Source of the DNA: Achromobacter sp. AONIH1
GTDB taxonomy: Bacteria; Pseudomonadota; Gammaproteobacteria; Burkholderiales; Burkholderiaceae_B
NCBI RefSeq assembly: GCF_002902905.1
Contig: NZ_CP026124.1
Span: 3,162,001 to 3,226,000 of the forward strand
DNA length: 64,000 bases
Direction of reading: 5' to 3'
Positions 1 to 64,000 of the stretch are shown in pieces. The notes under the pieces are model-generated. The model did not search any database. It saw nothing but the letters and a program-made list of their open reading frames with translations, and was not told the DNA's origin. The translations under genes were made by a program, and so were the position numbers. Position 1 is the stretch's first letter. Each line of letters opens with the position of its first letter.

Positions 1-963
1 GGCGGCGACGGCAGCAACCGCTGGTATCGTGTCACGCTGCAGGAAGGGCGCAACCGCGAGGTTCGCCGCATGTTCGAGGCCGTGGGCGTCACCGTCAGCC
101 GGCTGATTCGCACCCGCTTCGGCGACATCGTGCTGCCGCGCACGCTGCGCCGCGGCCGCTGGGACGAACTGGATGCCTCGCTGGTCACGGCGCTGATGGT
201 CCAGCTGGGTTTGTTGCGCGAAGACGACGATTCCAGCGGCGGCAACCGCCGCCGCTCCAAGCAGCCGCAATCGCATGACAGTGCCTTGCCTCCGGGTTTT
301 GGAACCATGGACCGCAACGGCATGAACGGCGCGCGCATCGGCCGTCGCGGCAAGCTGCAAGGCGGCCGCCAGGGCAGCGCCGGCCAGGCCGCCGCTTGTC
401 CCTCCGATCCGTTCGGCACCGGCCTGATGATCGCGGGCGGGTACGCCAACGGTCATCCGTTGGCGGGCGGTGGGAGCGTTGACGGCAACCGCAAGGGCGG
501 CAAGCCCGGCGGTCGCGGCGCCGCGTCGGGCAACAAGGGCGGGGCCAGGGCGGGCGGCAAATCCGGCGGCAAGCCGCGTGGCAATCGCGCGGCTGCATCC
601 GCCGAGCAGGGCGCGCAAGCGGCCTACTCGCCGGCGGAGGGCGGTGCGGCCGCCGGCGCTCCGGGCGCCGGGCGGCGAGCCGGCGGCGCCAAGGCGACCG
701 GCAAGCCGGCGGGTGCGCGCGGCAGTCGTGGCGGCGCCAAGGCGGCCGGGGCCGGTCGCGGCGGCAACAAGGCCGAAGGGTCGCGCGCCGCGGGCAAGGG
801 CGCGGGCGGTCAGGCTGGCAAGAGCGCGGGGCAGGGCGGCAACAAGTCGCGTTCGTCGCGCGGTTCCGCGCCGCGAGGCGATGATTGGCAGCCGCGCGGC
901 GCCAGCGCGCACGAGTCGCGCCTGGGCGTGCTGGGTGGCGGCCGGGGTCGTCAGGGGCGCTGA
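1..963 (+). CDS. rluB: 23S rRNA pseudouridine synthase RluB, C-terminal part
   Basis: The reading frame is open from the window edge, so the N-terminus is missing. The first residues ([20 protein letters not shown]) match the end of the RsuA/RluB/RluF catalytic domain, whose members isomerise a single uridine in rRNA; RluB modifies 23S rRNA near position 2605. After about residue 80 the protein changes into a roughly 220-residue low-complexity tail built from GGK, GNK, RGG and AAG units. The tail is strongly basic and almost certainly disordered. Position just upstream of rimP-nusA-infB is the usual place for rluB in Burkholderiales. RluB is inferred over RsuA and RluE from this context and from the long basic tail; the exact target uridine cannot be read from the fragment. 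Confidence 0.88.
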
Positions 964-1090
964 GTCCTGGCCGGCGCTTGCTTGAGGTCGTTCCACCCTC
1001 TTGGCGGAGCGGCTGCTGGCGGGGCTTGCCGGCTGATTCGTCCCGCTTAATCGTAAGCCCGTGAGGTATCAGGTATTTTTCCGGTTTATC

Positions 1091-1099
1091 TGGTAAAAT
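1091..1099 (+). promoter_or_regulatory. Candidate extended -10 promoter for the rimP operon
   Basis: TGG followed by TAAAAT fits an extended -10 element (TGn-TATAAT, 5 of 6). No good -35 hexamer sits 16-18 bp upstream, which is tolerated by extended -10 promoters. It would give a transcript with a leader of about 320 nt before rimP. Confidence 0.4.
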
Positions 1100-1388
1100 C
1101 AATGGTTTTCATGGCTTTCGCGTCTTTGCGTGCCTTCGCCAGCCCTGCGGGTTGCCCCTATACAGGGGATACCCGCAAGTGATGCCAGCAGAAATGCAAG
1201 CATCAGGCAGGCTTGAAGGGCGAGGCGCAAAGCGGCGCTTTTGCCAGCGGTGCCTTTTTGGGGCGTGCGCGGGCGAGGCAGGGCAAATCGGCCGGGGCCG
1301 ATTGCCGCATTTTTAGGTCGCAATTTGGGCGCTGCCTGGCATTGCTCCTTACGTGAAGTAGGGCAGCGGCCGGGCATTGCGCAATACG

Positions 1389-1417
1389 ATGGGCTGGGCG
1401 TGCAGCCCATTTTTTTT
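1389..1417 (+). terminator. Intrinsic terminator (attenuator) directly before rimP
   Basis: ATGGGCTG and CAGCCCAT form a perfect 8-bp stem with a 6-nt loop, followed at once by a run of seven T. It ends 6 nt before the rimP ATG, so transcripts from any upstream promoter must read through it to make RimP, NusA and IF2. Because NusA itself promotes termination at such hairpins, this is well placed for feedback control. Confidence 0.75.
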
Positions 1418-1423
1418 GAGTAT

Positions 1424-1921
1424 ATGGCTGATTTATTCGCATTGACCGAAGAGGCTCTGGCCGGCATGGACGTCGAACTCGTCGACGTCGAGCGTGCCGC
1501 CCTGGGCCTTTTGCGCGTGACGATCGATCGGATCGGCGGCGTGCGCATCGAAGACTGTGAGCAGGTGTCTCGCCAGCTGTCGCGAGTGTACGAAGTCGAG
1601 AACGTCGACTACAAGCGGCTCGAAGTCGGTTCGCCGGGCGTGGACCGTCCGCTGCGCACCGAGGCCGAGTTCCGCCGTTTCGCGGGCGAGCGCATCGAGA
1701 TCAAGCTGCGCGAGGCCATGGATGGACGCAAGGTCTTCTCCGGCACGCTGGTCGTGCCCGAGGATGACGCCGAGCCGCAAGCCGGCCAGGCGCAAAAGAC
1801 CGTGTTCGGTCTCGAATTTGAGGCAAAGAAGAACGAAGTGCAGGTGTTGAACTTCTCGCTCGACGATGTCGAGCGCGCAAAACTGGACCCCGTTCTGGAT
1901 TTCAAGGGCAAAAAGCGATGA
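1424..1921 (+). CDS. rimP: Ribosome maturation factor RimP
   Basis: RimP is needed to mature the 30S ribosomal subunit. The 165-residue protein shows the family pattern: [17 protein letters not shown] at the start, a central [15 protein letters not shown] segment and the conserved [11 protein letters not shown] motif, then a C-terminal Sm-like domain. The ATG at 1424 is chosen because it gives the usual N-terminus and length; the frame is open further upstream but only through the leader. The ribosome-binding site is poor (GAG three bases before the start, overlapping the end of the terminator). The stop codon overlaps the nusA start (ATGA), which indicates translational coupling. First gene of the rimP-nusA-infB-rbfA-truB-typA operon. 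Confidence 0.95.
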
Positions 1922-3396
1922 GTCGCGAAATTCTTCTGTTGGTCGATGCCTTGGCGCGCGAAAAGAACGTCACGCGCGACGTGGTATTCGGAGCACTCGA
2001 AAGTGCGCTGGCCTCGGCCATGAAAAAGCGTTTCAAGGACGACGCCGAAATCCGCGTCTCCATCGATAGGGAAACCGGCAGCCACGAAGGGTTCCGCCGG
2101 TGGCTGGTCGTGCCCGACGAAGCGGGCCTGCAAGAGCCCGACAAGCAGGAAATGCTGTCGGACGCCCAGGAAATGGTGCCTGGCATCCAGGCTGGCGAAT
2201 ATATCGAAGAGGCCCTCGAGCCCGTCGAGTTCGGTCGCATCGGCGCCCAGGCCGCCAAGCAGGCGATCCTGCAGAAGATCCGCGACGCCGAGCGCGAGCA
2301 GGTCCTGAACGACTTCCTGGATCGTGGCGAGACCATCGTGTCCGGCACCATCAAGCGCATGGACAAGGGCGACGTCATCGTCGAGACCGGCAAGATCGAA
2401 GCCCGCCTGCCGCGCTCGGAAATGATCCCGAAGGAAAACCTGCGCGTGGCCGACCGCGTGCGCGCCTATGTGCTGCGAGTGGACCACGCCGCCCGTGGCC
2501 AGCAGGTCATCCTGTCGCGCACCTCGCCGGAATTCATCCGCCAGCTGTTCGAAAACGAAGTGCCCGAGATCGAGCAGGGCCTGCTCGAAATCAAGGCCGC
2601 CGCCCGTGATCCCGGCGTGCGTGCGAAGATCGCCGTGGTGGCTTACGATAAGCGCATCGATCCCATCGGCACCTGCGTGGGCATGCGCGGTTCGCGCGTG
2701 ACCGCGGTCCGCAACGAGCTGGGCGGCGAACAGGTCGATATCGTGCTGTGGTCCGAAGACCCGGCGCAGTTCGTGATCGGCGCGCTGGCCCCGGCCAACG
2801 TCGAGTCCATCGTCGTCGACGAGGACAAGCACGCGATGGACGTGGTGGTGGACGCGGAAAACCTGCCCAAGGCCATCGGCGCCAAGGGCCAGAACGTGCG
2901 CCTGGCGTCCGAGCTGACCGGCTGGCAGATCAACATCATGACGCCGGAAGAAAGCCTGAACCGCCAGGAAGTCGAGCGGTCCGCGCTGCGCGCCACGTTC
3001 ATGAACAAGCTGGACGTCGACGAGGAGGTCGCTGACATCCTGATCGACGAAGGCTTTACCGGTATCGAGGAAATCGCCTACGTTCCCATGCAGGAACTGC
3101 TGGAAATCGAGGCGTTCGACGAAGACACCATCAATGAGTTGCGTGCCCGCGCCCGCAATGCGCTGCTGACCGAGGCGATCGCCCAGGAAGAGCGTCTTGA
3201 GACCGCGCAGGACCTGTTGGAACTCGAAGGCGTGACGCCCGAGCTGGCTGCCAAGCTGGCCGAGCGTCAGGTGCATACGCGTGACGATCTGGCCGAACTG
3301 GCGACGGACGAGCTGGCGGAAATCGCCGGTCTGACCGAGCAGGAAGCCAGCGATCTGATCATGCGTGCCCGTGCCCATTGGTTCGACGAGGAATAA
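1918..3396 (+). CDS. nusA: Transcription termination/antitermination factor NusA
   Basis: NusA binds RNA polymerase and modulates pausing, intrinsic termination and rRNA antitermination. The 492-residue protein has the full proteobacterial layout: an N-terminal polymerase-binding domain (about 1-135), an S1 domain ([20 protein letters not shown], about 135-200), two KH domains (about 200-350, including [17 protein letters not shown] and [17 protein letters not shown]) and two C-terminal acidic repeats of the AR1/AR2 kind (about 365-490). These last repeats are present in E. coli but absent from Bacillus NusA. Its ATG overlaps the rimP stop codon. Expression probably depends on read-through of the terminator before rimP, on which NusA itself could act. 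Confidence 0.98.
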
Positions 3397-3490
3397 CCAT
3401 AAGGACACGCGTCCGCGGCGGACGGAGCGCTTTCATCCGCCGCGAGTTCACGTTGTTTGTCATAGCTGCATATAGGGAAGAGAGAGCCTA

Positions 3491-6538
<3,048 letters not shown>

Positions 6539-6565
6539 GGCAGCGTCCGTGAGCTTTATCTCTAC

Positions 6566-6967
6566 ATGAGCCGTCACAAGTCCAAAGCCATCCCCGGCCG
6601 CAATCTGCGGCTGGCCGACCAGATCCAGAAGGATCTGGCCGGGATCATCCAGCGCGAGATCGACACGACCCGCGCTGGACTGATCACGCTCTCGGGAGTG
6701 GAGCTGTCGACCGACTACGCGCACGCGAAGGTGTATTTCACGGTCCTGGGCGCCGAGCCCGAGGCCGCGACCGCCTTGCTGAACGAGAAGGCCGGCTGGC
6801 TGCACTCGCAGCTGTACAAGCTGCTGCACATTCATACTGTCCCCACTTTGCGCTTCTTCCACGACGAGCAGATTGCCCGTGGCATTGAAATGTCGATCCT
6901 CATCGACCGCGCGAACCGGTCCGGCCCCCATTCGGGCGTGCCTGACGAACCTGAAGACCAGTCCTGA
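6566..6967 (+). CDS. rbfA: 30S ribosome-binding factor RbfA
   Basis: RbfA binds the 30S subunit late in assembly and helps process the 5' end of 16S rRNA, with a role at low temperature. The 133-residue protein has the single KH-like fold pattern: [21 protein letters not shown] at the start, the [24 protein letters not shown] central part, and [18 protein letters not shown] near the end, a family signature. The gene starts 27 nt after infB and precedes truB, the standard order. The Shine-Dalgarno sequence is weak, so expression may rely on coupling with infB. Confidence 0.96.
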
Positions 6968-7007
6968 TCGGGCTGTCGTCGCTGCTTCAACTTTCCGGAT
7001 TCCGACG

Positions 7008-7757
7008 ATGGCTAAACGACGCGGGCTTGCGCTCGACGGTGTGCTGTTGCTCGACAAACCTGTGGGTTTGTCGAGCAATCACGCCCTGCAGCGCGCCAAA
7101 CGCACGGTGGACGCGGCCAAGGCCGGCCACACCGGCACGCTCGACCCTTTCGCTACCGGCCTCTTGCTGTGCTGTATGGGCCGGGCGACCAAGATTTCCG
7201 GCGCCATGCTCAACGCCGACAAGACATATCGCGCTACGCTGCAATTTGGCGAGGAAACCGATTCCGGCGACCTGACCGGCAACGTCGTCGCCACGGCCGC
7301 GCCCGGCTTCACGGTCACGGAGCAGGCGCTGCGCGATGCGCTGTCACGTTTTTCGGGCACGATCGAGCAGATTCCGCCCATGTACTCGGCGCTCAAGCGC
7401 GACGGCAAGCCGCTGTACGAGTATGCGCGGCAGGGTATCGAGCTGGAGCGGCCGCCGCGCCAGGTCACGATTTACCGCATCGAGCTGCTGTCCCTGTCCG
7501 GGACGCAGGCAGAGATCGATGTCGCATGCAGTAAAGGCACGTACATCCGCACGCTGGCCCAGGACATCGGGCGCGCGCTGGGGTGCTATGCCCACCTGGC
7601 GGCGCTGCGGCGCACGCACGTCGGGCCGTTTTCGCTGGACCGCGCCGTCACGCTGGACGCCTTGCAGGCCATGCCAGACCCCAAGCAGGCATTGCTTGCA
7701 TTGAACGAATTGCCGGAGGGCCTGCTGCCTTCCAAAACCTTAAAGGACTCGCTATGA
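7008..7757 (+). CDS. truB: tRNA pseudouridine(55) synthase TruB
   Basis: TruB makes pseudouridine 55 in the T-loop of most tRNAs and also acts as a tRNA-folding chaperone. The 249-residue protein carries the family motif [14 protein letters not shown] with the catalytic Asp, and later [18 protein letters not shown] and the [15 protein letters not shown] segment. It is shorter than E. coli TruB (314 residues) because the C-terminal PUA region is reduced, as in other TruB proteins of this group. The start at 7008 gives the canonical [18 protein letters not shown]-terminus. The stop codon overlaps the typA start codon (ATGA), so the two are coupled. Confidence 0.96.
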
Positions 7758-9577
7758 CTCGCGCCCTGCGCAACGTCGCCATCATTGCCCACGTGGACCA
7801 CGGCAAGACCACCCTGGTCGACCAGCTGCTGCGCCAATCGGGCACCTTCCGCGAAAACCAGGCGCTGACCGAACGGGTCATGGACTCGAACGACCTGGAA
7901 AAGGAACGCGGCATCACCATTCTGGCCAAGAACTGTGCCGTCGAATACCAGGGCACGCACATCAACATCGTCGACACCCCGGGACACGCGGACTTCGGCG
8001 GTGAAGTCGAGCGCGTGCTGTCCATGGTGGACGGCGTGCTGCTGCTGGTCGATGCGGTCGAAGGCCCGATGCCCCAGACCATCTTCGTGACCCGTAAGGC
8101 GCTGGCCCTGGGCCTGAAGCCCATCGTCGTGGTCAACAAGGTCGACCGTCCGGGCGCGCGCACCGACTTCGTCATCAACGCCACGTTCGACCTGTTCGAC
8201 AAGCTGGGCGCCACCGACGAGCAGCTGGACTTCCCGGTGGTGTACGCCTCGGGCCTGTCGGGCTATGCCGGCCTGACCCCCGACGTGCGCGAGGGTGACA
8301 TGCGCCCGCTGTTCGACGCCATCCTGCAGCACGTGCCGCAGCGCGACGACGATCCCAACGCCCCGCTGCAGATGCAGATCATCTCGCTGGACTACAGCAG
8401 CTACGTGGGCAAGATCGGCGTCGGCCGCATCAACCGTGGCCGCATGCGTCCCGGCATGGAAATCGCCTACAAGTTCGGCCCCGAAGGCCAGGGCGGTCGT
8501 GGCCGCATCAACCAGGTGCTGAAGTTCCATGGCCTGGAGCGCGTGGTGGTGGATGAAGCCGAAGCCGGCGACATCGTGCTGATCAACGGCATCGAGGAAA
8601 TCGGCATCGGTTCCACCGTGATGGATCCGGTGGCGCAGGAGCCGCTGCCGATGCTGCGCATCGACGAGCCCACGCTGACCATGAACTTCATGGTCAATAC
8701 CTCGCCGCTGGCCGGCCGCGAAGGCAAGTTCGTGACCAGCCGCCAGCTGCGCGACCGCCTGGACCGCGAACTGAAGTCCAACGTGGCGCTGCGCGTGCGC
8801 GACACGGGCGACGACACCGTGTTCGAAGTGTCCGGTCGCGGCGAACTGCACCTGACCATCCTGCTGGAAACGATGCGCCGCGAAGGCTACGAGCTGGCCG
8901 TGTCGCGTCCGCGCGTGGTGTTCAAGGAAATCGATGGCGTCAAGTGCGAGCCGTTCGAGTCGCTGACCATCGACGTCGAAGACGCCCACCAGGGCGGCGT
9001 CATGGAAGAGCTGGGCCGCCGCAAGGGCGACCTGCAGGACATGCAGCCGGACGGCCGTGGCCGCACCCGCCTGGAATACCTGATCCCGGCCCGTGGCCTG
9101 ATCGGCTTCCAGAACGAGTTCCTGACGCTGACGCGCGGCACGGGCCTGATGAGCCACATCTTCCACGAATACGCGCCCATCAAGGAAGGCTCGATCGGCG
9201 AGCGCCGCAACGGTGTGCTGATCAGCCAGGACAACGGCGACGCCGTGGCCTACGCGCTGTGGAAGCTGCAGGATCGCGGCCGCATGTTCGTGAACCCGGG
9301 CGAAGCGCTGTACGAAGGCATGATCATCGGCATCCACAGCCGCGACAACGACCTGGTCGTGAACCCGATCAAGGGCAAGCAGCTGACCAACGTGCGCGCC
9401 TCCGGCACGGACGAAGCGGTGCGCCTGGTGCCGCCGATCCAGATGTCGCTGGAATACGCCGTCGAATTCATCGACGACGACGAACTGGTCGAACTGACGC
9501 CCAAGTCGATCCGCCTGCGCAAGCGCTACCTGCAAGAGCACGAGCGCAAGCGCGCCGCCCGCGAATCGGCGGTGTAA
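7754..9577 (+). CDS. typA: Ribosome-associated translational GTPase TypA/BipA
   Basis: TypA (BipA) is an EF-G-like GTPase that associates with ribosomes and is linked to 50S assembly and stress or cold growth. The 607-residue protein has G1 [16 protein letters not shown]2/G3 [14 protein letters not shown] and [16 protein letters not shown], and G4 NKVDR, followed by domains II, III and V and the BipA-specific C-terminal domain ([39 protein letters not shown]). The length equals the family norm. The ATG at 7754 overlaps the truB stop. It is the last gene of the operon and is followed by a strong terminator. Confidence 0.97.
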
Positions 9578-9631
9578 GCATGGCGCGGGGCCCGGCCCCG
9601 CGATGCGCTTCCCGCGTCGGACGTGGACGAG

Positions 9632-9664
9632 AAAATGCCCCTTGATCGCTCAAGGGGCATTTTC
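9632..9664. terminator. Bidirectional intrinsic terminator after typA
   Basis: AAAATGCCCCTTGA and its exact reverse complement form a 14-bp stem around a 4-nt loop. A-runs and T-runs on both sides make it work in either direction. It ends the typA operon and can serve the convergent tautomerase gene. Confidence 0.88.
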
Positions 9665-9710
9665 TTTGGCCGGACAATCTGCTCGCAGACTGGCTCCGGG
9701 GGCCCGTGCC

Positions 9711-10103
9711 TCAGCCGTGCTGATGCCGGTATTCCTGCGTCCGGCCGCCATACCCATACGCCGCGGCGCGCGCATCGATCACGTGTACATACGAGCACTC
9801 GTGCAGCTCGCCCAGGATGCCCCGGAAGGCATCGTAGATATCCTGGATGTAGCGCGCCTTCTCCGCCTTGGTGTTGGTCTCGTCGGTGACGCTGATGTCC
9901 AGGTGGAAGGCGTTCCTGCCCAGTTCGGACAGCGCCTGCCCGCCGATGAACCATTGTTCATGAGGGATGTACTGCAGCGTGATGGCGATGACCGGCAGCT
10001 TCTTGCCCAGCACGGACTGCGTCAGGCCGGCGACGGATTCGACGACGCGGCGGCTGACGGTGGGATCGGGTTGGCCGGACAGGTGGACGACGATGTGGGG
10101 CAT
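9711..10103 (-). CDS. Tautomerase (4-oxalocrotonate tautomerase superfamily)
   Basis: The 130-residue protein starts Met-Pro-His-Ile-Val-Val-His-Leu. In this superfamily Met is removed and Pro1 is the catalytic base, so the start at 10103 is chosen; the upstream in-frame ATG would bury the proline. A good Shine-Dalgarno (AAGGAG) precedes this start. Conserved features include KLPVIAITLQYIPHEQWFIGG and DISVTDETNTKAEKARYI. The length is about twice that of classical 4-OT, as in the tautomerase_3/MIF-like groups, so substrate is uncertain; keto-enol tautomerisation of an aromatic breakdown product is possible. It is transcribed divergently from a LysR gene, which probably controls it. Confidence 0.8.
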   Translation of the reverse strand: MPHIVVHLSGQPDPTVSRRVVESVAGLTQSVLGKKLPVIAITLQYIPHEQWFIGGQALSELGRNAFHLDISVTDETNTKAEKARYIQDIYDAFRGILGELHECSYVHVIDARAAAYGYGGRTQEYRHQHG

Positions 10104-10171
10104 GGCAGGCTCCTTCAAGTGGAGGATCGGATCGGAAAGGCCGGATGGCTGGAGCCAGTCTAGGTGTCGCG

Positions 10172-10200
10172 TTGACATCGGAAAAGCGGGAATTTACGAT
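10172..10200 (+). promoter_or_regulatory. Sigma-70 promoter of the LysR gene
   Basis: TTGACA (10172-10177) and TACGAT (10195-10200) are separated by exactly 17 bp. It points to the LysR gene at 10238 and lies in the 134-bp gap shared with the tautomerase gene. Confidence 0.7.
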
Positions 10201-10229
10201 CTTATCCATCGTTAAATCCGTTGGATAAG
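10201..10229. promoter_or_regulatory. Inverted repeat, probable regulator operator
   Basis: CTTATCCA (10201-10208) and TGGATAAG (10222-10229) are perfect inverted arms with 13 bp between them. They begin directly after the -10 box and so cover the start of LysR transcription, a position fitting autoregulation. The right arm also overlaps the ribosome-binding AAGGA of the LysR gene. Confidence 0.5.
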
Positions 10230-10237
10230 GACTGCCC

Positions 10238-11098
10238 ATGGCCGGTTTCGATCTGGATCAGCTACGCACCCTGGTCGCCGTGCTGGATGCGGGCAGCCTG
10301 ACCGCCGCCGCCCCGCGCGTGTTCCTGTCGCAATCCTCGGTCAGCGAGCAGATGCGCAAGCTTGAGGAGCGCGCCGGCCAGCCGCTGTTGTTGCGCGGCA
10401 AGAATGGCGTGACGGCGACGCCAGCGGGCCTGCGCCTGCTGGAACATGCCCGCGCCATCCTGGCGCTCAGCGACGCGGCCTATCGCGACCTGCGCGGCGT
10501 GCCCATGCGCGGCGAGCTGAACCTGTGCATCACGGATTATTTCCGTCCCGGCGATGTGGCGCGCATGCTGCGCCGGCTGAACGAGCAATATCCGCAGTTG
10601 CGGCTGTACGTCAGGATCATGAAGAGCGGCGAGATCGAGAGCGCCTATGCGCGCGGCGGCATCGACGTGGGCGTGTCCATGGTCGTCCAGGAGGACGGCG
10701 CGGCGGACGGAATCCCGGCAGGCGAGATGCTGCGGCGCGAACCCTTGATGTGGATGGCGGCGCAAGGCGCGCGGCCAGGATGCGACCCGCTGCCGCTGCT
10801 GGCCCTGCCCGAGACCTGTGCGTTGCGTCAGTACGCCGAGCGCACCCTGACCCGTGGCGGCATCGCCTATGCCGTGGCGCACGTGGCCTCAGGCGTGGCC
10901 GGCCTGCAACTGGCGCTGGCGGCGGGGTTGGGCGTGGCCTGCCTGAACGAGTCGGCGCTGGCGCTGGGCATCGCGCGGCTGGATGCGCCGGACCTGCCGG
11001 CGTTGCCGCAGGCGGCGTTCCGGGTGCTGCCTGCCCGGCCCGGCGAGGATGCCTTCGTCGCCAGGGCGCGCGAGGTAATCACGCAGGCCCTGCGCTGA
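10238..11098 (+). CDS. LysR-family transcriptional regulator
   Basis: The protein has 286 residues. The N-terminal winged helix-turn-helix is clear (FDLDQLRTLVAVLDAGSLTA, then SQSSVSEQMRKLEERAGQPL), followed by the LysR substrate-binding domain. It is divergent from the tautomerase gene, so that gene is the likely target. The ligand cannot be predicted. A consensus promoter and an inverted repeat lie in the shared gap. A convergent stem-loop at 11150-11179 separates it from the LOG gene. Confidence 0.9.
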   Translation: MAGFDLDQLRTLVAVLDAGSLTAAAPRVFLSQSSVSEQMRKLEERAGQPLLLRGKNGVTATPAGLRLLEHARAILALSDAAYRDLRGVPMRGELNLCITDYFRPGDVARMLRRLNEQYPQLRLYVRIMKSGEIESAYARGGIDVGVSMVVQEDGAADGIPAGEMLRREPLMWMAAQGARPGCDPLPLLALPETCALRQYAERTLTRGGIAYAVAHVASGVAGLQLALAAGLGVACLNESALALGIARLDAPDLPALPQAAFRVLPARPGEDAFVARAREVITQALR

Positions 11099-11149
11099 CA
11101 CGACGCCGAAGCGGCGTCCAAGGGGCATCGAAGGGGCAGGTATGGGGCA

Positions 11150-11179
11150 GGCAAGGCCGCCGCGAGCGGCGGCCTTGCC
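11150..11179. terminator. Stem-loop between convergent LysR and LOG genes
   Basis: GGCAAGGCCGCCG and CGGCGGCCTTGCC form a perfect 13-bp stem around CGAG. There is no T-run, so it may act as a transcript end stabiliser or a weak two-way terminator. Confidence 0.5.
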
Positions 11180-11184
11180 ATACG

Positions 11185-11850
11185 TCAAGCTGGCAGCGAG
11201 GGCGCGTAGCGCGCGTCGGCGTTGCTGACCTGGGCGTGGAATTCCGCCACCTTGCGCACGACCTTTTGCGGATCGTCCTCGATGATGAACAGGTTCAGGT
11301 CGTGGGCGCCGATCATGCCGTTGCTCAGCAGCTGCGCGCCCAGCCATTCGACCAGGCCGGACCAGTATTCGCTGCCCACCAGCACGATGGGCGCGGGCGG
11401 CACCTTGCCGGTCTGGATCAGCGTCAACGCTTCGAAGAGCTCGTCCAGGGTGCCGAAGCCGCCCGGCATCGCCACGTAGGCGAAGCTGTGCATGAAAAAG
11501 GTGGCCTTGCGCGAGAAGAAGTACTCGAATGACAGGCTGATGGTCTGGTATTCGTTGTTGTGGGCCTCGTGCGGCAGGCTGATGTTCAGCCCGATGCTGG
11601 TGCCGCCCGCTTCGAATGCGCCCTTGTTGGCCGCTTCCATGATGCCGGGGCCGCCCCCGGCGATGACGGCGAAACCGGCCTGCGCCAGGGCCTTGGAGAT
11701 GGCGACGGTGGTTTCATAGTGCGGGGAGTTGCGACTGACGCGTGCGCTGCCGAAGACACTGACCGCGGGCCCGATGTGTGCGAGCTTTTCTGCCGCTGTC
11801 CGTATCTCTGACATAATCAGCGGAATTTGTTTGCCGGCGGGTGTACTCAT
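11185..11850 (-). CDS. LOG family protein (TIGR00730-type Rossmann fold)
   Basis: The 221-residue protein carries the LOG motif PGGFGTLDELFEAL and the upstream GGGPGIMEAANKGAFEAGG segment. LOG proteins are nucleoside 5'-monophosphate phosphoribohydrolases; plant members activate cytokinins and bacterial members often have AMP or cytokinin-nucleotide activity. The start at 11850 is preferred because AAAGG lies 5-6 nt before it; an alternative ATG at 11868 adds six residues and would overlap the polA start codon. The gene is head to head with polA with only 16 bp between the start codons, so each promoter must lie within the other transcription unit. Confidence 0.85.
   Translation of the reverse strand: MSTPAGKQIPLIMSEIRTAAEKLAHIGPAVSVFGSARVSRNSPHYETTVAISKALAQAGFAVIAGGGPGIMEAANKGAFEAGGTSIGLNISLPHEAHNNEYQTISLSFEYFFSRKATFFMHSFAYVAMPGGFGTLDELFEALTLIQTGKVPPAPIVLVGSEYWSGLVEWLGAQLLSNGMIGAHDLNLFIIEDDPQKVVRKVAEFHAQVSNADARYAPSLPA
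11812..11817 (+). promoter_or_regulatory. polA: Possible -10 box for polA inside the LOG gene
   Basis: CATAAT (5 of 6) lies 50 bp before the polA start, inside the 5' part of the oppositely oriented LOG gene. No convincing -35 hexamer is visible. It is offered only because no promoter can fit between the two start codons. Confidence 0.3.
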
Positions 11851-11866
11851 ATCTGCCTTTGTAACC

Positions 11867-14584
11867 ATGAAAAAAACCTTATTGCTGGTCGACGGTTCAA
11901 GCTACTTGTACCGCGCTTTCCACGCTATGCCTGATTTGCGCAACGCGCAAGGCGAACCCACGGGTGCGCTCTACGGCGTGGTGAACATGCTGCGCAAGCT
12001 TGTATCTGACCATAAGGCAGAGTATGCCGCATGTATTTTCGATGCGCGTGGCAAGACCTTCCGGGACGACCTGTACCCGGACTACAAGTCCCACCGCCCG
12101 CCCATGCCCGAAGACCTGGCGGCGCAGATCGAGCCCATTCACCGCGCCGTGCGCGCGCTGGGCTGGCCGGTGCTGGCCATCGAGGGCGTCGAGGCCGACG
12201 ACATCATCGGCACGCTGGCCTGCCGCGCGGCGGAGCAGGGCGTGGACACCATCGTCTCCACCGGCGACAAGGACCTGGCCCAGCTGGTGAACAGCCAGGT
12301 GACGCTGGTCAACACGATGAGCGGCGAAGTGCTGAACGAGGCCGGCGTGCTGAACAAGTTCGGCGTGCCGCCGGATCGCATCGTCGACTACCTGATGCTG
12401 GTCGGCGACACCGTCGACAACGTGCCCGGCGTGACCAAGGTCGGCCCCAAGACGGCGGCCAAGTGGATTTCCGAGTACGGTTCGATCGACCAGCTGATCG
12501 CCGACGCCGACGGCATCAAGGGCGTGGCCGGCAACAACCTGCGCGAAGCGATTCCGAACTTCCCGCTCACGCGCCAGCTGCTGACGGTGAAGTGCGACTG
12601 CGACCTGACCGGTCATGTCGAGAGCATCGAGGACCTGGCGCCGCGCGAGCGCGACGACGCCACCCTGGTCGAACTGTACGAGCGCTACGGTTTCCGCACC
12701 TGGCTGCGCGACCTGACCGGCGACGCCGAGCGCGTGCCGGCGGGCGATGCGCGCGTGGCCGCCGCGCCGCCCGTGGCGCCGGCGGAACAGGATTACCGCA
12801 TCATCGCCGATTGGGACGCCTTCGACGCCTGGATGGCCAAGGTCGCCGAGGCGCCGCTGGTGGCGCTGGACACCGAAACCACCTCGCTGGATGAAATGCA
12901 GGCCCGGCTGGTGGGCCTGTCGATGGCGGTCGCGCCCGGCGTGGCCTGCTACATCCCGGTTGCGCATCGTGGGCCTGACGGCGCGGAACAATTGCCCAAG
13001 GACGAGGTGCTGGCGCGGCTCAAGCCCTGGCTTGAAGACGCCTCGCGGTCCAAGCTGCTGCACCACGCCAAGTACGACGCCCATGTGCTCGAGAACGAAG
13101 GCATCAAGCTGGCCGGCATCGCCGAGGACACCATGCTGCAGGCCTATGTGCTGGAATCGCACCGTGGCGTGGGCCTGAACGATCTGGCGCAGCGCTACCT
13201 GGGCCGCAGCGGCGTGTCATACGAAGACCTGTGCGGCAAGGGCGCCAAGCAGATCGGCTTCGACGAGGTCGCGGTCGACAAGGCCGGCCACTACGCCGCC
13301 GAGGACGCCGACTTCACGCTGCAGCTGCATCACGCGCTGCGGCCGCAGGTCGAGGCCGACGCCGGGCTGAACCGCATCTACCTGCTGGAAATGCAGGTGT
13401 CGGCGGTGCTGACCATCATCGAGCGCAACGGCGTCAAGGTGGACGCGGCCGAGCTGGGCCGCCAGAGCCACAAGCTGGGCCAGGAAATGCTGCAATTGGA
13501 GCAGAAGGCCTATGAGCTGGCCGGGCAGCCCTTCAACCTGAATTCCCCCAAGCAGTTGGGCGAGATCCTGTTCGGCCGCATGCAACTGCCGGTGGTGCGC
13601 AAGACCGCCGGCGGCGCGCCGTCCACCGACGAGGAAGTGCTGACCAAGCTGGCGCAGGACTATCCGCTGCCGCAGGTGCTGCTGGAATACCGCGGCCTGT
13701 CCAAGCTGAAGTCCACCTATACCGACAAGCTGCCGCGCATGGTCAATCCGGCCACCGGGCGGGTGCACACGCATTATTCGCAGGCCGCGGTCATCACCGG
13801 CCGGCTGGCCTCGTCGGATCCCAACCTGCAGAACATCCCGGTGCGCACCGAGGCGGGCCGCCGCGTGCGCGAGGCCTTCATCGCCGAGAACGGCATGCTG
13901 CTGTCGGCCGACTATTCGCAGATCGAGCTGCGCATCATGGCGCACGTGTCCGACGACGCGAACCTGCAGCGCGCCTTCGCGGCGGGCGAGGACATCCACC
14001 GCGCCACGGCATCCGAGGTGTTCGGCGTGTCGCTGGATCAGGTCAGCTCCGAGCAGCGCCGCGCGGCCAAGGCCATCAACTTCGGCCTGATCTACGGCAT
14101 GGGCGTGTTCGGCCTGGCGTCGAACCTGGGCATCACGCGCGACGCGGCGCAGGCTTATATCGACCGCTACTTCGCGCGCTATCCCGGCGTGGCGATGTAC
14201 ATGGAAGAGACGCGCCGGCTGGCTCGCGAGCAGGGCTATGTGGAAACCGTCTTCGGTCGCCGCCTGCAACTGCCCGAGATCCGCGGCGCTTCGGGCCCGC
14301 GCCGCCAGGGCGCGGAACGCGCGGCCATCAACGCGCCCATGCAGGGCACGGCGGCGGACCTGATCAAGATGGCCATGGTGGCCGTGCAGGACTGGCTGCA
14401 GGCCGAGGGCATGCAGACCCGCATGATCATGCAGGTCCACGACGAACTGGTGCTGGAAGCGCCTGACGCCGAAATCGAGGCGGTGCGCGAGGCGCTGCCG
14501 CGCCTGATGTGCAACGTGGCCGAGCTGCGCGTGCCGTTGGTGGCCGAGGTGGGCGTGGGCAAGAACTGGGAGCAGGCGCACTAG
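11867..14584 (+). CDS. polA: DNA polymerase I
   Basis: PolA removes RNA primers and fills gaps in replication and repair. The 905-residue protein has all three domains. The 5' nuclease spans about 1-300 (DGSSYLYRAFHAMPDLRNAQ, GDKDLAQLV, LVGDTVDNVPGV). The 3'-5' exonuclease (about 305-510) keeps its metal-binding pair in LVALDTETTSLDEM, so proofreading looks intact. The polymerase domain covers about 530-905 (SADYSQIELRIMAHVS; RRAAKAINFGLIYGMG; MQVHDELVLEAPD). The start at 11867 gives the usual MKKTLLLVDGSSYLYRAF N-terminus. No clear Shine-Dalgarno is seen. A strong terminator follows. Confidence 0.98.
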   Translation: MKKTLLLVDGSSYLYRAFHAMPDLRNAQGEPTGALYGVVNMLRKLVSDHKAEYAACIFDARGKTFRDDLYPDYKSHRPPMPEDLAAQIEPIHRAVRALGWPVLAIEGVEADDIIGTLACRAAEQGVDTIVSTGDKDLAQLVNSQVTLVNTMSGEVLNEAGVLNKFGVPPDRIVDYLMLVGDTVDNVPGVTKVGPKTAAKWISEYGSIDQLIADADGIKGVAGNNLREAIPNFPLTRQLLTVKCDCDLTGHVESIEDLAPRERDDATLVELYERYGFRTWLRDLTGDAERVPAGDARVAAAPPVAPAEQDYRIIADWDAFDAWMAKVAEAPLVALDTETTSLDEMQARLVGLSMAVAPGVACYIPVAHRGPDGAEQLPKDEVLARLKPWLEDASRSKLLHHAKYDAHVLENEGIKLAGIAEDTMLQAYVLESHRGVGLNDLAQRYLGRSGVSYEDLCGKGAKQIGFDEVAVDKAGHYAAEDADFTLQLHHALRPQVEADAGLNRIYLLEMQVSAVLTIIERNGVKVDAAELGRQSHKLGQEMLQLEQKAYELAGQPFNLNSPKQLGEILFGRMQLPVVRKTAGGAPSTDEEVLTKLAQDYPLPQVLLEYRGLSKLKSTYTDKLPRMVNPATGRVHTHYSQAAVITGRLASSDPNLQNIPVRTEAGRRVREAFIAENGMLLSADYSQIELRIMAHVSDDANLQRAFAAGEDIHRATASEVFGVSLDQVSSEQRRAAKAINFGLIYGMGVFGLASNLGITRDAAQAYIDRYFARYPGVAMYMEETRRLAREQGYVETVFGRRLQLPEIRGASGPRRQGAERAAINAPMQGTAADLIKMAMVAVQDWLQAEGMQTRMIMQVHDELVLEAPDAEIEAVREALPRLMCNVAELRVPLVAEVGVGKNWEQAH

Positions 14585-14613
14585 CGCGCTCGCGCATTGC
14601 CGTCTCTCGAGCA

Positions 14614-14651
14614 GCGGAAATGGCCGCCTTGGGCGGCCATTTCCGCTTTTT
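14614..14651 (+). terminator. Intrinsic terminator after polA
   Basis: GCGGAAATGGCCGCC pairs perfectly with GGCGGCCATTTCCGC across a 3-nt loop, and five T follow. It ends polA and lies just before the operator of the ZIP transporter gene. Confidence 0.9.
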
Positions 14652-14656
14652 GGAGT

Positions 14657-14674
14657 GCAACAATATAATGTTGC
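14657..14674. promoter_or_regulatory. Palindrome over the -10 box of the ZIP transporter gene
   Basis: GCAACAATATAATGTTGC is an 18-bp sequence with perfect 6-bp inverted arms (GCAACA/TGTTGC). Its centre contains a perfect TATAAT -10 box (14664-14669). A repressor bound here would block polymerase. As the gene encodes a metal importer, a metal-sensing repressor such as Zur is the natural guess, but the identity is inferred. Confidence 0.6.
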
Positions 14675-14701
14675 GCTTCCTCTCCTTCGATCCCCGTTCC
14701 C

Positions 14702-15538
14702 ATGTTGCTGCTCTGGATCCTGCTTGCCACCGTCACCGGCGGACTGCTCGCCGTCGTGGTCGCCAGCTGGCTGGCCTACAAGGTCTTTTCGCAGTATCTG
14801 CACCACATGGTCAGTCTGTCGGTCGGCGTGCTGTTGTCGGTGGCGCTGCTGCACCTGCTGCCCGAGGCCTTCGAGTCCGGCGTGGCCGACGCACACGTCC
14901 TGTTCGGGCTGATGCTGGCCGCGCTGATCGGCTTCTTCGTGCTGGAGAAGATCGCGTTGCTGCGCCACAGCCATCATCATGAAGGCGATGGCCATCATCA
15001 CCACAAGGGCCATGACCGCCACGAGGCGGGCCGGGGCGGCGTGATGATCCTGATCGGCAGCTCGCTGCACAACCTGTGCGACGGCGTGCTGGTGGCGGCG
15101 GCCTTCCTGACCGATCCGCTGCTGGGCGTGCTGACGGCGGCTTCCATCATCGTGCACGAGGTGCCGCACAAGCTGGGCGACTTCGTGGTGCTGCTGAACG
15201 CCGGGCTGGCGCGGCGGCGCGCCTTCTCCCTGATCCTGTTCACCAGCCTGTGTTCAGCCGTGGGCGGCATAATAGGGTTCTTCCTGCTGCAACAGGCCCA
15301 AGGCCTGGTGCCGTATGTGCTGGTGGTCGCCGCGAGCAGCTTCCTGTACATCTCGGTGGCCGACCTGATGCCGCAGATGCACGAGCGCGTGTCGCTCGCC
15401 GATGCCATCCCGCAACTGCTGCTGGTCGGCGTGGGCGTGGCGCTGATCTACAGCGTCACCACCTTGATGCATCATGGCCATGAGCACGATGCCGCGCCCC
15501 AGGGCGCGCCCGTTGTGGAGCACGGCCACCGCCATTGA
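14702..15538 (+). CDS. ZIP family divalent metal transporter
   Basis: ZIP proteins move zinc, iron or other divalent metals into the cytoplasm. The 278-residue protein has about eight membrane helices. Helix IV carries HNLCDG and helix V carries HEVPHKLGDF, the two metal-site motifs of the ZIP core. A His-rich loop (HSHHHEGDGHHHHKGH) precedes helix IV and the C-terminus ends in more His (HGHEHD, HGHRH), typical metal-binding stretches. It stands alone, 32 nt after a TATAAT box inside a palindrome, which suggests control by metal status. Zinc is the likeliest substrate; specificity is inferred. Confidence 0.9.
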   Translation: MLLLWILLATVTGGLLAVVVASWLAYKVFSQYLHHMVSLSVGVLLSVALLHLLPEAFESGVADAHVLFGLMLAALIGFFVLEKIALLRHSHHHEGDGHHHHKGHDRHEAGRGGVMILIGSSLHNLCDGVLVAAAFLTDPLLGVLTAASIIVHEVPHKLGDFVVLLNAGLARRRAFSLILFTSLCSAVGGIIGFFLLQQAQGLVPYVLVVAASSFLYISVADLMPQMHERVSLADAIPQLLLVGVGVALIYSVTTLMHHGHEHDAAPQGAPVVEHGHRH

Positions 15539-15581
15539 GGCAGCCCGCGACCGTCCGGCGGCGCCCTGACAGGAGTACGCC

Positions 15582-16370
15582 ATGAGCTTTTCCGCCGCCG
15601 CCGGCAAGATTGCCCCCACCGTCATTCACACCGACGCCGCCGGGCTGGCCCACGGCGATTTCCAGCTGCCCGTGGATGACGGCGCCATCGCCGCCTACTA
15701 TGCCGCGCCCGCCGGCAGGCAGAACCTGCCCATCGTGCTGGTGGTGCAGGAGATCTTTGGCGTGCACGAGCACATCAAGGATCTGTGCCGTCGCCTGGCG
15801 CACGCCGGCTACTTGGCGGTGGCCGCCAACCTGTACGAGCGTCAGGGCGATGCATCCGCCTACACCGACATTCCCAAGCTGGTCGCCGAGCTGGTCAGCA
15901 AGGTGTCCGACGAACAGGTCTACGCCGATCTGGACGCCAGCCTGGCCTGGGCCGCCCGCAACGGCGGCGATCCGGCCCGCGTGGCGGTCACCGGCTTCTG
16001 CTGGGGCGGCCGCCTGACCTGGATGTATGCCGCGCACAACCCGGCCGTGAAGGCCGGCGTGGCCTGGTACGGCAAGCTCAGCGTCGGCCACGGCCCGCTC
16101 ATCAAGCGCTACGCGCTGGACGTGGCGCAAGACCTGCGCGCCCCGGTCCTGGGCCTGTACGGCGGCCGCGACGCCAGCATTCCGCTGGCCGACGTCGACA
16201 GGATGAAGGCCGGCCTGGCCGCCGGCAGCGTAGCGGCGCGCCGCTCCGAGATCGTGGTCTACCCCGAGGCCGACCACGGCTTCCTGGCCGACTATCGCCC
16301 CAACTACAACGCCCAGGCCGCCCAGGACGGCTGGCGCCGTATGCTGGACTGGTTCCAGAACCACCTCTAA
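15582..16370 (+). CDS. Dienelactone hydrolase family protein
   Basis: The 262-residue alpha/beta hydrolase has the nucleophile motif GFCWGG (Cys nucleophile), a downstream Asp in YGGRDASIPL and the catalytic His in ADHGFLADY, the classic Cys-Asp-His triad of carboxymethylenebutenolidases. VQEIFGVHEHIKDLCRRLA near the start is also typical. Members hydrolyse dienelactone in chlorocatechol breakdown, but many are housekeeping or of unknown substrate. No ring-cleavage genes lie nearby, so the pathway role is open. The first 30 residues resemble the leader seen in YghX/YsgA-like dienelactone hydrolases; no signal peptide is evident. A good Shine-Dalgarno (CAGGAG) precedes the ATG. Confidence 0.88.
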   Translation: MSFSAAAGKIAPTVIHTDAAGLAHGDFQLPVDDGAIAAYYAAPAGRQNLPIVLVVQEIFGVHEHIKDLCRRLAHAGYLAVAANLYERQGDASAYTDIPKLVAELVSKVSDEQVYADLDASLAWAARNGGDPARVAVTGFCWGGRLTWMYAAHNPAVKAGVAWYGKLSVGHGPLIKRYALDVAQDLRAPVLGLYGGRDASIPLADVDRMKAGLAAGSVAARRSEIVVYPEADHGFLADYRPNYNAQAAQDGWRRMLDWFQNHL

Positions 16371-16395
16371 TAGCCCGCAGGCAAGAACGCCCTCA

Positions 16396-16476
16396 GCGGG
16401 GCCGCGCGGAGCCGGCTTCGCCGGTCCGCAGCGGCGCCCCTTGAGGGGAGCGCGCAGCGCTCGGGGCTGGGTCTAC
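16396..16476. repeat. Intergenic repeat, copy A
   Basis: This 81-bp GC-rich sequence shares its order of motifs with 37812-37900: GCGGGGCCGC, CCGG-CTT-GCCGG, TCCG, GCGGCGCCCC, TTGAGGGG, AGCGC, GGGT and TCTAC. It contains several short dyads (CCGGCTTCGCCGG; GCCCCTTGAGGGG). Its end supplies the stop codon of the Na/Pi symporter gene on the minus strand. It looks like a dispersed palindromic element of this genus. Confidence 0.75.
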
Positions 16477-18134
16477 CCTTCAGACTCTCGCAGGCGGCTC
16501 GGCAGCAGCTCGCCGTGGCGGGCCAGCAGCGGGTAGGCCGCCGCGCCCACCAGGTGGGAGTTGATGCCCTTCATGTCGCGCAGGATGTCCAGGTACAGCG
16601 CGCCCACTTCGGCGGCGTCGACTTCGCCGGCCTTGATCCGTTGCAAATGCGCGTCCGAGGCCTGGGTCTCGATGCCGCGAAAGCGCGCCTTCTCGCCCGC
16701 CAGCGCGCGCGCTTGCCGCAGGTCGTCGTTGACGAACAGGGCGGCGGCCTGGCGCTGGTTGGCGATGAGCTGGCCCAGCGTGTCTTCCAGGCTGGCGCGC
16801 TGTTCGGCCGAGAAGACCCAGCCTTGCTTGCGCAGCTTGGCGACATGGCCGAGCAGGCCGTGGTGGGCGATGTCGCCGGCATGGCCGACGTTGCTGATGA
16901 AGGCCAGGATGTCGTCCATGCGCTGCAGGTCTTCGCGCGTCATGTTCTCCTGGTCTAGCGTGGCCAGGTAGGTGGTGATGGCGTTCTCCAGCTTGTCCAG
17001 CGCGCCGTCCAGCTGGCGCGCCTGCACCATGCGGTGGCGGTTGTCGCGCTTGAAGCCGGCGCGCGCATACAGCAGCAGGGTCTGCAGCATGTCGGCCATC
17101 CGCAGCGCCTCGCGCGCCGCGTTGCCCAGGGCCACGGCCGGCACGTCGTGGGCCCATTCGTCCAGGTACTGCGGTCGCGACGGATCGTTCGGGTCGGCGC
17201 GCTTGGGCAGCCAGCGCGTGAGCAGGGCGGCGTAAGGCGCGAGCACGGGCAGGAACACCAGCGCGATCACGGCGTTGAACAGCGTGTGGAAGTTGGCCAC
17301 GGCGCGGGCCGGATCGGCTTCCAGCAGGTTCATCAGCGGCTGCACCAGCGGCAGCGCGACCAGCCCGGCCAGCACGCCCAGCGCGCGCGTCAGCAGATTG
17401 CCCAGCGGCAGCCGGCGGGCGGCCGGATCATCGCCGGTGACGCCCTCGATCATGGGATTGATGGCGGTGCCCAGGTTGGCGCCCAGCACCAGCGCGAAGG
17501 CCACGTGCGGCGCCACCATGTGATGGCTGGCCAGCGACATGACCAGCACCACCACGGCCACGCTGGAGTGCGCGGCCCAGGTGAAGATCGCCGACAGCAG
17601 CACGGCCACCACCGGCTGGGTGGACAAGGCTTCCAGCACCATGCCCAGCATGGGCGCGCTCTGGAACGGCTCGAACAGCTGCACCAGCTGGTGCAGCGAC
17701 AGCAGCAGCAGGCCCAGACCGATGAAGACGCGGCCCAGGTCGCGGGTGCGGCCGGGCGGGTAGCGACGGAACATCCAGACGCCGGCCAGGATCAGGATGG
17801 GCGCCAGCGAGGTCAGGTCGAAGGACAGCAGCTGGACGATCAGGGTGGTGCCGACGTTGGCGCCCAGCATGGCGGCCAGGGCCGGCACCAGGCCGACCAC
17901 GCCGCCGGCGGCAAAGCCGGTGATCATCAGGCCGGTGGCGGTGCTGCTCTGCAGCGCCGCGGTGATGCCCAGGCCGGCGGCGAAGGCCCGCAGGCGGGTG
18001 CCCAGCGCACGCCCCAGGGCAGCGCCCAGGGCCGCGCCGAAGGCGCGCTGCACACCGGTCTGGACCATGTGCACGCCCCAGAGCAGCAGGGCGACGTAGC
18101 CGGCGAAGTCGAGCAAGGTGATGAGTGCGGACAT
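16473..18134 (-). CDS. Na+/phosphate symporter family protein with PhoU-like tail
   Basis: The 553-residue protein has two Na/Pi-cotransporter repeats. The first holds the QSS signature (ALQSSTATGLMITGFAAGG, about residue 60), while the second has HSS in its place (AAHSSVAVVVLVMSLAS). About eight to ten membrane helices are visible up to residue 320. The last 200 residues are a soluble helical PhoU-like domain. This is the YjbB/NptA-type arrangement, linked to phosphate movement with PhoU-type control. It is transcribed alone. Upstream a single TGTCATA, half of a Pho box, lies at about 18160 on the minus strand; no second half-site is clear, so PhoB control is unproven. The stop codon lies in repeat copy A. 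Confidence 0.88.
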   Translation of the reverse strand: MSALITLLDFAGYVALLLWGVHMVQTGVQRAFGAALGAALGRALGTRLRAFAAGLGITAALQSSTATGLMITGFAAGGVVGLVPALAAMLGANVGTTLIVQLLSFDLTSLAPILILAGVWMFRRYPPGRTRDLGRVFIGLGLLLLSLHQLVQLFEPFQSAPMLGMVLEALSTQPVVAVLLSAIFTWAAHSSVAVVVLVMSLASHHMVAPHVAFALVLGANLGTAINPMIEGVTGDDPAARRLPLGNLLTRALGVLAGLVALPLVQPLMNLLEADPARAVANFHTLFNAVIALVFLPVLAPYAALLTRWLPKRADPNDPSRPQYLDEWAHDVPAVALGNAAREALRMADMLQTLLLYARAGFKRDNRHRMVQARQLDGALDKLENAITTYLATLDQENMTREDLQRMDDILAFISNVGHAGDIAHHGLLGHVAKLRKQGWVFSAEQRASLEDTLGQLIANQRQAAALFVNDDLRQARALAGEKARFRGIETQASDAHLQRIKAGEVDAAEVGALYLDILRDMKGINSHLVGAAAYPLLARHGELLPSRLRESEG

Positions 18135-18303
18135 CCTGGCGTGTTCTTTCTATGACAAGTAATAATTTTGTAATGATCGCATGCCCGGCGCCTGCCGGGG
18201 CAAACCGTCCCTGATAGAGCATACGCCCGCCAGGGCCATGCTGCCCGCCGGCGGGGCTTGCGCGTATCATTGCCGCATCTTCTAGATTGCATTGGGGTGT
18301 GGG

Positions 18304-19695
<1,392 letters not shown>

Positions 19696-19698
19696 GGC

Positions 19699-20718
19699 AT
19701 GGCGAGCGGCAAGGGAACGGGTTCCGTCACGGTCGATGATGTGGCAGCCCAGGCGGGCGTGTCCATCAAGACCGTGTCGCGCGTGCTCAACAACGAGCCG
19801 AACACCAGCGAGAAGACGCGCGCCAAGGTCATGGCCGCGATCGAGCTGCTGAAGTACCAGCCCAATCCATCCGCGCGCCGGCTGGCCAGCAAGCGCTCCG
19901 ACCTCATCATGCTGGTGTACGACAATCCCAGCGACAACTACCTGATCAACATCCAGCAGGGGGCGCTGGACGCGTGCCGGCGCTATTTCTACAGCCTGCT
20001 GCTGCAGCCCTGCGACTACCGCGCCGAGGGCCTGGCCGAGCAGATCGCGCAGGCGGCGCGCCAGCGCGCCTGCGCCGGCGTGGTGCTGACGCCGCCGGTG
20101 TCCGACGTGCCGGCGCTGATCGACGCGCTGGACCGAGGCGACATGCCCTATGTGCGGCTGGCGCCCAGCTATCCGAGCGTGAAAGGGTTGGAAGTCAGCA
20201 CCGACGACCGTTCCGCCGCGCGCGACATGACCCGTTATCTGATCGGCCTGGGGCATCGACGCATCGGCTTCGTCGCCGGCCATCCGGACCACGGCGCCGC
20301 CCACGAGCGCCTGCGCGGCTATTGCGATGCGCTGGCCGAGGGGGGATTGCAAGTCGACGACAGCCTGGTCGAGCAGGGCCTGCATTCCTTTGATTCCGGC
20401 GTGCATTGCGGCGATCGGCTGCTGGATCGCGCCGACCGGCCCAGCGCCATTTTCGCCGGCAACGACGACATGGCGGCCGGCGTGCTGTACGCGGCGCATG
20501 CGCGCGGCATCAAGGTGCCCGACGAATTGTCGGTGGCCGGCTACGACGACACGCCCTTGTCCCGCCAGACCTGGCCCAAGCTGACCACCTTGCGCCAGCC
20601 GATCCGCGACATGGCCTACGCGGCCGTGGAACAGCTGGTCTCGCGCGAACCGCAGGCGCGGGTGCGCACGCTGGGCTACGAGATCGTGGTGCGCGATTCG
20701 ACGCGGGCGCTGGACTGA
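19699..20718 (+). CDS. LacI-family transcriptional regulator of the sugar operon
   Basis: The 339-residue protein has the LacI helix-turn-helix and hinge (VTVDDVAAQAGVSIKTVSRVL, then NPSARRLASKRS) and a periplasmic-binding-protein-like sugar domain (GLGHRRIGFVAGHPD; PSAIFAGNDDMAAGVL; ELSVAGYDDTPLSRQTWPKLTT). It lies convergent to the end of the sugar operon, 50 bp away. The porin promoter at the far end of that operon carries a perfect 20-bp palindrome with a central CG of the type this family binds, so it is the likely repressor. It directly follows sdaA and may be made from that transcript. The inducer sugar is unknown. Confidence 0.9.
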   Translation: MASGKGTGSVTVDDVAAQAGVSIKTVSRVLNNEPNTSEKTRAKVMAAIELLKYQPNPSARRLASKRSDLIMLVYDNPSDNYLINIQQGALDACRRYFYSLLLQPCDYRAEGLAEQIAQAARQRACAGVVLTPPVSDVPALIDALDRGDMPYVRLAPSYPSVKGLEVSTDDRSAARDMTRYLIGLGHRRIGFVAGHPDHGAAHERLRGYCDALAEGGLQVDDSLVEQGLHSFDSGVHCGDRLLDRADRPSAIFAGNDDMAAGVLYAAHARGIKVPDELSVAGYDDTPLSRQTWPKLTTLRQPIRDMAYAAVEQLVSREPQARVRTLGYEIVVRDSTRALD

Positions 20719-20767
20719 GTCCGCCGGCGCGCCGCGCCCGACGCGGACCTCGACGCAACGCGAGCTG

Positions 20768-21688
20768 TCAGGGCGCGACGCGCAGCCGTTCCTGCACGTC
20801 GTCTTGCGGGTCGTAGCCGATGCTGGCGCGTCCGCCAGCGACATCCCAGGCGCTGCCCCGGTTGGCGGAGACTCCGTTGACGATGACGCTGCCGCCTTCC
20901 CAGTTGGACGAGTCGGCCGTCAGCGCGGCGATCAGCAGCCGTTCCAGGTCGCCGTTGGACAGCCACATGTCGCGGAACCAGGCCAGGGCGCGGCGGCTGG
21001 GTTCATCCAGCGCGCCGTCCGCGGGCGCGCGCTGGTGCGCCACGCCGGAATAGGTGATGTCGCGCGGGTCGTTGCCGTCGGGCAGGATCCAGCCGATGCG
21101 CGCCGCCACCGTCGACAGGCGGCCTTCGGTTACGGCCGAATAGGCGCGGCACAGGCGCTCTCCCATCACCTTGGAGGTGCCGTAGGCCAGCGAAAGCACA
21201 TCGCGCTGTCCATCGAACCAGCGCGTGCCGGGCGCCGGCTCGGTCTGCGCGGTGAGCTTGCCGGGGCCCATGCGCGCGGCCAGCGGCTGGTCCTTGTAGC
21301 CGCCCATGGCATGGTTCGACGATGAGAACACCAGCCGGCGCGCGCCATGCGTGGCCGCCGCCGTCAGCACGTTCAGCGTCATGTTGTAGGAGCCCAGCGC
21401 CTCTTCCCAGCTGGCGTCGGGCGTGGAATGGCGGGCGGCCAGGTGCAGCACGGCGTCGACGCCCTCGAAATGGCGGGTCCATGCGCCATCGGGATCCTCG
21501 AGATCGGCGGCGACCAGCGTCAGGCGTTCGCGCAGCTCGGGCCCGAACAGGGTGTCGTCCGCGTGCAGGTCGATGCCGACCAGGTGTTCGCACCAGGCCT
21601 GGCGCGCCAGGATGGCCAGGGCCTTGCGGCCGATCTGGCCGGTGGCGCCGGTGACGACGATGCGGGCGGGAGGAAGGGATGCAGTCAC
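20768..21688 (-). CDS. NAD-dependent sugar/uronate dehydrogenase-like protein (SDR)
   Basis: The 306-residue extended SDR protein has an N-terminal NAD site (VVTGATGQIGRKAL), FSSSNHAMGGY in the catalytic serine region and the YGTSK active site (Tyr-x-x-x-Lys). The SSSNH...G pattern and the RIG segment resemble uronate dehydrogenases, which oxidise the C1 of a hexuronate to the aldarolactone; sugar 1-dehydrogenases are a close alternative. It is the last gene of the porin-ABC-lactonase operon, and a lactonase upstream fits a product that is a lactone. Substrate is inferred from this pairing only. Confidence 0.78.
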   Translation of the reverse strand: MTASLPPARIVVTGATGQIGRKALAILARQAWCEHLVGIDLHADDTLFGPELRERLTLVAADLEDPDGAWTRHFEGVDAVLHLAARHSTPDASWEEALGSYNMTLNVLTAAATHGARRLVFSSSNHAMGGYKDQPLAARMGPGKLTAQTEPAPGTRWFDGQRDVLSLAYGTSKVMGERLCRAYSAVTEGRLSTVAARIGWILPDGNDPRDITYSGVAHQRAPADGALDEPSRRALAWFRDMWLSNGDLERLLIAALTADSSNWEGGSVIVNGVSANRGSAWDVAGGRASIGYDPQDDVQERLRVAP

Positions 21689-21704
21689 GTTGAGGGTTTC
21701 CGGT

Positions 21705-22796
21705 TCAGGGCAGCAGGGGGCACAGGCTGACGGGCGAGCGCAGCGCGAAGGACGCGCCGGCGCGTTCGGGCATGCCGGTGACGGGGTCGATGCGCAATGC
21801 GCGGATGAGATGGTCGTCCTGCGATGCGATCAGCAGGAAGGCGCCGTCGGGCGTGAAGGCGATGTCGCGCGGCGTGCGCCCGCCGGCGGGGAAGTGGCCC
21901 AGCGGCTCCAGCCAGGGCGCGTCGCGTCGCAGGCGGAAGGCGGCGATGCTGTCGTGGCCGCGGTTGGAGACCATCAGCAGCCTGCCGTTCGGGTGCAGCC
22001 GGAGCGCCGCGGCCCAACTGGCGCCGGTCCAGCCGGGCGGCAGCGTGCTGGCGTGCGCCAGTTCGCGGGGCGGGGTTCGCGCATCCCCGGCCTGCCCGTA
22101 GACGCTGAGCGTATTGGACAGCTCATTGACCGCGACGATCAGCGCGCCGGCCAGGACCAGATGGCGCGGCCCCGAGCCGGGCCGCGCACGCAGCGTCCAG
22201 TCGGGCTCCGGCGCCAGGCCGTCGGCCTGCACGCGATGGCGGACGATCGCGTCGGTGCCCAGGTCGCACAGGTACACATGCGCGCCGGCGGCATCGGGCA
22301 TCGCGAAATGCGCGTGCGGGCCGTCCTGGCGGTCGGCGCGCGGCCCCGAGCCCTGGCGCCTGAGGGCCTGCGGCTCGCCGTCGGGCAGGCCCTTGTCGTC
22401 CAGCGCGTAGCACAGCAGTTCGCCCGAGCTGTAGTTCGAGACGTACAACTGGCGCGCCACCGGATTCACGCTGACGTGGCAGGGGTCGGCGCCCGGCACG
22501 GCGGTGCGGCCGATGGGGCGCAGGCGCGCGCCGCCGTCCTCGATGGCGCTGATGTCCAGCGCCGCGTCGCGGCTGCGTTCGCTGACGCTGTAGAGCCGGT
22601 CGCCCCATGCGCACAGGTAGGAAGGATTGACCGGGCCGGCCAGGGCCTGGCGTTCGCGGAACGTGGCGGATTCGCCGTCGAATTCCAGCAGGTGTATGCC
22701 CAGGCCGCGTCCCTGCACATGGGGCAGGATTTCCGTATAGGTGCCTACCGCCAGCAGGCAGCTGCCCGGCGCGGAGGAATGTTGGGATTCATGCAC
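21705..22796 (-). CDS. Beta-propeller lactonase family protein
   Basis: The 363-residue protein fits the seven-bladed lactonase family (6-phosphogluconolactonase YbhE/Pgl type): VGTYTEI near the start, SVNPVARQLYVSNYSSGEL, GSGPRHLV, LHPNGRLLMVSNRGHDSIAAF and GRTPRDIAFTPDGAFLLIASQ. It would open a sugar acid lactone formed by the neighbouring dehydrogenase. The GTG start at 22796 overlaps the end of the permease gene by 8 nt, indicating tight coupling. No export signal is evident, so it is cytoplasmic. Confidence 0.85.
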   Translation of the reverse strand: MHESQHSSAPGSCLLAVGTYTEILPHVQGRGLGIHLLEFDGESATFRERQALAGPVNPSYLCAWGDRLYSVSERSRDAALDISAIEDGGARLRPIGRTAVPGADPCHVSVNPVARQLYVSNYSSGELLCYALDDKGLPDGEPQALRRQGSGPRADRQDGPHAHFAMPDAAGAHVYLCDLGTDAIVRHRVQADGLAPEPDWTLRARPGSGPRHLVLAGALIVAVNELSNTLSVYGQAGDARTPPRELAHASTLPPGWTGASWAAALRLHPNGRLLMVSNRGHDSIAAFRLRRDAPWLEPLGHFPAGGRTPRDIAFTPDGAFLLIASQDDHLIRALRIDPVTGMPERAGASFALRSPVSLCPLLP

Positions 22797-23976
22797 GTTC
22801 GGACCTCGTCGCTACGTCTATCCAGACCGCCAGCACCAGCACGGCGCCCTTGACGATCATTTGCCAGGAAGTATCCACGTTCATCTGCTGCATGCCGTTG
22901 TCCAGGCTGGCCATGACCAGCGCGCCGATTAGCGCGCCGTACACGGTGCCCGAGCCGCCGCGCATGGACGTGCCGCCGATGAAGCAGGCGGCGATGGCGT
23001 CCAGCTCGCCGCCCACGCCGGCCGACGGCGAGCCCGCCGCCGCGCGCGCGGTGGTGACAATGCCGGCGAAGGCGCACATCAGGCCCATCAGCATGAACAC
23101 CATCAGTTTCACGCGCTTGACGTTCACGCCGGACAGCCGGCTGGCCTCGACGTTGCCGCCCACCGCGTAGACGTGGCGGCCGAACACCGTCTGGCTGGTG
23201 ATCCATGAGAATACGCCAAGCAGCGCCAGCAGGATGAGCACCGGCAACGGCACGCCGTGGGCCTGGTTCAGCACCAGCACGAAGCCCGCGGCCGTGGCGG
23301 CGATCGCGCCGACCTTGAGTCCGTCGGCCCAGGCCGGCGCCAGCGCCAGTCCCAGCCGGCGACGCTGGCGCCGGCGCGACAGGGCCAGGCCGCAGGCCAG
23401 CGCGATGATCAGCGCCACCATCAACCAGGACAGCGCCGGCGGCACGAAGGCCTGGGCGATGGCGCCCAGATCGTCGGGCACGGGGGCGATGGTGACGCTG
23501 TCCGTGCTCAGCTGCAGCAGTCCGCGATAGGCCAGCATGCCGCCCAGGCCGACGATGAAGGACGGCACGCGCAGCCGCGTCGTGAGGCAGCCGTTGACCA
23601 GGCCCAGCGCGGCGCCGGCGGCCAGCACGGCGGCCACCGCCAGCCAGGTGTTCCAGCCCAGGTTCACCGTCAGGATGGCGGCCAGGCCGCCCAGCAGGCC
23701 CAGCAGCGATCCCACCGACAGGTCGATCTCGCCGGCGATGATGACCAGCACCATGCCGCAGGCCAGCATGCCGGTGACCGACATCTGCAGGAACAGGTTG
23801 GAGATGCTGTTGGGGCGCAGGAAGGTGCCGCCGGTCTGGTGCCAGAAGAACAGCCAGATCAGCGCCAGGGCCAGCACCATCGCCAGCAGCTTGTGGCGGG
23901 CGAAGAGCTGGCGCAGGGGCTGGCGCGCGGCCTTGGGGCGGGGTTCGGCATAGGAAGAGGCGAGGGTCTGCTTCAT
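22789..23976 (-). CDS. xylH: Sugar ABC transporter permease, XylH type
   Basis: This 395-residue inner-membrane protein has about ten helices and belongs to the RbsC/XylH permease family. Conserved features are the GMVLVIIAGEIDLSVGSLLG segment, a typical signature of carbohydrate permeases in this group, and GGTSMRGGSGTVYGALIGAL. It is as long as E. coli XylH, which has extra helices compared with RbsC. It sits between the ATPase gene (5 bp upstream) and the lactonase gene (8-nt overlap). Xylose is the family reference substrate; the operon context suggests a sugar or uronate that is then oxidised. Confidence 0.88.
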   Translation of the reverse strand: MKQTLASSYAEPRPKAARQPLRQLFARHKLLAMVLALALIWLFFWHQTGGTFLRPNSISNLFLQMSVTGMLACGMVLVIIAGEIDLSVGSLLGLLGGLAAILTVNLGWNTWLAVAAVLAAGAALGLVNGCLTTRLRVPSFIVGLGGMLAYRGLLQLSTDSVTIAPVPDDLGAIAQAFVPPALSWLMVALIIALACGLALSRRRQRRRLGLALAPAWADGLKVGAIAATAAGFVLVLNQAHGVPLPVLILLALLGVFSWITSQTVFGRHVYAVGGNVEASRLSGVNVKRVKLMVFMLMGLMCAFAGIVTTARAAAGSPSAGVGGELDAIAACFIGGTSMRGGSGTVYGALIGALVMASLDNGMQQMNVDTSWQMIVKGAVLVLAVWIDVATRSERA

Positions 23977-23981
23977 GGCGT

Positions 23982-25526
23982 TCAGGCGGCGTGCCGCAGC
24001 GGTTCGGTGTTCAGGGCGGCGGCCAGCACGCGTTCCTGCGTCAGGCCCTGGATGGGGAATTCGGCGGCGACGCGGCCGGCGTTCATGACCAGCACGCGGT
24101 CGCTCATGCCCAGAATCTCGGGCAGCTCGGAGGACACCATGACGATGGCCACGCCGCGGTCGGCCAGATCGAAGATCAGCTTGTAGATGTCGTACTTGGC
24201 GCCGATGTCCACGCCGCGCGTCGGCTCGTCCAGGATCAGCACCCGGGGGTTCTTCAGCGCCATCTTCGCCAGCACCACCTTCTGCTGGTTGCCGCCGGAC
24301 AGGCTGGCCACGGGCAGGCCGGGGCTCGCGGTCTTGATGCGCAGGCGCGCGATCTCGCGCTCGACCGCGGCCAGTTCCGACTGCGCGTCGACGCGGGTCG
24401 CGCGCGCGTGGTCGGCCAGGGTCGCCAGCGTGATGTTCTCGGCCACGCTCATCTGCGGCACGATGCCATGGCGCTTACGGTCCTCCGGCACTAGGCAGAT
24501 GCCCTGCGCGATGGCGTCGGCCGGCGAGCCGATGCGCACGGGGCGGCCCTGCACCCAGACCTGCGCCTCGCTGCGGCCGGCATAGGCGCCGTAGATCGCG
24601 GACACGAGTTCGGTGCGGCCCGCGCCCACCAGGCCGGCGATGCCCAGGATCTCGCCGGCGCGCACCTGCAGGCCCGCATCGTCCACCCGCTTGCGGCGCG
24701 GGTTGGTGACGTCCCAGCAGGTCACGCCGCGCGCTTCCAGCACCACCTCGCCGGGCTGGCGCTCGGTGCGGGGAAAGCGCGAGGTCAGTTCCCGGCCTAC
24801 CATCAGGCCGATGATGCCGTTCTCGTCCAGCGCCGCCGCCGGCCGGGTGGCGACATGCTCGCCGTCGCGGATCACGGTGATGGTGTCGCAGACCCGCTTG
24901 ACCTCGTCGAGCTTGTGCGAGATGTAGATGCAGGCCACGCCGGCGCGCTTCAGGTCCTCGATGATCGCCAGCAGCACCTCGATCTCCTTGGCGCTGAGGG
25001 AGGACGTGGGCTCGTCGAAGATCAGCAGGCGCGCCTGCTTGGCCAGGGCGCGGGCGATCTCGAACAGCTGCTGATGGCCGTTGCCATAGTGCATCACTGG
25101 CGCGCCCACGTTGACGTCGTCCAGCTTGAGCCGCGCCAGCAGCTCGGCCGCGCGGCGGTGCATGGCCGGGTAGTCCATGCGCCCGCCAGGCAGCTTCAGC
25201 TCATTGCCGAGGAAGATGTTCTCGGTCACGCTCAGCTCCTGCACCAGCATCAGCTCCTGGTGCAGGATGACGATGCCGGCGCGCTCGCTGTCGCGGGTGG
25301 AACGCGAGCGCAGCTCGCGGCCTTCCCAGAGGATCTGGCCTTCGTAGCTGCCGTGCGGATAGACGCCCGACAGCACTTTCATCAGCGTGGACTTGCCGGC
25401 GCCGTTCTCGCCGCACAGGCCCAGGCATTCGCCCGGCCGCACGGCCAGGCTGACGCCGGACAGCGCGCGCACGCCCGAGAATTCCTTGACGATGCCGCGC
25501 ATTTCAAACAGGGGCTGCTGTTCCAT
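23982..25526 (-). CDS. xylG: Sugar ABC transporter ATP-binding protein, XylG type
   Basis: The 514-residue protein holds two nucleotide-binding domains. The first has Walker [10 protein letters not shown] and Walker [11 protein letters not shown], but the signature helix reads YGNGHQQL where LSxGQ is usual. The second has the degenerate P-loop [10 protein letters not shown] common in this family, a clean signature LSGGNQQK and Walker [18 protein letters not shown] at 25526 is preferred over GTG at 25529 as AGGAG lies 7 nt before it. It energises import through the XylH-type permease. XylG of E. coli also has an altered first signature, which supports the XylG assignment over RbsA. Confidence 0.9.
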
Positions 25527-25545
25527 CACCCATCTCCTGTCGCGG

Positions 25546-26562
25546 CTACTTGCCCGCGATCTGTTCCGCCGTATAGAACCCGTCCTTGACCAGGATGTCC
25601 AGGTTGTCGCGCGTCAGCAGCGTGGGCTTGAGCAGGATGCTGTCCACCTGGCCCTTGCCGTTGTCGAGCTTGGCGTTGAACGCGGGCTGCTTGCCCTGCA
25701 CCAGTTCCACGGCCACCTGCGCGGCGGTACTGGCGATGCTCTTGAGCGGTTTGTAGATGGTCATGGTCTGCGTGCCCGCCGCCACGCGGCGCACGCCCGC
25801 CAGGTCCGCGTCCTGGCCCGACACCGCGACCTTGCCGGCCAGCTTCTGGCTGGTCAGCGCCTGGATCGCGCCGCCGGCCGTGCCGTCGTTCGAGGCGACG
25901 ATGGCCTGGATGTTGTTGCTATTGGCGTTCAGCGCGTTCTCGATGATGGCCTGGGCCTTGGACGGATCCCATTCCGGCGTCCATTGCTCGCCCACGATCT
26001 TGATGTCGCCCTTGTCCGCCAGCGGCTTGAGCACGTTCATCTGTCCTTCGCGGAACAGGCGAGCGTTGTTGTCGGTGGAGGCGCCGCCCAGCAGGTAGTA
26101 ATTGCCCTTGGGCACCACGTCGATCACGCCCTGCGCCTGCATTTCGCCGACCTTGACGTTGTCGAACGAGACATAGGCGTCCAGCGGCGCGCCCAGGATC
26201 AGGCGGTCGTAGGCGATGACCTTGATGCCGCTCTTGCGTGCCTTGGCGATCACGTTGCTCAGCACCTTGGAATTGAAGGGCACGATCACCAGCGCGTCCA
26301 CGCCCTCGGCGATCAGGTTCTCCAGCTGTGCGATCTGGCGCGCCTCGTTGGCGTTGGCGGATTGCACGCTCACCTTGGCGCCCAGGGCGGTCGCGGCCTG
26401 CACGAAGTAATCGCGGTCGCGGGTCCAGCGCTCGACGCGCAGGTCGTCGATGGAAAAGCCGATCACGGGCGCTTCCTTGCTGGCGTGGGCGGCGGCGCCG
26501 GCGTACAGGGCGGCGGGCAGCGCCAGGGCGCAGGCCAGCAGGCGGCGGAAAGATAGGGTCAT
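25546..26562 (-). CDS. xylF: Periplasmic sugar-binding protein, XylF type
   Basis: The 338-residue protein has a 27-residue signal peptide ([20 protein letters not shown], cleavage after HA) and a two-lobed sugar-binding fold. Family motifs are [45 protein letters not shown] and [15 protein letters not shown], which match XylF-type xylose-binding proteins (Rxx-RW..D). [15 protein letters not shown] and [13 protein letters not shown] follow. It is the third-from-outside part of the uptake route: porin, binding protein, permease. It lies 16 bp upstream of xylG. Confidence 0.9.
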
Positions 26563-26581
26563 GTCTGTCTCCTCGTTGCGC

Positions 26582-27946
26582 TCAGAAGGTGATGCCGGTC
26601 TTCAGCCCGATGATGAAGGCGTCGTGGTTGCTGGACGTGCCACCCGGATGTCGGATGTACTGCAGGTTGGGCCGCAGGTAGATGGACGGAACCGGCGACC
26701 AGCTGTAGTAGGCCTCGGCCACGTACTCATAGCCGTCGCCCACCGTGGTTCGCGTGTCCAGCCGCTGGTCCTGCTGCCTCACGTAGCGCGCGTAGCGGCC
26801 ATTGTTGTGGGTTGCGCCGATGGCCACGCCGACCACGTCGCGCGGCTGCCCGAAAGGCCCTTTGTACTGCAGGCCCAGCGCGAGCTGGTGATCCTGCGCC
26901 GCGGTGGCGCGGTCGGCCTGCGAGAAGTTCAGGAACACCGAGGCGCCGCGCGCGCCGGCGGCGCCGCTGACCTGCTGCTCGAAGTTCAGGTAGAAGCCAT
27001 ACTGGCCGTTGCGTTCGCGCGGCGCCAGCCCGGTGAGGCCGCGCGCGTCGCCGTTCACGTCCTGGTACAGATCCTTGCCCTGCGAGGTGTTGTACCAGGC
27101 GCCGAACTTGTAGGAGCCGGGCAGTCCGTTCCAGGACGGCAGCACGCCGAATTCCAGCGGGATCAGCGCGCCGGTGGTGCCGCCGGGATTGTCCAGCGAC
27201 AGCCCGTGGCGGCGGGCGTAGCCGTCGTCCACGTACTTCGGGTTGACCTGATAGACGCCGGCCTGCAGATAGGTCTGTTCCGACGTGCTGACCTTCAGGC
27301 GCGTGGCCCACTGGCTGGTTGGCCAGTTGACCCAGTAGCTGCCCACCAGATTGCCGGGCTGCGAGCCGCAGAAGGTCAGGTTCTGGAAGTCGCAGGAGAA
27401 GCTTGCGAAATCCTCGCCTACCGTCATGCGGCCGAATTTCCATTGCACCCGGTTGTCCAGGAAGGACTGGTTGAGCCAGAACTGCGTCATGTGCCAGGTT
27501 TGGCCACGGCCGTAGACCTCCTGGATCAGCATGTTGTTGCCGATGCCGGCGTCGGCGCCCAGATTGCGGCCGTTGCGGTCGGTGATGGTCATCTGGAAGG
27601 TGCCGCCGCGCCAGCCCCAGAGCTTGTCCAGGTTCAGCGTGGCGCCGAAGACCCACTGGTCGGTGTAGCGGGTCAGCTTGTCCTTGCCGCCGCTGAAGTT
27701 GTGCGCGGCTTCGCCGGTATAGCCGAGGTTGAGGTCGATGCCGCGCTCTGACAGGCTGGTGCGCAGGCCGCCCCAGTCGCCGAACAGGTGCGGGCTGGTG
27801 GTGATGTCATACGCCTGGGCCGCGCCGGCGGCGGTCAACAGGCCGGCCATGAGCAGCGGCCGGAGGAAGGGCAGGCGCATGGGGGAGCGATGCCGGAGGC
27901 GCGCGCCAGCGCCGTCCGCTGCCAGGGGGCAGGGAGGTGTTGCCAT
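26582..27946 (-). CDS. Carbohydrate-selective porin, OprB family
   Basis: This outer-membrane beta-barrel of about 454 residues begins its mature part with SPHLFGDWGGLRTSLSERGI, the OprB-family opening, and ends in aromatic Phe (TGITF) as outer-membrane proteins do. The start at 27946 is chosen as AGGAG lies 7 nt before it; it gives a long leader in which the typical signal peptide (MRLPFLRPLLMAGLLTAAGA) begins at codon 23. A start at that inner Met (27880) has no Shine-Dalgarno. It is the first gene of the sugar operon and lies behind the palindromic operator. It would let sugars cross the outer membrane for the XylF-type receptor. Confidence 0.87.
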   Translation of the reverse strand: MATPPCPLAADGAGARLRHRSPMRLPFLRPLLMAGLLTAAGAAQAYDITTSPHLFGDWGGLRTSLSERGIDLNLGYTGEAAHNFSGGKDKLTRYTDQWVFGATLNLDKLWGWRGGTFQMTITDRNGRNLGADAGIGNNMLIQEVYGRGQTWHMTQFWLNQSFLDNRVQWKFGRMTVGEDFASFSCDFQNLTFCGSQPGNLVGSYWVNWPTSQWATRLKVSTSEQTYLQAGVYQVNPKYVDDGYARRHGLSLDNPGGTTGALIPLEFGVLPSWNGLPGSYKFGAWYNTSQGKDLYQDVNGDARGLTGLAPRERNGQYGFYLNFEQQVSGAAGARGASVFLNFSQADRATAAQDHQLALGLQYKGPFGQPRDVVGVAIGATHNNGRYARYVRQQDQRLDTRTTVGDGYEYVAEAYYSWSPVPSIYLRPNLQYIRHPGGTSSNHDAFIIGLKTGITF

Positions 27947-28036
27947 GACTTGTCTCCTGTCGCCGCGTGCCGCGGGTGGGCGGGTCGGCTTGTATGTCGT
28001 TGGCCGACGGCTTGTCGGCGAAGCTAGTTTCAGTGC

Positions 28037-28056
28037 AATTGACAGCGCTGTCAATT
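28037..28056. promoter_or_regulatory. Perfect 20-bp palindrome, LacI-type operator
   Basis: AATTGACAGCGCTGTCAATT is identical to its reverse complement and has the central CG typical of LacI-family sites. It lies 91 bp before the porin start codon. On the minus strand it includes a perfect TTGACA, with a weak -10 candidate (GAAACT) 17 bp downstream, so a bound repressor would cover the -35 box. The LacI gene at 19699-20718 is the obvious partner. Confidence 0.82.
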
Positions 28057-28159
28057 CACTTGGTACCTAGGGATTTCGCTAGGAACGGGGCAGGGGACCT
28101 TCGGCGCCGCAAGGGCTGGATGCGTGCGTATCGCAGGCGCGCCGTGGTTTGCGGGCAGG

Positions 28160-28187
28160 AAAAAGCCCGCTTGCGCGGGCTTTTTTT
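28160..28187. terminator. Intrinsic terminator after htpX
   Basis: AAAAAGCCCGC and GCGGGCTTTTTTT form a stem around TTGC. On the minus strand it follows htpX by 35 bp and ends in five T; the plus strand has seven T. Confidence 0.85.
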
Positions 28188-28221
28188 CTGTGGACCATCA
28201 GCGCCCTCGCGGGCGCCGGAA

Positions 28222-29103
28222 TCAGGCCGGACGGGCTTGCTGCAGCGCCGCGATGCGGGCCGGGATCGGCGGGTGCGAGGCGAACATCGCGGCCAGGCCG
28301 CCCTTGCCGGTGATGCCCGAGGCCTCGAAGGACTTGGGCAGTTCGCCGGCTTCGACGCCGCCCAGGCGGGCCAGGGCGCGGATCATGGGTTCGCGGGCGC
28401 CCATCAGGTGGGCCGAGCCGGCATCGGCGCGGTATTCGCGCTGGCGCGAGAACCAGGCGACGATGATCGACGCCAGGATGCCGAAAATGATCTCACAGAC
28501 CAGCACGGTGACGTAGTAGCCGATGCCCATGCCGCGCTCGTTCTTGAGCACGACGCGGTCGATGAAGTAGCCGACCACGCGCGCCAGGAACACCACGAAG
28601 GTGTTGACCACGCCCTGGATCAGGGTCAGCGTGACCATGTCGCCGTTGGCGATGTGGGCCACTTCGTGGGCCAGCACGGCGGCGACTTCCTCTTCGGTCA
28701 TGCTTTCCAGCAGACCGGTGGATACCGCGACCAGCGAGTCGTTCTTGAACGCGCCGGTGGCGAAGGCGTTCGGCGCGCCTTCGTAGATGGCGACTTCGGG
28801 ACGGCCGATGCCGGCGCGATCGGCCAGTTGGTGCACGGTATCGAGCAGCCAGGCCTCGCGCTGATTGCGCGGGGCGTTCGGATCCAGCACTTGCGCGCCG
28901 GTGCTCCATTTGGCCATGGGCTTGCTGATGAGCAGCGAGATGATCGCGCCGGTGAAGCCGACGACGACCGAGAACACCAACAGCGCCTGCAGGTTCAGGC
29001 CCTGCGCGGTGATGTATCTGTCCACCCCGAGGATGCGCAGCGTGGCCGACAGGACCAGCATCACAGCCAGGTTGGTGATGACGAACAAGACGATGCGTTT
29101 CAT
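28222..29103 (-). CDS. htpX: Membrane zinc metalloprotease HtpX
   Basis: HtpX is a heat-shock inner-membrane protease that degrades damaged membrane proteins together with FtsH. The 293-residue protein has two N-terminal helices, the zinc site [10 protein letters not shown] (HExxH) near residue 142, two further helices ([20 protein letters not shown] and the [20 protein letters not shown] region) and the third zinc ligand Glu in [14 protein letters not shown]. The length equals the family norm. It is a single gene with its own terminator. No heat-shock promoter could be assigned. Confidence 0.96.
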
Positions 29104-29253
29104 GCTTTTTATGTTCCTCTGCGAGCAGGATAGTTCGGCTTGGACTGCAAGGCGGGCCGCCAGTTCCCCGACCGCCGGCGCCGCCTCCGGTGACGGGGAG
29201 TATAGTATCGCTTTCCCTCGGTTCCCTTCACTTTTTACCTAGCGCAGGTCCCC

Positions 29254-30108
29254 ATGCAGGCTCTCTGGATGTTGGTGGCGTCAGCCATGTTCGCCATCAT
29301 GGGGTCGTTCGTGAAGCTCGGCACCGAGCACGGCGCGTCGCTGCCGCTGGTGGTGCTGTTCCGCGGCCTGCCTTCGGTCATCCTGCTGCTGATCTGGGCG
29401 CGCGCCGGACGCCAGTCCATCGTGCCCACCAGCTGGAAGCTGCACCTGTGGCGCAACCTGTCCGGCGTCACCTCGATGTGGCTGGGCTTCTATGCCATCG
29501 CCCACCTGCCGCTGGCCACCGCCACCAGCCTGAACTACACCGCGCCGCTGTTCATCGCCTGCTGGATGCTGGGCTGGGGCGGCGCGCAGCGCGACGCCGT
29601 GCGCATCACCGCCGTGGCGCTGGGCTTCCTGGGCGTGATCGCCGTGCTGCGTCCCAGCATCAACGACGACCAATGGCTGGCGGCGCTGCTGGGGCTGACG
29701 GCCGGCGCGATGTCGGCCGTCGCCATGATGCAGATCCGTCAGCTCGGCCGCATCGGCGAGCCCGAATGGCGCACGGTGCTGTTCTTTTCCGTGGCGGTCT
29801 GTCTGTCCAGCGCCGCCGGCCTGGGCTTCGACGGCTGGGGCCAGGCCGACTGGCCCGGCTATGCCGCGCTGGTGGGCGTGGGCGTGGCCGGCCTGTTCGG
29901 CCAGCTGGCGATGACGCGGGCCTTCGGCCTGGGCTCGGCGCTGCTGACCGCCGCCCTGCAGTACTCCACCATCATTTTCGCGGCGCTGCTGGGCATGGGC
30001 CTGTGGGGCGACCGCCTGGACGGCCTGGCCTGGGCCGGCATGGCGCTGATCATCTTCGCCGGACTGCTGTCGGTCTGGCGCACCATGCGCGATCCCAAAC
30101 CGGCCTGA
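29254..30108 (+). CDS. DMT superfamily (EamA) transporter
   Basis: The 284-residue protein has ten predicted membrane helices in two EamA repeats, the drug/metabolite transporter layout. The repeat boundary falls near residue 140 (QWLAALLGLTAGAMSAVAMM). Conserved features include LATATSLNYTAPLFIA in the first repeat and AFGLGSALLTAALQYSTIIF in the second. Such proteins export metabolites such as amino acids; substrate is not predictable. A TATAGT box lies at 29201-29206, but no -35 is clear. The sulfurtransferase gene follows after 42 bp and may be co-transcribed. Confidence 0.9.
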   Translation: MQALWMLVASAMFAIMGSFVKLGTEHGASLPLVVLFRGLPSVILLLIWARAGRQSIVPTSWKLHLWRNLSGVTSMWLGFYAIAHLPLATATSLNYTAPLFIACWMLGWGGAQRDAVRITAVALGFLGVIAVLRPSINDDQWLAALLGLTAGAMSAVAMMQIRQLGRIGEPEWRTVLFFSVAVCLSSAAGLGFDGWGQADWPGYAALVGVGVAGLFGQLAMTRAFGLGSALLTAALQYSTIIFAALLGMGLWGDRLDGLAWAGMALIIFAGLLSVWRTMRDPKPA

Positions 30109-30150
30109 GTCCCGGCCGTCCATCCGAATTCAGCAAGAGGAGTCCGACCG

Positions 30151-31008
30151 ATGACGATGACCCTGATTTCCGCCGCCGAACTGGCCGAGCGCCTGGGCGG
30201 CGCCGACCTGCGCGTGTTCGACGTGCGCCACGACCTGATGAACCATGCCGCCGGCCGCCAGGCCTATGAGGCCGGCCATATCGCCGGCGCCCGCTACCTC
30301 GATCACGAGACCGAGCTGGCCGCCCCCCGCACGGGCAAGAACGGCCGCCACCCGCTGCCGTCGCGCGCGGAATTCGGCGCGCTGATGGCCGCTCACGGCG
30401 TCACGCCGCAGACCCTGGTGGTGGCCTATGACGCCAGCGGCGGCATGTACGCCGCCCATCTGTGGTGGATGCTGCGCTGGCTGGGCCATGAGCGCGTGGC
30501 GGTGCTGGACGGCGGCTGGCAGGCCTGGACCGCGGCCGGCCTGCCCGTTTCGACCGAGCCGGGCGTGGCGGCGCTGCCGGGCCAGCCCGTCGAGCCGGGC
30601 GCGTCGCTGGCCGCGACGGTGGATGCCGCCACGGTGCTGGCCAATATCGCCCAGCCCGCCTTTACCGTGATCGACGCGCGCGCCGCCAACCGCTATCGCG
30701 GCGAGGTCGAACCCATGGACCCGGTGGCCGGCCACATCCCGGGCGCGCTGAACCGCCCCAACGGCGAGAACCTGCGGACCGACGGCCGCTTCAAGGCGCC
30801 GGAGCAGTTGCGCGCCGAGTTCACGGCGCTGCTGGCGGGCCGCGATCCGGCCGCCATCGTGCATCAGTGCGGCTCGGGCATCACCGCCTGCCACAATCTG
30901 CTGTCCATGGAAATCGCCGGCCTGTCCGGTTCGCGCCTGTATCCGGGCTCGTGGAGCGAGTGGTGCAGCGACCCGTCGCGTCCGGTGGCCACGGGCGCCG
31001 TGGCCTGA
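30151..31008 (+). CDS. sseA: 3-Mercaptopyruvate sulfurtransferase (rhodanese family)
   Basis: The 285-residue protein has two rhodanese domains. The C-terminal one carries the active loop CGSGITA (Cys240), which is the mercaptopyruvate sulfurtransferase type (CGSGVTA in E. coli SseA) and unlike the CRxGx[RT] loop of thiosulfate sulfurtransferases. The N-terminal domain has DASGG in the same place and is inactive, as usual. It transfers sulfur from 3-mercaptopyruvate to thiols or cyanide. The Shine-Dalgarno is strong (AAGAGGAG). A terminator follows. Confidence 0.88.
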   Translation: MTMTLISAAELAERLGGADLRVFDVRHDLMNHAAGRQAYEAGHIAGARYLDHETELAAPRTGKNGRHPLPSRAEFGALMAAHGVTPQTLVVAYDASGGMYAAHLWWMLRWLGHERVAVLDGGWQAWTAAGLPVSTEPGVAALPGQPVEPGASLAATVDAATVLANIAQPAFTVIDARAANRYRGEVEPMDPVAGHIPGALNRPNGENLRTDGRFKAPEQLRAEFTALLAGRDPAAIVHQCGSGITACHNLLSMEIAGLSGSRLYPGSWSEWCSDPSRPVATGAVA

Positions 31009-31046
31009 GGGCGGGGCGCCGGTCCTTGCCGGCCGGCATGAAAGAG

Positions 31047-31077
31047 AAAAGCCAGGGCGATGCCCTGGCTTTTTTTT
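31047..31077 (+). terminator. Intrinsic terminator after the sulfurtransferase gene
   Basis: AAAAGCCAGGGC and GCCCTGGCTTTT form a stem with a 3-nt loop followed by a run of T. A-rich flank on the other side allows two-way use with the convergent HD gene. Confidence 0.88.
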
Positions 31078-31140
31078 GCTGCGTCCGGCCGGTCTTGCAG
31101 AGCGCCGACGCCGACCCGGGCGCGAGGCAGGCGCGGTTTT

Positions 31141-31710
31141 CTAGTGGATCGCCGCCAGCTTCGCCCGCGTCGACACGCTCTCGGCGATCTCCAGGTAATG
31201 CTCCAGCGAGGGCGTGATCAGCCCCGGCACCTTGGCCATGTCGTCCCAGCGTCTCAGCCGAATCGCATCCGGCGCGCCCGGCAGGCTGGCGAAATCCAGC
31301 GCCTGGCCCGCATCGAAGCTGCCCCCCTGCAGCGCCAGGCTGCGCTTCGAGTCCTCCGAGAGCGACGCTTCATAGTGGGGCTCCAGATAGCAGAGGTAGC
31401 GCTTGGCCTCGACGTGCAGCCGGATCGGCTCCAGCACGCCCGGGCCGAACAGGCCGCGCAGGAATGGCAGCACGAAGTACTGGTGCTTGTCGTCCAGGCC
31501 GCGCAGCGTGGGCGTGCCGGGCCGGTCGGCGATCAGGTGCCCCAGGTCGTGCAGCAGGCAGGCGGTGATCAGTTCGGGGCCGGCGTGGTGGCGCTCGGCC
31601 AGCGCGGCGGTCTGCAGCGCGTGGCGCAGGTGGCTGACGGACTCGCCGTCGTAGGAGCGATGTCCGCGTTCAAGGAACAGCTGCTCGATGTCTTGCAAGG
31701 TCAAGGCCAT
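31141..31710 (-). CDS. phnZ: PhnZ-like HD-domain oxygenase (phosphonate catabolism)
   Basis: PhnZ is a mixed-valence di-iron oxygenase that cleaves 2-amino-1-hydroxyethylphosphonate to glycine and phosphate. The 189-residue protein has the HD metal ligands in order: His30 (LRHALQ), His54-Asp55 (LLHDLGH), His76, His99 (HVEAKRYL) and a late Asp in RRWDD. The HVEAKRYL and LALQGGSFD segments and the Tyr20/Glu23 pair (SYDGES) match my recollection of PhnZ substrate-binding residues. It corresponds to the HD family known from phosphonate operons (TIGR03276 type). Its usual partner PhnY, which makes the hydroxylated substrate, is not in this window. It lies 47 bp after the regulator gene on the same strand. 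Confidence 0.82.
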   Translation of the reverse strand: MALTLQDIEQLFLERGHRSYDGESVSHLRHALQTAALAERHHAGPELITACLLHDLGHLIADRPGTPTLRGLDDKHQYFVLPFLRGLFGPGVLEPIRLHVEAKRYLCYLEPHYEASLSEDSKRSLALQGGSFDAGQALDFASLPGAPDAIRLRRWDDMAKVPGLITPSLEHYLEIAESVSTRAKLAAIH

Positions 31711-31757
31711 GGTTGTCTCCTGAGTGGCCGCAAGGGGGAAGCGCTCGACGGCCGGGC

Positions 31758-32621
31758 TCAGCCGGCGGCAGGCGCCATCTCCAGAAAGCGCGCGATCAGC
31801 TGCACCGGTTGGCGCTCGCGCAGGCAGTACAGGTATTCGTGCATCACGATCTCGGCGCCCTCGATGTCGAGGGCGGCCAGGTCCGGATGGGAAGGGATTT
31901 CGCGCGAGGGGATCAGGCTGATCCCCAGGTCGCTCAGGATGGCCTGCCGGATCGACTCGCGGCTGCCGATCTCCAGCGTGCGGCGCACGCTGACGCCGGC
32001 CTGTCGCAGCGCTTCCTCGGTGAGCTGGCGCGTCATCGAGCCGGGCTCGCGCAACAGCAGGGCGTGTTCGGACAGGTCGGCCAGCGACACACGGCCGCGC
32101 CGCGCCAGCGGGTGGTCGCGGTGCGTGACCACGCGAATGGGGTCGGCGGCGATCAGGCGCCGGTACAAATGCTTGTCATCCATCAGAAACGAGGACGTGG
32201 CAATCTCGATCTGATAGTCGTGCAGCGCCTGCAGCATGCTCTGCGAATTGCCGATGACCAGCGTCAGGTCGATGCCCGGATAGCGCTGGTTGTACCGCCG
32301 CACCGTGTCCATGATGTAGAACGGTCCGGTGGCGCCGACCCGCAGGTTGCCTTCGCGCAGGTCGCTGGCGTCGCGCAGCCGGAAATCGATCTCGGTTTCC
32401 TGCTGCACCAGCTTCTCGACCATCGGCATCAGGCTGTGGCCGGCGTCCGACAGCCGCATGCCGCGCCCTTGCCGGTGGAACAGCTCGACGCCGTAGCGCG
32501 ATTCGAGCTGGCGCAACTGGCCCGTCACCGTGGGCTGACTGACGCCCAGCTGGGCGGCGGCCTTGGTGACGGTTCCGCAGCGGGCCACGGCATAGAAGGA
32601 TTTGAGTTCGGCGACGAGCAC
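31758..32621 (-). CDS. LysR regulator of aminoethylphosphonate catabolism
   Basis: The 287-residue protein has a LysR winged helix (ELKSFYAVARCGTVTKAAAQ, then LGVSQPTVTGQLRQLESRYG) and a ligand domain. Gene position between the PhnZ-like gene and the divergent phosphonate transporter matches the phosphonate-associated LysR group (TIGR03339 type). GTG at 32621 gives the usual LysR N-terminus; the frame is open to TTG 32669, and neither start has a clear Shine-Dalgarno. The gap to the transporter holds an AT-rich region and a perfect inverted repeat (32697-32722), a probable binding site. It likely activates the transporter-PhnX operon in response to an aminophosphonate. Confidence 0.85.
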   Translation of the reverse strand: MLVAELKSFYAVARCGTVTKAAAQLGVSQPTVTGQLRQLESRYGVELFHRQGRGMRLSDAGHSLMPMVEKLVQQETEIDFRLRDASDLREGNLRVGATGPFYIMDTVRRYNQRYPGIDLTLVIGNSQSMLQALHDYQIEIATSSFLMDDKHLYRRLIAADPIRVVTHRDHPLARRGRVSLADLSEHALLLREPGSMTRQLTEEALRQAGVSVRRTLEIGSRESIRQAILSDLGISLIPSREIPSHPDLAALDIEGAEIVMHEYLYCLRERQPVQLIARFLEMAPAAG

Positions 32622-32696
32622 GGTACAGGCGAGGGGAGCGCGGATTTCGCAGGATCGCCAGTACACCAAAATAATTTGATGTTTTTATTACTACCT

Positions 32697-32722
32697 TTGT
32701 GCGAAGTGTCATAAACGCACAA
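32697..32722. promoter_or_regulatory. Inverted repeat, candidate LysR site for the phosphonate operon
   Basis: TTGTGCG and CGCACAA are perfect 7-bp inverted arms with 12 bp between them, in the gap between the divergent LysR and transporter genes. A possible -10 (CATACT, 32734-32739) lies 11 bp further on, so a bound regulator would sit where an activator contacts polymerase. A second, looser AT-rich dyad (ATAA-N10-TTAT) lies near 32671-32688. Confidence 0.55.
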
Positions 32723-32765
32723 TAAGCCGCTCCCATACTGCCGCTGTTCCCCTACCGGAGGCGTC

Positions 32766-33911
32766 ATGCCCCAACACGACAGCGACTCTATTTCGGCGGC
32801 AGCGTCCCCGGAAACGCCGCCCTCGGCGCGCAGCGGCCAGCCCGGCGCGCGCGGCGGCTTCCTGACGGTACGCAACCTGGTCAAGCGCTTCGGCGCCCAC
32901 ACCGCATTGGCCGATGTGTCGCTGGATATCCGCGCCGGCGAGCTGGTCTGCCTGCTGGGCCCCTCGGGCTGCGGCAAGACCACGCTGCTGCGCGCCATCG
33001 CCGGGCTGGAACGCCAGGACAGCGGCGTCATCACGCTGTCCGGCCGCGACATCTCCCATGCCGAGCCGCAGGAACGCGACTACGGCATTCTGTTTCAGTC
33101 CTATGCCCTGTTTCCCAATCTGACCGTGGCGCAGAACGTCGCCTACGGCCTGAGCGGCAAGCGCGCGCATCGCAAGCACGTGGCGGGCAGGGTCGAGGAA
33201 ATGCTGACGCTGGTGGGCCTGGCCGGCGCCGCCAATAAATATCCGGGACAGATTTCCGGCGGCCAGCAGCAGCGCGTGGCCCTGGCCCGCGCGCTGGCGC
33301 CGTCGCCGTCCCTGCTGCTGCTGGACGAGCCCATGTCGGCGCTGGACGCCCGCGTGCGCGAGCACCTGCGCATCGAATTGCGCGCGCTGCAGAAGCGCCT
33401 GTCCATCACCACGCTGATGGTCACGCACGATCAGGAAGAGGCCATGGTCATGGCCGACCGCATCGCCGTCATGAACGGCGGCGTCATCGAGCAGTTCGGC
33501 ACGCCGCGCGAACTCTACCGCCAGCCCGGCTCGGCCTTCATCGCCGACTTCGTGGGCGAGGCCAACTGGCTGCCGTTCGAGCGCATCGACGCGCACCGCG
33601 CCCGCGTGGGCCGCCAGGAACTGGCCGTGGACGAGGCGCTGGACGCCGCGTCCGGCCGCCTGTTCGTGCGCCCCGAGGCCGTGCGCGTCAGCGCCGTGCG
33701 GCCGGAACAGCCCAACGCCATGCTGGCCGACGTGCTCGACGGCGTGTTCCTGGGCCGTGGCTACCGCCTGGCCTTGCGCCTGGAAGGCGTGCCCGGCGCC
33801 ACCGTGCATTCCATCGTGTCCCCCGAAACCGGAGACGCCCTGCTGGGCCCTCACGCCGCCAGCCGCTGCTGGGTGGAGCTGCCGCGCCATGCGATTCGCG
33901 CCTACGCTTGA
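32766..33911 (+). CDS. phnT: 2-Aminoethylphosphonate ABC transporter ATP-binding protein
   Basis: The 381-residue protein is a single nucleotide-binding domain with a C-terminal TOBE-like part, as in Fe3+/spermidine/phosphonate importers. Walker A is GPSGCGKT, the signature is ISGGQQQR, Walker B is LLLLDEPMSALD and the H-loop is VTHDQEEA. About 30 disordered residues precede the domain. It is the first gene of the operon, with a good CGGAGG site 4 nt before the ATG. The following permease gene overlaps its end by 23 nt. Neighbouring PhnX and binding protein indicate aminoethylphosphonate as substrate. Confidence 0.88.
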   Translation: MPQHDSDSISAAASPETPPSARSGQPGARGGFLTVRNLVKRFGAHTALADVSLDIRAGELVCLLGPSGCGKTTLLRAIAGLERQDSGVITLSGRDISHAEPQERDYGILFQSYALFPNLTVAQNVAYGLSGKRAHRKHVAGRVEEMLTLVGLAGAANKYPGQISGGQQQRVALARALAPSPSLLLLDEPMSALDARVREHLRIELRALQKRLSITTLMVTHDQEEAMVMADRIAVMNGGVIEQFGTPRELYRQPGSAFIADFVGEANWLPFERIDAHRARVGRQELAVDEALDAASGRLFVRPEAVRVSAVRPEQPNAMLADVLDGVFLGRGYRLALRLEGVPGATVHSIVSPETGDALLGPHAASRCWVELPRHAIRAYA

Positions 33912-35709
33912 CGCGGGTTCCGCGCCCGCCGCCGACGCCGCGCCCGCCGCCGTGAGCCAGCCGCCCCTGACGCCGGCGCCCCCGGTGACGCCCGCCGCCT
34001 CGTTCCCCGCGCTGGGCCGCCGCCCGCTGCCGCGCTGGGTCGGCTCCGCCGGCCTGGGCCTGGGGCAGGGCGCGCTGGTGCTGGGGCTGGCGCTGTTCCT
34101 GGCGCTGCCGCTGCTCGCCATCCTGATCAAGTCCGTGACCGACGGCGACGGCGCCTGGGTCGGGCTGTCCGTGATGACCGGCATCATCGCCGGCGACGGT
34201 TTTCTCGCCATGGTCGGGCGCAGCCTGGCCGTGGGCATGGTCACCACGCTGCTGGTGGTGCCCGCCGCCTACGCCTTCGCCTACGGCCTGACGCGCACCC
34301 GCCTGCCCGGCAAGGGCCTGTTGCGCATCACGGCGCTGCTGCCGCTGCTGGCGCCGTCGCTGCTGCCCGGCATCGCGCTGGTGTACCTGCTGGGCAACCA
34401 GGGCCTGCTCAAGGGCCTGACCGGCGGCGCCACCATCTATGGTTTCTGGGGCATCGTGGTCGGCGAGGCGTTCTATACCTTCCCGCATGCGCTGATGATC
34501 CTCCTGACCGGCCTGGCCCTGGCCGATGGCCGGCTCTACGACGCCGCCCGCGCCATGGGCGCCGGACACTGGCGCACCTTCATGACCGTGACCCTGCCGG
34601 GCACGCGCTATGCGGTGTTCTCGGCCTGCTGCGTGGTGTTCACGCTGACCGTCACCGACTTCGGCGTGCCCAAGGTGGTGGGCGGCGATTACAACGTGCT
34701 GGCGATGGAAGCCTACAAGGCGGTGGTCGGCCAGCAGAACTTCTCCAAGGGCGCGGCCATCGGCCTGATGCTGCTGCTGCCCGCCGTGCTGACCTTCGTG
34801 CTGGACCGCCGCCTGCGCGCCCGCCAGGGCGCCCAGATGAGCGGTCGCGCCCAGCCCTACGCGGCGGGCCCGAACCGCCGGCGCGACGCGGCCTTCCTGG
34901 CGCTGGCCTGCGTCATGGCGGCGCTGATCCTGCTGATAGTGGGCGTGGCGGTGTGGGCCTCGTTCGTGAAGATGTGGCCGTACAACCTGTCCATGTCGCT
35001 GCGTTCCTATGACTTCGACAACATGGACGGCGGCGGCTGGCTGGCCTGGCGCAACAGCCTGGAGTTGGCGTTCTGCACGGCCCTGCTGGGCACGGCGGCG
35101 GTGTTCAGCGGCGCCTGGATGATGGAAAAGGTGCCGGCGCGCGGCGCCGCCGCCCGTGGCCTGCGCGGCCTGGCCGGCATGCTGGCGCTGATGCCCATGG
35201 CGGTGCCGGGGCTGGTGCTGGGCCTGGGCTACATCTTCTTCTTCAACAGCCCGTCCAATCCGCTGAACCTGCTGTACGGCACCATGCCGCTGCTGGTCCT
35301 GTGCACCATCGTGCACTTCTACACCAGCGCCCACCTGACCGCGACCACGGCGCTCAACGCGCTGGATCCGGAGTTCGAGGCCGCCTCGGCCTCGCTCAAG
35401 GTGCCGCGCCTGACCACGTTCCTGCGCGTCACGCTGCCGATGTGCCTGCCCGCGGCGCTGGACGTGGCCCGCTACCTGTTCGTGTCCGCCATGACGACGG
35501 TGTCCGCCGTGGTGTTCCTGTACAGCCCCAAGACCGTGTTGGCCGCGGTGGCGGTGCTGAACATGGATGACGCCGGCTTCATCGGCCCGGCCGCCGCCAT
35601 GTGCGCCGTGATCATGGCCAGCTCGGCGGTCGCCTCGCTGGCGCTGCATTTGGCCAGCCGCGCCATGCTGGCCCGCACTCAGGCCTGGCGCCGCCCGGCC
35701 GCCGCCTGA
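33889..35709 (+). CDS. Aminoethylphosphonate ABC transporter permease, two fused domains
   Basis: The 606-residue membrane protein contains two permease domains in tandem (PhnU-PhnV-like), each with about six helices. The EAA-type loops are visible as [22 protein letters not shown] (first) and [21 protein letters not shown] (second). The start at 33889 overlaps the ATPase gene by 23 nt and is followed by a 50-residue Ala/Pro-rich cytoplasmic leader. This fused form is the type found with phosphonate importers of the Fe3+-transporter class (TIGR03262 type). The phnX gene starts 29 nt after its stop. Confidence 0.87.
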
Positions 35710-35738
35710 CCGCAACGATTCAAGACAAGGATGACTAC

Positions 35739-36560
35739 ATGACTGCCAAAACCCTGCCCGTCCGCCTGGAGGCGGTGATCTTCGACTGGGCCGGCACGCT
35801 GGTCGACTTCGGCTCCTTCGCGCCCACCAAGGTGTTCGTCGACGCTTTCGCGCAGTTCGGCGTGGAGATGTCGCTGGAAGTGGCCCGCGGCCCCATGGGC
35901 ATGGGCAAGTGGGACCACATCCGCACGCTGTGCGACCTGCCCGCCATCGCGTCCCAGTACGAGGCGCGTTTCGGCCGCCTGCCGACCGATGACGACGTCA
36001 CCGCCATCTACGAGCGCTTCCTGCCCATGCAGCTGGAAAAAGTGGCGCAGTACTCGGCCGCGATTCCCGGCGCCGCCGAGCAGCTGCGCGCATTGCGCCA
36101 GCGCGGCCTGAAGATCGGTTCGTGCTCGGGCTACCCGGCCAGCGTGATGCGCCGCGTGATCGAGCGCGCCGCCACCGAGGGGCTGGAGCCCGAATGCATC
36201 GTCGCCAGCGACGAGGTGCCGCGCGCGCGTCCCGCGCCGGCCATGGCGCTGAAGAACGTGATCGAGCTGGGCCTGTCCGACGTGGCCGCCTGCGTCAAGG
36301 TCGACGACACCGCCCCCGGCATCGAGGAAGGCCGCCGCGCCGGCATGTGGACGGTGGGCCTGCTGCTGTCCGGCAACGCCGCCGGCCTGACGCTGGAGGA
36401 ATACCTGAGCCTGGACGAGGCTGGCCGCGACGCCGCCCGCGCCCGGGCCGACGCCGAGCTGTCCGGCGCTGCGCCGCATTACCTGATCGACACGGTGGCC
36501 GACCTGCCGGCCGTGATCTCCGACATCGAACGCCGGCTGGCGGCGGGCCAGCGTCCCTGA
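35739..36560 (+). CDS. phnX: Phosphonoacetaldehyde hydrolase PhnX
   Basis: PhnX (phosphonatase) splits phosphonoacetaldehyde into acetaldehyde and phosphate. The 273-residue HAD-family enzyme has the nucleophile Asp16 in [10 protein letters not shown], the Schiff-base Lys57 in [10 protein letters not shown], a cap domain, [11 protein letters not shown] and the late acid motif [17 protein letters not shown] at 35739 is used; an ATG eight bases earlier ends at once. Its substrate is normally made from aminoethylphosphonate by PhnW, but no PhnW gene is present in this window. A hairpin with a T-run overlaps its 3' end. Confidence 0.95.
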
Positions 36561-36581
36561 GCTGCCCGCCACTTTTTTTTT
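36542..36581 (+). terminator. Terminator-like hairpin between phnX and the binding-protein gene
   Basis: GGCGGGC and GCCCGCC pair across a 15-nt loop that contains the phnX stop codon, and a run of nine T follows two bases later. The modest stem suggests partial termination inside the operon, which could set the level of the downstream genes, or the binding protein may have its own promoter. Confidence 0.6.
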
Positions 36582-36675
36582 CCCTGCGACGTTTTCGCAC
36601 GACCTGCGCGGCGGCCATCCGGCCAGCCGCGTGACCTTCATCAGTCTTTTTTCCGCTCATCCACGGAGTACACAC

Positions 36676-37698
36676 ATGAATCGCTACAAGCTGCTTGCCC
36701 TGGCCGCCGCCCTGTCGGGCGTGATGGGCGCCGCCTCCGCCGAGACCACGCTGACGGTCTACACCGCGCTGGAAGCCGACCAGATCAAGGCCTACCAGGC
36801 CGCGTTCGAGAAGGCCAATCCCGACATCAAGATCCAGTGGGTGCGCGATTCCACCGGCATCATCACCGCCAAGCTGCTGGCCGAGAAGAACAACCCCAAG
36901 GCCGACGCCATCTGGGGCCTGGCCGGCACCTCGCTGGGCCTGATGGACAAGGAAGGCATGCTGCAGCCCTACGCCCCCAAGCGCCTGGACCAGATCGCCG
37001 CCAACATGCGTGACGCCAAGGCCGAGCCCTCCTGGGTCGGCATGGACGGCTTCGCCGCCGCCATCTGCTTCAACACCGTCGAGGCCGAAAAGCAGAAGCT
37101 GCCCAAGCCCACGTCGTGGCAGGACCTGACCAAGCCCGAGTACGCCGGCAAGATCGTCATGCCGAACCCGGCCTCGTCGGGCACCGGCTTCCTGGACGTC
37201 AGCGCCTGGCTGCAGATCTTCGGCGAAGAGAAGGGCTGGGCCTACATGGACGCCCTGCACAAGAACATCGGCTCGTACACGCACTCGGGCTCCAAGCCTT
37301 GCAACCTGGCCGCCTCGGGCGAGTTCCCGATCGGCGTCTCGTTCGACTACCGCGCCGCCAAGCTGAAGGCCGACGGCGCGCCGGTCGAAGCCGTGTTCCC
37401 GTCGGAAGGCCTGGGCTGGGAAGTCGAAGCCACCGCCATCGTCAAGGGCACCAAGAACCTGGAAGCCGCCCGCAAGCTGGCCGACTTCTCCGCCAGCCGC
37501 GAGGCCAACGAGCTGTACAAGGCCAACTTCGCCGTGCTGGCCATCCCGTCGATCGCCACGTCCAACCCGAACCTGCCGGCCGATCTGACCAAGCGCATGA
37601 TCAAGAACGACTTCACCTGGGCCGCCACCAACCGCGATCGCATCATCGCCGAGTGGACCAAGCGCTACGACGGCAAGTCCGAGCCGAAGAAGAAGTAA
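36676..37698 (+). CDS. phnS: 2-Aminoethylphosphonate periplasmic binding protein
   Basis: The 340-residue protein has a 22-residue signal peptide (MNRYKLLALAAALSGVMGAA, cleavage after SA) and the fold of Fe3+/phosphonate binding proteins: TTLTVYTALEADQIKAYQ at the mature start, DAIWGLAGTSLGLMDKEG, MPNPASSGTGFLDVSAW and GEFPIGVSFDYRA. This is the receptor type found with phnX and the fused permease (TIGR03261 type). It delivers the aminophosphonate to the PhnT/permease complex. A GC-rich hairpin (37713-37737, 10-bp stem, no T-run) follows. Confidence 0.9.
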   Translation: MNRYKLLALAAALSGVMGAASAETTLTVYTALEADQIKAYQAAFEKANPDIKIQWVRDSTGIITAKLLAEKNNPKADAIWGLAGTSLGLMDKEGMLQPYAPKRLDQIAANMRDAKAEPSWVGMDGFAAAICFNTVEAEKQKLPKPTSWQDLTKPEYAGKIVMPNPASSGTGFLDVSAWLQIFGEEKGWAYMDALHKNIGSYTHSGSKPCNLAASGEFPIGVSFDYRAAKLKADGAPVEAVFPSEGLGWEVEATAIVKGTKNLEAARKLADFSASREANELYKANFAVLAIPSIATSNPNLPADLTKRMIKNDFTWAATNRDRIIAEWTKRYDGKSEPKKK

Positions 37699-37712
37699 GC
37701 AGGCAGGCGGCA

Positions 37713-37737
37713 GGGCAGCGCCGCGAGGGCGCTGCCC
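37713..37737 (+). terminator. Stem-loop after the binding-protein gene
   Basis: GGGCAGCGCC and GGCGCTGCCC form a perfect 10-bp stem with a 5-nt loop. No T-run follows, so it may protect the 3' end of the abundant binding-protein mRNA more than stop transcription. Confidence 0.45.
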
Positions 37738-37811
37738 GCTTCATCCCGGTTCACCTTTCAGTTTCACCTTTCCGTTCTTCGTCGCGTTGAAACGCTTCCC
37801 GCCGAAGCCGG

Positions 37812-37900
37812 GCGGGGCCGCACGGAACCGGCTTTGCCGGTCCGTCGCGGCGCCCCCTTGAGGGGGAAGCGCCCAAGCGCTTCGGAGGTGGGTTCTCTAC
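37812..37900. repeat. Intergenic repeat, copy B
   Basis: This 89-bp sequence matches copy A (16396-16476) with a few substitutions and small insertions. Its last part (TTCGGAGGTGGGTTCTCTAC) ends 2 bp before the FAD oxidase ATG, so the repeat supplies the only Shine-Dalgarno-like GGAGG (37884-37888) for that gene, about 14 nt from the start. Confidence 0.75.
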
Positions 37901-37902
37901 AC

Positions 37903-39033
37903 ATGAAGAATTTTGACGTAATCGTGGTGGGCGCGGGCATGCTTGGCATCGCGCATGCCTGGGCGGCCGCCAAGCGCGGGCTGTCGGTGGCCGTGATCGA
38001 GCGCAGCCGCCAGGCGCACGGCGCCACGATCCGCAACTTTGGCCAGGTGATCGTGACCGGCCAGGCGCCCGGCATGATGCTGTCGCATGCGCAGCAGGCG
38101 CGCGAGCTGTGGCTGGACCTGGCCGCCAAGGCGGGCTTTCATGTGCGCGCCAACGGCGCGCTGGTGCTGGCGCGCAACGCCGACGAGGCCGACGTGCTGC
38201 AGGAGTTCGCCGACACGCGTCTGCGGCAGGAAGGCTATCGCGCCGAGCTGCTGTCGGGCCGCGAGGTCGCCGCGCTGTACGACGGCCGCCTGGCGCACCA
38301 CTGCGCCGCGCTGCGCGGCCTGGACGATCTGCAGATCTATTCGCGCGAGGCGCTGCCCGCCATCACCCGCTATCTGGCGGAATCGCTGGGCGTGACCTTC
38401 ATCACCGGCACGCTGGCGCGCGCGGTGGAGCAGGGCCGGGTGGCGACCACTGCCGGCGAGTTCCGTGGCGATCATGTGTTCGTCTGCCCCGGCCATGATT
38501 ACCTGACGCTGCTGCCGGAACGCTTCGCGCCGCTGAACCTGGAAGTCACGCGCCTGCAGATGCTGCGCGCGGCCTTCGAGTCGGCCCCGTTCGCGCTGGA
38601 CCGGCCGCTGTTGACCGGTCTGTCCTGCGTGCACTACGGCGCGTTCTCGGACCTGCCGTCCGCGCTGGCGCTGCGCGAGGTGATCCAGGCGCGCACGCCC
38701 ATGCTGCTGGATAACGGCATCCACCTGCTGGTCAGCCCCACGCCCTATGGCGAGCTGATCATCGGCGATTCGCACCAGTACGGCCAGGACGCGCCCCCGT
38801 TCAACGACGAGGCGGTCGACAACGCGATGCTGGACCTGGCCTCGCAGGCGCTGGGCGCGCGGCTGCGCGTGGTCGAGCGCTGGCAGGGCGTGTATGGCGC
38901 GCACGGCCCGGCGCCGTTCTCGGTCATGCCGGTGGACGACGCGACCACGGTCGCCGTGATGCACTCGGGCGTGGGCATGACGGTGGGCCTGGCGATCGGC
39001 GAGCGCACGGTGGCGGGCGTCACCGGACGCTGA
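37903..39033 (+). CDS. FAD-dependent amino(phosphonate) oxidase, DAO family
   Basis: The 376-residue protein starts with a dinucleotide-binding fold (FDVIVVGAGMLGIAHAWAAA, then VIERS) and belongs to the D-amino-acid/glycine oxidase superfamily. NFGQVIVTGQAPGM and the C-terminal GVYGAHGPAPFSV and HSGVGMTVGLAIGE segments point to the phosphonate-associated group (TIGR03364 type, proposed to deaminate aminophosphonates oxidatively). With PhnX nearby and no PhnW, it could make phosphonoacetaldehyde from aminoethylphosphonate or an N-substituted or hydroxylated analogue. It lies 204 bp after the binding protein, behind repeat copy B. Confidence 0.82.
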   Translation: MKNFDVIVVGAGMLGIAHAWAAAKRGLSVAVIERSRQAHGATIRNFGQVIVTGQAPGMMLSHAQQARELWLDLAAKAGFHVRANGALVLARNADEADVLQEFADTRLRQEGYRAELLSGREVAALYDGRLAHHCAALRGLDDLQIYSREALPAITRYLAESLGVTFITGTLARAVEQGRVATTAGEFRGDHVFVCPGHDYLTLLPERFAPLNLEVTRLQMLRAAFESAPFALDRPLLTGLSCVHYGAFSDLPSALALREVIQARTPMLLDNGIHLLVSPTPYGELIIGDSHQYGQDAPPFNDEAVDNAMLDLASQALGARLRVVERWQGVYGAHGPAPFSVMPVDDATTVAVMHSGVGMTVGLAIGERTVAGVTGR

Positions 39034-39068
39034 AGCCGGGCCACGGGCCGCAAACGCGCAGGGAAAAG

Positions 39069-39102
39069 ACAAGGGCCTCGCGGATATCCGCGAGGCCCTT
39101 GT
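39069..39102. terminator. 34-bp perfect palindrome between convergent genes
   Basis: The sequence reads ACAAGGGCCTCGCGGAT followed by its exact reverse complement, centred on GATATC. It has no T-run but sits between two convergent genes, 35 bp after one and 37 bp before the end of the other, so it likely works as a two-way transcript end. Confidence 0.6.
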
Positions 39103-39139
39103 GCGTGAGGCGGCTCGGAAGCAGGCTTGGGGGCGGGCT

Positions 39140-40285
39140 TCAGGGCTCTCCCATGGTGCGCCGGTACCATTCATGGAAGTGCTGCATGCCGTCTTCCATG
39201 GGCGACTGGTACGGGCCGGTCTCGTTCACGCCGCGCAGCATCAGGGCCTTGCGGCCGGCGTCCATGCGCTCGGCGATCTCGTCGTCCTCGATCGCCGTTT
39301 CCATGTAGGCCGCGCGCTGCGCCTCGACGAACTCGCGCTCGAAGGCGGCGATTTCCTCGGGGTAGTAGAACTCGACCACGTTCACCGTTTCCTGCGGGCT
39401 CTTCGGGTACAGCGTGGACAGCACCAGCACGTGCGGATACAGCTCGATCATGTGGGTCGGGAAATACGTGACCCAGACCGCGCCGAAATCGGGCGCGTCG
39501 CCCTCGCGGAACGACAGCAGCCGGTCATGCCACTGCTTGTAGACCTCGGAACCCGGCTGGGCCAGCGCATTGTGCACGCCGACCTTCTGCAGGCTGTACC
39601 AATCGTTGAACTCCCAGGTCAGGTCGTCGCAGGTGACGAAGCGGCCCAGGCCCGGATGGAACGGGCCGACGTGGTAGTCCTCGAGGTAGACCTCGATGAA
39701 GGTTTTCCAGTTGTAGTTGCACTGGTGCACTTCCACATGGTCCAGCACGTAGTCGCCGAAGTCGAACTCCGGCCGCGCGAACAGCGGCGCCATGTCCGAG
39801 GCGGGATCGCGCGGGCCTTCGAACAGCAGGCCGTGGCAATCGCGCAGGCGGAACTTCTGCAGGTTCATGCAGGGCGTGGTGTCGAACTGAGGCGCGCCCA
39901 GCAGCTCGCCCTGGTTGTTGTAGGTCCAGCGGTGCAGGGGGCAGACGATGTTGCCCCCGGTGGCCTTCAGGCTGCCGTGCGTGTTGCAGTTGCCGGCCAC
40001 GTTGCCGGTTTCTCCGCCAAGCATCAGCGCCTGACGGTGGCGGCAGACATTTGAGATGAGATCGACGCCTTGCTGGTTGCGAACCAGCACACGCCCTCCG
40101 TTTTCCTGGACCAGGGTACGCCAATCCCCCACTTCGGGCACCAGCTTCTGGTGGCCGACGTACTGCGAGGATTGCTTGAAAATGAGTTCTTGCTCGCGGG
40201 CAAAGAGGGCTTCGTCAAAATACGCGCTGACGGGTAGCTGGGTGCGAGCTGGCACGACATGTGCCATCCGACCGATGTCGGTCAT
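39140..40285 (-). CDS. Rieske non-heme iron oxygenase, alpha subunit
   Basis: The 381-residue protein has a Rieske domain with ligands Cys81-x-His83 (CRH) and Cys115-x2-His118 (CPLH). Thirty-one residues separate the two pairs against about 15-17 in most family members; the insert adds Cys100 and His103. The catalytic domain has NWKTFIEVYLEDYHVGPFHP, giving His205 and His210 of the mononuclear iron site. It would need a reductase, which is not adjacent. Substrate is unknown. The start has a strong GGAGG 5 nt before it. A long structured leader with an intrinsic terminator precedes it (40286-40512), so expression is probably controlled by RNA-level attenuation. Confidence 0.85.
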   Translation of the reverse strand: MTDIGRMAHVVPARTQLPVSAYFDEALFAREQELIFKQSSQYVGHQKLVPEVGDWRTLVQENGGRVLVRNQQGVDLISNVCRHRQALMLGGETGNVAGNCNTHGSLKATGGNIVCPLHRWTYNNQGELLGAPQFDTTPCMNLQKFRLRDCHGLLFEGPRDPASDMAPLFARPEFDFGDYVLDHVEVHQCNYNWKTFIEVYLEDYHVGPFHPGLGRFVTCDDLTWEFNDWYSLQKVGVHNALAQPGSEVYKQWHDRLLSFREGDAPDFGAVWVTYFPTHMIELYPHVLVLSTLYPKSPQETVNVVEFYYPEEIAAFEREFVEAQRAAYMETAIEDDEIAERMDAGRKALMLRGVNETGPYQSPMEDGMQHFHEWYRRTMGEP

Positions 40286-40512
40286 GATTCCCTCCGCTCG
40301 GGTAAAAAAGCCAGGCGGGCTGAGCTTTGCCTGCAGCCCTGGCCGTATCCCACCTTGGGATCGCCCCGGGCCTCGCGGGTTCCCCCAAGGTGCCGGGGAA
40401 GCGGCGGATGCCGTCGTTGCTGCCGACGCTTACCGCCGATGTTTCCGCTATCAGGGTCCGCAATGTGCCCGTTCTGGCGCGAAGAAAAATCGGTGTCTGG
40501 CCGATCAAATAA
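40286..40512 (-). ncRNA. Structured leader RNA of the Rieske gene, riboswitch-like
   Basis: Read on the minus strand, the leader contains three parts. First comes a two-stem domain (40403-40437) with outer stem GGCGG/CCGCC, a 4x4 internal loop and inner stem CGTCG/CGACG. Next is a predicted H-type pseudoknot (40351-40398): 9-bp stem CACCTTGGG/CCCAAGGTG whose loop CCGGGG (minus strand, 40364-40369) can pair with CCCCGG (40393-40398) right beside the stem. Last is an intrinsic terminator (40304-40343). This order is that of a ligand-sensing aptamer plus expression platform. I could not match it to a known riboswitch class. The rest of the gap up to 40659 shows no gene. Confidence 0.55.
40304..40343 (-). 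terminator. Intrinsic terminator in the Rieske leader
   Basis: On the minus strand GCCA-GGGCTG pairs with CAGCCC-(GCC)-TGGC, a 10-bp stem with a 3-nt bulge and an 11-nt loop, followed at once by six T. It ends 18 nt before the start codon, so it must be read through for the oxygenase to be made. Confidence 0.72.
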
Positions 40513-40519
40513 GGCGTGA

Positions 40520-40525
40520 ATTGTA
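40520..40525 (-). promoter_or_regulatory. Possible -10 box for the Rieske leader RNA
   Basis: TACAAT on the minus strand (5 of 6) would start a transcript near 40512 and give a leader of about 230 nt. No good -35 is seen 16-18 bp upstream. Confidence 0.4.
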
Positions 40526-40659
40526 CCCCAACCCTTTTTCCCGCGCCCATGATGGCGCAAGGGACTTGGCGGGGCGAGACGGGGTTGCGCTTGACCTGGC
40601 GCAAACGGGCTCGTTCTGGGCACCTGGCGGCGGGCGTCGATCCATTCGGCCTACGCCTT

Positions 40660-41670
40660 TCAGACCAGCCTGCGGGTCGCGGGATGACGCCGCAACAGCC
40701 AGCTGCTCGCGGCCGACAGGGCGAACACGGCCGCCGTCAGCAAGGGCAGCGTCCAGGCCGTGCCGTGGCCGCCGCGCAGCAGACCCGCGCGCTGCGCCAG
40801 GTCCAGGAACACCGGATGGATCAGGTAGACGCCGAAGGTCAGCGGCGCCAGCCGCGCGAGCCGGGGCAGGCGCGGCGCGTCCACGATCAGCTGGAACGCG
40901 GCCAGCGACATGAACGGCACGGTCAGGCTGAAGTAGTCATAGAAGTAGGTGTTGAGCATCCGTGAGCTGGACAGCAGGTACACGCCCAGGGCCGTGGCGG
41001 CCACGCTGGCCGCCAGCATCAGGCCGGGGCGGGGAATGCGCAGCTCGCCCGCGTGGATCATGCGCCCGGCGACGAAATACCCCAGATAGGGCAGGAACCA
41101 GGTCAGGAAGAAGCCGGGCGGGGCGTCCAGCGCGCGGCGGTACAGCGCGTCCAGGATCGCCAGGCCAAGGATGCCCACGACCCACAGGGCGCGGGCCTGG
41201 CGCGAACTGCGCGCCGCCAGCGCGCGCACCAGCGGCGCGAACAGGTACAGGCCCACGATCATGTACAGGTACCACAGGTGATAGTAGGGCTCGCCATGGG
41301 CCAGCTTGCGCGGCCAGAAGGACAGGTCCAGCCGGCCGTCGTCGATCCAGTCCAGCGCCGTGCGCCAGAGCAGGTAGAACAGCGTCCAGAACAGCAGCGG
41401 CGCGCAGATCCGCGCCACGCGGCGGCTGTAGAAGCGGCGCGCGTCCTGCGGCCGTTCGGGGTCCAGCAGCAGGGCGCCGCTGATCATCACGAACACCGGC
41501 ACGCACCAGCGGGCCGCCGAGTCGTACAGGTTGGCCGCCAGCCAGGCGCCGCTGCCGTAGGCTGCCGGGTCGCTGACCACGGTCGCGGCGCCATGCAGCA
41601 TCACCACGGCCACGGCGGCCAGCCAGCGGGCGGCGTCCAGGCGGGCGTATCGATCGTCGGATTCGGGCAT
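40660..41670 (-). CDS. Acyltransferase 3 family membrane protein
   Basis: The 336-residue protein has about ten membrane helices and the acyltransferase_3 pattern (OafA/WecH type): RLDAARWLAAVAVVMLHGAA near the start with the conserved His in helix 1, FVMISGALLL, FYSRRVARICAPLLFWTLFY with the conserved Arg, and HLWYLYMIVGLYLFAPLVRA. Such enzymes move acetyl or succinyl groups onto surface sugars; the acceptor is unknown. It is not in an obvious operon with polysaccharide genes. It is most like the short WecH group by length. Confidence 0.85.
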   Translation of the reverse strand: MPESDDRYARLDAARWLAAVAVVMLHGAATVVSDPAAYGSGAWLAANLYDSAARWCVPVFVMISGALLLDPERPQDARRFYSRRVARICAPLLFWTLFYLLWRTALDWIDDGRLDLSFWPRKLAHGEPYYHLWYLYMIVGLYLFAPLVRALAARSSRQARALWVVGILGLAILDALYRRALDAPPGFFLTWFLPYLGYFVAGRMIHAGELRIPRPGLMLAASVAATALGVYLLSSSRMLNTYFYDYFSLTVPFMSLAAFQLIVDAPRLPRLARLAPLTFGVYLIHPVFLDLAQRAGLLRGGHGTAWTLPLLTAAVFALSAASSWLLRRHPATRRLV

Positions 41671-41802
41671 CGGGCTCCTTGCGCGGACAGGGAAAGGCGT
41701 CCGCTCGCGGGGCCGCGGCGCGGGCCGCAGCCTGCCTACACCCTAGCAGCCGGCGGCGCGCGCGTGCTGTATCGAGGCGTTAGCCCGCGCGTCAGGGTGT
41801 TC

Positions 41803-42771
41803 CTATTGCAGGGCGACGCCGGCCTGCTTGATGAGCTGCGAGACGATGGGCTGCTCGTTGCGGATCTGGGCCTGCAGCTCGGCGGGCGTGCCCGAGCGCG
41901 GATCGATGCCCATGCCGAGCAGGCGCTGCTTCACGGCATCGTCCGCCAGCGCGTCCGCCAGCGCCTTGCGCAGCCGTTCCAGCACCGGCTCGGGCGTGCC
42001 GCGCGGCGCCACGAAGCTGAACCAGGCCGTCATGTCGAAGCCCTGGTAGCCCTGCTCGGCCAGCGTGGGCAGCGCCGGTTCGGTCGCCAGCCGTCCGGGG
42101 CTGGTGATGGCGAAGACCTTGACCTTGCCGGCCGCGGCCTGCGGCATCCCGGTGGCGACCATGTCGAAGAACAGGTCCACGTCGCCGCTGATCAACGCGG
42201 GCAGCGCCTGGGTCGCGCCCTTGAACGGCACATGCAGGATGTCGATGCCGGCGCGCTGCTTGAACAGTTCGCCGGCCAGGTGCGACGAGGTGCCGGGGCC
42301 GAAGGTGGCGAAGGTCAGCTTGCCCGGGTTCTGCTTGGCGTAGTCGACCAGATCCCTGGTGCTGGCGAAGGGCCGCTTGGGGCTGGACAGCAGCACCAGC
42401 GGGCCGACGCCCACCATGCCGATCGGCGCGAAGCCGTCCGGGTCATAGGGCAGTTCCTTGTACAGGTAGCGGTTGGTGACCAGCGTCGAGTTGGTCGCCA
42501 TCAATATGGTGTAGCCGTCAGGCGGCTCGCGCGACACGAAGGCCGCGCCGATGGAGGTGCCGGCGCCGGCCTTGTTCTCGACGATCATGGGCTGGCCCAG
42601 ATCCTTGGCCATGCGTTCAGCCAGCACCCGGGTCAACACATCGGTGGCGCCGCCCGCCGGGAACGGCGAGACCACCTTGATCGGACGAGACGGATAGGTG
42701 TCGGCCTGCGCGCTCAGCGCGGCCGCGCCGAGCAGGGCGGCGGCAAGCAGTTTGATGCCAGTGCGAATCAT
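41803..42771 (-). CDS. Bug family periplasmic solute receptor
   Basis: The 322-residue protein has a 23-residue signal peptide (IKLLAAALLGAAALSAQA) and the Bug/TctC fold: YPSRPIKVVSPFPAGGATDV, VENKAGAGTSIGAAFV, NPGKLTFATFGPGTSSHLAG, ISGDVDLFFDM. These receptors bind carboxylates or related compounds and are greatly expanded in Bordetella and Achromobacter. No TctA/TctB membrane partners lie nearby, which is common. It is divergent from an IclR regulator, with operator-like repeats between them, so it is probably induced by its own ligand. Confidence 0.92.
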   Translation of the reverse strand: MIRTGIKLLAAALLGAAALSAQADTYPSRPIKVVSPFPAGGATDVLTRVLAERMAKDLGQPMIVENKAGAGTSIGAAFVSREPPDGYTILMATNSTLVTNRYLYKELPYDPDGFAPIGMVGVGPLVLLSSPKRPFASTRDLVDYAKQNPGKLTFATFGPGTSSHLAGELFKQRAGIDILHVPFKGATQALPALISGDVDLFFDMVATGMPQAAAGKVKVFAITSPGRLATEPALPTLAEQGYQGFDMTAWFSFVAPRGTPEPVLERLRKALADALADDAVKQRLLGMGIDPRSGTPAELQAQIRNEQPIVSQLIKQAGVALQ

Positions 42772-42885
42772 GTTTTCCCCATGAAGTCAGTCGGACGGAT
42801 CCTGGTCGCGAGACCGGGGCGGCGGCCGGACGCTCCGTGGGTCGGGGCGTTGCGGATGGCTTGCCAGATCTTTCGCGCCGTACTA

Positions 42886-42937
42886 AATTTCGCTTACTGA
42901 ATTTCGATTAACGGAATTATGTTTTGTTATTCGAAAT
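42886..42937. promoter_or_regulatory. AT-rich half-site cluster between Bug and IclR genes
   Basis: AATTTCG occurs at 42886-42892 and again at 42900-42906. The second copy pairs with CGGAATT (42912-42918, one mismatch) to make a dyad, and CGAAAT follows at 42932-42937. Such TTTCG/CGGAA dyads are usual for IclR-family sites. The region is clearly AT-rich compared with its surroundings. Confidence 0.5.
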
Positions 42938-42963
42938 AAACTATAAAAACGAAGCGCACGAAA

Positions 42964-43815
42964 ATGCAATCCTTTTCTGACCGCAAGCGCATCCCCCATC
43001 CTGCGTCCAAGCCCGACGAGAAACTCGCGCTCAGCCAGCCCGCGCGGCGCAAGCGCGCGGCCGTGACGGGCGAGGGCGGGGCCTCGCCGGACTTCATCAC
43101 CGCGCTGGCGCGCGGGCTGGACGTGCTGCGCTGCTTCCGCCATGGCGTGAACGCGCTGGGCAACCTGGACCTGGCCCGCCTGACCGGCCTGCCCAAGCCC
43201 ACCATCAGCCGCATCACCTACACGCTGACCGAGCTGGGCTATCTGCGCTATCACCCGGACACCGGCAAGTACTCGCCGGGCTACGGCGTGCTGGCGCTGG
43301 GCTACGGCCTGCTGGCGGGCCTGGAAGTGCGCGAGCTGGCCAAGGCCTCGATGACCGAGCTGGCCCGTCAGACCGGCGGCGCCGTGGCCCTGGGCGCCTT
43401 CGACGGCGACGCCATGACCTACGTCGAGGCCGTCCACGGCTCGTCCGCGCTGTATCTGCGCCTGCCGGTGGGCTACCGCGCCAGCCTGGACAGCGCCATG
43501 GGGCGCGCCTACCTCGCCAGCCTGCCGGAAGACGAATGCGCCGCGCTCGCGGCGCGCATGGGCGAGGCCGCCCCCGACGATGCCGTCATCTGCCGCGCGC
43601 GCGCCGAGCTGCGCGAGACCGGCTGCTGTTTCGCCATCGGCGAATGGCAGTCGGACATCAACGCGGTGGCGGTGCCGTTCGTCTCGCTCACGGGCGAGGG
43701 CGTGTTCGTGATGAGCTGTGGCGGTCCCGCCAGCCTGCTCAGCGAGGCCGAGCTGCGCGGGCGCGTAGCGCAATCGCTGGCCGATGCCGTGGAAGGGCTG
43801 GCCGGCGGCGCCTGA
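42964..43815 (+). CDS. IclR-family transcriptional regulator
   Basis: The 283-residue protein has the IclR winged helix (ALARGLDVLRCFRHGVNALG; LARLTGLPKPTISRITYTLT) and the effector domain (ALGAFDGDAMTYVEAVHGSS; LDSAMGRAYLASLPEDE; INAVAVPFV). About 45 basic disordered residues precede the DNA-binding domain. It is divergent from the Bug receptor gene and likely controls it, and itself, through the repeats at 42886-42937. The effector is unknown. Confidence 0.92.
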   Translation: MQSFSDRKRIPHPASKPDEKLALSQPARRKRAAVTGEGGASPDFITALARGLDVLRCFRHGVNALGNLDLARLTGLPKPTISRITYTLTELGYLRYHPDTGKYSPGYGVLALGYGLLAGLEVRELAKASMTELARQTGGAVALGAFDGDAMTYVEAVHGSSALYLRLPVGYRASLDSAMGRAYLASLPEDECAALAARMGEAAPDDAVICRARAELRETGCCFAIGEWQSDINAVAVPFVSLTGEGVFVMSCGGPASLLSEAELRGRVAQSLADAVEGLAGGA

Positions 43816-43879
43816 GGCGGGCGCGGCCGTCGCCGCGCGGGGCCGGCCCGCAAGCGCTGCGGCCGGCGGTGGGTATCTC

Positions 43880-43885
43880 GTACAA
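43880..43885 (+). promoter_or_regulatory. Candidate -10 box for xseB-ispA-dxs
   Basis: TACAAT (5 of 6) lies 41 bp before the xseB start. No clear -35 is visible. Confidence 0.4.
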
Positions 43886-43926
43886 TCCACGGATTGATCC
43901 ACCCGATTGCGTTCCCGGAGGCCCTT

Positions 43927-44193
43927 TTGGCCAAACCTTCACAAGCCGATCCGCAGGTCGACGACCGCCCCTTGCCCCAGGATTTCGAAACGGCGCTGGC
44001 CGAGCTGGAGTCGCTGGTCGCGGCCATGGAAGACGGCTCGCTGCCGCTGGAGCAGTCGCTGGCGGCCTACCGCCGCGGCGTCGAGCTCACGCGCGTCTGC
44101 CAGGACCGCCTGGCGCAGGCCGAGCAGCAGGTGAAAGTGCTGGAGGGCGACTTGCTGCGCCCGCTGGATCCGGCGGCGCTGGACGACGAATAA
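43927..44193 (+). CDS. xseB: Exodeoxyribonuclease VII small subunit
   Basis: XseB pairs with XseA to degrade single-stranded DNA. The 88-residue protein shows the family core: DFETALAELESLVAAMEDG, then LPLEQSLAAYRRGVELTRVC. The TTG at 43927 is chosen since GGAGG lies 6 nt before it and it gives the normal length; an earlier TTG at 43894 has no such site. It leads the xseB-ispA-dxs operon, the common order in proteobacteria. ispA begins 7 bp after the stop. Confidence 0.93.
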   Translation: MAKPSQADPQVDDRPLPQDFETALAELESLVAAMEDGSLPLEQSLAAYRRGVELTRVCQDRLAQAEQQVKVLEGDLLRPLDPAALDDE

Positions 44194-44200
44194 GACTCGG

Positions 44201-45112
44201 ATGAAGCAGACTCAACTCGCATTTCCGGAATGGCTGCAGGGCCGTGTCCGCCACGTCGAAGACGTCCTGGACGACCTGCTGCCCCCGGCCGACGCGCTGC
44301 CCGCGCGCCTGCACGAAGCCATGCGCTACGCCACGCTGGGCGGCGGCAAGCGCGTGCGCGCGGCGCTGGTCTACGCGGCCGGCCAGGCCTGCCCCGTCAG
44401 CGGCAGCGTGCTCGCCATCGAGGCCTCGCTGGACCGCGCGGCCGCGGCCGTGGAACTGATCCACGCCTATTCGCTGGTGCACGACGACCTGCCCTGCATG
44501 GACGACGACACGCTGCGCCGCGGCCGTCCCACCGCCCACGTGCAGTTCGACGAAGCCACCGCCATGCTGGCCGGCGACGCCCTGCAGCCGCTGGCGTTCG
44601 ACCTGCTGGCGTCGATGCCGATCGCGCCCGCGCTGATCGTGCAGGCCACGCAGTCGCTGGCGCGCGCCGCCGGCAGCCAGGGCATGGCCGGCGGCCAGGC
44701 CATCGACCTGTTCAGCGTCGGCCGTGCGCTGTCGCGCGACGAACTGCAGACCATGCACAGCATGAAGACCGGCGCGATGGTGGCGTGCAGCGTGGCGCTG
44801 GGCGGCATCGTGGCCGGCGCCAGCTCGGCCTCGCGCCAGGCACTGGATGTGTACGCGCAGGCCATGGGCCTGGCCTTCCAGGTGGTGGACGACATCCTGG
44901 ACGTGACGGCGGACAGCGCCAGCCTGGGCAAGACGCCGGGCAAGGACGCCGCCGAGAACAAGCCCACCTACGTGTCCCTGCTGGGCCTGGACGAGGCGCG
45001 CGCCTTCGCCGGGGAACTGCGCTCGACCGCGCTGGCGGCGCTGGAACCGCTGGGCGACGCGGGCTTGCGCCTGGCCCAGCTGGCCGATTTCATCGTACTT
45101 CGGGATCGCTGA
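44201..45112 (+). CDS. ispA: Farnesyl diphosphate synthase
   Basis: IspA condenses dimethylallyl and geranyl diphosphates with isopentenyl diphosphate to farnesyl diphosphate. The 303-residue protein has the first Asp-rich motif HDDLPCMDDDTLRRG (Asp95 on), GGGKRVRAAL for isopentenyl diphosphate binding, the Lys-Thr pair in MKTGAMVACSVALGG and the second Asp-rich motif FQVVDDILD. Small residues before the first motif fit a C15 product. It lies between xseB and dxs, so precursor supply genes are co-expressed. Confidence 0.95.
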   Translation: MKQTQLAFPEWLQGRVRHVEDVLDDLLPPADALPARLHEAMRYATLGGGKRVRAALVYAAGQACPVSGSVLAIEASLDRAAAAVELIHAYSLVHDDLPCMDDDTLRRGRPTAHVQFDEATAMLAGDALQPLAFDLLASMPIAPALIVQATQSLARAAGSQGMAGGQAIDLFSVGRALSRDELQTMHSMKTGAMVACSVALGGIVAGASSASRQALDVYAQAMGLAFQVVDDILDVTADSASLGKTPGKDAAENKPTYVSLLGLDEARAFAGELRSTALAALEPLGDAGLRLAQLADFIVLRDR

Positions 45113-45166
45113 TCCCTGACATGCCCGGCCTGGCTGCAGGCCGGGGCAACGAACCGCAACAACAGC

Positions 45167-47041
45167 ATGACGACAGGCATGACGACAGAACTTCTGGACA
45201 GCATCCAATCCCCGGCCGACCTCAGGCGCCTGGACCGCCGCGAGCTGAAACGGCTGGCCGAGGAGCTGCGCGGATTCGTGCTGGAATCGGTCTCCAAGAC
45301 CGGCGGGCACCTGTCGTCCAACCTGGGCACGGTGGAACTGACGCTGGCCCTGCATCAGGTATTCGACACGCCGCATGACCGCATCGTCTGGGACGTGGGC
45401 CATCAGTCCTATCCGCACAAGATCCTGACCGGCCGCCGCGCCGGCATGGCCAAGCTGCGCCAGCTGGGCGGCATCTCCGGCTTTCCCAAGCGCAGCGAAT
45501 CGGAATACGACGCCTTCGGCACCGCGCACTCGTCCACCTCGATCTCGGCCGCCCTGGGCATGGCGGTGGCCTCGCGCAACGCCGGCGTGCAGCGCCAGCA
45601 CATCGCCGTGATCGGCGACGGCGCGATGTCCGCCGGCATGGCGTTCGAGGCCATGAACAACGCCGGCGTCACGCCCAATATCAACCTGCTGGTGATCCTG
45701 AACGACAACGACATGTCGATCTCGCCGCCGGTGGGGGCGTTGAACCGCTATTTCGCGCGGCTGATGTCGGGCCGCTTCTACGCCGCCGCCAAGAACGTCG
45801 GCCGCGCCGTGCTGCAGCACGTGCCGCCGGTGCTGGAACTGGCACGCCGCTTCGAGGAGCACGCCAAGGGCATGGTCACGCCGGCCACGCTGTTCGAGGA
45901 ATTCGGCTTCAACTACGTAGGCCCGATCGACGGCCACGACCTGGACGCGCTGGTGCCCACGCTGCAGAACCTGAAGGCGCTGCAAGGCCTGCAGTTCCTG
46001 CACGTCGTCACCAAGAAAGGACAGGGCTACAAGCTGGCCGAGGCCGATCCCGTGCTGTACCACGGTCCCGGCAAGTTCGATCCGGCCGTCGGCATCCAGC
46101 AGGCCAAGGGTCCGGGCAAGCGCAGCTTCACCCAGGTCTTCGGCCAGTGGCTGTGCGACACGGCCGAGGCCGATTCGCGCCTGGTCGCGATCACGCCCGC
46201 CATGCGCGAGGGCAGCGGCCTGGTCGAGTTCGAGCAGCGTTTCCCGCAGCGCTACTTCGACGTGGGCATCGCCGAGCAGCACGCCGTGACCTTCGCCGCC
46301 GGCATCGCCTGCGAGGGACAGAAGCCGGTGGTCGCCATCTATTCCACCTTCCTGCAGCGCGGCTACGACCAACTGATCCACGACGTGGCGCTGCAGAACC
46401 TGGACGTCACCTTCGCGCTGGACCGCGCCGGCCTGGTGGGCGCGGACGGCGCCACGCACGCGGGCAACTACGACATCGCCTTCCTGCGCTGCATTCCCAA
46501 CATGGTGGTGGCCACGCCGTCCGACGAGGCCGAGGCGCGGCTGCTGCTGTCCACCTGTTATCAGCATCCCGGCCCGGCCTCGGTGCGCTACCCGCGCGGC
46601 GCCGGCCGTGGCGCGGCCGAGGCGCCCGGCCTGGAAACGGTCGAGCTGGGCCGCGGCGTGGTGCGGCGCGAGGGCCGCAAGATCGCCATCCTGGGCTTCG
46701 GCACGCTGCTGCCGGCCGGGCAGGCCGCGGCCGAGGCGCTGGACGCCACGGTGGCCGACATGCGCTTCGTCAAGCCGATCGACCGCGAACTGATCCTGGA
46801 CCTGGCCAGCCGCCACGACGCCCTGGTCACGCTGGAAGAGGCCTGCATCATGGGCGGCGCCGGCAGCGCCGTGCTGGAAGTGCTGAGCGCGGCTGGTGTG
46901 CAGATCCCGGTGTTGCAGCTGGGCCTGCCCGACGAGTTCATCGACCACGGCGAACAATCCGCCCTGCTGGCCGGCGTCGGCCTGGACGCTTCTGGCATCG
47001 AGCAGTCGATCCGCACCCGGTTTTCCAGCCTGCTGGGCTGA
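45167..47041 (+). CDS. dxs: 1-Deoxy-D-xylulose-5-phosphate synthase
   Basis: DXS starts the MEP pathway by joining pyruvate and glyceraldehyde 3-phosphate with thiamine diphosphate. The 624-residue protein has [19 protein letters not shown] with a catalytic His, the ThDP motif [16 protein letters not shown], a [11 protein letters not shown] segment, and the transketolase part with [14 protein letters not shown] and [15 protein letters not shown]. Length matches E. coli DXS. An in-frame ATG four codons later (45179) could also be used. A 6-bp hairpin follows the stop. Confidence 0.97.
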
Positions 47042-47066
47042 GGCCGGAGGGGTTGTGCGGCCGGCT

Positions 47067-47081
47067 GGAACAGTCTGTTCC
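47067..47081 (+). terminator. Short stem-loop after dxs
   Basis: GGAACA and TGTTCC pair across GTC and are flanked by GGCC on both sides. No T-run follows, so this is at best a weak or Rho-assisted end. Confidence 0.35.
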
Positions 47082-47213
47082 GGCCCCGCCAACCTATAAA
47101 GAGAAGGGTTTTCCCGGGCGCTTGCCGGTGTATGGGCGATAATGGCTCCCTTCCAAAAGACTCCTGGGCCGGGCACGGCAGCGCCGCCCCGCCTCCCAGA
47201 CAGGTAAGCCGAA

Positions 47214-48011
47214 ATGAATTCTCCGATTGATCCCGCCATCGTGATGCCCGATGTCCAGAGTTCCACGGACACGCGTCACATCCCGATCCAGCGCGTCGGC
47301 ATCCGCGGCGTGCGCCATCCCATGCTGGTCGAAAGCGCCGACGGTTCGCCCCAGGGCACCGTGGCCAACTGGACCCTCACGGTCGCCCTGCCGCCCGAGG
47401 AGAAGGGCACCCACATGTCGCGCTTCGTGGCCCTGCTGGAAAAATACCGCAGCACGCCCATGACGCCCAAGCTGTTCCGCCAGATGGCGGCCGACATGTT
47501 GCCGCTGCTGCACGCCGAACGCGGCGACATCACCGCGGCCTTCCCGTACTTCATCAACAAGTCCGCCCCCATCTCGGGCGTGCAAAGCCTGCTGGACTAC
47601 GAAGTGCAGTGGATCGCGCGCGCCCAGGGCGACAGCGTTGAATTCGAACTGATCGTGCAGGTGCCGGTCACCAGCCTCTGTCCCTGCTCGAAGGCCATCT
47701 CCGAGTACGGCGCGCACAACCAGCGCTCGCACGTCACGGTCTCGGCCATCCTGGGTTCGGACATCAGCATGGACGGCGTCATCCGCCTGATCGAGGATGA
47801 AGGCTCCTGCGAGCTGTGGGGCCTGCTCAAGCGCCCGGACGAGAAGTACGTCACCGAACGCGCCTACGACAATCCCAAGTTCGTCGAGGACCTGGTGCGC
47901 GACGTGGCCGCCCGCCTGAACGCGCACCCCGGCATCGCCCGCTACCGCGTCGAGGCCGAGAACTTCGAATCCATCCACAACCACTCGGCCTACGCCGTGG
48001 TCGAAGGCTGA
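47214..48011 (+). CDS. folE2: GTP cyclohydrolase FolE2
   Basis: FolE2 (type IB) makes dihydroneopterin triphosphate from GTP, the first step to folate, and can use metals other than zinc. The 265-residue protein has [20 protein letters not shown], which includes the metal-binding Cys, and [10 protein letters not shown] at the end. In bacteria with both types FolE2 is often under zinc control; no palindrome was found here. A GATAAT box lies at 47138-47143 without a clear -35. The DUF817 gene starts 7 bp after the stop. Confidence 0.95.
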
Positions 48012-48018
48012 TTCCTCC

Positions 48019-48951
48019 ATGACGCATCCGGCGGCCTCCGACTGGCCGCTCATCGCAGGATTGCAGCAATGGGAAGCGCGGCTGGCCGGGAAACTGGCCG
48101 GCCGCGGCCGTTTTGGCGTCGCGCTCTACGAATTCTTGCGCTTCGGCGCGAAGCAGGCCTGGGCCTGCCTGTTCGGCGGCCTGATGTGCGCGCTGCTGCT
48201 GGGTACGCACTGGTGGTATCCCAAGGACGCGCTGCTGGCGCGTTACGACTTCCTGACGCTGGCCGCGCTGGGCATCCAGGCCGCGCTGTTGCTGCTGCGC
48301 ATGGAGACCTGGGCCGAGGCCAAGGTGATCCTGATGTTCCATGCGGTCGGCACCGTCATGGAGATCTTCAAGACCTCGGCCGGCTCCTGGATCTATCCCG
48401 AGGCCAATCTGCTGCGCATCGGCGGCGTGCCGCTGTTCACCGGCTTCATGTACGCGGCGGTGGGCAGCTACCTGGCGCGGGTCTGGCGGCTGTTCGATTT
48501 CCGCTTCCGCGCCCACCCGCCGCTGGCGGCCACGCTGGCACTGTCGGCGCTGATCTACGCGAATTTCTTCGCGCACCATTTCATCGCCGACTTCCGCCTG
48601 CTGCTGTTCGCGCTGACGGCGCTCCTGTTCGGCCGCGCCTGGGTCTATTTCCGCATCTGGCGCGAGTACCGCCGCATGCCGCTGCTGCTGGGCTTCGTGC
48701 TGGTGGCCTTGTTCATCTGGTTCGCCGAGAACATCGGCACCTTCGCCAACGCCTGGCGCTATCCCAACCAGTCCGGCGGCTGGGAAATGGTGTCCATCGC
48801 CAAGCTGGGCTCCTGGTTCCTGCTGATGATCATCAGCTATGTGATGGTCAGCGTGGTGAACCGCCCCGAGGACATCTCGGCCGCCCCTGTTGCCGAAATG
48901 CCGCGCGAGGGCGGGGAATCGGGCGGATCTGGCGCGTCCCTTATTTCTTGA
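48019..48951 (+). CDS. DUF817 family membrane protein
   Basis: The 310-residue protein has about eight membrane helices separated by short loops. MFHAVGTVMEIFKTSAGSWI, FTGFMYAAVGSYLARVWRL and WFAENIGTFANAWRYPNQSG are the conserved stretches by which I recognise DUF817. Function is unknown for the family. It starts 7 bp after folE2 and is probably expressed with it. The C-terminal 30 residues are hydrophilic and low in complexity. Confidence 0.8.
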   Translation: MTHPAASDWPLIAGLQQWEARLAGKLAGRGRFGVALYEFLRFGAKQAWACLFGGLMCALLLGTHWWYPKDALLARYDFLTLAALGIQAALLLLRMETWAEAKVILMFHAVGTVMEIFKTSAGSWIYPEANLLRIGGVPLFTGFMYAAVGSYLARVWRLFDFRFRAHPPLAATLALSALIYANFFAHHFIADFRLLLFALTALLFGRAWVYFRIWREYRRMPLLLGFVLVALFIWFAENIGTFANAWRYPNQSGGWEMVSIAKLGSWFLLMIISYVMVSVVNRPEDISAAPVAEMPREGGESGGSGASLIS

Positions 48952-48962
48952 GCCGGTCTGGC

Positions 48963-48991
48963 TTGCGTCTGACAGGCCAATAGGCGATAAT
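48963..48991 (+). promoter_or_regulatory. Promoter of the rpsF operon
   Basis: TTGCGT (48963-48968) and GATAAT (48986-48991) are 17 bp apart. The resulting leader to rpsF is about 135 nt and contains a GCTCA/TGAGC hairpin near 49013-49031, room for ribosomal-protein feedback. Confidence 0.6.
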
Positions 48992-49133
48992 CGAGAGCTT
49001 TCTTGCTCGACCGCTCATGTTTTTTGAGCAGCGGGCTGCCCCTTGCAAGCTTGGCGTTTCACTTTCAAGCGCGTTGAAAAGCGCGCTGAATGGCGAAGCC
49101 GGGCGAGCAGGACATCCTCAAGGAGTTTTACTC

Positions 49134-49508
49134 ATGCGTCACTACGAAGTGGTGTTTATCGTTCACCCCGACCAAAGCGAGCAAGTGCCCGCCATGGTCG
49201 AGCGTTACCAAGCGCTGGTCACGGGCCAAGGCGGCTCGATCCATCGCCTGGAAGACTGGGGCCGCCGTCAACTGGCCTACCCGATCCAGAAGCTCGTCAA
49301 GGCTCACTACGTCTGCCTGAACATCGAGTGCGGCCAAGCCACGCTTGATGAGCTGGAGCACTCGTTCCGCTACAACGACGCCGTGCTGCGCCACCTGGTC
49401 ATCAAGACCAAGAAGGCCCAGACCACCCCCTCGATCATGATGAAGTCGGTCGAGCGCGAGGAAGCCCGCAAGGCGTCGGCTGAAGCCGCTGCCGCCCAGG
49501 CTGAGTAA
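49134..49508 (+). CDS. rpsF: 30S ribosomal protein S6
   Basis: S6 pairs with S18 on the platform of the small subunit. The 124-residue protein starts [20 protein letters not shown] and contains [19 protein letters not shown], both family hallmarks. It ends in an Ala/Glu tail. A strong AAGGAG site lies before the ATG at 49134. First gene of rpsF-priB-rpsR-rplI. In many bacteria the S6-S18 complex binds the leader of this operon; a matching site was not established here. Confidence 0.97.
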
Positions 49509-49557
49509 GCAGGGCTAGCGCGACCGCACCCGCGCAAGTCCGACTGGCACTGGCAGG

Positions 49558-49881
49558 ATGAATAGACTGGAACTCAGCGCCCGCGTTCTCGAATGCGAGC
49601 CTTTGCGCCACACTCCCGCTGGATTGCCCGCGCTGGAATTGCTGCTGGCGCACGAGTCCGAAGTGATCGAGGCTGGCCTTCCGCGCCGCGTCGAACTCAC
49701 GCTTCAGGCCGTTGCGCTGGGCGACCTGGCACTGATGCTCAAGGGCATCGCGCTGGGCACCGAACTGCAGGTAGTGGGCTTTCTGGCCCCGACCCGCAAG
49801 GATTCGGTGAAGGTCAAGCTGCATTTGCAGCAGGCGCGCAAGACCGGCGGCAGTGCAGGGCACGATCCGCTGGTGGCATGA
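49558..49881 (+). CDS. priB: Primosomal replication protein N (PriB)
   Basis: PriB is a small OB-fold protein that helps PriA reload the replication fork. The 107-residue protein shows [20 protein letters not shown], then [19 protein letters not shown] and [12 protein letters not shown]. Placement between rpsF and rpsR is the classic position. It lies 49 bp after rpsF and 95 bp before rpsR. Confidence 0.93.
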
Positions 49882-49976
49882 CGGGACAGGAACGGGGCGC
49901 ATAGCGCCTTCTGACAAACGGATAGGTTATGGGGCCGACGGCATGGCCAGGCCCCTCAAACATAGAGGTACACATC

Positions 49977-50249
49977 ATGGCTTTCTTCGGAAAACGCAAG
50001 GAAAAACGCAAGTTCACGCAGCAGAACCCGCTGTTCAAGCGTCGCAAGTTCTGCCGCTTCACCGCCGCCGGCGTCGAAGAGATCGATTACAAGGATCTGG
50101 ACACCCTGCGCGACTTCGTGCAAGAAAACGGCAAGATCATCCCGGCTCGTCTGACCGGCACCAAGGCTATCTACCAGCGTCAGCTGGACACCGCCATCAA
50201 GCGCGCGCGCTTCCTGGCTCTGTTGCCTTACACCGACAACCACAACTAA
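49977..50249 (+). CDS. rpsR: 30S ribosomal protein S18
   Basis: The 90-residue S18 has [20 protein letters not shown] and [20 protein letters not shown], with the conserved [11 protein letters not shown]. It binds 16S rRNA together with S6. The Cys in KFCRF is the one zinc-type residue remaining. Fourth-to-last step of the operon, 15 bp before rplI. Confidence 0.98.
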
Positions 50250-50264
50250 TCCGGGGCACTGAAA

Positions 50265-50717
50265 ATGCAAGTCATTCTGCTCGAAAAAGTCGTCAACCTG
50301 GGTAACCTGGGCGAAGTCGTGCGCGTGCGCGACGGCTATGCCCGCAACTTCCTGATCCCCCAGAAGAAGGCCCGTCGTGCCACCGACGCCGCCCTGAAGG
50401 AATTCGAAGCCCGCCGCGCTGAACTGGAAAAGCTGCAAGCCGAGAAGCTGGCCGCTGCCCAAGCCCTGGGCGAGCGCCTGAACGGCTACCAGCTGAAGAT
50501 CGTCCAGAAGGCTGGCGTCGACGGCCGCCTGTTCGGTTCCGTGACCAACGGCGACATCGCCGAAGGTCTGAAGAAGGCTGACTTCGCGGTCGAAAAGGCC
50601 CAGGTCCGCCTGCCCAACGGCCACCTGAAGGCCATCGGCGAGTACCCGATCCAGGTCGCTCTGCACGCCGACGTCGTGTCCGACGTGACCGTTCTGGTCG
50701 AGGGCGACCTGTCCTGA
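50265..50717 (+). CDS. rplI: 50S ribosomal protein L9
   Basis: The 150-residue L9 has an N-terminal domain ([35 protein letters not shown]), a long connecting helix (residues 40-75) and a C-terminal domain ([17 protein letters not shown]). Length is the family norm. A strong terminator 20 bp after the stop ends the operon. Confidence 0.98.
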
Positions 50718-50736
50718 TTCCAGGACGGCTTCGCTG

Positions 50737-50768
50737 AAAAAAAGCCGGCCCGCGCGCCGGCTTTTTTT
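50737..50768 (+). terminator. Intrinsic terminator after rplI
   Basis: GCCGGC (50744-50749) and GCCGGC (50756-50761) form a stem with A7 before and T7 after, extending the pairing. Confidence 0.88.
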
Positions 50769-50866
50769 CTTTTTGCATTTGCATCAAAGCGTGTAGCCTG
50801 TCGGGCTTTGGCCGCAGACCGCGCGCATTCCGGCGTTCCCGCCCGCCGTTCCATCTCGAGGATCCA

Positions 50867-51706
50867 TTGACACAGCCGCCCGTTCACCACAACGCGCCGC
50901 CCGGCCTGCGCGCCTGGCTAGACAGCGTGGACGCGTCGCGCGAGCCCTCGGTGCGGGAAGTGACCATAGATGGCGTGCGCTGTGTCATCAAGCGGCGTCG
51001 GCCCAGCCTGGGCGGCGGCCTGTCATATGCGCTGCGCTACGCGCGCGCCCTGTTCCTGGGCCTGGGCTGCAAGCTGTTCCTGGGCGAGTTTCCCCGCCCC
51101 GGCGTGGTGCTTCGGAACGGCCTCGAGCACGAGGCCGAACGGCTGTCGGCGCTGTTGCAGGCCGGCTGCCGCGTGCCGGAAGTCTGGTGGCGGGAGCGGG
51201 GCCTGCTGGTGCTGGAATACGTGGGCGAAGACCTGGCGGACCTGATCCGCAACGAGGATTCCACCACGCGCCTGTGGCTGGCTCGCGCCGCCGCGGCGGA
51301 TCTGGCGGCCTTTCACGCGCGCGGGCTGTGGCACGGCGGCGCGCAGATCCGCAACATTACGCTGCGCGAAGGCGAGCTGTGGCGCATCGACTTCGAAGAG
51401 AACATCGGTTCGGCCCTGTCGCGTCCGCTGACCCAGGCTTATGATCTGTTCCAGATGCTGGCCTCGATCACGTCGCTGCGCACGCTGCCCGATGACGTGG
51501 GCCGCTCGCTCGGTAAACTGGCGCTGGACGTCTATTTCGAGCATCACCCCGACGCCGAAGTCAAAAAATGCCTGAGGCGGCTGGCGCGCGTGTTGCGCGT
51601 CATCGCCGCGCCGCTGCGCCCGCTGCTGGGCCGGCTGCCGTCGCGCGACGTGCAGGGCTTTTTCCGCGTCGCGGATATCTTGCAGCCTTTACTTTTGAAG
51701 CCATGA
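50867..51706 (+). CDS. Kinase-fold protein next to dnaB
   Basis: The 279-residue protein resembles small protein-kinase-like folds (lipopolysaccharide kinase or Bud32/RIO-like). LVLEYVGEDLADLI looks like the hinge region, FHARGLWHGGAQIRNITL like the catalytic loop (His-Gly-Gly...Arg-Asn in place of HxDxxxxN) and WRIDFEENIG like the metal-binding Asp-Phe-Glu. An N-terminal VRCVIKRRRPS offers the ATP-site Lys. It starts with TTG behind GAGGA. Its stop codon overlaps the dnaB start (ATGA), so translation is coupled. Acceptor and role are unknown; sugar or protein substrates are both possible. Confidence 0.6.
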   Translation: MTQPPVHHNAPPGLRAWLDSVDASREPSVREVTIDGVRCVIKRRRPSLGGGLSYALRYARALFLGLGCKLFLGEFPRPGVVLRNGLEHEAERLSALLQAGCRVPEVWWRERGLLVLEYVGEDLADLIRNEDSTTRLWLARAAAADLAAFHARGLWHGGAQIRNITLREGELWRIDFEENIGSALSRPLTQAYDLFQMLASITSLRTLPDDVGRSLGKLALDVYFEHHPDAEVKKCLRRLARVLRVIAAPLRPLLGRLPSRDVQGFFRVADILQPLLLKP

Positions 51707-53085
51707 CCAATCCTGCCGATTCCCAGCTCGAATACCTGCGCGTTCCCCCCCATTCCATCGAGGCGGAGCAGTCGGTGCTGGGCGGCCTGTTGCTGGACAA
51801 CAGCGCCTGGGACCGCATCGCCGACGTCCTGATCGAGGAAGACTTCTACCGCCACGACCACCGTCTCATCTGGCATCACATCGCGCGCCTGATCGGCCTG
51901 GCCCGTCCGGCCGACGTGATCACGGTGAACGAGTCGCTGGTCAGCGCCGGCAAGGCCGAGGACGCGGGCGGGCTGGCCTACCTGAACGCCCTGGCGCACA
52001 ACACGCCGTCGGCCGCGAACATCCGCCGCTACGGTGAGATCGTGCGCGAGCGCGCCATGCTGCGCAAGCTGGTGTCGATCGCCGACGAGATCTCGTCGGC
52101 GGCCATGAACCCGCAGGGCAAGGAAGCGCGCCAGCTGCTGGACGAAGCCGAATCCAAGGTCTTCCAGATCGCGCAGGAAGGGGCGCGCGGCGCGGCCGGC
52201 TTCCAGGAAATCCAGCCGCTGCTGACGCAGGTGGTCGAGCGCATCGACGAGCTCTATCACCGCGAAGGCAGTTCCGACGTGACCGGCGTGCCCACGGGCT
52301 TCACCGATCTGGACAAGATGACGTCCGGCATGCAGGGCGGCGACCTGATCATCGTCGCGGGCCGTCCCTCGATGGGCAAGACCTCGTTCTCGATGAACAT
52401 CGGCGAGCACGTCGCCATCGAGCAGGGCCTGCCCGTGGCGGTGTTCTCCATGGAAATGGGCGCGGTGCAGCTGGCCATGCGTATGCTGGGTTCGGTCGGC
52501 CTGCTGGACCAGCACCGCATGCGTACCGGCAAGCTGATCGCCGAGGACTGGCCGCGCGTGACCCACGCGGTGCAGCTGATGCAGGACGCGCAGGTCTACA
52601 TCGACGAATCGCCCGCGCTCAGCCCCATGGAAGTGCGCGCCCGCGCGCGGCGCCTGGCGCGCCAGTGCGGCCAGCTCGGTCTGATCATCATCGACTACCT
52701 GCAGCTGATGTCGGGCAACGGTTCGGGCGAGAACCGGGCCACCGAAGTGTCGGAAATCAGCCGTTCGCTCAAGGGCCTGGCCAAGGAGCTGAACTGCCCG
52801 CTGATCGCGCTGTCGCAGCTGAACCGCAGCCTGGAACAACGCCCCAACAAGCGCCCCGTGATGAGCGATCTGCGCGAATCGGGCGCCATCGAACAGGACG
52901 CCGACGTGATCCTGTTCATCTACCGCGACGAGGTCTACAACCCCGATTCGCCGGACAAGGGCACGGCCGAGATCATCATCGGCAAGCAGCGTAACGGTCC
53001 CATCGGCACCGTGCGCCTGACCTTCCAGGGCTCCAGCACGCGCTTCCTGAACTTCTCCGGCGCGCAGCCGAAGGATATGTACTGA
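51703..53085 (+). CDS. dnaB: Replicative DNA helicase DnaB
   Basis: DnaB is the hexameric 5'-3' helicase of the replication fork. The 460-residue protein has the N-terminal domain (PPHSIEAEQSVLGGLLLDN), the linker helix, and the RecA-like domain with Walker A GRPSMGKTSFS, Walker B LIIIDYLQLMSG and the arginine-finger region (SDLRESGAIEQDADVILFIY). No intein interrupts it. It overlaps the upstream kinase-like gene by four bases. Position after rplI is common in proteobacteria. A terminator follows. Confidence 0.98.
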   Translation: MTNPADSQLEYLRVPPHSIEAEQSVLGGLLLDNSAWDRIADVLIEEDFYRHDHRLIWHHIARLIGLARPADVITVNESLVSAGKAEDAGGLAYLNALAHNTPSAANIRRYGEIVRERAMLRKLVSIADEISSAAMNPQGKEARQLLDEAESKVFQIAQEGARGAAGFQEIQPLLTQVVERIDELYHREGSSDVTGVPTGFTDLDKMTSGMQGGDLIIVAGRPSMGKTSFSMNIGEHVAIEQGLPVAVFSMEMGAVQLAMRMLGSVGLLDQHRMRTGKLIAEDWPRVTHAVQLMQDAQVYIDESPALSPMEVRARARRLARQCGQLGLIIIDYLQLMSGNGSGENRATEVSEISRSLKGLAKELNCPLIALSQLNRSLEQRPNKRPVMSDLRESGAIEQDADVILFIYRDEVYNPDSPDKGTAEIIIGKQRNGPIGTVRLTFQGSSTRFLNFSGAQPKDMY

Positions 53086-53116
53086 ACGCCTTGCGTCAGA
53101 TCCAGCGCGCCCAAAC

Positions 53117-53143
53117 GAAAAACCACGCCGCGGCGTGGTTTTT
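53117..53143. terminator. Bidirectional intrinsic terminator after dnaB
   Basis: AAAACCACGCCGCGGCGTGG followed by TTTTTT is a perfect palindrome, with A- and T-runs for both directions. It serves dnaB and the convergent symporter gene. Confidence 0.88.
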
Positions 53144-53166
53144 TCATTCCAGGGACCGCGCTCCCG

Positions 53167-54144
53167 TCAGGCCGGGGTGTCAGGCCGCTTGCCGTAGCGC
53201 GCGGCCAGCACGCCGCAGACCATCAGCTGGATCTGGTGGAACAGCATCAGCGGCAGCACGATGGCGCCCACCGCATGGCCCGCGAACAGCACCTGGGCCA
53301 TCGGGATGCCGCTGGCCAGGCTTTTCTTGGAGCCGCAGAAGAGCAGGGTGATGCGGTCTTCGATGTTGAAGCCCAGCGCCTTGCCGGCCAGCGTCGACAG
53401 GCCCAGCGCCAGCGCCAGGATCAGCGCGCAGGCCGCCACCAGCCCGGCCAGCGCCGGCAGCGGCGTGCTGCTCCACAGGCCTTCGTTGATGGCTTCGGAG
53501 AAGGCGGTGTACACCACCAGCAGGATCGAGCCCTGGTCCACGAACTTCAGCATGGCCTTGCGCCGGTGCACCCAGGCGCCGATCCAGCGGCGCGCGAACT
53601 GGCCCAGCACGAAGGGCAGCAGCAGTTGCAGCATGATCTTGAGCACGGCGTCGAACGAGATCGGCGCGCTGCCGGCGTTGGCCACCACCGTGCCCACCAG
53701 CAGCGGCGTGAGGAAGATGCCGAGCAGGCTCGATGCCGACGCGCTGCACACGGCCGCCGGCACGTTGCCGCGCGCCATGGATGTGAACGCGATCGCCGAT
53801 TGCACCGTGGCGGGCAGGCAGCACAGGAACAGGATGCCCAGGTACAGCTCGGGCGTGACCAGCGGCTCCAACACCGGCTTGAGCGCCAGGCCCAGCAGCG
53901 GAAACATCAGGAACGTGGCCGAGAAGATGGTCAGGTGCAGCTTCCAGTGCGTCAGCCCGGCGATGACGGCCTCGCGCGACAGGCGCGCGCCATGCAGGAA
54001 GAACAGCAGGCCGACCGCGATATTGGTGATCCAGCCGAACACGGCCACGCCCTTGCCGTGCGCGGGCACGATGCTGGCGATGATGACGGTGCAGATCAGG
54101 TAGAGGGTGAAGCGGTCGGGCAGGAGGCGTGCGAGGCGTTGCAT
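53167..54144 (-). CDS. Bile acid:sodium symporter family protein
   Basis: The 325-residue protein has about nine or ten membrane helices and fits the SBF-like group (YfeH type). Recognisable parts are GLLFFLHGARLSREAVIAGL, ILFLCCLPATVQSAIAFTSM and LFCGSKKSLASGIPMA, the last being a family signature. The start at 54144 (MQRLARLLPDRFTLYLI) is chosen because residues upstream in the frame do not look like a family N-terminus; no Shine-Dalgarno supports it. Substrate is unlikely to be bile acid; organic anions are more probable. Confidence 0.85.
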   Translation of the reverse strand: MQRLARLLPDRFTLYLICTVIIASIVPAHGKGVAVFGWITNIAVGLLFFLHGARLSREAVIAGLTHWKLHLTIFSATFLMFPLLGLALKPVLEPLVTPELYLGILFLCCLPATVQSAIAFTSMARGNVPAAVCSASASSLLGIFLTPLLVGTVVANAGSAPISFDAVLKIMLQLLLPFVLGQFARRWIGAWVHRRKAMLKFVDQGSILLVVYTAFSEAINEGLWSSTPLPALAGLVAACALILALALGLSTLAGKALGFNIEDRITLLFCGSKKSLASGIPMAQVLFAGHAVGAIVLPLMLFHQIQLMVCGVLAARYGKRPDTPA

Positions 54145-54268
54145 GGGGACGTGACGGGGGAAAAAGGCCGGCGGCCACAGGGGCCGCCGCGAGGTCCGTA
54201 TTGTAGTCCCGCAAGGCGGGGTGTCGCCGGCGCCGACCCCGCCGGTGTCCACGGGGCGAGGCGCGCCG

Positions 54269-55249
54269 CTATGGCGTCATCGCCAGCGCCAGGTCGAATG
54301 CGGCGACCAGCGAGGCGTGGTCGGCCACGCCCTTGCCGGCGATGTCGAATGCCGTGCCATGGTCCACGCTGGTGCGCACGAAGGGCAGGCCCACCGTGAC
54401 GTTGACGCCATGGTCCAGGCCCAGGTACTTCACGGGGATCAGGCCCTGGTCGTGGTATTGCGCCACCACGATGTCGAACTCGCCGCGCCGCGCGCGCATG
54501 AAGATGGTGTCGCCCGGCCAGGGACCGCTGGCATTGATGCCCTCGGCGCGGGCCTGGGCGATGGCGGGCTCGATGACCTCGATTTCCTCGCGGCCGAACT
54601 TGCCGCCTTCGCCGGCGTGCGGATTCAGGCCCGCGACCGCCACGCGCGGCCGCGCGATGCCCATCTGGCGACAGGCCCGGTCGGCCAGGCGCAGCGCGCT
54701 CAGCTCGGCCTGCGGCGTGATGCGCGCGATGACGTCGGCCAGCGCCACGTGGATGGTCACCAGCAGCACGCGCAGCTCGTCATTGGCGAGCATCATGGCG
54801 AAGTCCGTCGTGCCGGAGCGTTCGGCCAGGATCTCGGTATGGCCGGGATAGTCGATGCCGGCCAGGTGCATGGAATGCTTGTTCAGCGGCGCGGTGACGA
54901 TGGCGCGGATGGCGCCCGCCTGGGCGTCGTCGATGGCGGCGCAGACGTAGTCGTAGGCGCCGCGTCCGGCCAGGGCGCTGAGTTGCCCCGGCGGCAGGTC
55001 GGCGGGCAGGGCGGGACCGCGGCCGATGACCTCGATCAGGCCGGCGCGCAGGCTGGCCTGGGCGGGCGTGGCGATCTCGACCACGTCCAGGCGCGCGCCC
55101 AGCGTGGCGGCCGCGCGGCGCAGCGCGCCGGCGTCGCCGTACACCACATGCGGCGCGCGCAGGCCCTGCGCACAGGCTTGGACGACGATTTCAGGGCCGA
55201 TGCCGGCGGCATCGCCCATGGTGATGCCCACGGGCAGCTTGGTGTTCAC
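54269..55249 (-). CDS. PdxA family 4-phosphate dehydrogenase, PdxA2-like
   Basis: The 326-residue protein has GITMGDAAGIGPEIV, the metal-binding region TAPLNKHSMHLAGIDYPGHT and QYHDQGLIPVKYLG, all PdxA hallmarks. PdxA oxidises 4-phospho-hydroxy-L-threonine in vitamin B6 synthesis. The APLNK...YPGHTEIL form, however, is more like PdxA2 proteins, which act on 4-phospho-D-threonate or erythronate. In this group the B6 pdxA usually sits by ksgA, which is not here, so a PdxA2 role is favoured but not proven. The start is GTG, without a clear Shine-Dalgarno. Confidence 0.82.
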   Translation of the reverse strand: MNTKLPVGITMGDAAGIGPEIVVQACAQGLRAPHVVYGDAGALRRAAATLGARLDVVEIATPAQASLRAGLIEVIGRGPALPADLPPGQLSALAGRGAYDYVCAAIDDAQAGAIRAIVTAPLNKHSMHLAGIDYPGHTEILAERSGTTDFAMMLANDELRVLLVTIHVALADVIARITPQAELSALRLADRACRQMGIARPRVAVAGLNPHAGEGGKFGREEIEVIEPAIAQARAEGINASGPWPGDTIFMRARRGEFDIVVAQYHDQGLIPVKYLGLDHGVNVTVGLPFVRTSVDHGTAFDIAGKGVADHASLVAAFDLALAMTP

Positions 55250-55306
55250 GATATGCGTAGGGAAAGGCTTGCTTGGGCAAATGCTACACCCGGGAGCGCC
55301 GGCGGC

Positions 55307-55627
55307 TTACTGCTGCGTCTTCCCGTTGCCGTTGTCCTTGGGCTCGACGGCGGTGCATTCGAAGGTCACGGTCGCGCGTTTGGGCGTCAGGCCGGTGGCG
55401 CTGTTGGATGTGATCTTGGGCTTGACCAGCTTGCTGTTGATCGACTGGCAGTATTCATCGGCGCGCTGCAGGGTCTGGTTCTTCAGCTCGACCCAGGTCA
55501 GCCAGCGCGCGCCCGCGCTGTTGGTGACGCTGTAGGTGTGCTTGTCGACCTGCGTCACTTCGCTCATGCCCGCGCAGGCGGACAGCAGAACGAGCAGGGC
55601 GGCGGCGGGAGCAAGGCGTGCGAGCAT
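55307..55627 (-). CDS. Small lipoprotein of unknown function
   Basis: The 106-residue precursor has a lipoprotein signal (MLARLAPAAALLVLLSAC) with the lipobox Leu-Ser-Ala-Cys18. The mature part (TQVDKHTYSVTNSAGARWLT; VELKNQTLQRADEYCQS) ends in a polar tail. The start at 55627 is chosen because it places a normal signal peptide first; the frame is open further upstream. Function is not recognised. The gene lies 57 bp upstream of the PdxA-type gene on the same strand. Confidence 0.8.
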   Translation of the reverse strand: MLARLAPAAALLVLLSACAGMSEVTQVDKHTYSVTNSAGARWLTWVELKNQTLQRADEYCQSINSKLVKPKITSNSATGLTPKRATVTFECTAVEPKDNGNGKTQQ

Positions 55628-55725
55628 GGGGATGGAATGTCCGGTTGGGAGTGTTTCCCAGATTACAACACGGCGCGGGCCGCGCCGCGCGGCGTCCGGC
55701 GCGGCCAATGACCGCGCCGATGGCC

Positions 55726-56184
55726 TCAGGGCGCGGCCACGGCGCTGCGGCGGTCGACCTTGCGGCTCAGCACGATGGACGTCTGCGTCTGCTTGACGCC
55801 GTCGATCAGGCCGATGCGGTCCAGCAGCGCGTCGAGCTGTTCATGCGTTTCGCAGCGCAGGAAGATCAGGTAGTCGTAGGGGCCGCTGACCGAGGATACT
55901 TCCTCGACCTCGGGCATGCGCTCCAGCTCGCGGATCACGGCGGCGGGCGTCTTGGGCAGGACGCTGATGAAGCAGTAGGCTCGCACCGCGGCTTCTTCGA
56001 GCAGGCGGCCCAGCCGCACGCCGTATCCCGCGACCACATGCTCGCGTTCCAGCCGCGCGATGCGTGCCACCACGGTGGTGCGGGCCAGCCCGAGCTTGCG
56101 CGCGAGGATCGCGGCGGGTTCGCGCGCGTTGGCCTGCAGCAGGCTGAGCAGTTGCCGGTCTATGGCGTCGAGTCGTTCGTTCAT
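55726..56184 (-). CDS. Lrp/AsnC-family transcriptional regulator
   Basis: The 152-residue protein has the AsnC helix-turn-helix (LDAIDRQLLSLLQANAREPA; ILARKLGLARTTVVARIARL) and the RAM ligand domain (EVEEVSSVSGPYDYLIFLRC; IGLIDGVKQTQTSIVLSRKV). The start at 56184 gives the normal family length; the frame runs open for another 280 codons upstream but without relevant features. Lrp-type proteins respond to amino acids. No divergent target gene lies next to it. Confidence 0.92.
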   Translation of the reverse strand: MNERLDAIDRQLLSLLQANAREPAAILARKLGLARTTVVARIARLEREHVVAGYGVRLGRLLEEAAVRAYCFISVLPKTPAAVIRELERMPEVEEVSSVSGPYDYLIFLRCETHEQLDALLDRIGLIDGVKQTQTSIVLSRKVDRRSAVAAP

Positions 56185-56342
56185 GCGCGGAAACGTCGCT
56201 GGCGGCCGGCCGGTGCCGGGCGGAGTGACGAACTTACAGGGCGGGCCGGCGCGCGTCAATGCGCCTGGCGCGGCGGCGATCCCGATCGTCCGGGCGCGTC
56301 CGGGCGGGCCCAGGCGCGCGACGCTGCCTCGGCCCGCCCGGT

Positions 56343-56957
56343 TCAGCCATCCGACTCCGGCGGGATGCCGCCCTGGTAGATGCGACCGCCGAATTCGAAG
56401 CGGGTGATGGTCTTGCGCGCGGCATCGAAGATGCGATCGCGCGCCGCTTCGCCGGTCGTGGGATCGTCGGCCAGCGTGAAGCGGCACAGGTCGATGCCGC
56501 TGTCGTAGTAGGCCCGGCGCACCAGGCCGCTGACGCCGGCCTCGTGGGCGAAGTGCGCGAACTCGCGCAGCTGCTCCATTTCGTGGAAGGCGCCGCCGCC
56601 GCTGACCAGCAGCATGCCGAACTTGTGCTCCTCGGCGGCCTCGGGCGGCGCGGGATCGCCGGATGCCGGGGCGCTGGCGGGCGCGGGATCGTCGTAGTCG
56701 AAGCGAGCGCCGGCCTCGCGCATCGCCGCCAGCACGCGCCGCCACTGGGCTTCGTCCAGCACCTGGCGCGCCATCATGTAGAACAGCCGCTGGCGACCCA
56801 GGGCGCGCGGCTCGGGGCCGCCGATGTAGCTGCGCCAGGGGACGGCCGCGTCCAGTCCGGCCAGTTCGGCCATTTGCGCGTCGCCATGGCCCAGCCTGTC
56901 CTGCAGGCGCCGCAGCGCCTGGGCATCCGGGGGAAGATAGTTCTGGATCGTCTTCAT
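56343..56957 (-). CDS. Hypothetical protein, 204 residues
   Basis: I do not recognise this family. The protein has an Ala/Arg-rich N-terminal part (DAQALRRLQDRLGHGDAQMA), an acidic-Pro low-complexity linker (about 100-125, DPAPASAPASGDPAPPEAAE) and a conserved-looking C-terminal region (FGMLLVSGGGAFHEMEQLRE; GSGIDLCRF-like DSGIDLCRFTLADDP). No signal peptide or membrane segment is seen. The start at 56957 has GGAGG 5 nt before it. A 13-bp perfect inverted repeat lies just upstream (56975-57027). The gene looks to be a single unit. Confidence 0.7.
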   Translation of the reverse strand: MKTIQNYLPPDAQALRRLQDRLGHGDAQMAELAGLDAAVPWRSYIGGPEPRALGRQRLFYMMARQVLDEAQWRRVLAAMREAGARFDYDDPAPASAPASGDPAPPEAAEEHKFGMLLVSGGGAFHEMEQLREFAHFAHEAGVSGLVRRAYYDSGIDLCRFTLADDPTTGEAARDRIFDAARKTITRFEFGGRIYQGGIPPESDG

Positions 56958-56974
56958 GCGCGCCTCCATGCCTG

Positions 56975-57027
56975 GTGTGCTGTCCCGCAGGATGAATTTC
57001 GTCATGCGGACGTACGGGACAGCACAC
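56975..57027. promoter_or_regulatory. 13-bp inverted repeat upstream of the hypothetical gene
   Basis: GTGTGCTGTCCCG (56975-56987) and CGGGACAGCACAC (57015-57027) are perfect inverted arms with 27 bp between them. They lie 18 to 70 bp before the start codon at 56957. They could be two operator sites for one regulator or a 13-bp hairpin in the mRNA leader. Confidence 0.6.
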
Positions 57028-57164
57028 TAGCCTTGCGGCCGCTGCGGGCCCGGCCGCGCCGTGTTCATGCTAGCGCGGCATCGCGGCCTTGCCCAGGGGG
57101 CCGGCCGGCGCCGGGCGCCGTGCTAGGATTTGCGCCGACCCCAATACCGCCAGGAGCAAGCGCC

Positions 57165-57410
57165 ATGGATATCCAGGAACAAATCGCCGTCATCGTCCAC
57201 ACCATTTCCCACCAGGGCGGACGCATCGATGCCTTGAACGCGACGCTGCTGTCGATGCTGCATCTGGCCAAGTCCTCGCCCGGTCTGCGCGAGGCCATCG
57301 AGGCGCAGCTGGAGCAGAACTATTCCAGTCTGCTGGCCCGTTCCGAGAACCCGCAGTACGTGGCCGGGTTCGAGAGCGTGCGCGACCAGATCGTGGCCGC
57401 GCTCAAGTGA
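57165..57410 (+). CDS. Small hypothetical protein, 81 residues
   Basis: The protein begins MDIQEQIAVIVHTISHQGGR and is predicted mostly helical (ALNATLLSMLHLAKSSPGLR; EAIEAQLEQNYSSLLARSEN). No cysteine, signal or membrane segment is seen. AGGAG lies about 9 nt before the ATG, and codon use looks like that of its neighbours, so it is likely a real gene. The family is not recognised. A 95-nt repeated element lies 66 bp after its stop. Confidence 0.7.
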   Translation: MDIQEQIAVIVHTISHQGGRIDALNATLLSMLHLAKSSPGLREAIEAQLEQNYSSLLARSENPQYVAGFESVRDQIVAALK

Positions 57411-57475
57411 TGGCGCGGCGCGCCGGATCCACGGCCGCTGTCCCTGGCCCGGCCCTGCCGCAGCCACGCGGCATA

Positions 57476-57570
57476 GTTACCCACATCTTTTGTGGACAAG
57501 CCTTGGGATAGTGCGGGTACAGCCTGGAAAAACCCTTTCATTACAAGCGCTTGACCGCACTGCTCAACAA
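57476..57570 (+). repeat. Repeated 95-nt intergenic element, copy 1
   Basis: This element aligns without gaps to 62526-62620. Shared blocks are GTT-CCCACA, TGTGGA, AAGCCTTGGGATAG, ACAAG, GCTTG and GCTCAA-AA. CCACA and TGTGG form a small hairpin in both copies. GTGCGG (57511-57516) can pair with CCGCAC (57555-57560). The TGTGGA parts look like DnaA-box halves. It may be a small RNA, a structured leader for the next gene or a protein-binding element. Confidence 0.7.
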
Positions 57571-57601
57571 TGGCGTCGGCCGGGCGCCAGAGGGAGCCGC
57601 C

Positions 57602-57907
57602 ATGCGGGCCTCAAGCCGGGTAATATGCGCCCCCATGCGGAATCAGTATCGATTGGAAACACCGGGCCGGGCGTCCTACGCCAGGATCTCGGAAGCGGCA
57701 AAGCTGGCGGCGTTCGACCCCGGCAAACTCTCTCCCGAGGCGCGCCAGAGCTGGGAGCGCCTGGGGCATGACTTCAAGGCCTGGCATGACTTCGACCAGC
57801 GCCATCCCATCCTGCGCCGCCTGGCGCTGCTGCCGTTGATCGGCGGCTGGTATCGCAAGGCCCGCCGCCGCCATGTGCTGCGGGTCGGCGGCAGGTTGCT
57901 GGTGTGA
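57602..57907 (+). CDS. Hypothetical protein, 101 residues
   Basis: The protein is basic (RNQYRLETPGRASYARISEA; AAKLAAFDPGKLSPEARQSW; WYRKARRRHVLRVGGRLLV) and its final 30 residues contain a short hydrophobic patch (LRRLALLPLIGGWY), maybe a membrane anchor. ATG at 57602 is chosen for the AGGGAG 5 nt before it; an inner ATG at 57635 has no such site. Family not recognised. It follows copy 1 of the 95-nt element by 31 bp, so that element may be its leader. Confidence 0.6.
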   Translation: MRASSRVICAPMRNQYRLETPGRASYARISEAAKLAAFDPGKLSPEARQSWERLGHDFKAWHDFDQRHPILRRLALLPLIGGWYRKARRRHVLRVGGRLLV

Positions 57908-57960
57908 GGGGGCGCGCCTGAGTCGCCCTGGACGGTCAAGGCACGGCGCCTTCCGCTTCA

Positions 57961-58524
57961 TCAGCGGCGGCGTTTCGCCAGCCAGCGATGGACCAGCCAC
58001 ACCACCGCCGCCACGGCCAGCGCGGCCGCGAGCTTGGTTTCGACGCCATGCAGCCGCCCCAGCAGCGACTCGATGGTCTGTCCGAACAGATAGCCCAGCA
58101 GGCTGAAGCACACGGCCCAGATGGCCGCCGCCACCACGTTGAGCACCAGGAAGCGCGGCGCCGGCACGTTCGACACGCCCAGCGCGATCGGTCCCACCGT
58201 GCGCAGCCCGTACAGGAAGCGCAGGCTGAGGATGAAGCCGTCGGGATGCCGGTCCACCGCCGCCAGCGCCTTGGCGAAGGCCGGCTTGGCGCGCAGCCGC
58301 AGCACCAGCCTGTGATCGCGCCAGCGCCGGCCCAGGTAGAACAGCGCCTGATCGGCGATCAGCGAGCCGGCGAAGGCGCACAGCATCACGCCCGGCAGGC
58401 GCAGCAGGTGCTGGTGCGCCAGGAATCCGGCGAACACCACCACGCTCTCGCCTTCGAGCAGCGTGCCGCCCAGGACCGCCCACAGGCCGTAGTTGGCGAT
58501 GAACTCGTGCAGCGCAGGGCTCAT
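57961..58524 (-). CDS. DedA family membrane protein
   Basis: The 187-residue protein has about five membrane helices and fits the DedA/VTT family: NYGLWAVLGGTLLEGESVVV, FAGSLIADQALFYLGRRWRD, SLRFLYGLRTVGPIALGVSN (conserved Arg and Gly of the FxxR-RxxxP region) and VLNVVAAAIWAVCFSLLGYL. DedA proteins include lipid flippases for undecaprenyl phosphate and aid membrane homeostasis. A GGAGG lies 8 nt before the ATG. The MocR gene ends 25 bp upstream on the same strand. Confidence 0.9.
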   Translation of the reverse strand: MSPALHEFIANYGLWAVLGGTLLEGESVVVFAGFLAHQHLLRLPGVMLCAFAGSLIADQALFYLGRRWRDHRLVLRLRAKPAFAKALAAVDRHPDGFILSLRFLYGLRTVGPIALGVSNVPAPRFLVLNVVAAAIWAVCFSLLGYLFGQTIESLLGRLHGVETKLAAALAVAAVVWLVHRWLAKRRR

Positions 58525-58549
58525 GGCGAGGGCCTCCCAGGGGCGCGCG

Positions 58550-59989
58550 TCACGCCCGCCCCGCTTCGACGATGCGCGCCAGCGTCAGCAGGGCGCGGTC
58601 GATCTCGGGCGTGTGGCGCTGGCCGCAGCTGATGCGCAGGAAGTGTTCGTAGCGGCCGCTGTTGGAGAACATCGCTCCCGGCGCCACGCGTATGCCCTGA
58701 CGCAATGCCTCCTCGAACACGCGCATGCCGGAACGGCCGCCGGGCATCTCGACCCACAGCAGCATGCCGCCGCGCGGCATGCTCAGGCGCGTGCCAGGCG
58801 GAAAGTGCGAGGCGATGAGTTCGGCGCTGCGGTCACGTTGCGTTTTCAGTTCGCGCCGCAGCCGGATCAGGTGCCGGTCATAGGCGCGCGATCCCAGGTA
58901 GTCGGCCACGGCGATCTGCGCCAGCGGTTCGTTGGGACGGCTTTGCGCGAATTTCAGCATGGCGATGCGCGCCTTCCAGCGCCCGCCCAGCAGCCAGCCC
59001 AGCCGCATGCCCGGCGCCAGCGTCTTGTGCAGGGACGCGCAATAGATCACGTTGCCGGTAGGGTCCCAGGACTTGGCCGCGGGCAGCGGCGCGTCATCGT
59101 CGGTCAGCGCGCCATAGGTGTCATCCTCGATCAGCGGCACCTGCTGGCGTTCGCACAGCGCCACCAGCCGGGCTTTTTCCGCGTCCGGCATCACGCAGCC
59201 CAGCGGATTCTGGAAGTTCGGCACGACCACCACGGCGCGGATGTTGCCGTGGGTCTGGAAGGCCAGGTCCAGCGCCTCGATCGACAGGCCATGCTGCGGG
59301 CTGGTGGGGATTTCCAGCGCGCGCATGCCCAGGCTTTCCAGGATCTGCAGCAGGCCGAAGTAGCAGGGCGATTCCACCGCGATCGTGTCGCCCGGCCGCG
59401 CGACCGCGCGCAGCGCCAGGTTCAGCGCCTCGATGCAGCCATGCGTGACGATGACATCATCGGCGCTGGCGTTGATGCCGTTGGCCAGCGCGCGGCGGGC
59501 CAGCACCGCGCGCAGTTCGGGATGCCCCTGCGGCGGCACCGGACTGACCAGCATCTGTGGCGATTGCCGCAGGGCGCGGATCATCGCCTGCTTCAGCTCT
59601 TCCATGGGGTAGGCCTCGGGCACGGCCGCCGCCAGCGCGAAGTTGGCGCTGACAGGATGGGCCTCGCATTTGGCGATGAAGTCAGAGACGCGGTCGTGGA
59701 TGCCCACGTACTGGGCGGCGCCCAGCGCCTGCCGGATGTCCGGCTCGGCCACCGGCGGTATGCCGTTGCGCCGGGGCTTGAGCACGAAATAGCCGGAACG
59801 CGGCCGCGCCTCGATCAGGCCGTCGTCTTCCAGCAGGCGGCAGGCCTGCAGCGCCGTGGACAGGCTGACATGGTGGGTGCGGACCAGGGTGCGGACCGAG
59901 GGCATGCGCTGGTCCGGCGCAAGCACGCCGTTCTGGATGGCGCGCCGGTAGTGATTGGCCAGGCGGAGATAGAGCGGTTGCGATTCCAT
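58550..59989 (-). CDS. MocR-type regulator (GntR DNA-binding plus aminotransferase domain)
   Basis: The 479-residue protein has an N-terminal GntR winged helix (LYLRLANHYRRAIQNGVLAP; MPSVRTLVRTHHVSLSTALQ) and a fold-type I aminotransferase domain with the PLP-binding Lys in ASLHKTLAPGMRLGWLLGG and VVPNFQNPLGCVMPDAEKA. MocR proteins bind PLP and control B6, amino acid or taurine genes. The divergent neighbour is the small gene at 60158; GGTACAG- and GTACACC-like sequences lie in the 168-bp gap. The target is not known. Confidence 0.9.
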   Translation of the reverse strand: MESQPLYLRLANHYRRAIQNGVLAPDQRMPSVRTLVRTHHVSLSTALQACRLLEDDGLIEARPRSGYFVLKPRRNGIPPVAEPDIRQALGAAQYVGIHDRVSDFIAKCEAHPVSANFALAAAVPEAYPMEELKQAMIRALRQSPQMLVSPVPPQGHPELRAVLARRALANGINASADDVIVTHGCIEALNLALRAVARPGDTIAVESPCYFGLLQILESLGMRALEIPTSPQHGLSIEALDLAFQTHGNIRAVVVVPNFQNPLGCVMPDAEKARLVALCERQQVPLIEDDTYGALTDDDAPLPAAKSWDPTGNVIYCASLHKTLAPGMRLGWLLGGRWKARIAMLKFAQSRPNEPLAQIAVADYLGSRAYDRHLIRLRRELKTQRDRSAELIASHFPPGTRLSMPRGGMLLWVEMPGGRSGMRVFEEALRQGIRVAPGAMFSNSGRYEHFLRISCGQRHTPEIDRALLTLARIVEAGRA

Positions 59990-60157
59990 GCGCCGATCAT
60001 GCTCCCCGTGTGTGGATGGCGGCTAGGCACAGATGCAGCCAAAGTACACCATAACAGCAAGGAAATCGAGCTTCTGCATCGGTACAGAAAGCCGGGATGT
60101 GTGGCTGTTGCGCATAGCAGGGCCGGCGTAGCCTGTCAGCATCGACAGGAGATGATC

Positions 60158-60538
60158 ATGAACCCCAATTCCCCGCCCGGGCCGCACACGACGCGCCTGG
60201 ATCTGGCCAGCGGCGCCTCGCGGACATTCCTGCTGCGGGCCGGCGCCAACATCGTCTGCCTGAGCGGCAGCCTGCTCATCGATGCGCCGCGCCTGGCCGA
60301 AAACGGCGCGCCGTGCCCGCCGCTGCGCCTGAATGCGGGCGAGGCGCAGGGCGTGGGGCACGGCGGCGTGTTGCGCATCACCGCCATCGGCGCCGCCCAA
60401 CTGGTATGCCTGAATCCGCCGGGCTGGATGGCCCGTCTGGGGCATTTGCTGCGGGGTGGGCTGGCGCTGCTGACGGGCGTCGCGGCGCGTCAAAAAACCG
60501 GGGGCGGAGTCGATGCGCTGCACAACATTTCAAAATGA
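60158..60538 (+). CDS. DUF2917-like small protein
   Basis: The 126-residue protein has a beta-rich cupin-like pattern (RLDLASGASRTFLLRAGANI; VCLSGSLLIDAPRLA; RLNAGEAQGVGHGGVLRITA) that resembles DUF2917, followed by a short hydrophobic helix (LGHLLRGGLALLTGVAA). The ATG at 60158 is 6 nt after AGGAG; an ATG two codons before it is too close. It is divergent from the MocR gene and so may be its target. The promoter of the initiator tRNA overlaps its 3' end. Confidence 0.6.
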   Translation: MNPNSPPGPHTTRLDLASGASRTFLLRAGANIVCLSGSLLIDAPRLAENGAPCPPLRLNAGEAQGVGHGGVLRITAIGAAQLVCLNPPGWMARLGHLLRGGLALLTGVAARQKTGGGVDALHNISK

Positions 60539-60546
60539 TGTATGAT
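60519..60546 (+). promoter_or_regulatory. Promoter of the initiator tRNA gene
   Basis: TGCACA (60519-60524, 4 of 6) and TATGAT (60541-60546, 5 of 6) are 16 bp apart and 12 bp before the mature tRNA. The -35 lies inside the end of the DUF2917-like gene. Confidence 0.5.
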
Positions 60547-60558
60547 TCACACATCAGA

Positions 60559-60635
<77 letters not shown>

Positions 60636-60670
60636 GTTTCAGCAGCGTCGCCATTTGACGGCCGCGCGAT

Positions 60671-60705
60671 AAAAAGCCCCGAATGCGCAAGCGTAGGGGC
60701 TTTTT
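60671..60705 (+). terminator. Intrinsic terminator after the initiator tRNA
   Basis: AAAAAGCCCC and GGGGCTTTTT pair around a 15-nt loop, with five T at the end. Confidence 0.85.
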
Positions 60706-60860
60706 GCTATCCGCGTTCCGGCCATGGCAGGCTTGTCCTTCGCGTCGTCCCGGGCGGAACCGGTCCGCGCAGGCTCATGCCGCCGGGCGATGATCAAGCA
60801 ATGCCCGCGCGCAGGCGCTCGGCTTAGGCTCATCGCCTGGATGAGCCGCTTGCGTTGCCG

Positions 60861-61964
60861 TCATTCCGAGTACTCGCCGTCGGCGACGCGATTCATGTGC
60901 AGGGCCGGCTCCGCCATGAAATCCTGGAACGTGGCGATATCGCCGTACTCCTCGTGTTCGATATCCCAGTAGCCGATGCGCTGGGTCTTGGGATTCCAGA
61001 CCAGTAGGGTGTCGGAATAGTCGCCGGACGAGCGGCTCAGGCGCAGCACCTTCTTGCGGCCGGCCTGCATCGGCACCGTGTCCGTTAGCGCGAAGAACTC
61101 CACGAAACCGAAATCGCAGTCCGGCAGTTCGATGCGTCGCTGCGCGCCTTGCAGGAAATCGAGCAGGTCCGGCGGCAGCTTGTAGGGCTTGAGTTCATGC
61201 AGCCGGTTGGCCAGGCTGTGCAATTCCGGGGGTTCCAGCGATTTGAAGTACGCCGCCAGCGCCGCGTCGTCCTGCTCGACCGCGACGGTATAGGGGCGGT
61301 CGCCGTCGCGATTGCTCAGCGATACGTCCGCGCCATGCTCCACCAGCAGGCGGCACAGGTTCAGGTCGCGATTGCGGGCGGCCACCAGCAGGGGCGTCGC
61401 GCTATCGGAGAACACCTGGTCGCGGGCGCCGAAATTGATGTCCACGCCATGCGCGAGAAAGAAATCCACCGCCTGCCGGTTGCGATTGAATACCGCCGAG
61501 CGGAAGGCTTCCCCGCCATGCATGGCCACGGTGTGCCCGAGCGCCTCGATGACCGGCAGGTGCTTGAGCTTCTTTCCGTACAGCGCCTGCTGGTAGGCGT
61601 CGCCGCCGACCTTGCGCCGGGCGTGGATGTCGGCGCCGTGGGCCGCCAGATACCGCATCAGGTCCGGCGTGCCGTAGCGGGCGGCCAGCGGAAACGCGGG
61701 CGCGTCCGCGCGGTTCAGGTCGGCGCCGCGCTCGACCAGCCAGTGCACGGACGCGGTGGCATGGGCGGCCAGCGCCAGCATGAGCGGGGGTTCCTTGGTG
61801 TGCGGGCCCAGCACGATGGCGGTCTCGATATCGCAGCCTTCGGCCAGGGCGCTGTCCAGCGCGGCGACGTCGCCCGCCAGCAGCGCCGCCACGAACGGCG
61901 GCACGGTCTCGAAATTGCCGATGTCGGCGATCTTCACCATCAGGCGGAACTCCAGTCGTGTCAT
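60861..61964 (-). CDS. Ankyrin-repeat protein with SUKH (SMI1/KNR4)-like C-terminus
   Basis: The 367-residue protein begins with ankyrin-type repeats (about 20-240), seen as LMLALAAHATASVHWLVERGADLN, TPDLMRYLAAHGADIHARR and TPLLVAARNRDLNLCRLLVEHGADVS-like units. The C-terminal 110 residues (PDCDFGFVEFFALTDTVPMQ; LLVWNPKTQRIGYWDIEHEE; YGDIATFQDFM) look like the end of a SUKH domain. SUKH proteins are often immunity partners of polymorphic toxins; here no toxin gene lies nearby. The start at 61964 lacks a Shine-Dalgarno; ATG at 61940 with GGAG 10 nt before it is an alternative. Confidence 0.7.
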   Translation of the reverse strand: MTRLEFRLMVKIADIGNFETVPPFVAALLAGDVAALDSALAEGCDIETAIVLGPHTKEPPLMLALAAHATASVHWLVERGADLNRADAPAFPLAARYGTPDLMRYLAAHGADIHARRKVGGDAYQQALYGKKLKHLPVIEALGHTVAMHGGEAFRSAVFNRNRQAVDFFLAHGVDINFGARDQVFSDSATPLLVAARNRDLNLCRLLVEHGADVSLSNRDGDRPYTVAVEQDDAALAAYFKSLEPPELHSLANRLHELKPYKLPPDLLDFLQGAQRRIELPDCDFGFVEFFALTDTVPMQAGRKKVLRLSRSSGDYSDTLLVWNPKTQRIGYWDIEHEEYGDIATFQDFMAEPALHMNRVADGEYSE

Positions 61965-62180
61965 GGGCGCGCGCCGGCATGGCGGCGCGCGCCGCGCAGG
62001 GCGCGCGGGTAGCGGGCCATCCTAGCACGCGCGTCGCGGGTCCCCGGCTGCCTCGCCGCTTGCGCCAGGTCAAGCGCAAGCGTGGTCCGGAGTTTCCCCG
62101 ATACCTTGCGGGCGCACGGCGGGGCGGTGCTGAGCTACCATGGTCTCAGCCTGCGGCTTGGCCGCGAACAAGGAGGGTGC

Positions 62181-62522
62181 ATGGGTACTGCAAAATACGA
62201 TCATCCCGGTTATGTCGCCGACACGGGCGATGCAGGCAAGTATCACGTGGGCATCTGGTGCCCGCACGGCTATCCCGCCCATATTCATATCGGCAGGCCG
62301 GCCGATGGCGGCGACCCCCTGGCGCTGCTGCGCCTGCGCATACCGGACGGCGTGTTCCAGTCGCTGGCCGACGATCCCGAGACGCTGTGCAGGCGGGCGC
62401 TCGGACAGGCGCTGGGCGCGGGCCTGCTGCGCACCGTGGCGGTGGACGGCGACTACCAGGAGATCCGTTTCGAACTCGACGCCGAGCCCTGGGGCGGCCC
62501 CATGCAGGCGGCGCGGGCCTGA
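62181..62522 (+). CDS. Hypothetical protein, 113 residues
   Basis: The protein (MGTAKYDHPGYVADTGDAGK; YHVGIWCPHGYPAHIHIGRP; ADGGDPLALLRLRIPDGVFQ) has a His/Cys-containing segment but no motif I recognise. ATG at 62181 has AAGGAGG 4 nt before it, a clear sign of a real gene. No signal or membrane segment is seen. It is single, and a copy of the 95-nt element begins 4 bp after its stop. Confidence 0.7.
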   Translation: MGTAKYDHPGYVADTGDAGKYHVGIWCPHGYPAHIHIGRPADGGDPLALLRLRIPDGVFQSLADDPETLCRRALGQALGAGLLRTVAVDGDYQEIRFELDAEPWGGPMQAARA

Positions 62523-62525
62523 CGA

Positions 62526-62620
62526 GTTGCCCACAGCGGTTGTGGAAAAGCCTTGGGATAGCCGCTGTGCATGTGTAAATAGTGACGTAATAACAAGGGC
62601 TTGGCGCCGGCGCTCAATAA
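62526..62620 (+). repeat. Repeated 95-nt intergenic element, copy 2
   Basis: See copy 1 (57476-57570); the two have equal length and need no gaps. Here the hairpin is CCACA-GCGGT-TGTGG. The long-range stem at nearly the same place as in copy 1 is formed by other bases, GCCG (62561-62564) with CGGC (62608-62611). An alternative pairing AGCGG/CCGCT (62534-62538 with 62562-62566) is unique to this copy. Confidence 0.7.
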
Positions 62621-62674
62621 GTGTCCGATCCGGCGCCCGGTCCCTGTTCACCACCCCCATGCGACAATCGCAGC

Positions 62675-62702
62675 CGCCGCGCCGCCCGCGGCGCTTTTTT
62701 TT
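62675..62702 (+). terminator. Intrinsic terminator before the flavoprotein gene
   Basis: CGCCGCG and CGCGGCG pair around CCGCC, and a run of eight T follows one base later. It ends transcripts from the 62181 gene and the 95-nt element. Confidence 0.75.
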
Positions 62703-62811
62703 GTTTTTCCCACGCCATGATTCCGCCACGTTGCTCCGTATTTCCGTGCCTGTTCCGCCATGACTGCTCGCGGGCGTTCGTCGCTCGCGACGGACGCGCG
62801 GGGGCGGGACG

Positions 62812-64000
62812 ATGAGCGTGGTGACGGGCGACGCCAGGCCCGGGCGCGTGGCCGTGATCGGCGGCGGTCCTGCCGGCCTGATGGCGGCCGAGGGTCTGGC
62901 CGCCCGGGGCTACAGCGTGGATGTGTATGACGCCATGCCGTCGGTCGGCCGGAAGTTCCTGATGGCGGGCCGGGGCGGATTGAACCTGACGCACAGCGAG
63001 CCGGCCGGGCCGTTCCTGGCCCGCTATGGCGATCGCGCCGCGCAGGTCGCGCCATGGCTGGCGCGGATGGATGCCGCCGCCTTGCGCGACTGGGCGCATG
63101 GCCTGGGCGTGCGCACCTTCGTCGGCACGTCGGGCCGCGTGTTCCCCGAGGAAATGAAGGCCGCGCCCCTGCTGCGCGCCTGGCTGGCGCGGCTGCGCGC
63201 GGCCGGCCTGCGCTTTCACATGCGGCACCGCTGGCTGGGCTGGCCCGAGGATGCGGCGGGCGGCGCCGCGGATCTGCGTTTCGATACGCCCGAGGGCGAG
63301 CGTCGCGCCTCGGCCGATGCCGTCGTGCTGGCCCTGGGCGGCGGCAGCTGGGCCCGCCTCGGTTCGGATGGCGCCTGGGCGCCGGGCCTGCGTGCGCGCG
63401 GCGTTGCCGTGGCGCCGTTGCGGCCGGCCAATTGCGGGTTCGACGTGGACTGGTCGGAACATTTCCGCGAGCGCTACGCGGGCCAGCCGGTCAAGCCGGT
63501 GTCCATGCGCTGCGGCGATGACGCGAAGGCGCGGCAGGGCGAGTTCGTGGTCACGCGCAGCGGCATCGAGGGCAGCCTGGTCTATGCGCTGTCGGCGGCG
63601 TTGCGCGATCGCCTGCAGGCCGATGGCCGCGCGACCGCGGTGCTGGATCTGCTGCCAGACTGGCCGCAGGAAAAAGTGATGGCGGCGGTGACGCATCCGC
63701 GCGGCTCGCGTTCGCTGTCCAGCCATTTGCAGAGCCGGCTGGGCCTGACCGGCGTGAAGGCGGGCTTGCTGCGCGAATGCGCGGGCGAGCAGGCGCTGCG
63801 CGATCCCGCCCTGCTGGGCGTGCGCATCAAGGCGCTGCCGGTGCCGTTGCAGCGCGCGCGTCCGATCGACGAGGCGATCAGCACGGCGGGGGGCGTGAGC
63901 TTCGATGCGCTGACGCCGGGCCTGATGCTGCGCGCCATGCCCGGCGTGTTCTGCGTTGGCGAAATGCTGGATTGGGAGGCGCCCACCGGCGGCTATCTGC
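62812..64000 (+). CDS. HI0933-family NAD(P)/FAD-dependent oxidoreductase, 3' end cut
   Basis: The first 396 residues are present and the gene runs off the window. It opens with an FAD-binding fold (VAVIGGGPAGLMAAEGLAAR) and the HI0933-type motif GRKFLMAGRGGLNLTHSE. RTFVGTSGRVFPEEMKAAPL, VVLALGGGSWARLGSDGAWA and FCVGEMLDWEAPTGGY follow, the last being the second FAD contact. This points to the flavoprotein group TIGR03862 (PP_4765 type). Physiological function is not known for the family. Start ATG at 62812 has only a weak G-rich site. Confidence 0.88.
   Translation, partial: MSVVTGDARPGRVAVIGGGPAGLMAAEGLAARGYSVDVYDAMPSVGRKFLMAGRGGLNLTHSEPAGPFLARYGDRAAQVAPWLARMDAAALRDWAHGLGVRTFVGTSGRVFPEEMKAAPLLRAWLARLRAAGLRFHMRHRWLGWPEDAAGGAADLRFDTPEGERRASADAVVLALGGGSWARLGSDGAWAPGLRARGVAVAPLRPANCGFDVDWSEHFRERYAGQPVKPVSMRCGDDAKARQGEFVVTRSGIEGSLVYALSAALRDRLQADGRATAVLDLLPDWPQEKVMAAVTHPRGSRSLSSHLQSRLGLTGVKAGLLRECAGEQALRDPALLGVRIKALPVPLQRARPIDEAISTAGGVSFDALTPGLMLRAMPGVFCVGEMLDWEAPTGGYL

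Follow-up and report, generated by a model that had tools for sequence, protein, structure and literature searches.

What the leader in front of a Rieske oxygenase gene of Achromobacter sp. AONIH1 does is not settled by the fact that it folds well, because even a stable structure in a leader may have no switching function. The gene lies at 39140–40285 on the minus strand of the window, the whole stretch of 64,000 nucleotides that was analysed. It encodes a 381-amino-acid protein of the Rieske [2Fe-2S], ring-hydroxylating alpha type (Pfam PF00848 and PF00355), for which no NCBIfam model scores at or above its cut-off. Homologues (E ≤ 0.001) occur in 181 of 200 family genomes, part of them weak, and a relative with 78% identity (P0084) carries the source name 'iron-sulfur protein in siderophore [Alcaligin] cluster'. 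The original prediction took the leader for a riboswitch, with an aptamer followed by a terminator. The comparison with relatives points instead, with a probability of roughly 0.6, to an Alcaligenaceae-specific cis-regulatory RNA that would sequester the Shine-Dalgarno (SD) sequence and be dedicated to this one gene; we infer the regulation from sequence conservation and calculated folds. The element itself is real, gene-specific, absent from Rfam and apparently undescribed, and a literature search of open-licence PMC papers gave no paper naming this leader. If the reading is true, the leader is an RNA family new to Rfam 15 whose credible matches all precede a single oxygenase gene, and it offers a direct handle on the control of a widespread Rieske gene.

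The observation that started the analysis is confirmed: a structured leader precedes the gene, it is conserved, and in this genus it has a hairpin and a U-run before the SD. Against dinucleotide shuffles, the complete leader scores z −2.51 in one comparison, where 2 of 200 shuffles do at least as well, and z −2.66 in another (2 of 500). All of the pairings listed in the original prediction are present, with coordinates that agree to within about a base. The hairpin with a 4x4 internal loop (40438–40433 with 40407–40402 and 40428–40424 with 40416–40412) reaches probabilities of 0.88–1.0 in the nested ensemble, and an H-type pseudoknot can be drawn between CCCCGG (40398–40393), directly 5′ of a 9-bp stem, and CCGGGG (40369–40364) in the loop of that stem. 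The 9-bp stem itself (CACCTTGGG/CCCAAGGTG, 40392–40384 with 40359–40351) is perfect in the sequence, but its probability in the nested ensemble is 0.00. The proposed terminator shares this fate: its arms GCCAGGGCTG (40343–40334) and CAGCCCGCCTGGC (40322–40310) exist and form 10 pairs with a 3-nt bulge, followed by T6 (40309–40304), which leaves 18 nt to the start codon at 40285, but the base of the stem also stands at 0.00. Both values arise because two other helices, P2 (0.82–0.99) and P3 (0.99), dominate the ensemble and P3 takes the 3′ arm of the terminator; the ensemble is pseudoknot-free, and co-transcriptional folding could differ. Neither P2 and P3 nor a third helix, P1, had been listed in the original prediction.

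The leader, on the minus strand like the gene, is preceded by a putative promoter. A −10-like TACAAT (40520–40525), seen by eye as GGTACAAT in many relatives, would place the transcription start at about 40513; this candidate is drawn from conservation, since a promoter scan at the leader gave no sigma-70 pair. P1, the hairpin GATCGG(CCAGACA)CCGATT (40488–40506), lies near this presumed 5′ end and directly before a U-run, with pair probabilities of 0.77–0.98. It is the sole terminator-like pattern match in 40200–40720, where shuffles give 0.8; the scanner, with its loop limit of 8 nt, flagged neither P3 nor the originally proposed terminator. P2 joins the anti-SD strand UUUUCUUCGC (40479–40488) to GCGGAGGGAA (40288–40297), which contains the SD sequence GGAGG at 40295–40291. 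Nine of its ten pairs have probabilities of 0.82–0.99 in the window, the end pair 0.06. P3 pairs the 5′ arm GCCAG (40474–40478) with CUGGC (40310–40314) at a probability of 0.99, and a U6 (40304–40309) follows that is intrinsic-terminator-like in this lineage. As the 3′ arm of P3 is also the 3′ end of the originally proposed terminator stem, the two are mutually exclusive. Two 5′ arms in the window (40478–40474 and 40343–40338) share one 3′ arm, and either would give a terminator.

The second of these arms belongs to a 146-nt insert in the P3 loop (40321–40466), whose limits were set by an extension of P3 (40471–40467 with 40320–40316) of probability 0.37. The insert holds the 4x4-loop hairpin, the 9-bp stem and the drawable pseudoknot, and brings the alternative arm 40343–40334 for the 3′ arm of P3; either form would terminate. 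The leader is matched in 41 of 43 Achromobacter genomes, the window's own included, and every match in the other 40 covers only positions 1–44 or about 170–227 of the query. In this sequence-similarity search no match in the other 42 Achromobacter genomes reaches the 4x4 hairpin, the 9-bp stem or the pseudoknot, a comparison by sequence and not by fold. Conservation of these stems in orthologous leaders was the check named with the riboswitch proposal, and in this search they are unmatched outside the window's own genome. A DNA search of 200 family genomes gave the same picture, with matches in 56 that fall in two blocks (about query 1–48 and 181–227). One 29-nt match at query 85–113 (G031) was set aside as chance, the contig being different from the one that carries the Rieske gene of that genome. 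The distance between the two conserved blocks ranges in relatives from almost zero to more than 200 nt; where the leader is compact, often no more than 30–40 nt separate CUUCGC from the SD, too few for an aptamer-like domain. The insert alone folds at z −2.22 (12 of 500 shuffles as good). That it might be a repeated element was rejected, as the 355-nt leader region matches once in its own genome (E ≤ 0.001). In A. pulmonis and A. ruhlandii (L183 and L258, about 1389–1480), a GC-rich insert lies between the P3 U-run and the SD, so that inserts are not confined to the P3 loop. An insert that only one genome carries in a loop can look like an aptamer to anyone who reads that sequence alone.

The core that remains is about 85 nt long in its compact form and consists of P1, a U-run, CUUCGC, P3 with a variable loop and the SD region. 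In order, it runs from GGTACAAT through P1 (AUCGG...CCGAU or variants), a U-run of 3–8 U (mostly 5), CUUCGC, P3 and a spacer of about 8–14 nt to GCGGRGGGAAUC and the AUG. CUUCGC is among the most conserved stretches, and the arms of P3 are GCCAG/CUGGC, ACCAG/CUGGU, ACCGG/CCGGU or rarer types. This core was read in sets of 30, 60 and 80 upstream regions, which overlap in species and do not all contain the element; the set of 30 was taken without L049, L050, L052, L054 and L055. No small open reading frame is kept in the relatives inspected, as the P1 loop differs by 2 nt (CCAGACACCG / CCAGACCG) and the U-run varies from 3 to 8 T; a leader-peptide attenuator was rejected on this inspection.

Two models of the leader were built, R1 from 12 compact leaders and R2 from 64. 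R2 matches 109 of the 200 family genomes, from 29 of the 43 genera, and 59 of 80 named homologue loci (E ≤ 0.01), among them genomes of Bordetella, Achromobacter, Alcaligenes, Pigmentiphaga and Pusillimonas-like bacteria. Under strict filters it is found in six of 300 genomes of the order, all of its own family. Among the matches listed, 106 of 110 in the family end at the start of the Rieske gene, a placement made without the second-copy rows of G000, G008, G081, G092, G098 and G181, and in two of the remaining four (the window's own leader, G000, and G098:C6) an insert interrupts the leader. One further match (L263) lies at the start of a Rieske gene that is cut by the contig end. A match with E 0.0055 (L262) was taken as false, since it lies inside an open frame that looks ATP synthase subunit-like by eye. 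Each genome has one credible leader locus, and neither the family nor the order search gave a credible match in any other gene context. Under strict filters, 36 of the 144 genomes with an orthologue among the matches listed have no leader match, and five second-copy loci (L096, L101, L110, L111 and L112) do not match R1 at E ≤ 1. In L039/G181, an Achromobacter genome, the 5′ half of the leader is missing, P1 and the CUUCGC strand included, which amounts to a natural deletion. The statement that the leader fits no known class holds against Rfam 15: the whole window at the gathering cut-off returned only tRNA, the region 40100–40700 at E ≤ 10 only BjrC68 (10.4 bits against a cut-off of 39). Searches of 13 related loci (E ≤ 1) gave three weak matches, all below their cut-offs and outside the leader.

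Comparative support differs among the three helices. The alignment A6 comprises 97 chosen loci, including near-duplicates of species present in two collections, and A5 and A6 were fitted to the models R1 and R2, so that their pair counts lean towards the structure. In A6, 96.8% of the cells are paired, against 95.1% in shuffled alignments and 37–50% for slid structures, and 38 cells are double changes. None of 500 shuffles reaches the observed pairing percentage or covariation score, and two of 500 reach the number of further pair types. P3 covaries: 68 leaders have GC and 25 have AU at its first pair, 85 have AU and 8 have GC at its fourth, and on a tree of 41 proteins the pair types changed at least three times at each of two positions. 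When 5′ and 3′ arms were compared across leaders, at least 5 bp formed in 0.86 of the on-diagonal and 0.52 of the off-diagonal pairs, a weak test, in part since U.G pairing lets arms of the GCCAG and ACCAG types match each other; the arm and U-run counts cover the leaders with a regular-expression match. An alternative pairing of CCAG in the P1 loop with CUGG of P3 was dropped by eye because the P1 loop does not follow the changes in P3 (L077, L120). P1 is only weakly supported by covariation: 91.7% of its cells are paired in A6, the pair at columns 16–30 is unpaired in 23 of 89, its three double changes each occur in a single sequence, and most of its changes in 41 named leaders produce non-pairs.

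P2 is nearly invariant. In A6 it is 97.9–99.5% paired, with changes almost only from U-A to U.G and one double-change cell across ten pairs. A1, a structure-blind MAFFT alignment of 43 leaders, is free of the bias of A5 and A6, and from it RNAalifold predicts the ten P2 pairs and nothing else; P1 and P3 were not returned from this alignment, in which some of the P3 arms are misaligned. Eight of the P2 pairs are invariant in A1, one changes from U-A to U.G in 14 rows and two have one broken row each; the RNAalifold covariation term is only −0.17. Such near-invariance is expected if one strand binds 16S rRNA, but also if both strands are kept for another reason. That a conserved helix covers the SD of this one gene is supported by conservation and predicted pairing, with little covariation.

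The comparison supports the structural part of the proposed mechanism, in which UUUUCUUCGC pairs with GCGGRGGGAA as P2 and covers the SD, and P3 brings the two strands of P2 together and tolerates inserts in its loop. The folded leader would hold translation of the Rieske gene low until something opens P2. The energy model is consistent with such sequestration: the predicted mean pairing probability of the SD in the window is 0.99 at 37 °C, 0.98 at 42 °C and 0.95 at 50 °C, and in 21 of 23 chosen leaders the SD is paired to some partner with a predicted probability of at least 0.77 at 37 °C. Pairing is weaker in L214 (0.64) and L218 (0.52), and Alcaligenes pairs its SD partly elsewhere. In other SD-sequestering translational leaders, a conserved helix of the 5′-UTR covers the SD. 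The Rieske leader resembles them in its helix over the SD and differs in that no Rfam family has this sequence. Given the calculated stability of P2, a trans-acting opener (an RNA-binding protein, a small RNA or the Rieske protein itself) appears likelier than heat or a small ligand.

Five or more T occur within the 8 nt that follow P3 in 65 of 101 distinct leaders, the script having dropped 16 of 117 that lack a 5-bp P3. By arm type, they occur in 62 of 74 leaders with GCCAG, 3 of 17 with ACCAG and none of 10 with others. The U-run is thus not kept across the family, and as it is common only with GCCAG-type arms, transcription termination after P3 is probably a lineage addition. In most leaders with GCCAG arms, part of the transcripts would probably end at the U5–6, which would be attenuation. 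P2 and P3 are mutually compatible, so no classical terminator/antiterminator pair is seen, and inspection by eye gave no conserved antiterminator. The leader resembles intrinsic-terminator attenuators in its P3 and U6, which in the window end 18 nt short of the start codon, and is unlike them in that the U-run is mostly missing with other P3 arms and no conserved antiterminator is seen. In Bordetella pertussis, the rpsB leader (BprB) gives a short transcript that was read as inhibited downstream transcription (PMC3110155, main text). Its gene is not the Rieske gene, although another predicted region of that paper could be the Rieske leader; the words 'dioxygenase' and 'oxygenase' are absent from the main text of PMC3110155. 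Another parallel is the small RNA S17 of the same species, a conserved betaproteobacterial RNA encoded between BP3151 and coq7, which acts in trans with Hfq and has a single-stranded site complementary to ribosome-binding sites and an intrinsic terminator (PMC11722255). This site and the terminator have counterparts in the Rieske leader, whereas its different locus and its action in trans with Hfq set S17 apart.

These features bear on several other explanations. Most transcripts might stop at P3-U6, making the leader an attenuator or the source of a 5′-UTR-derived small RNA with possible trans action on other SDs. Its product would begin with a hairpin, expose UUUUCUUCGC as a single-stranded seed and end in a terminator, and this would be compatible with SD sequestration. 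The frequent U5–6 after GCCAG-type P3 (62/74), the conserved CUUCGC that would be unpaired in a terminated RNA, and the example of C/U-rich S17, aimed at ribosome-binding sites from another locus in B. pertussis (PMC11722255), argue for it. Only 3 of 27 leaders with other P3 types have the U-run, though CUUCGC and the SD complement persist there, and this reading is unlikely. A constitutive structure, which would keep expression low or stabilise the mRNA without switching, would explain why no conserved alternative pairing is seen and why the SD is predicted to be paired in 21 of 23 leaders, but the conservation of CUUCGC and GCGGRGGGAAUC over many genera would exceed what a weak ribosome-binding site needs. 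It is a somewhat improbable account that keeps some weight.

Heat and metabolites fare worse. FourU and ROSE thermometers place a U-rich strand with U.G pairs opposite the SD, and the same is true of P2, where several U.G pairs lie against the SD. Unlike them, however, the Rieske leader is stable to 50 °C in most of the calculated leaders, and it has no Rfam match. Seven leaders of nine planned were computed with the energy model: SD pairing at 50 °C is 0.95–0.97 in five and 0.88 in one, and in the Alcaligenes leader it stays flat near 0.65 with temperature. The SD helix does not melt within the growth range in this model, and a simple, FourU-like thermometer is very unlikely. The metabolite riboswitch of the original prediction fits a long structured leader before a metabolic-type gene, and its insert folds better than most shuffles. 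Its aptamer-like part has, however, no sequence match in the other 42 Achromobacter genomes, the conserved core nucleotides lie mostly in helices, and the element has one credible locus per genome and no Rfam match. The riboswitch reading is not supported and seems highly improbable.

The conserved signal may reach into the coding sequence. Gly5 of the Rieske protein is encoded by GGT in 44 of 45 orthologues with the leader, although GGT makes up 5 of 166 Gly codons in six open reading frames of the window, and in none of the six leaderless relatives that have Gly5 (L205, L207, L209, L227, L231 and L239). This suggests an RNA-level constraint extending into the coding start; early-codon bias can explain it too. 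A possible helix P4 would pair GACC (40283–40280, from the G of the ATG) with GGTC (40273–40270) across codons 2–6 on the minus strand. It shows no clear covariation and is retained as a suggestion, as early codons are often AT-rich anyway and two loci without a model match, with leaders that look divergent by eye (L235 and L243), also carry GGT at codon 5. The start of the gene (40270–40285 and 40240–40260) has rare codons, GGT at 5 and GCT at 13, common to many relatives.

Sister genera carry a different leader before their Rieske gene. All eight loci read in Taylorella, Pelistega and Advenella (L264–L271) have a hairpin loop UGACCCUUGG on varying complementary stems, then in most cases a U-rich tail, and a GGGGG-type SD. 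The pattern YATGACCCTTGGTRA occurs once each in 21 of 200 genomes from 4 genera; compared by hand among the matches listed, it is just upstream of a Rieske homologue in 18, and the other three genomes have no such gene among the matches listed. It is conceivable, if doubtful, that two RNA solutions control one gene and that the Alcaligenaceae leader is an undescribed switch with a trans-acting partner, perhaps the Fe-S protein itself or an iron-dependent small RNA. In the UGACCCUUGG leader, ACCCUU could pair with the SD. At the same eight loci an xseB-like gene seems by eye to be divergent from, and directly adjoining, the Rieske gene; in the window, xseB and a farnesyl diphosphate synthase gene lie a few kb from it, at 43894–45112. 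On the other side, 35736–39033 encodes phosphonoacetaldehyde hydrolase, the 2-aminoethylphosphonate-binding protein PhnS2 and a TIGR03364 (HpnW_proposed) FAD oxidoreductase. Polynucleobacter homologues (L259:1038-1168 and L261:1371-1501) show by eye a hairpin AUCGACCUGUCGAU and then UUAGCUUCGGCUGA with U6–7 before the SD.
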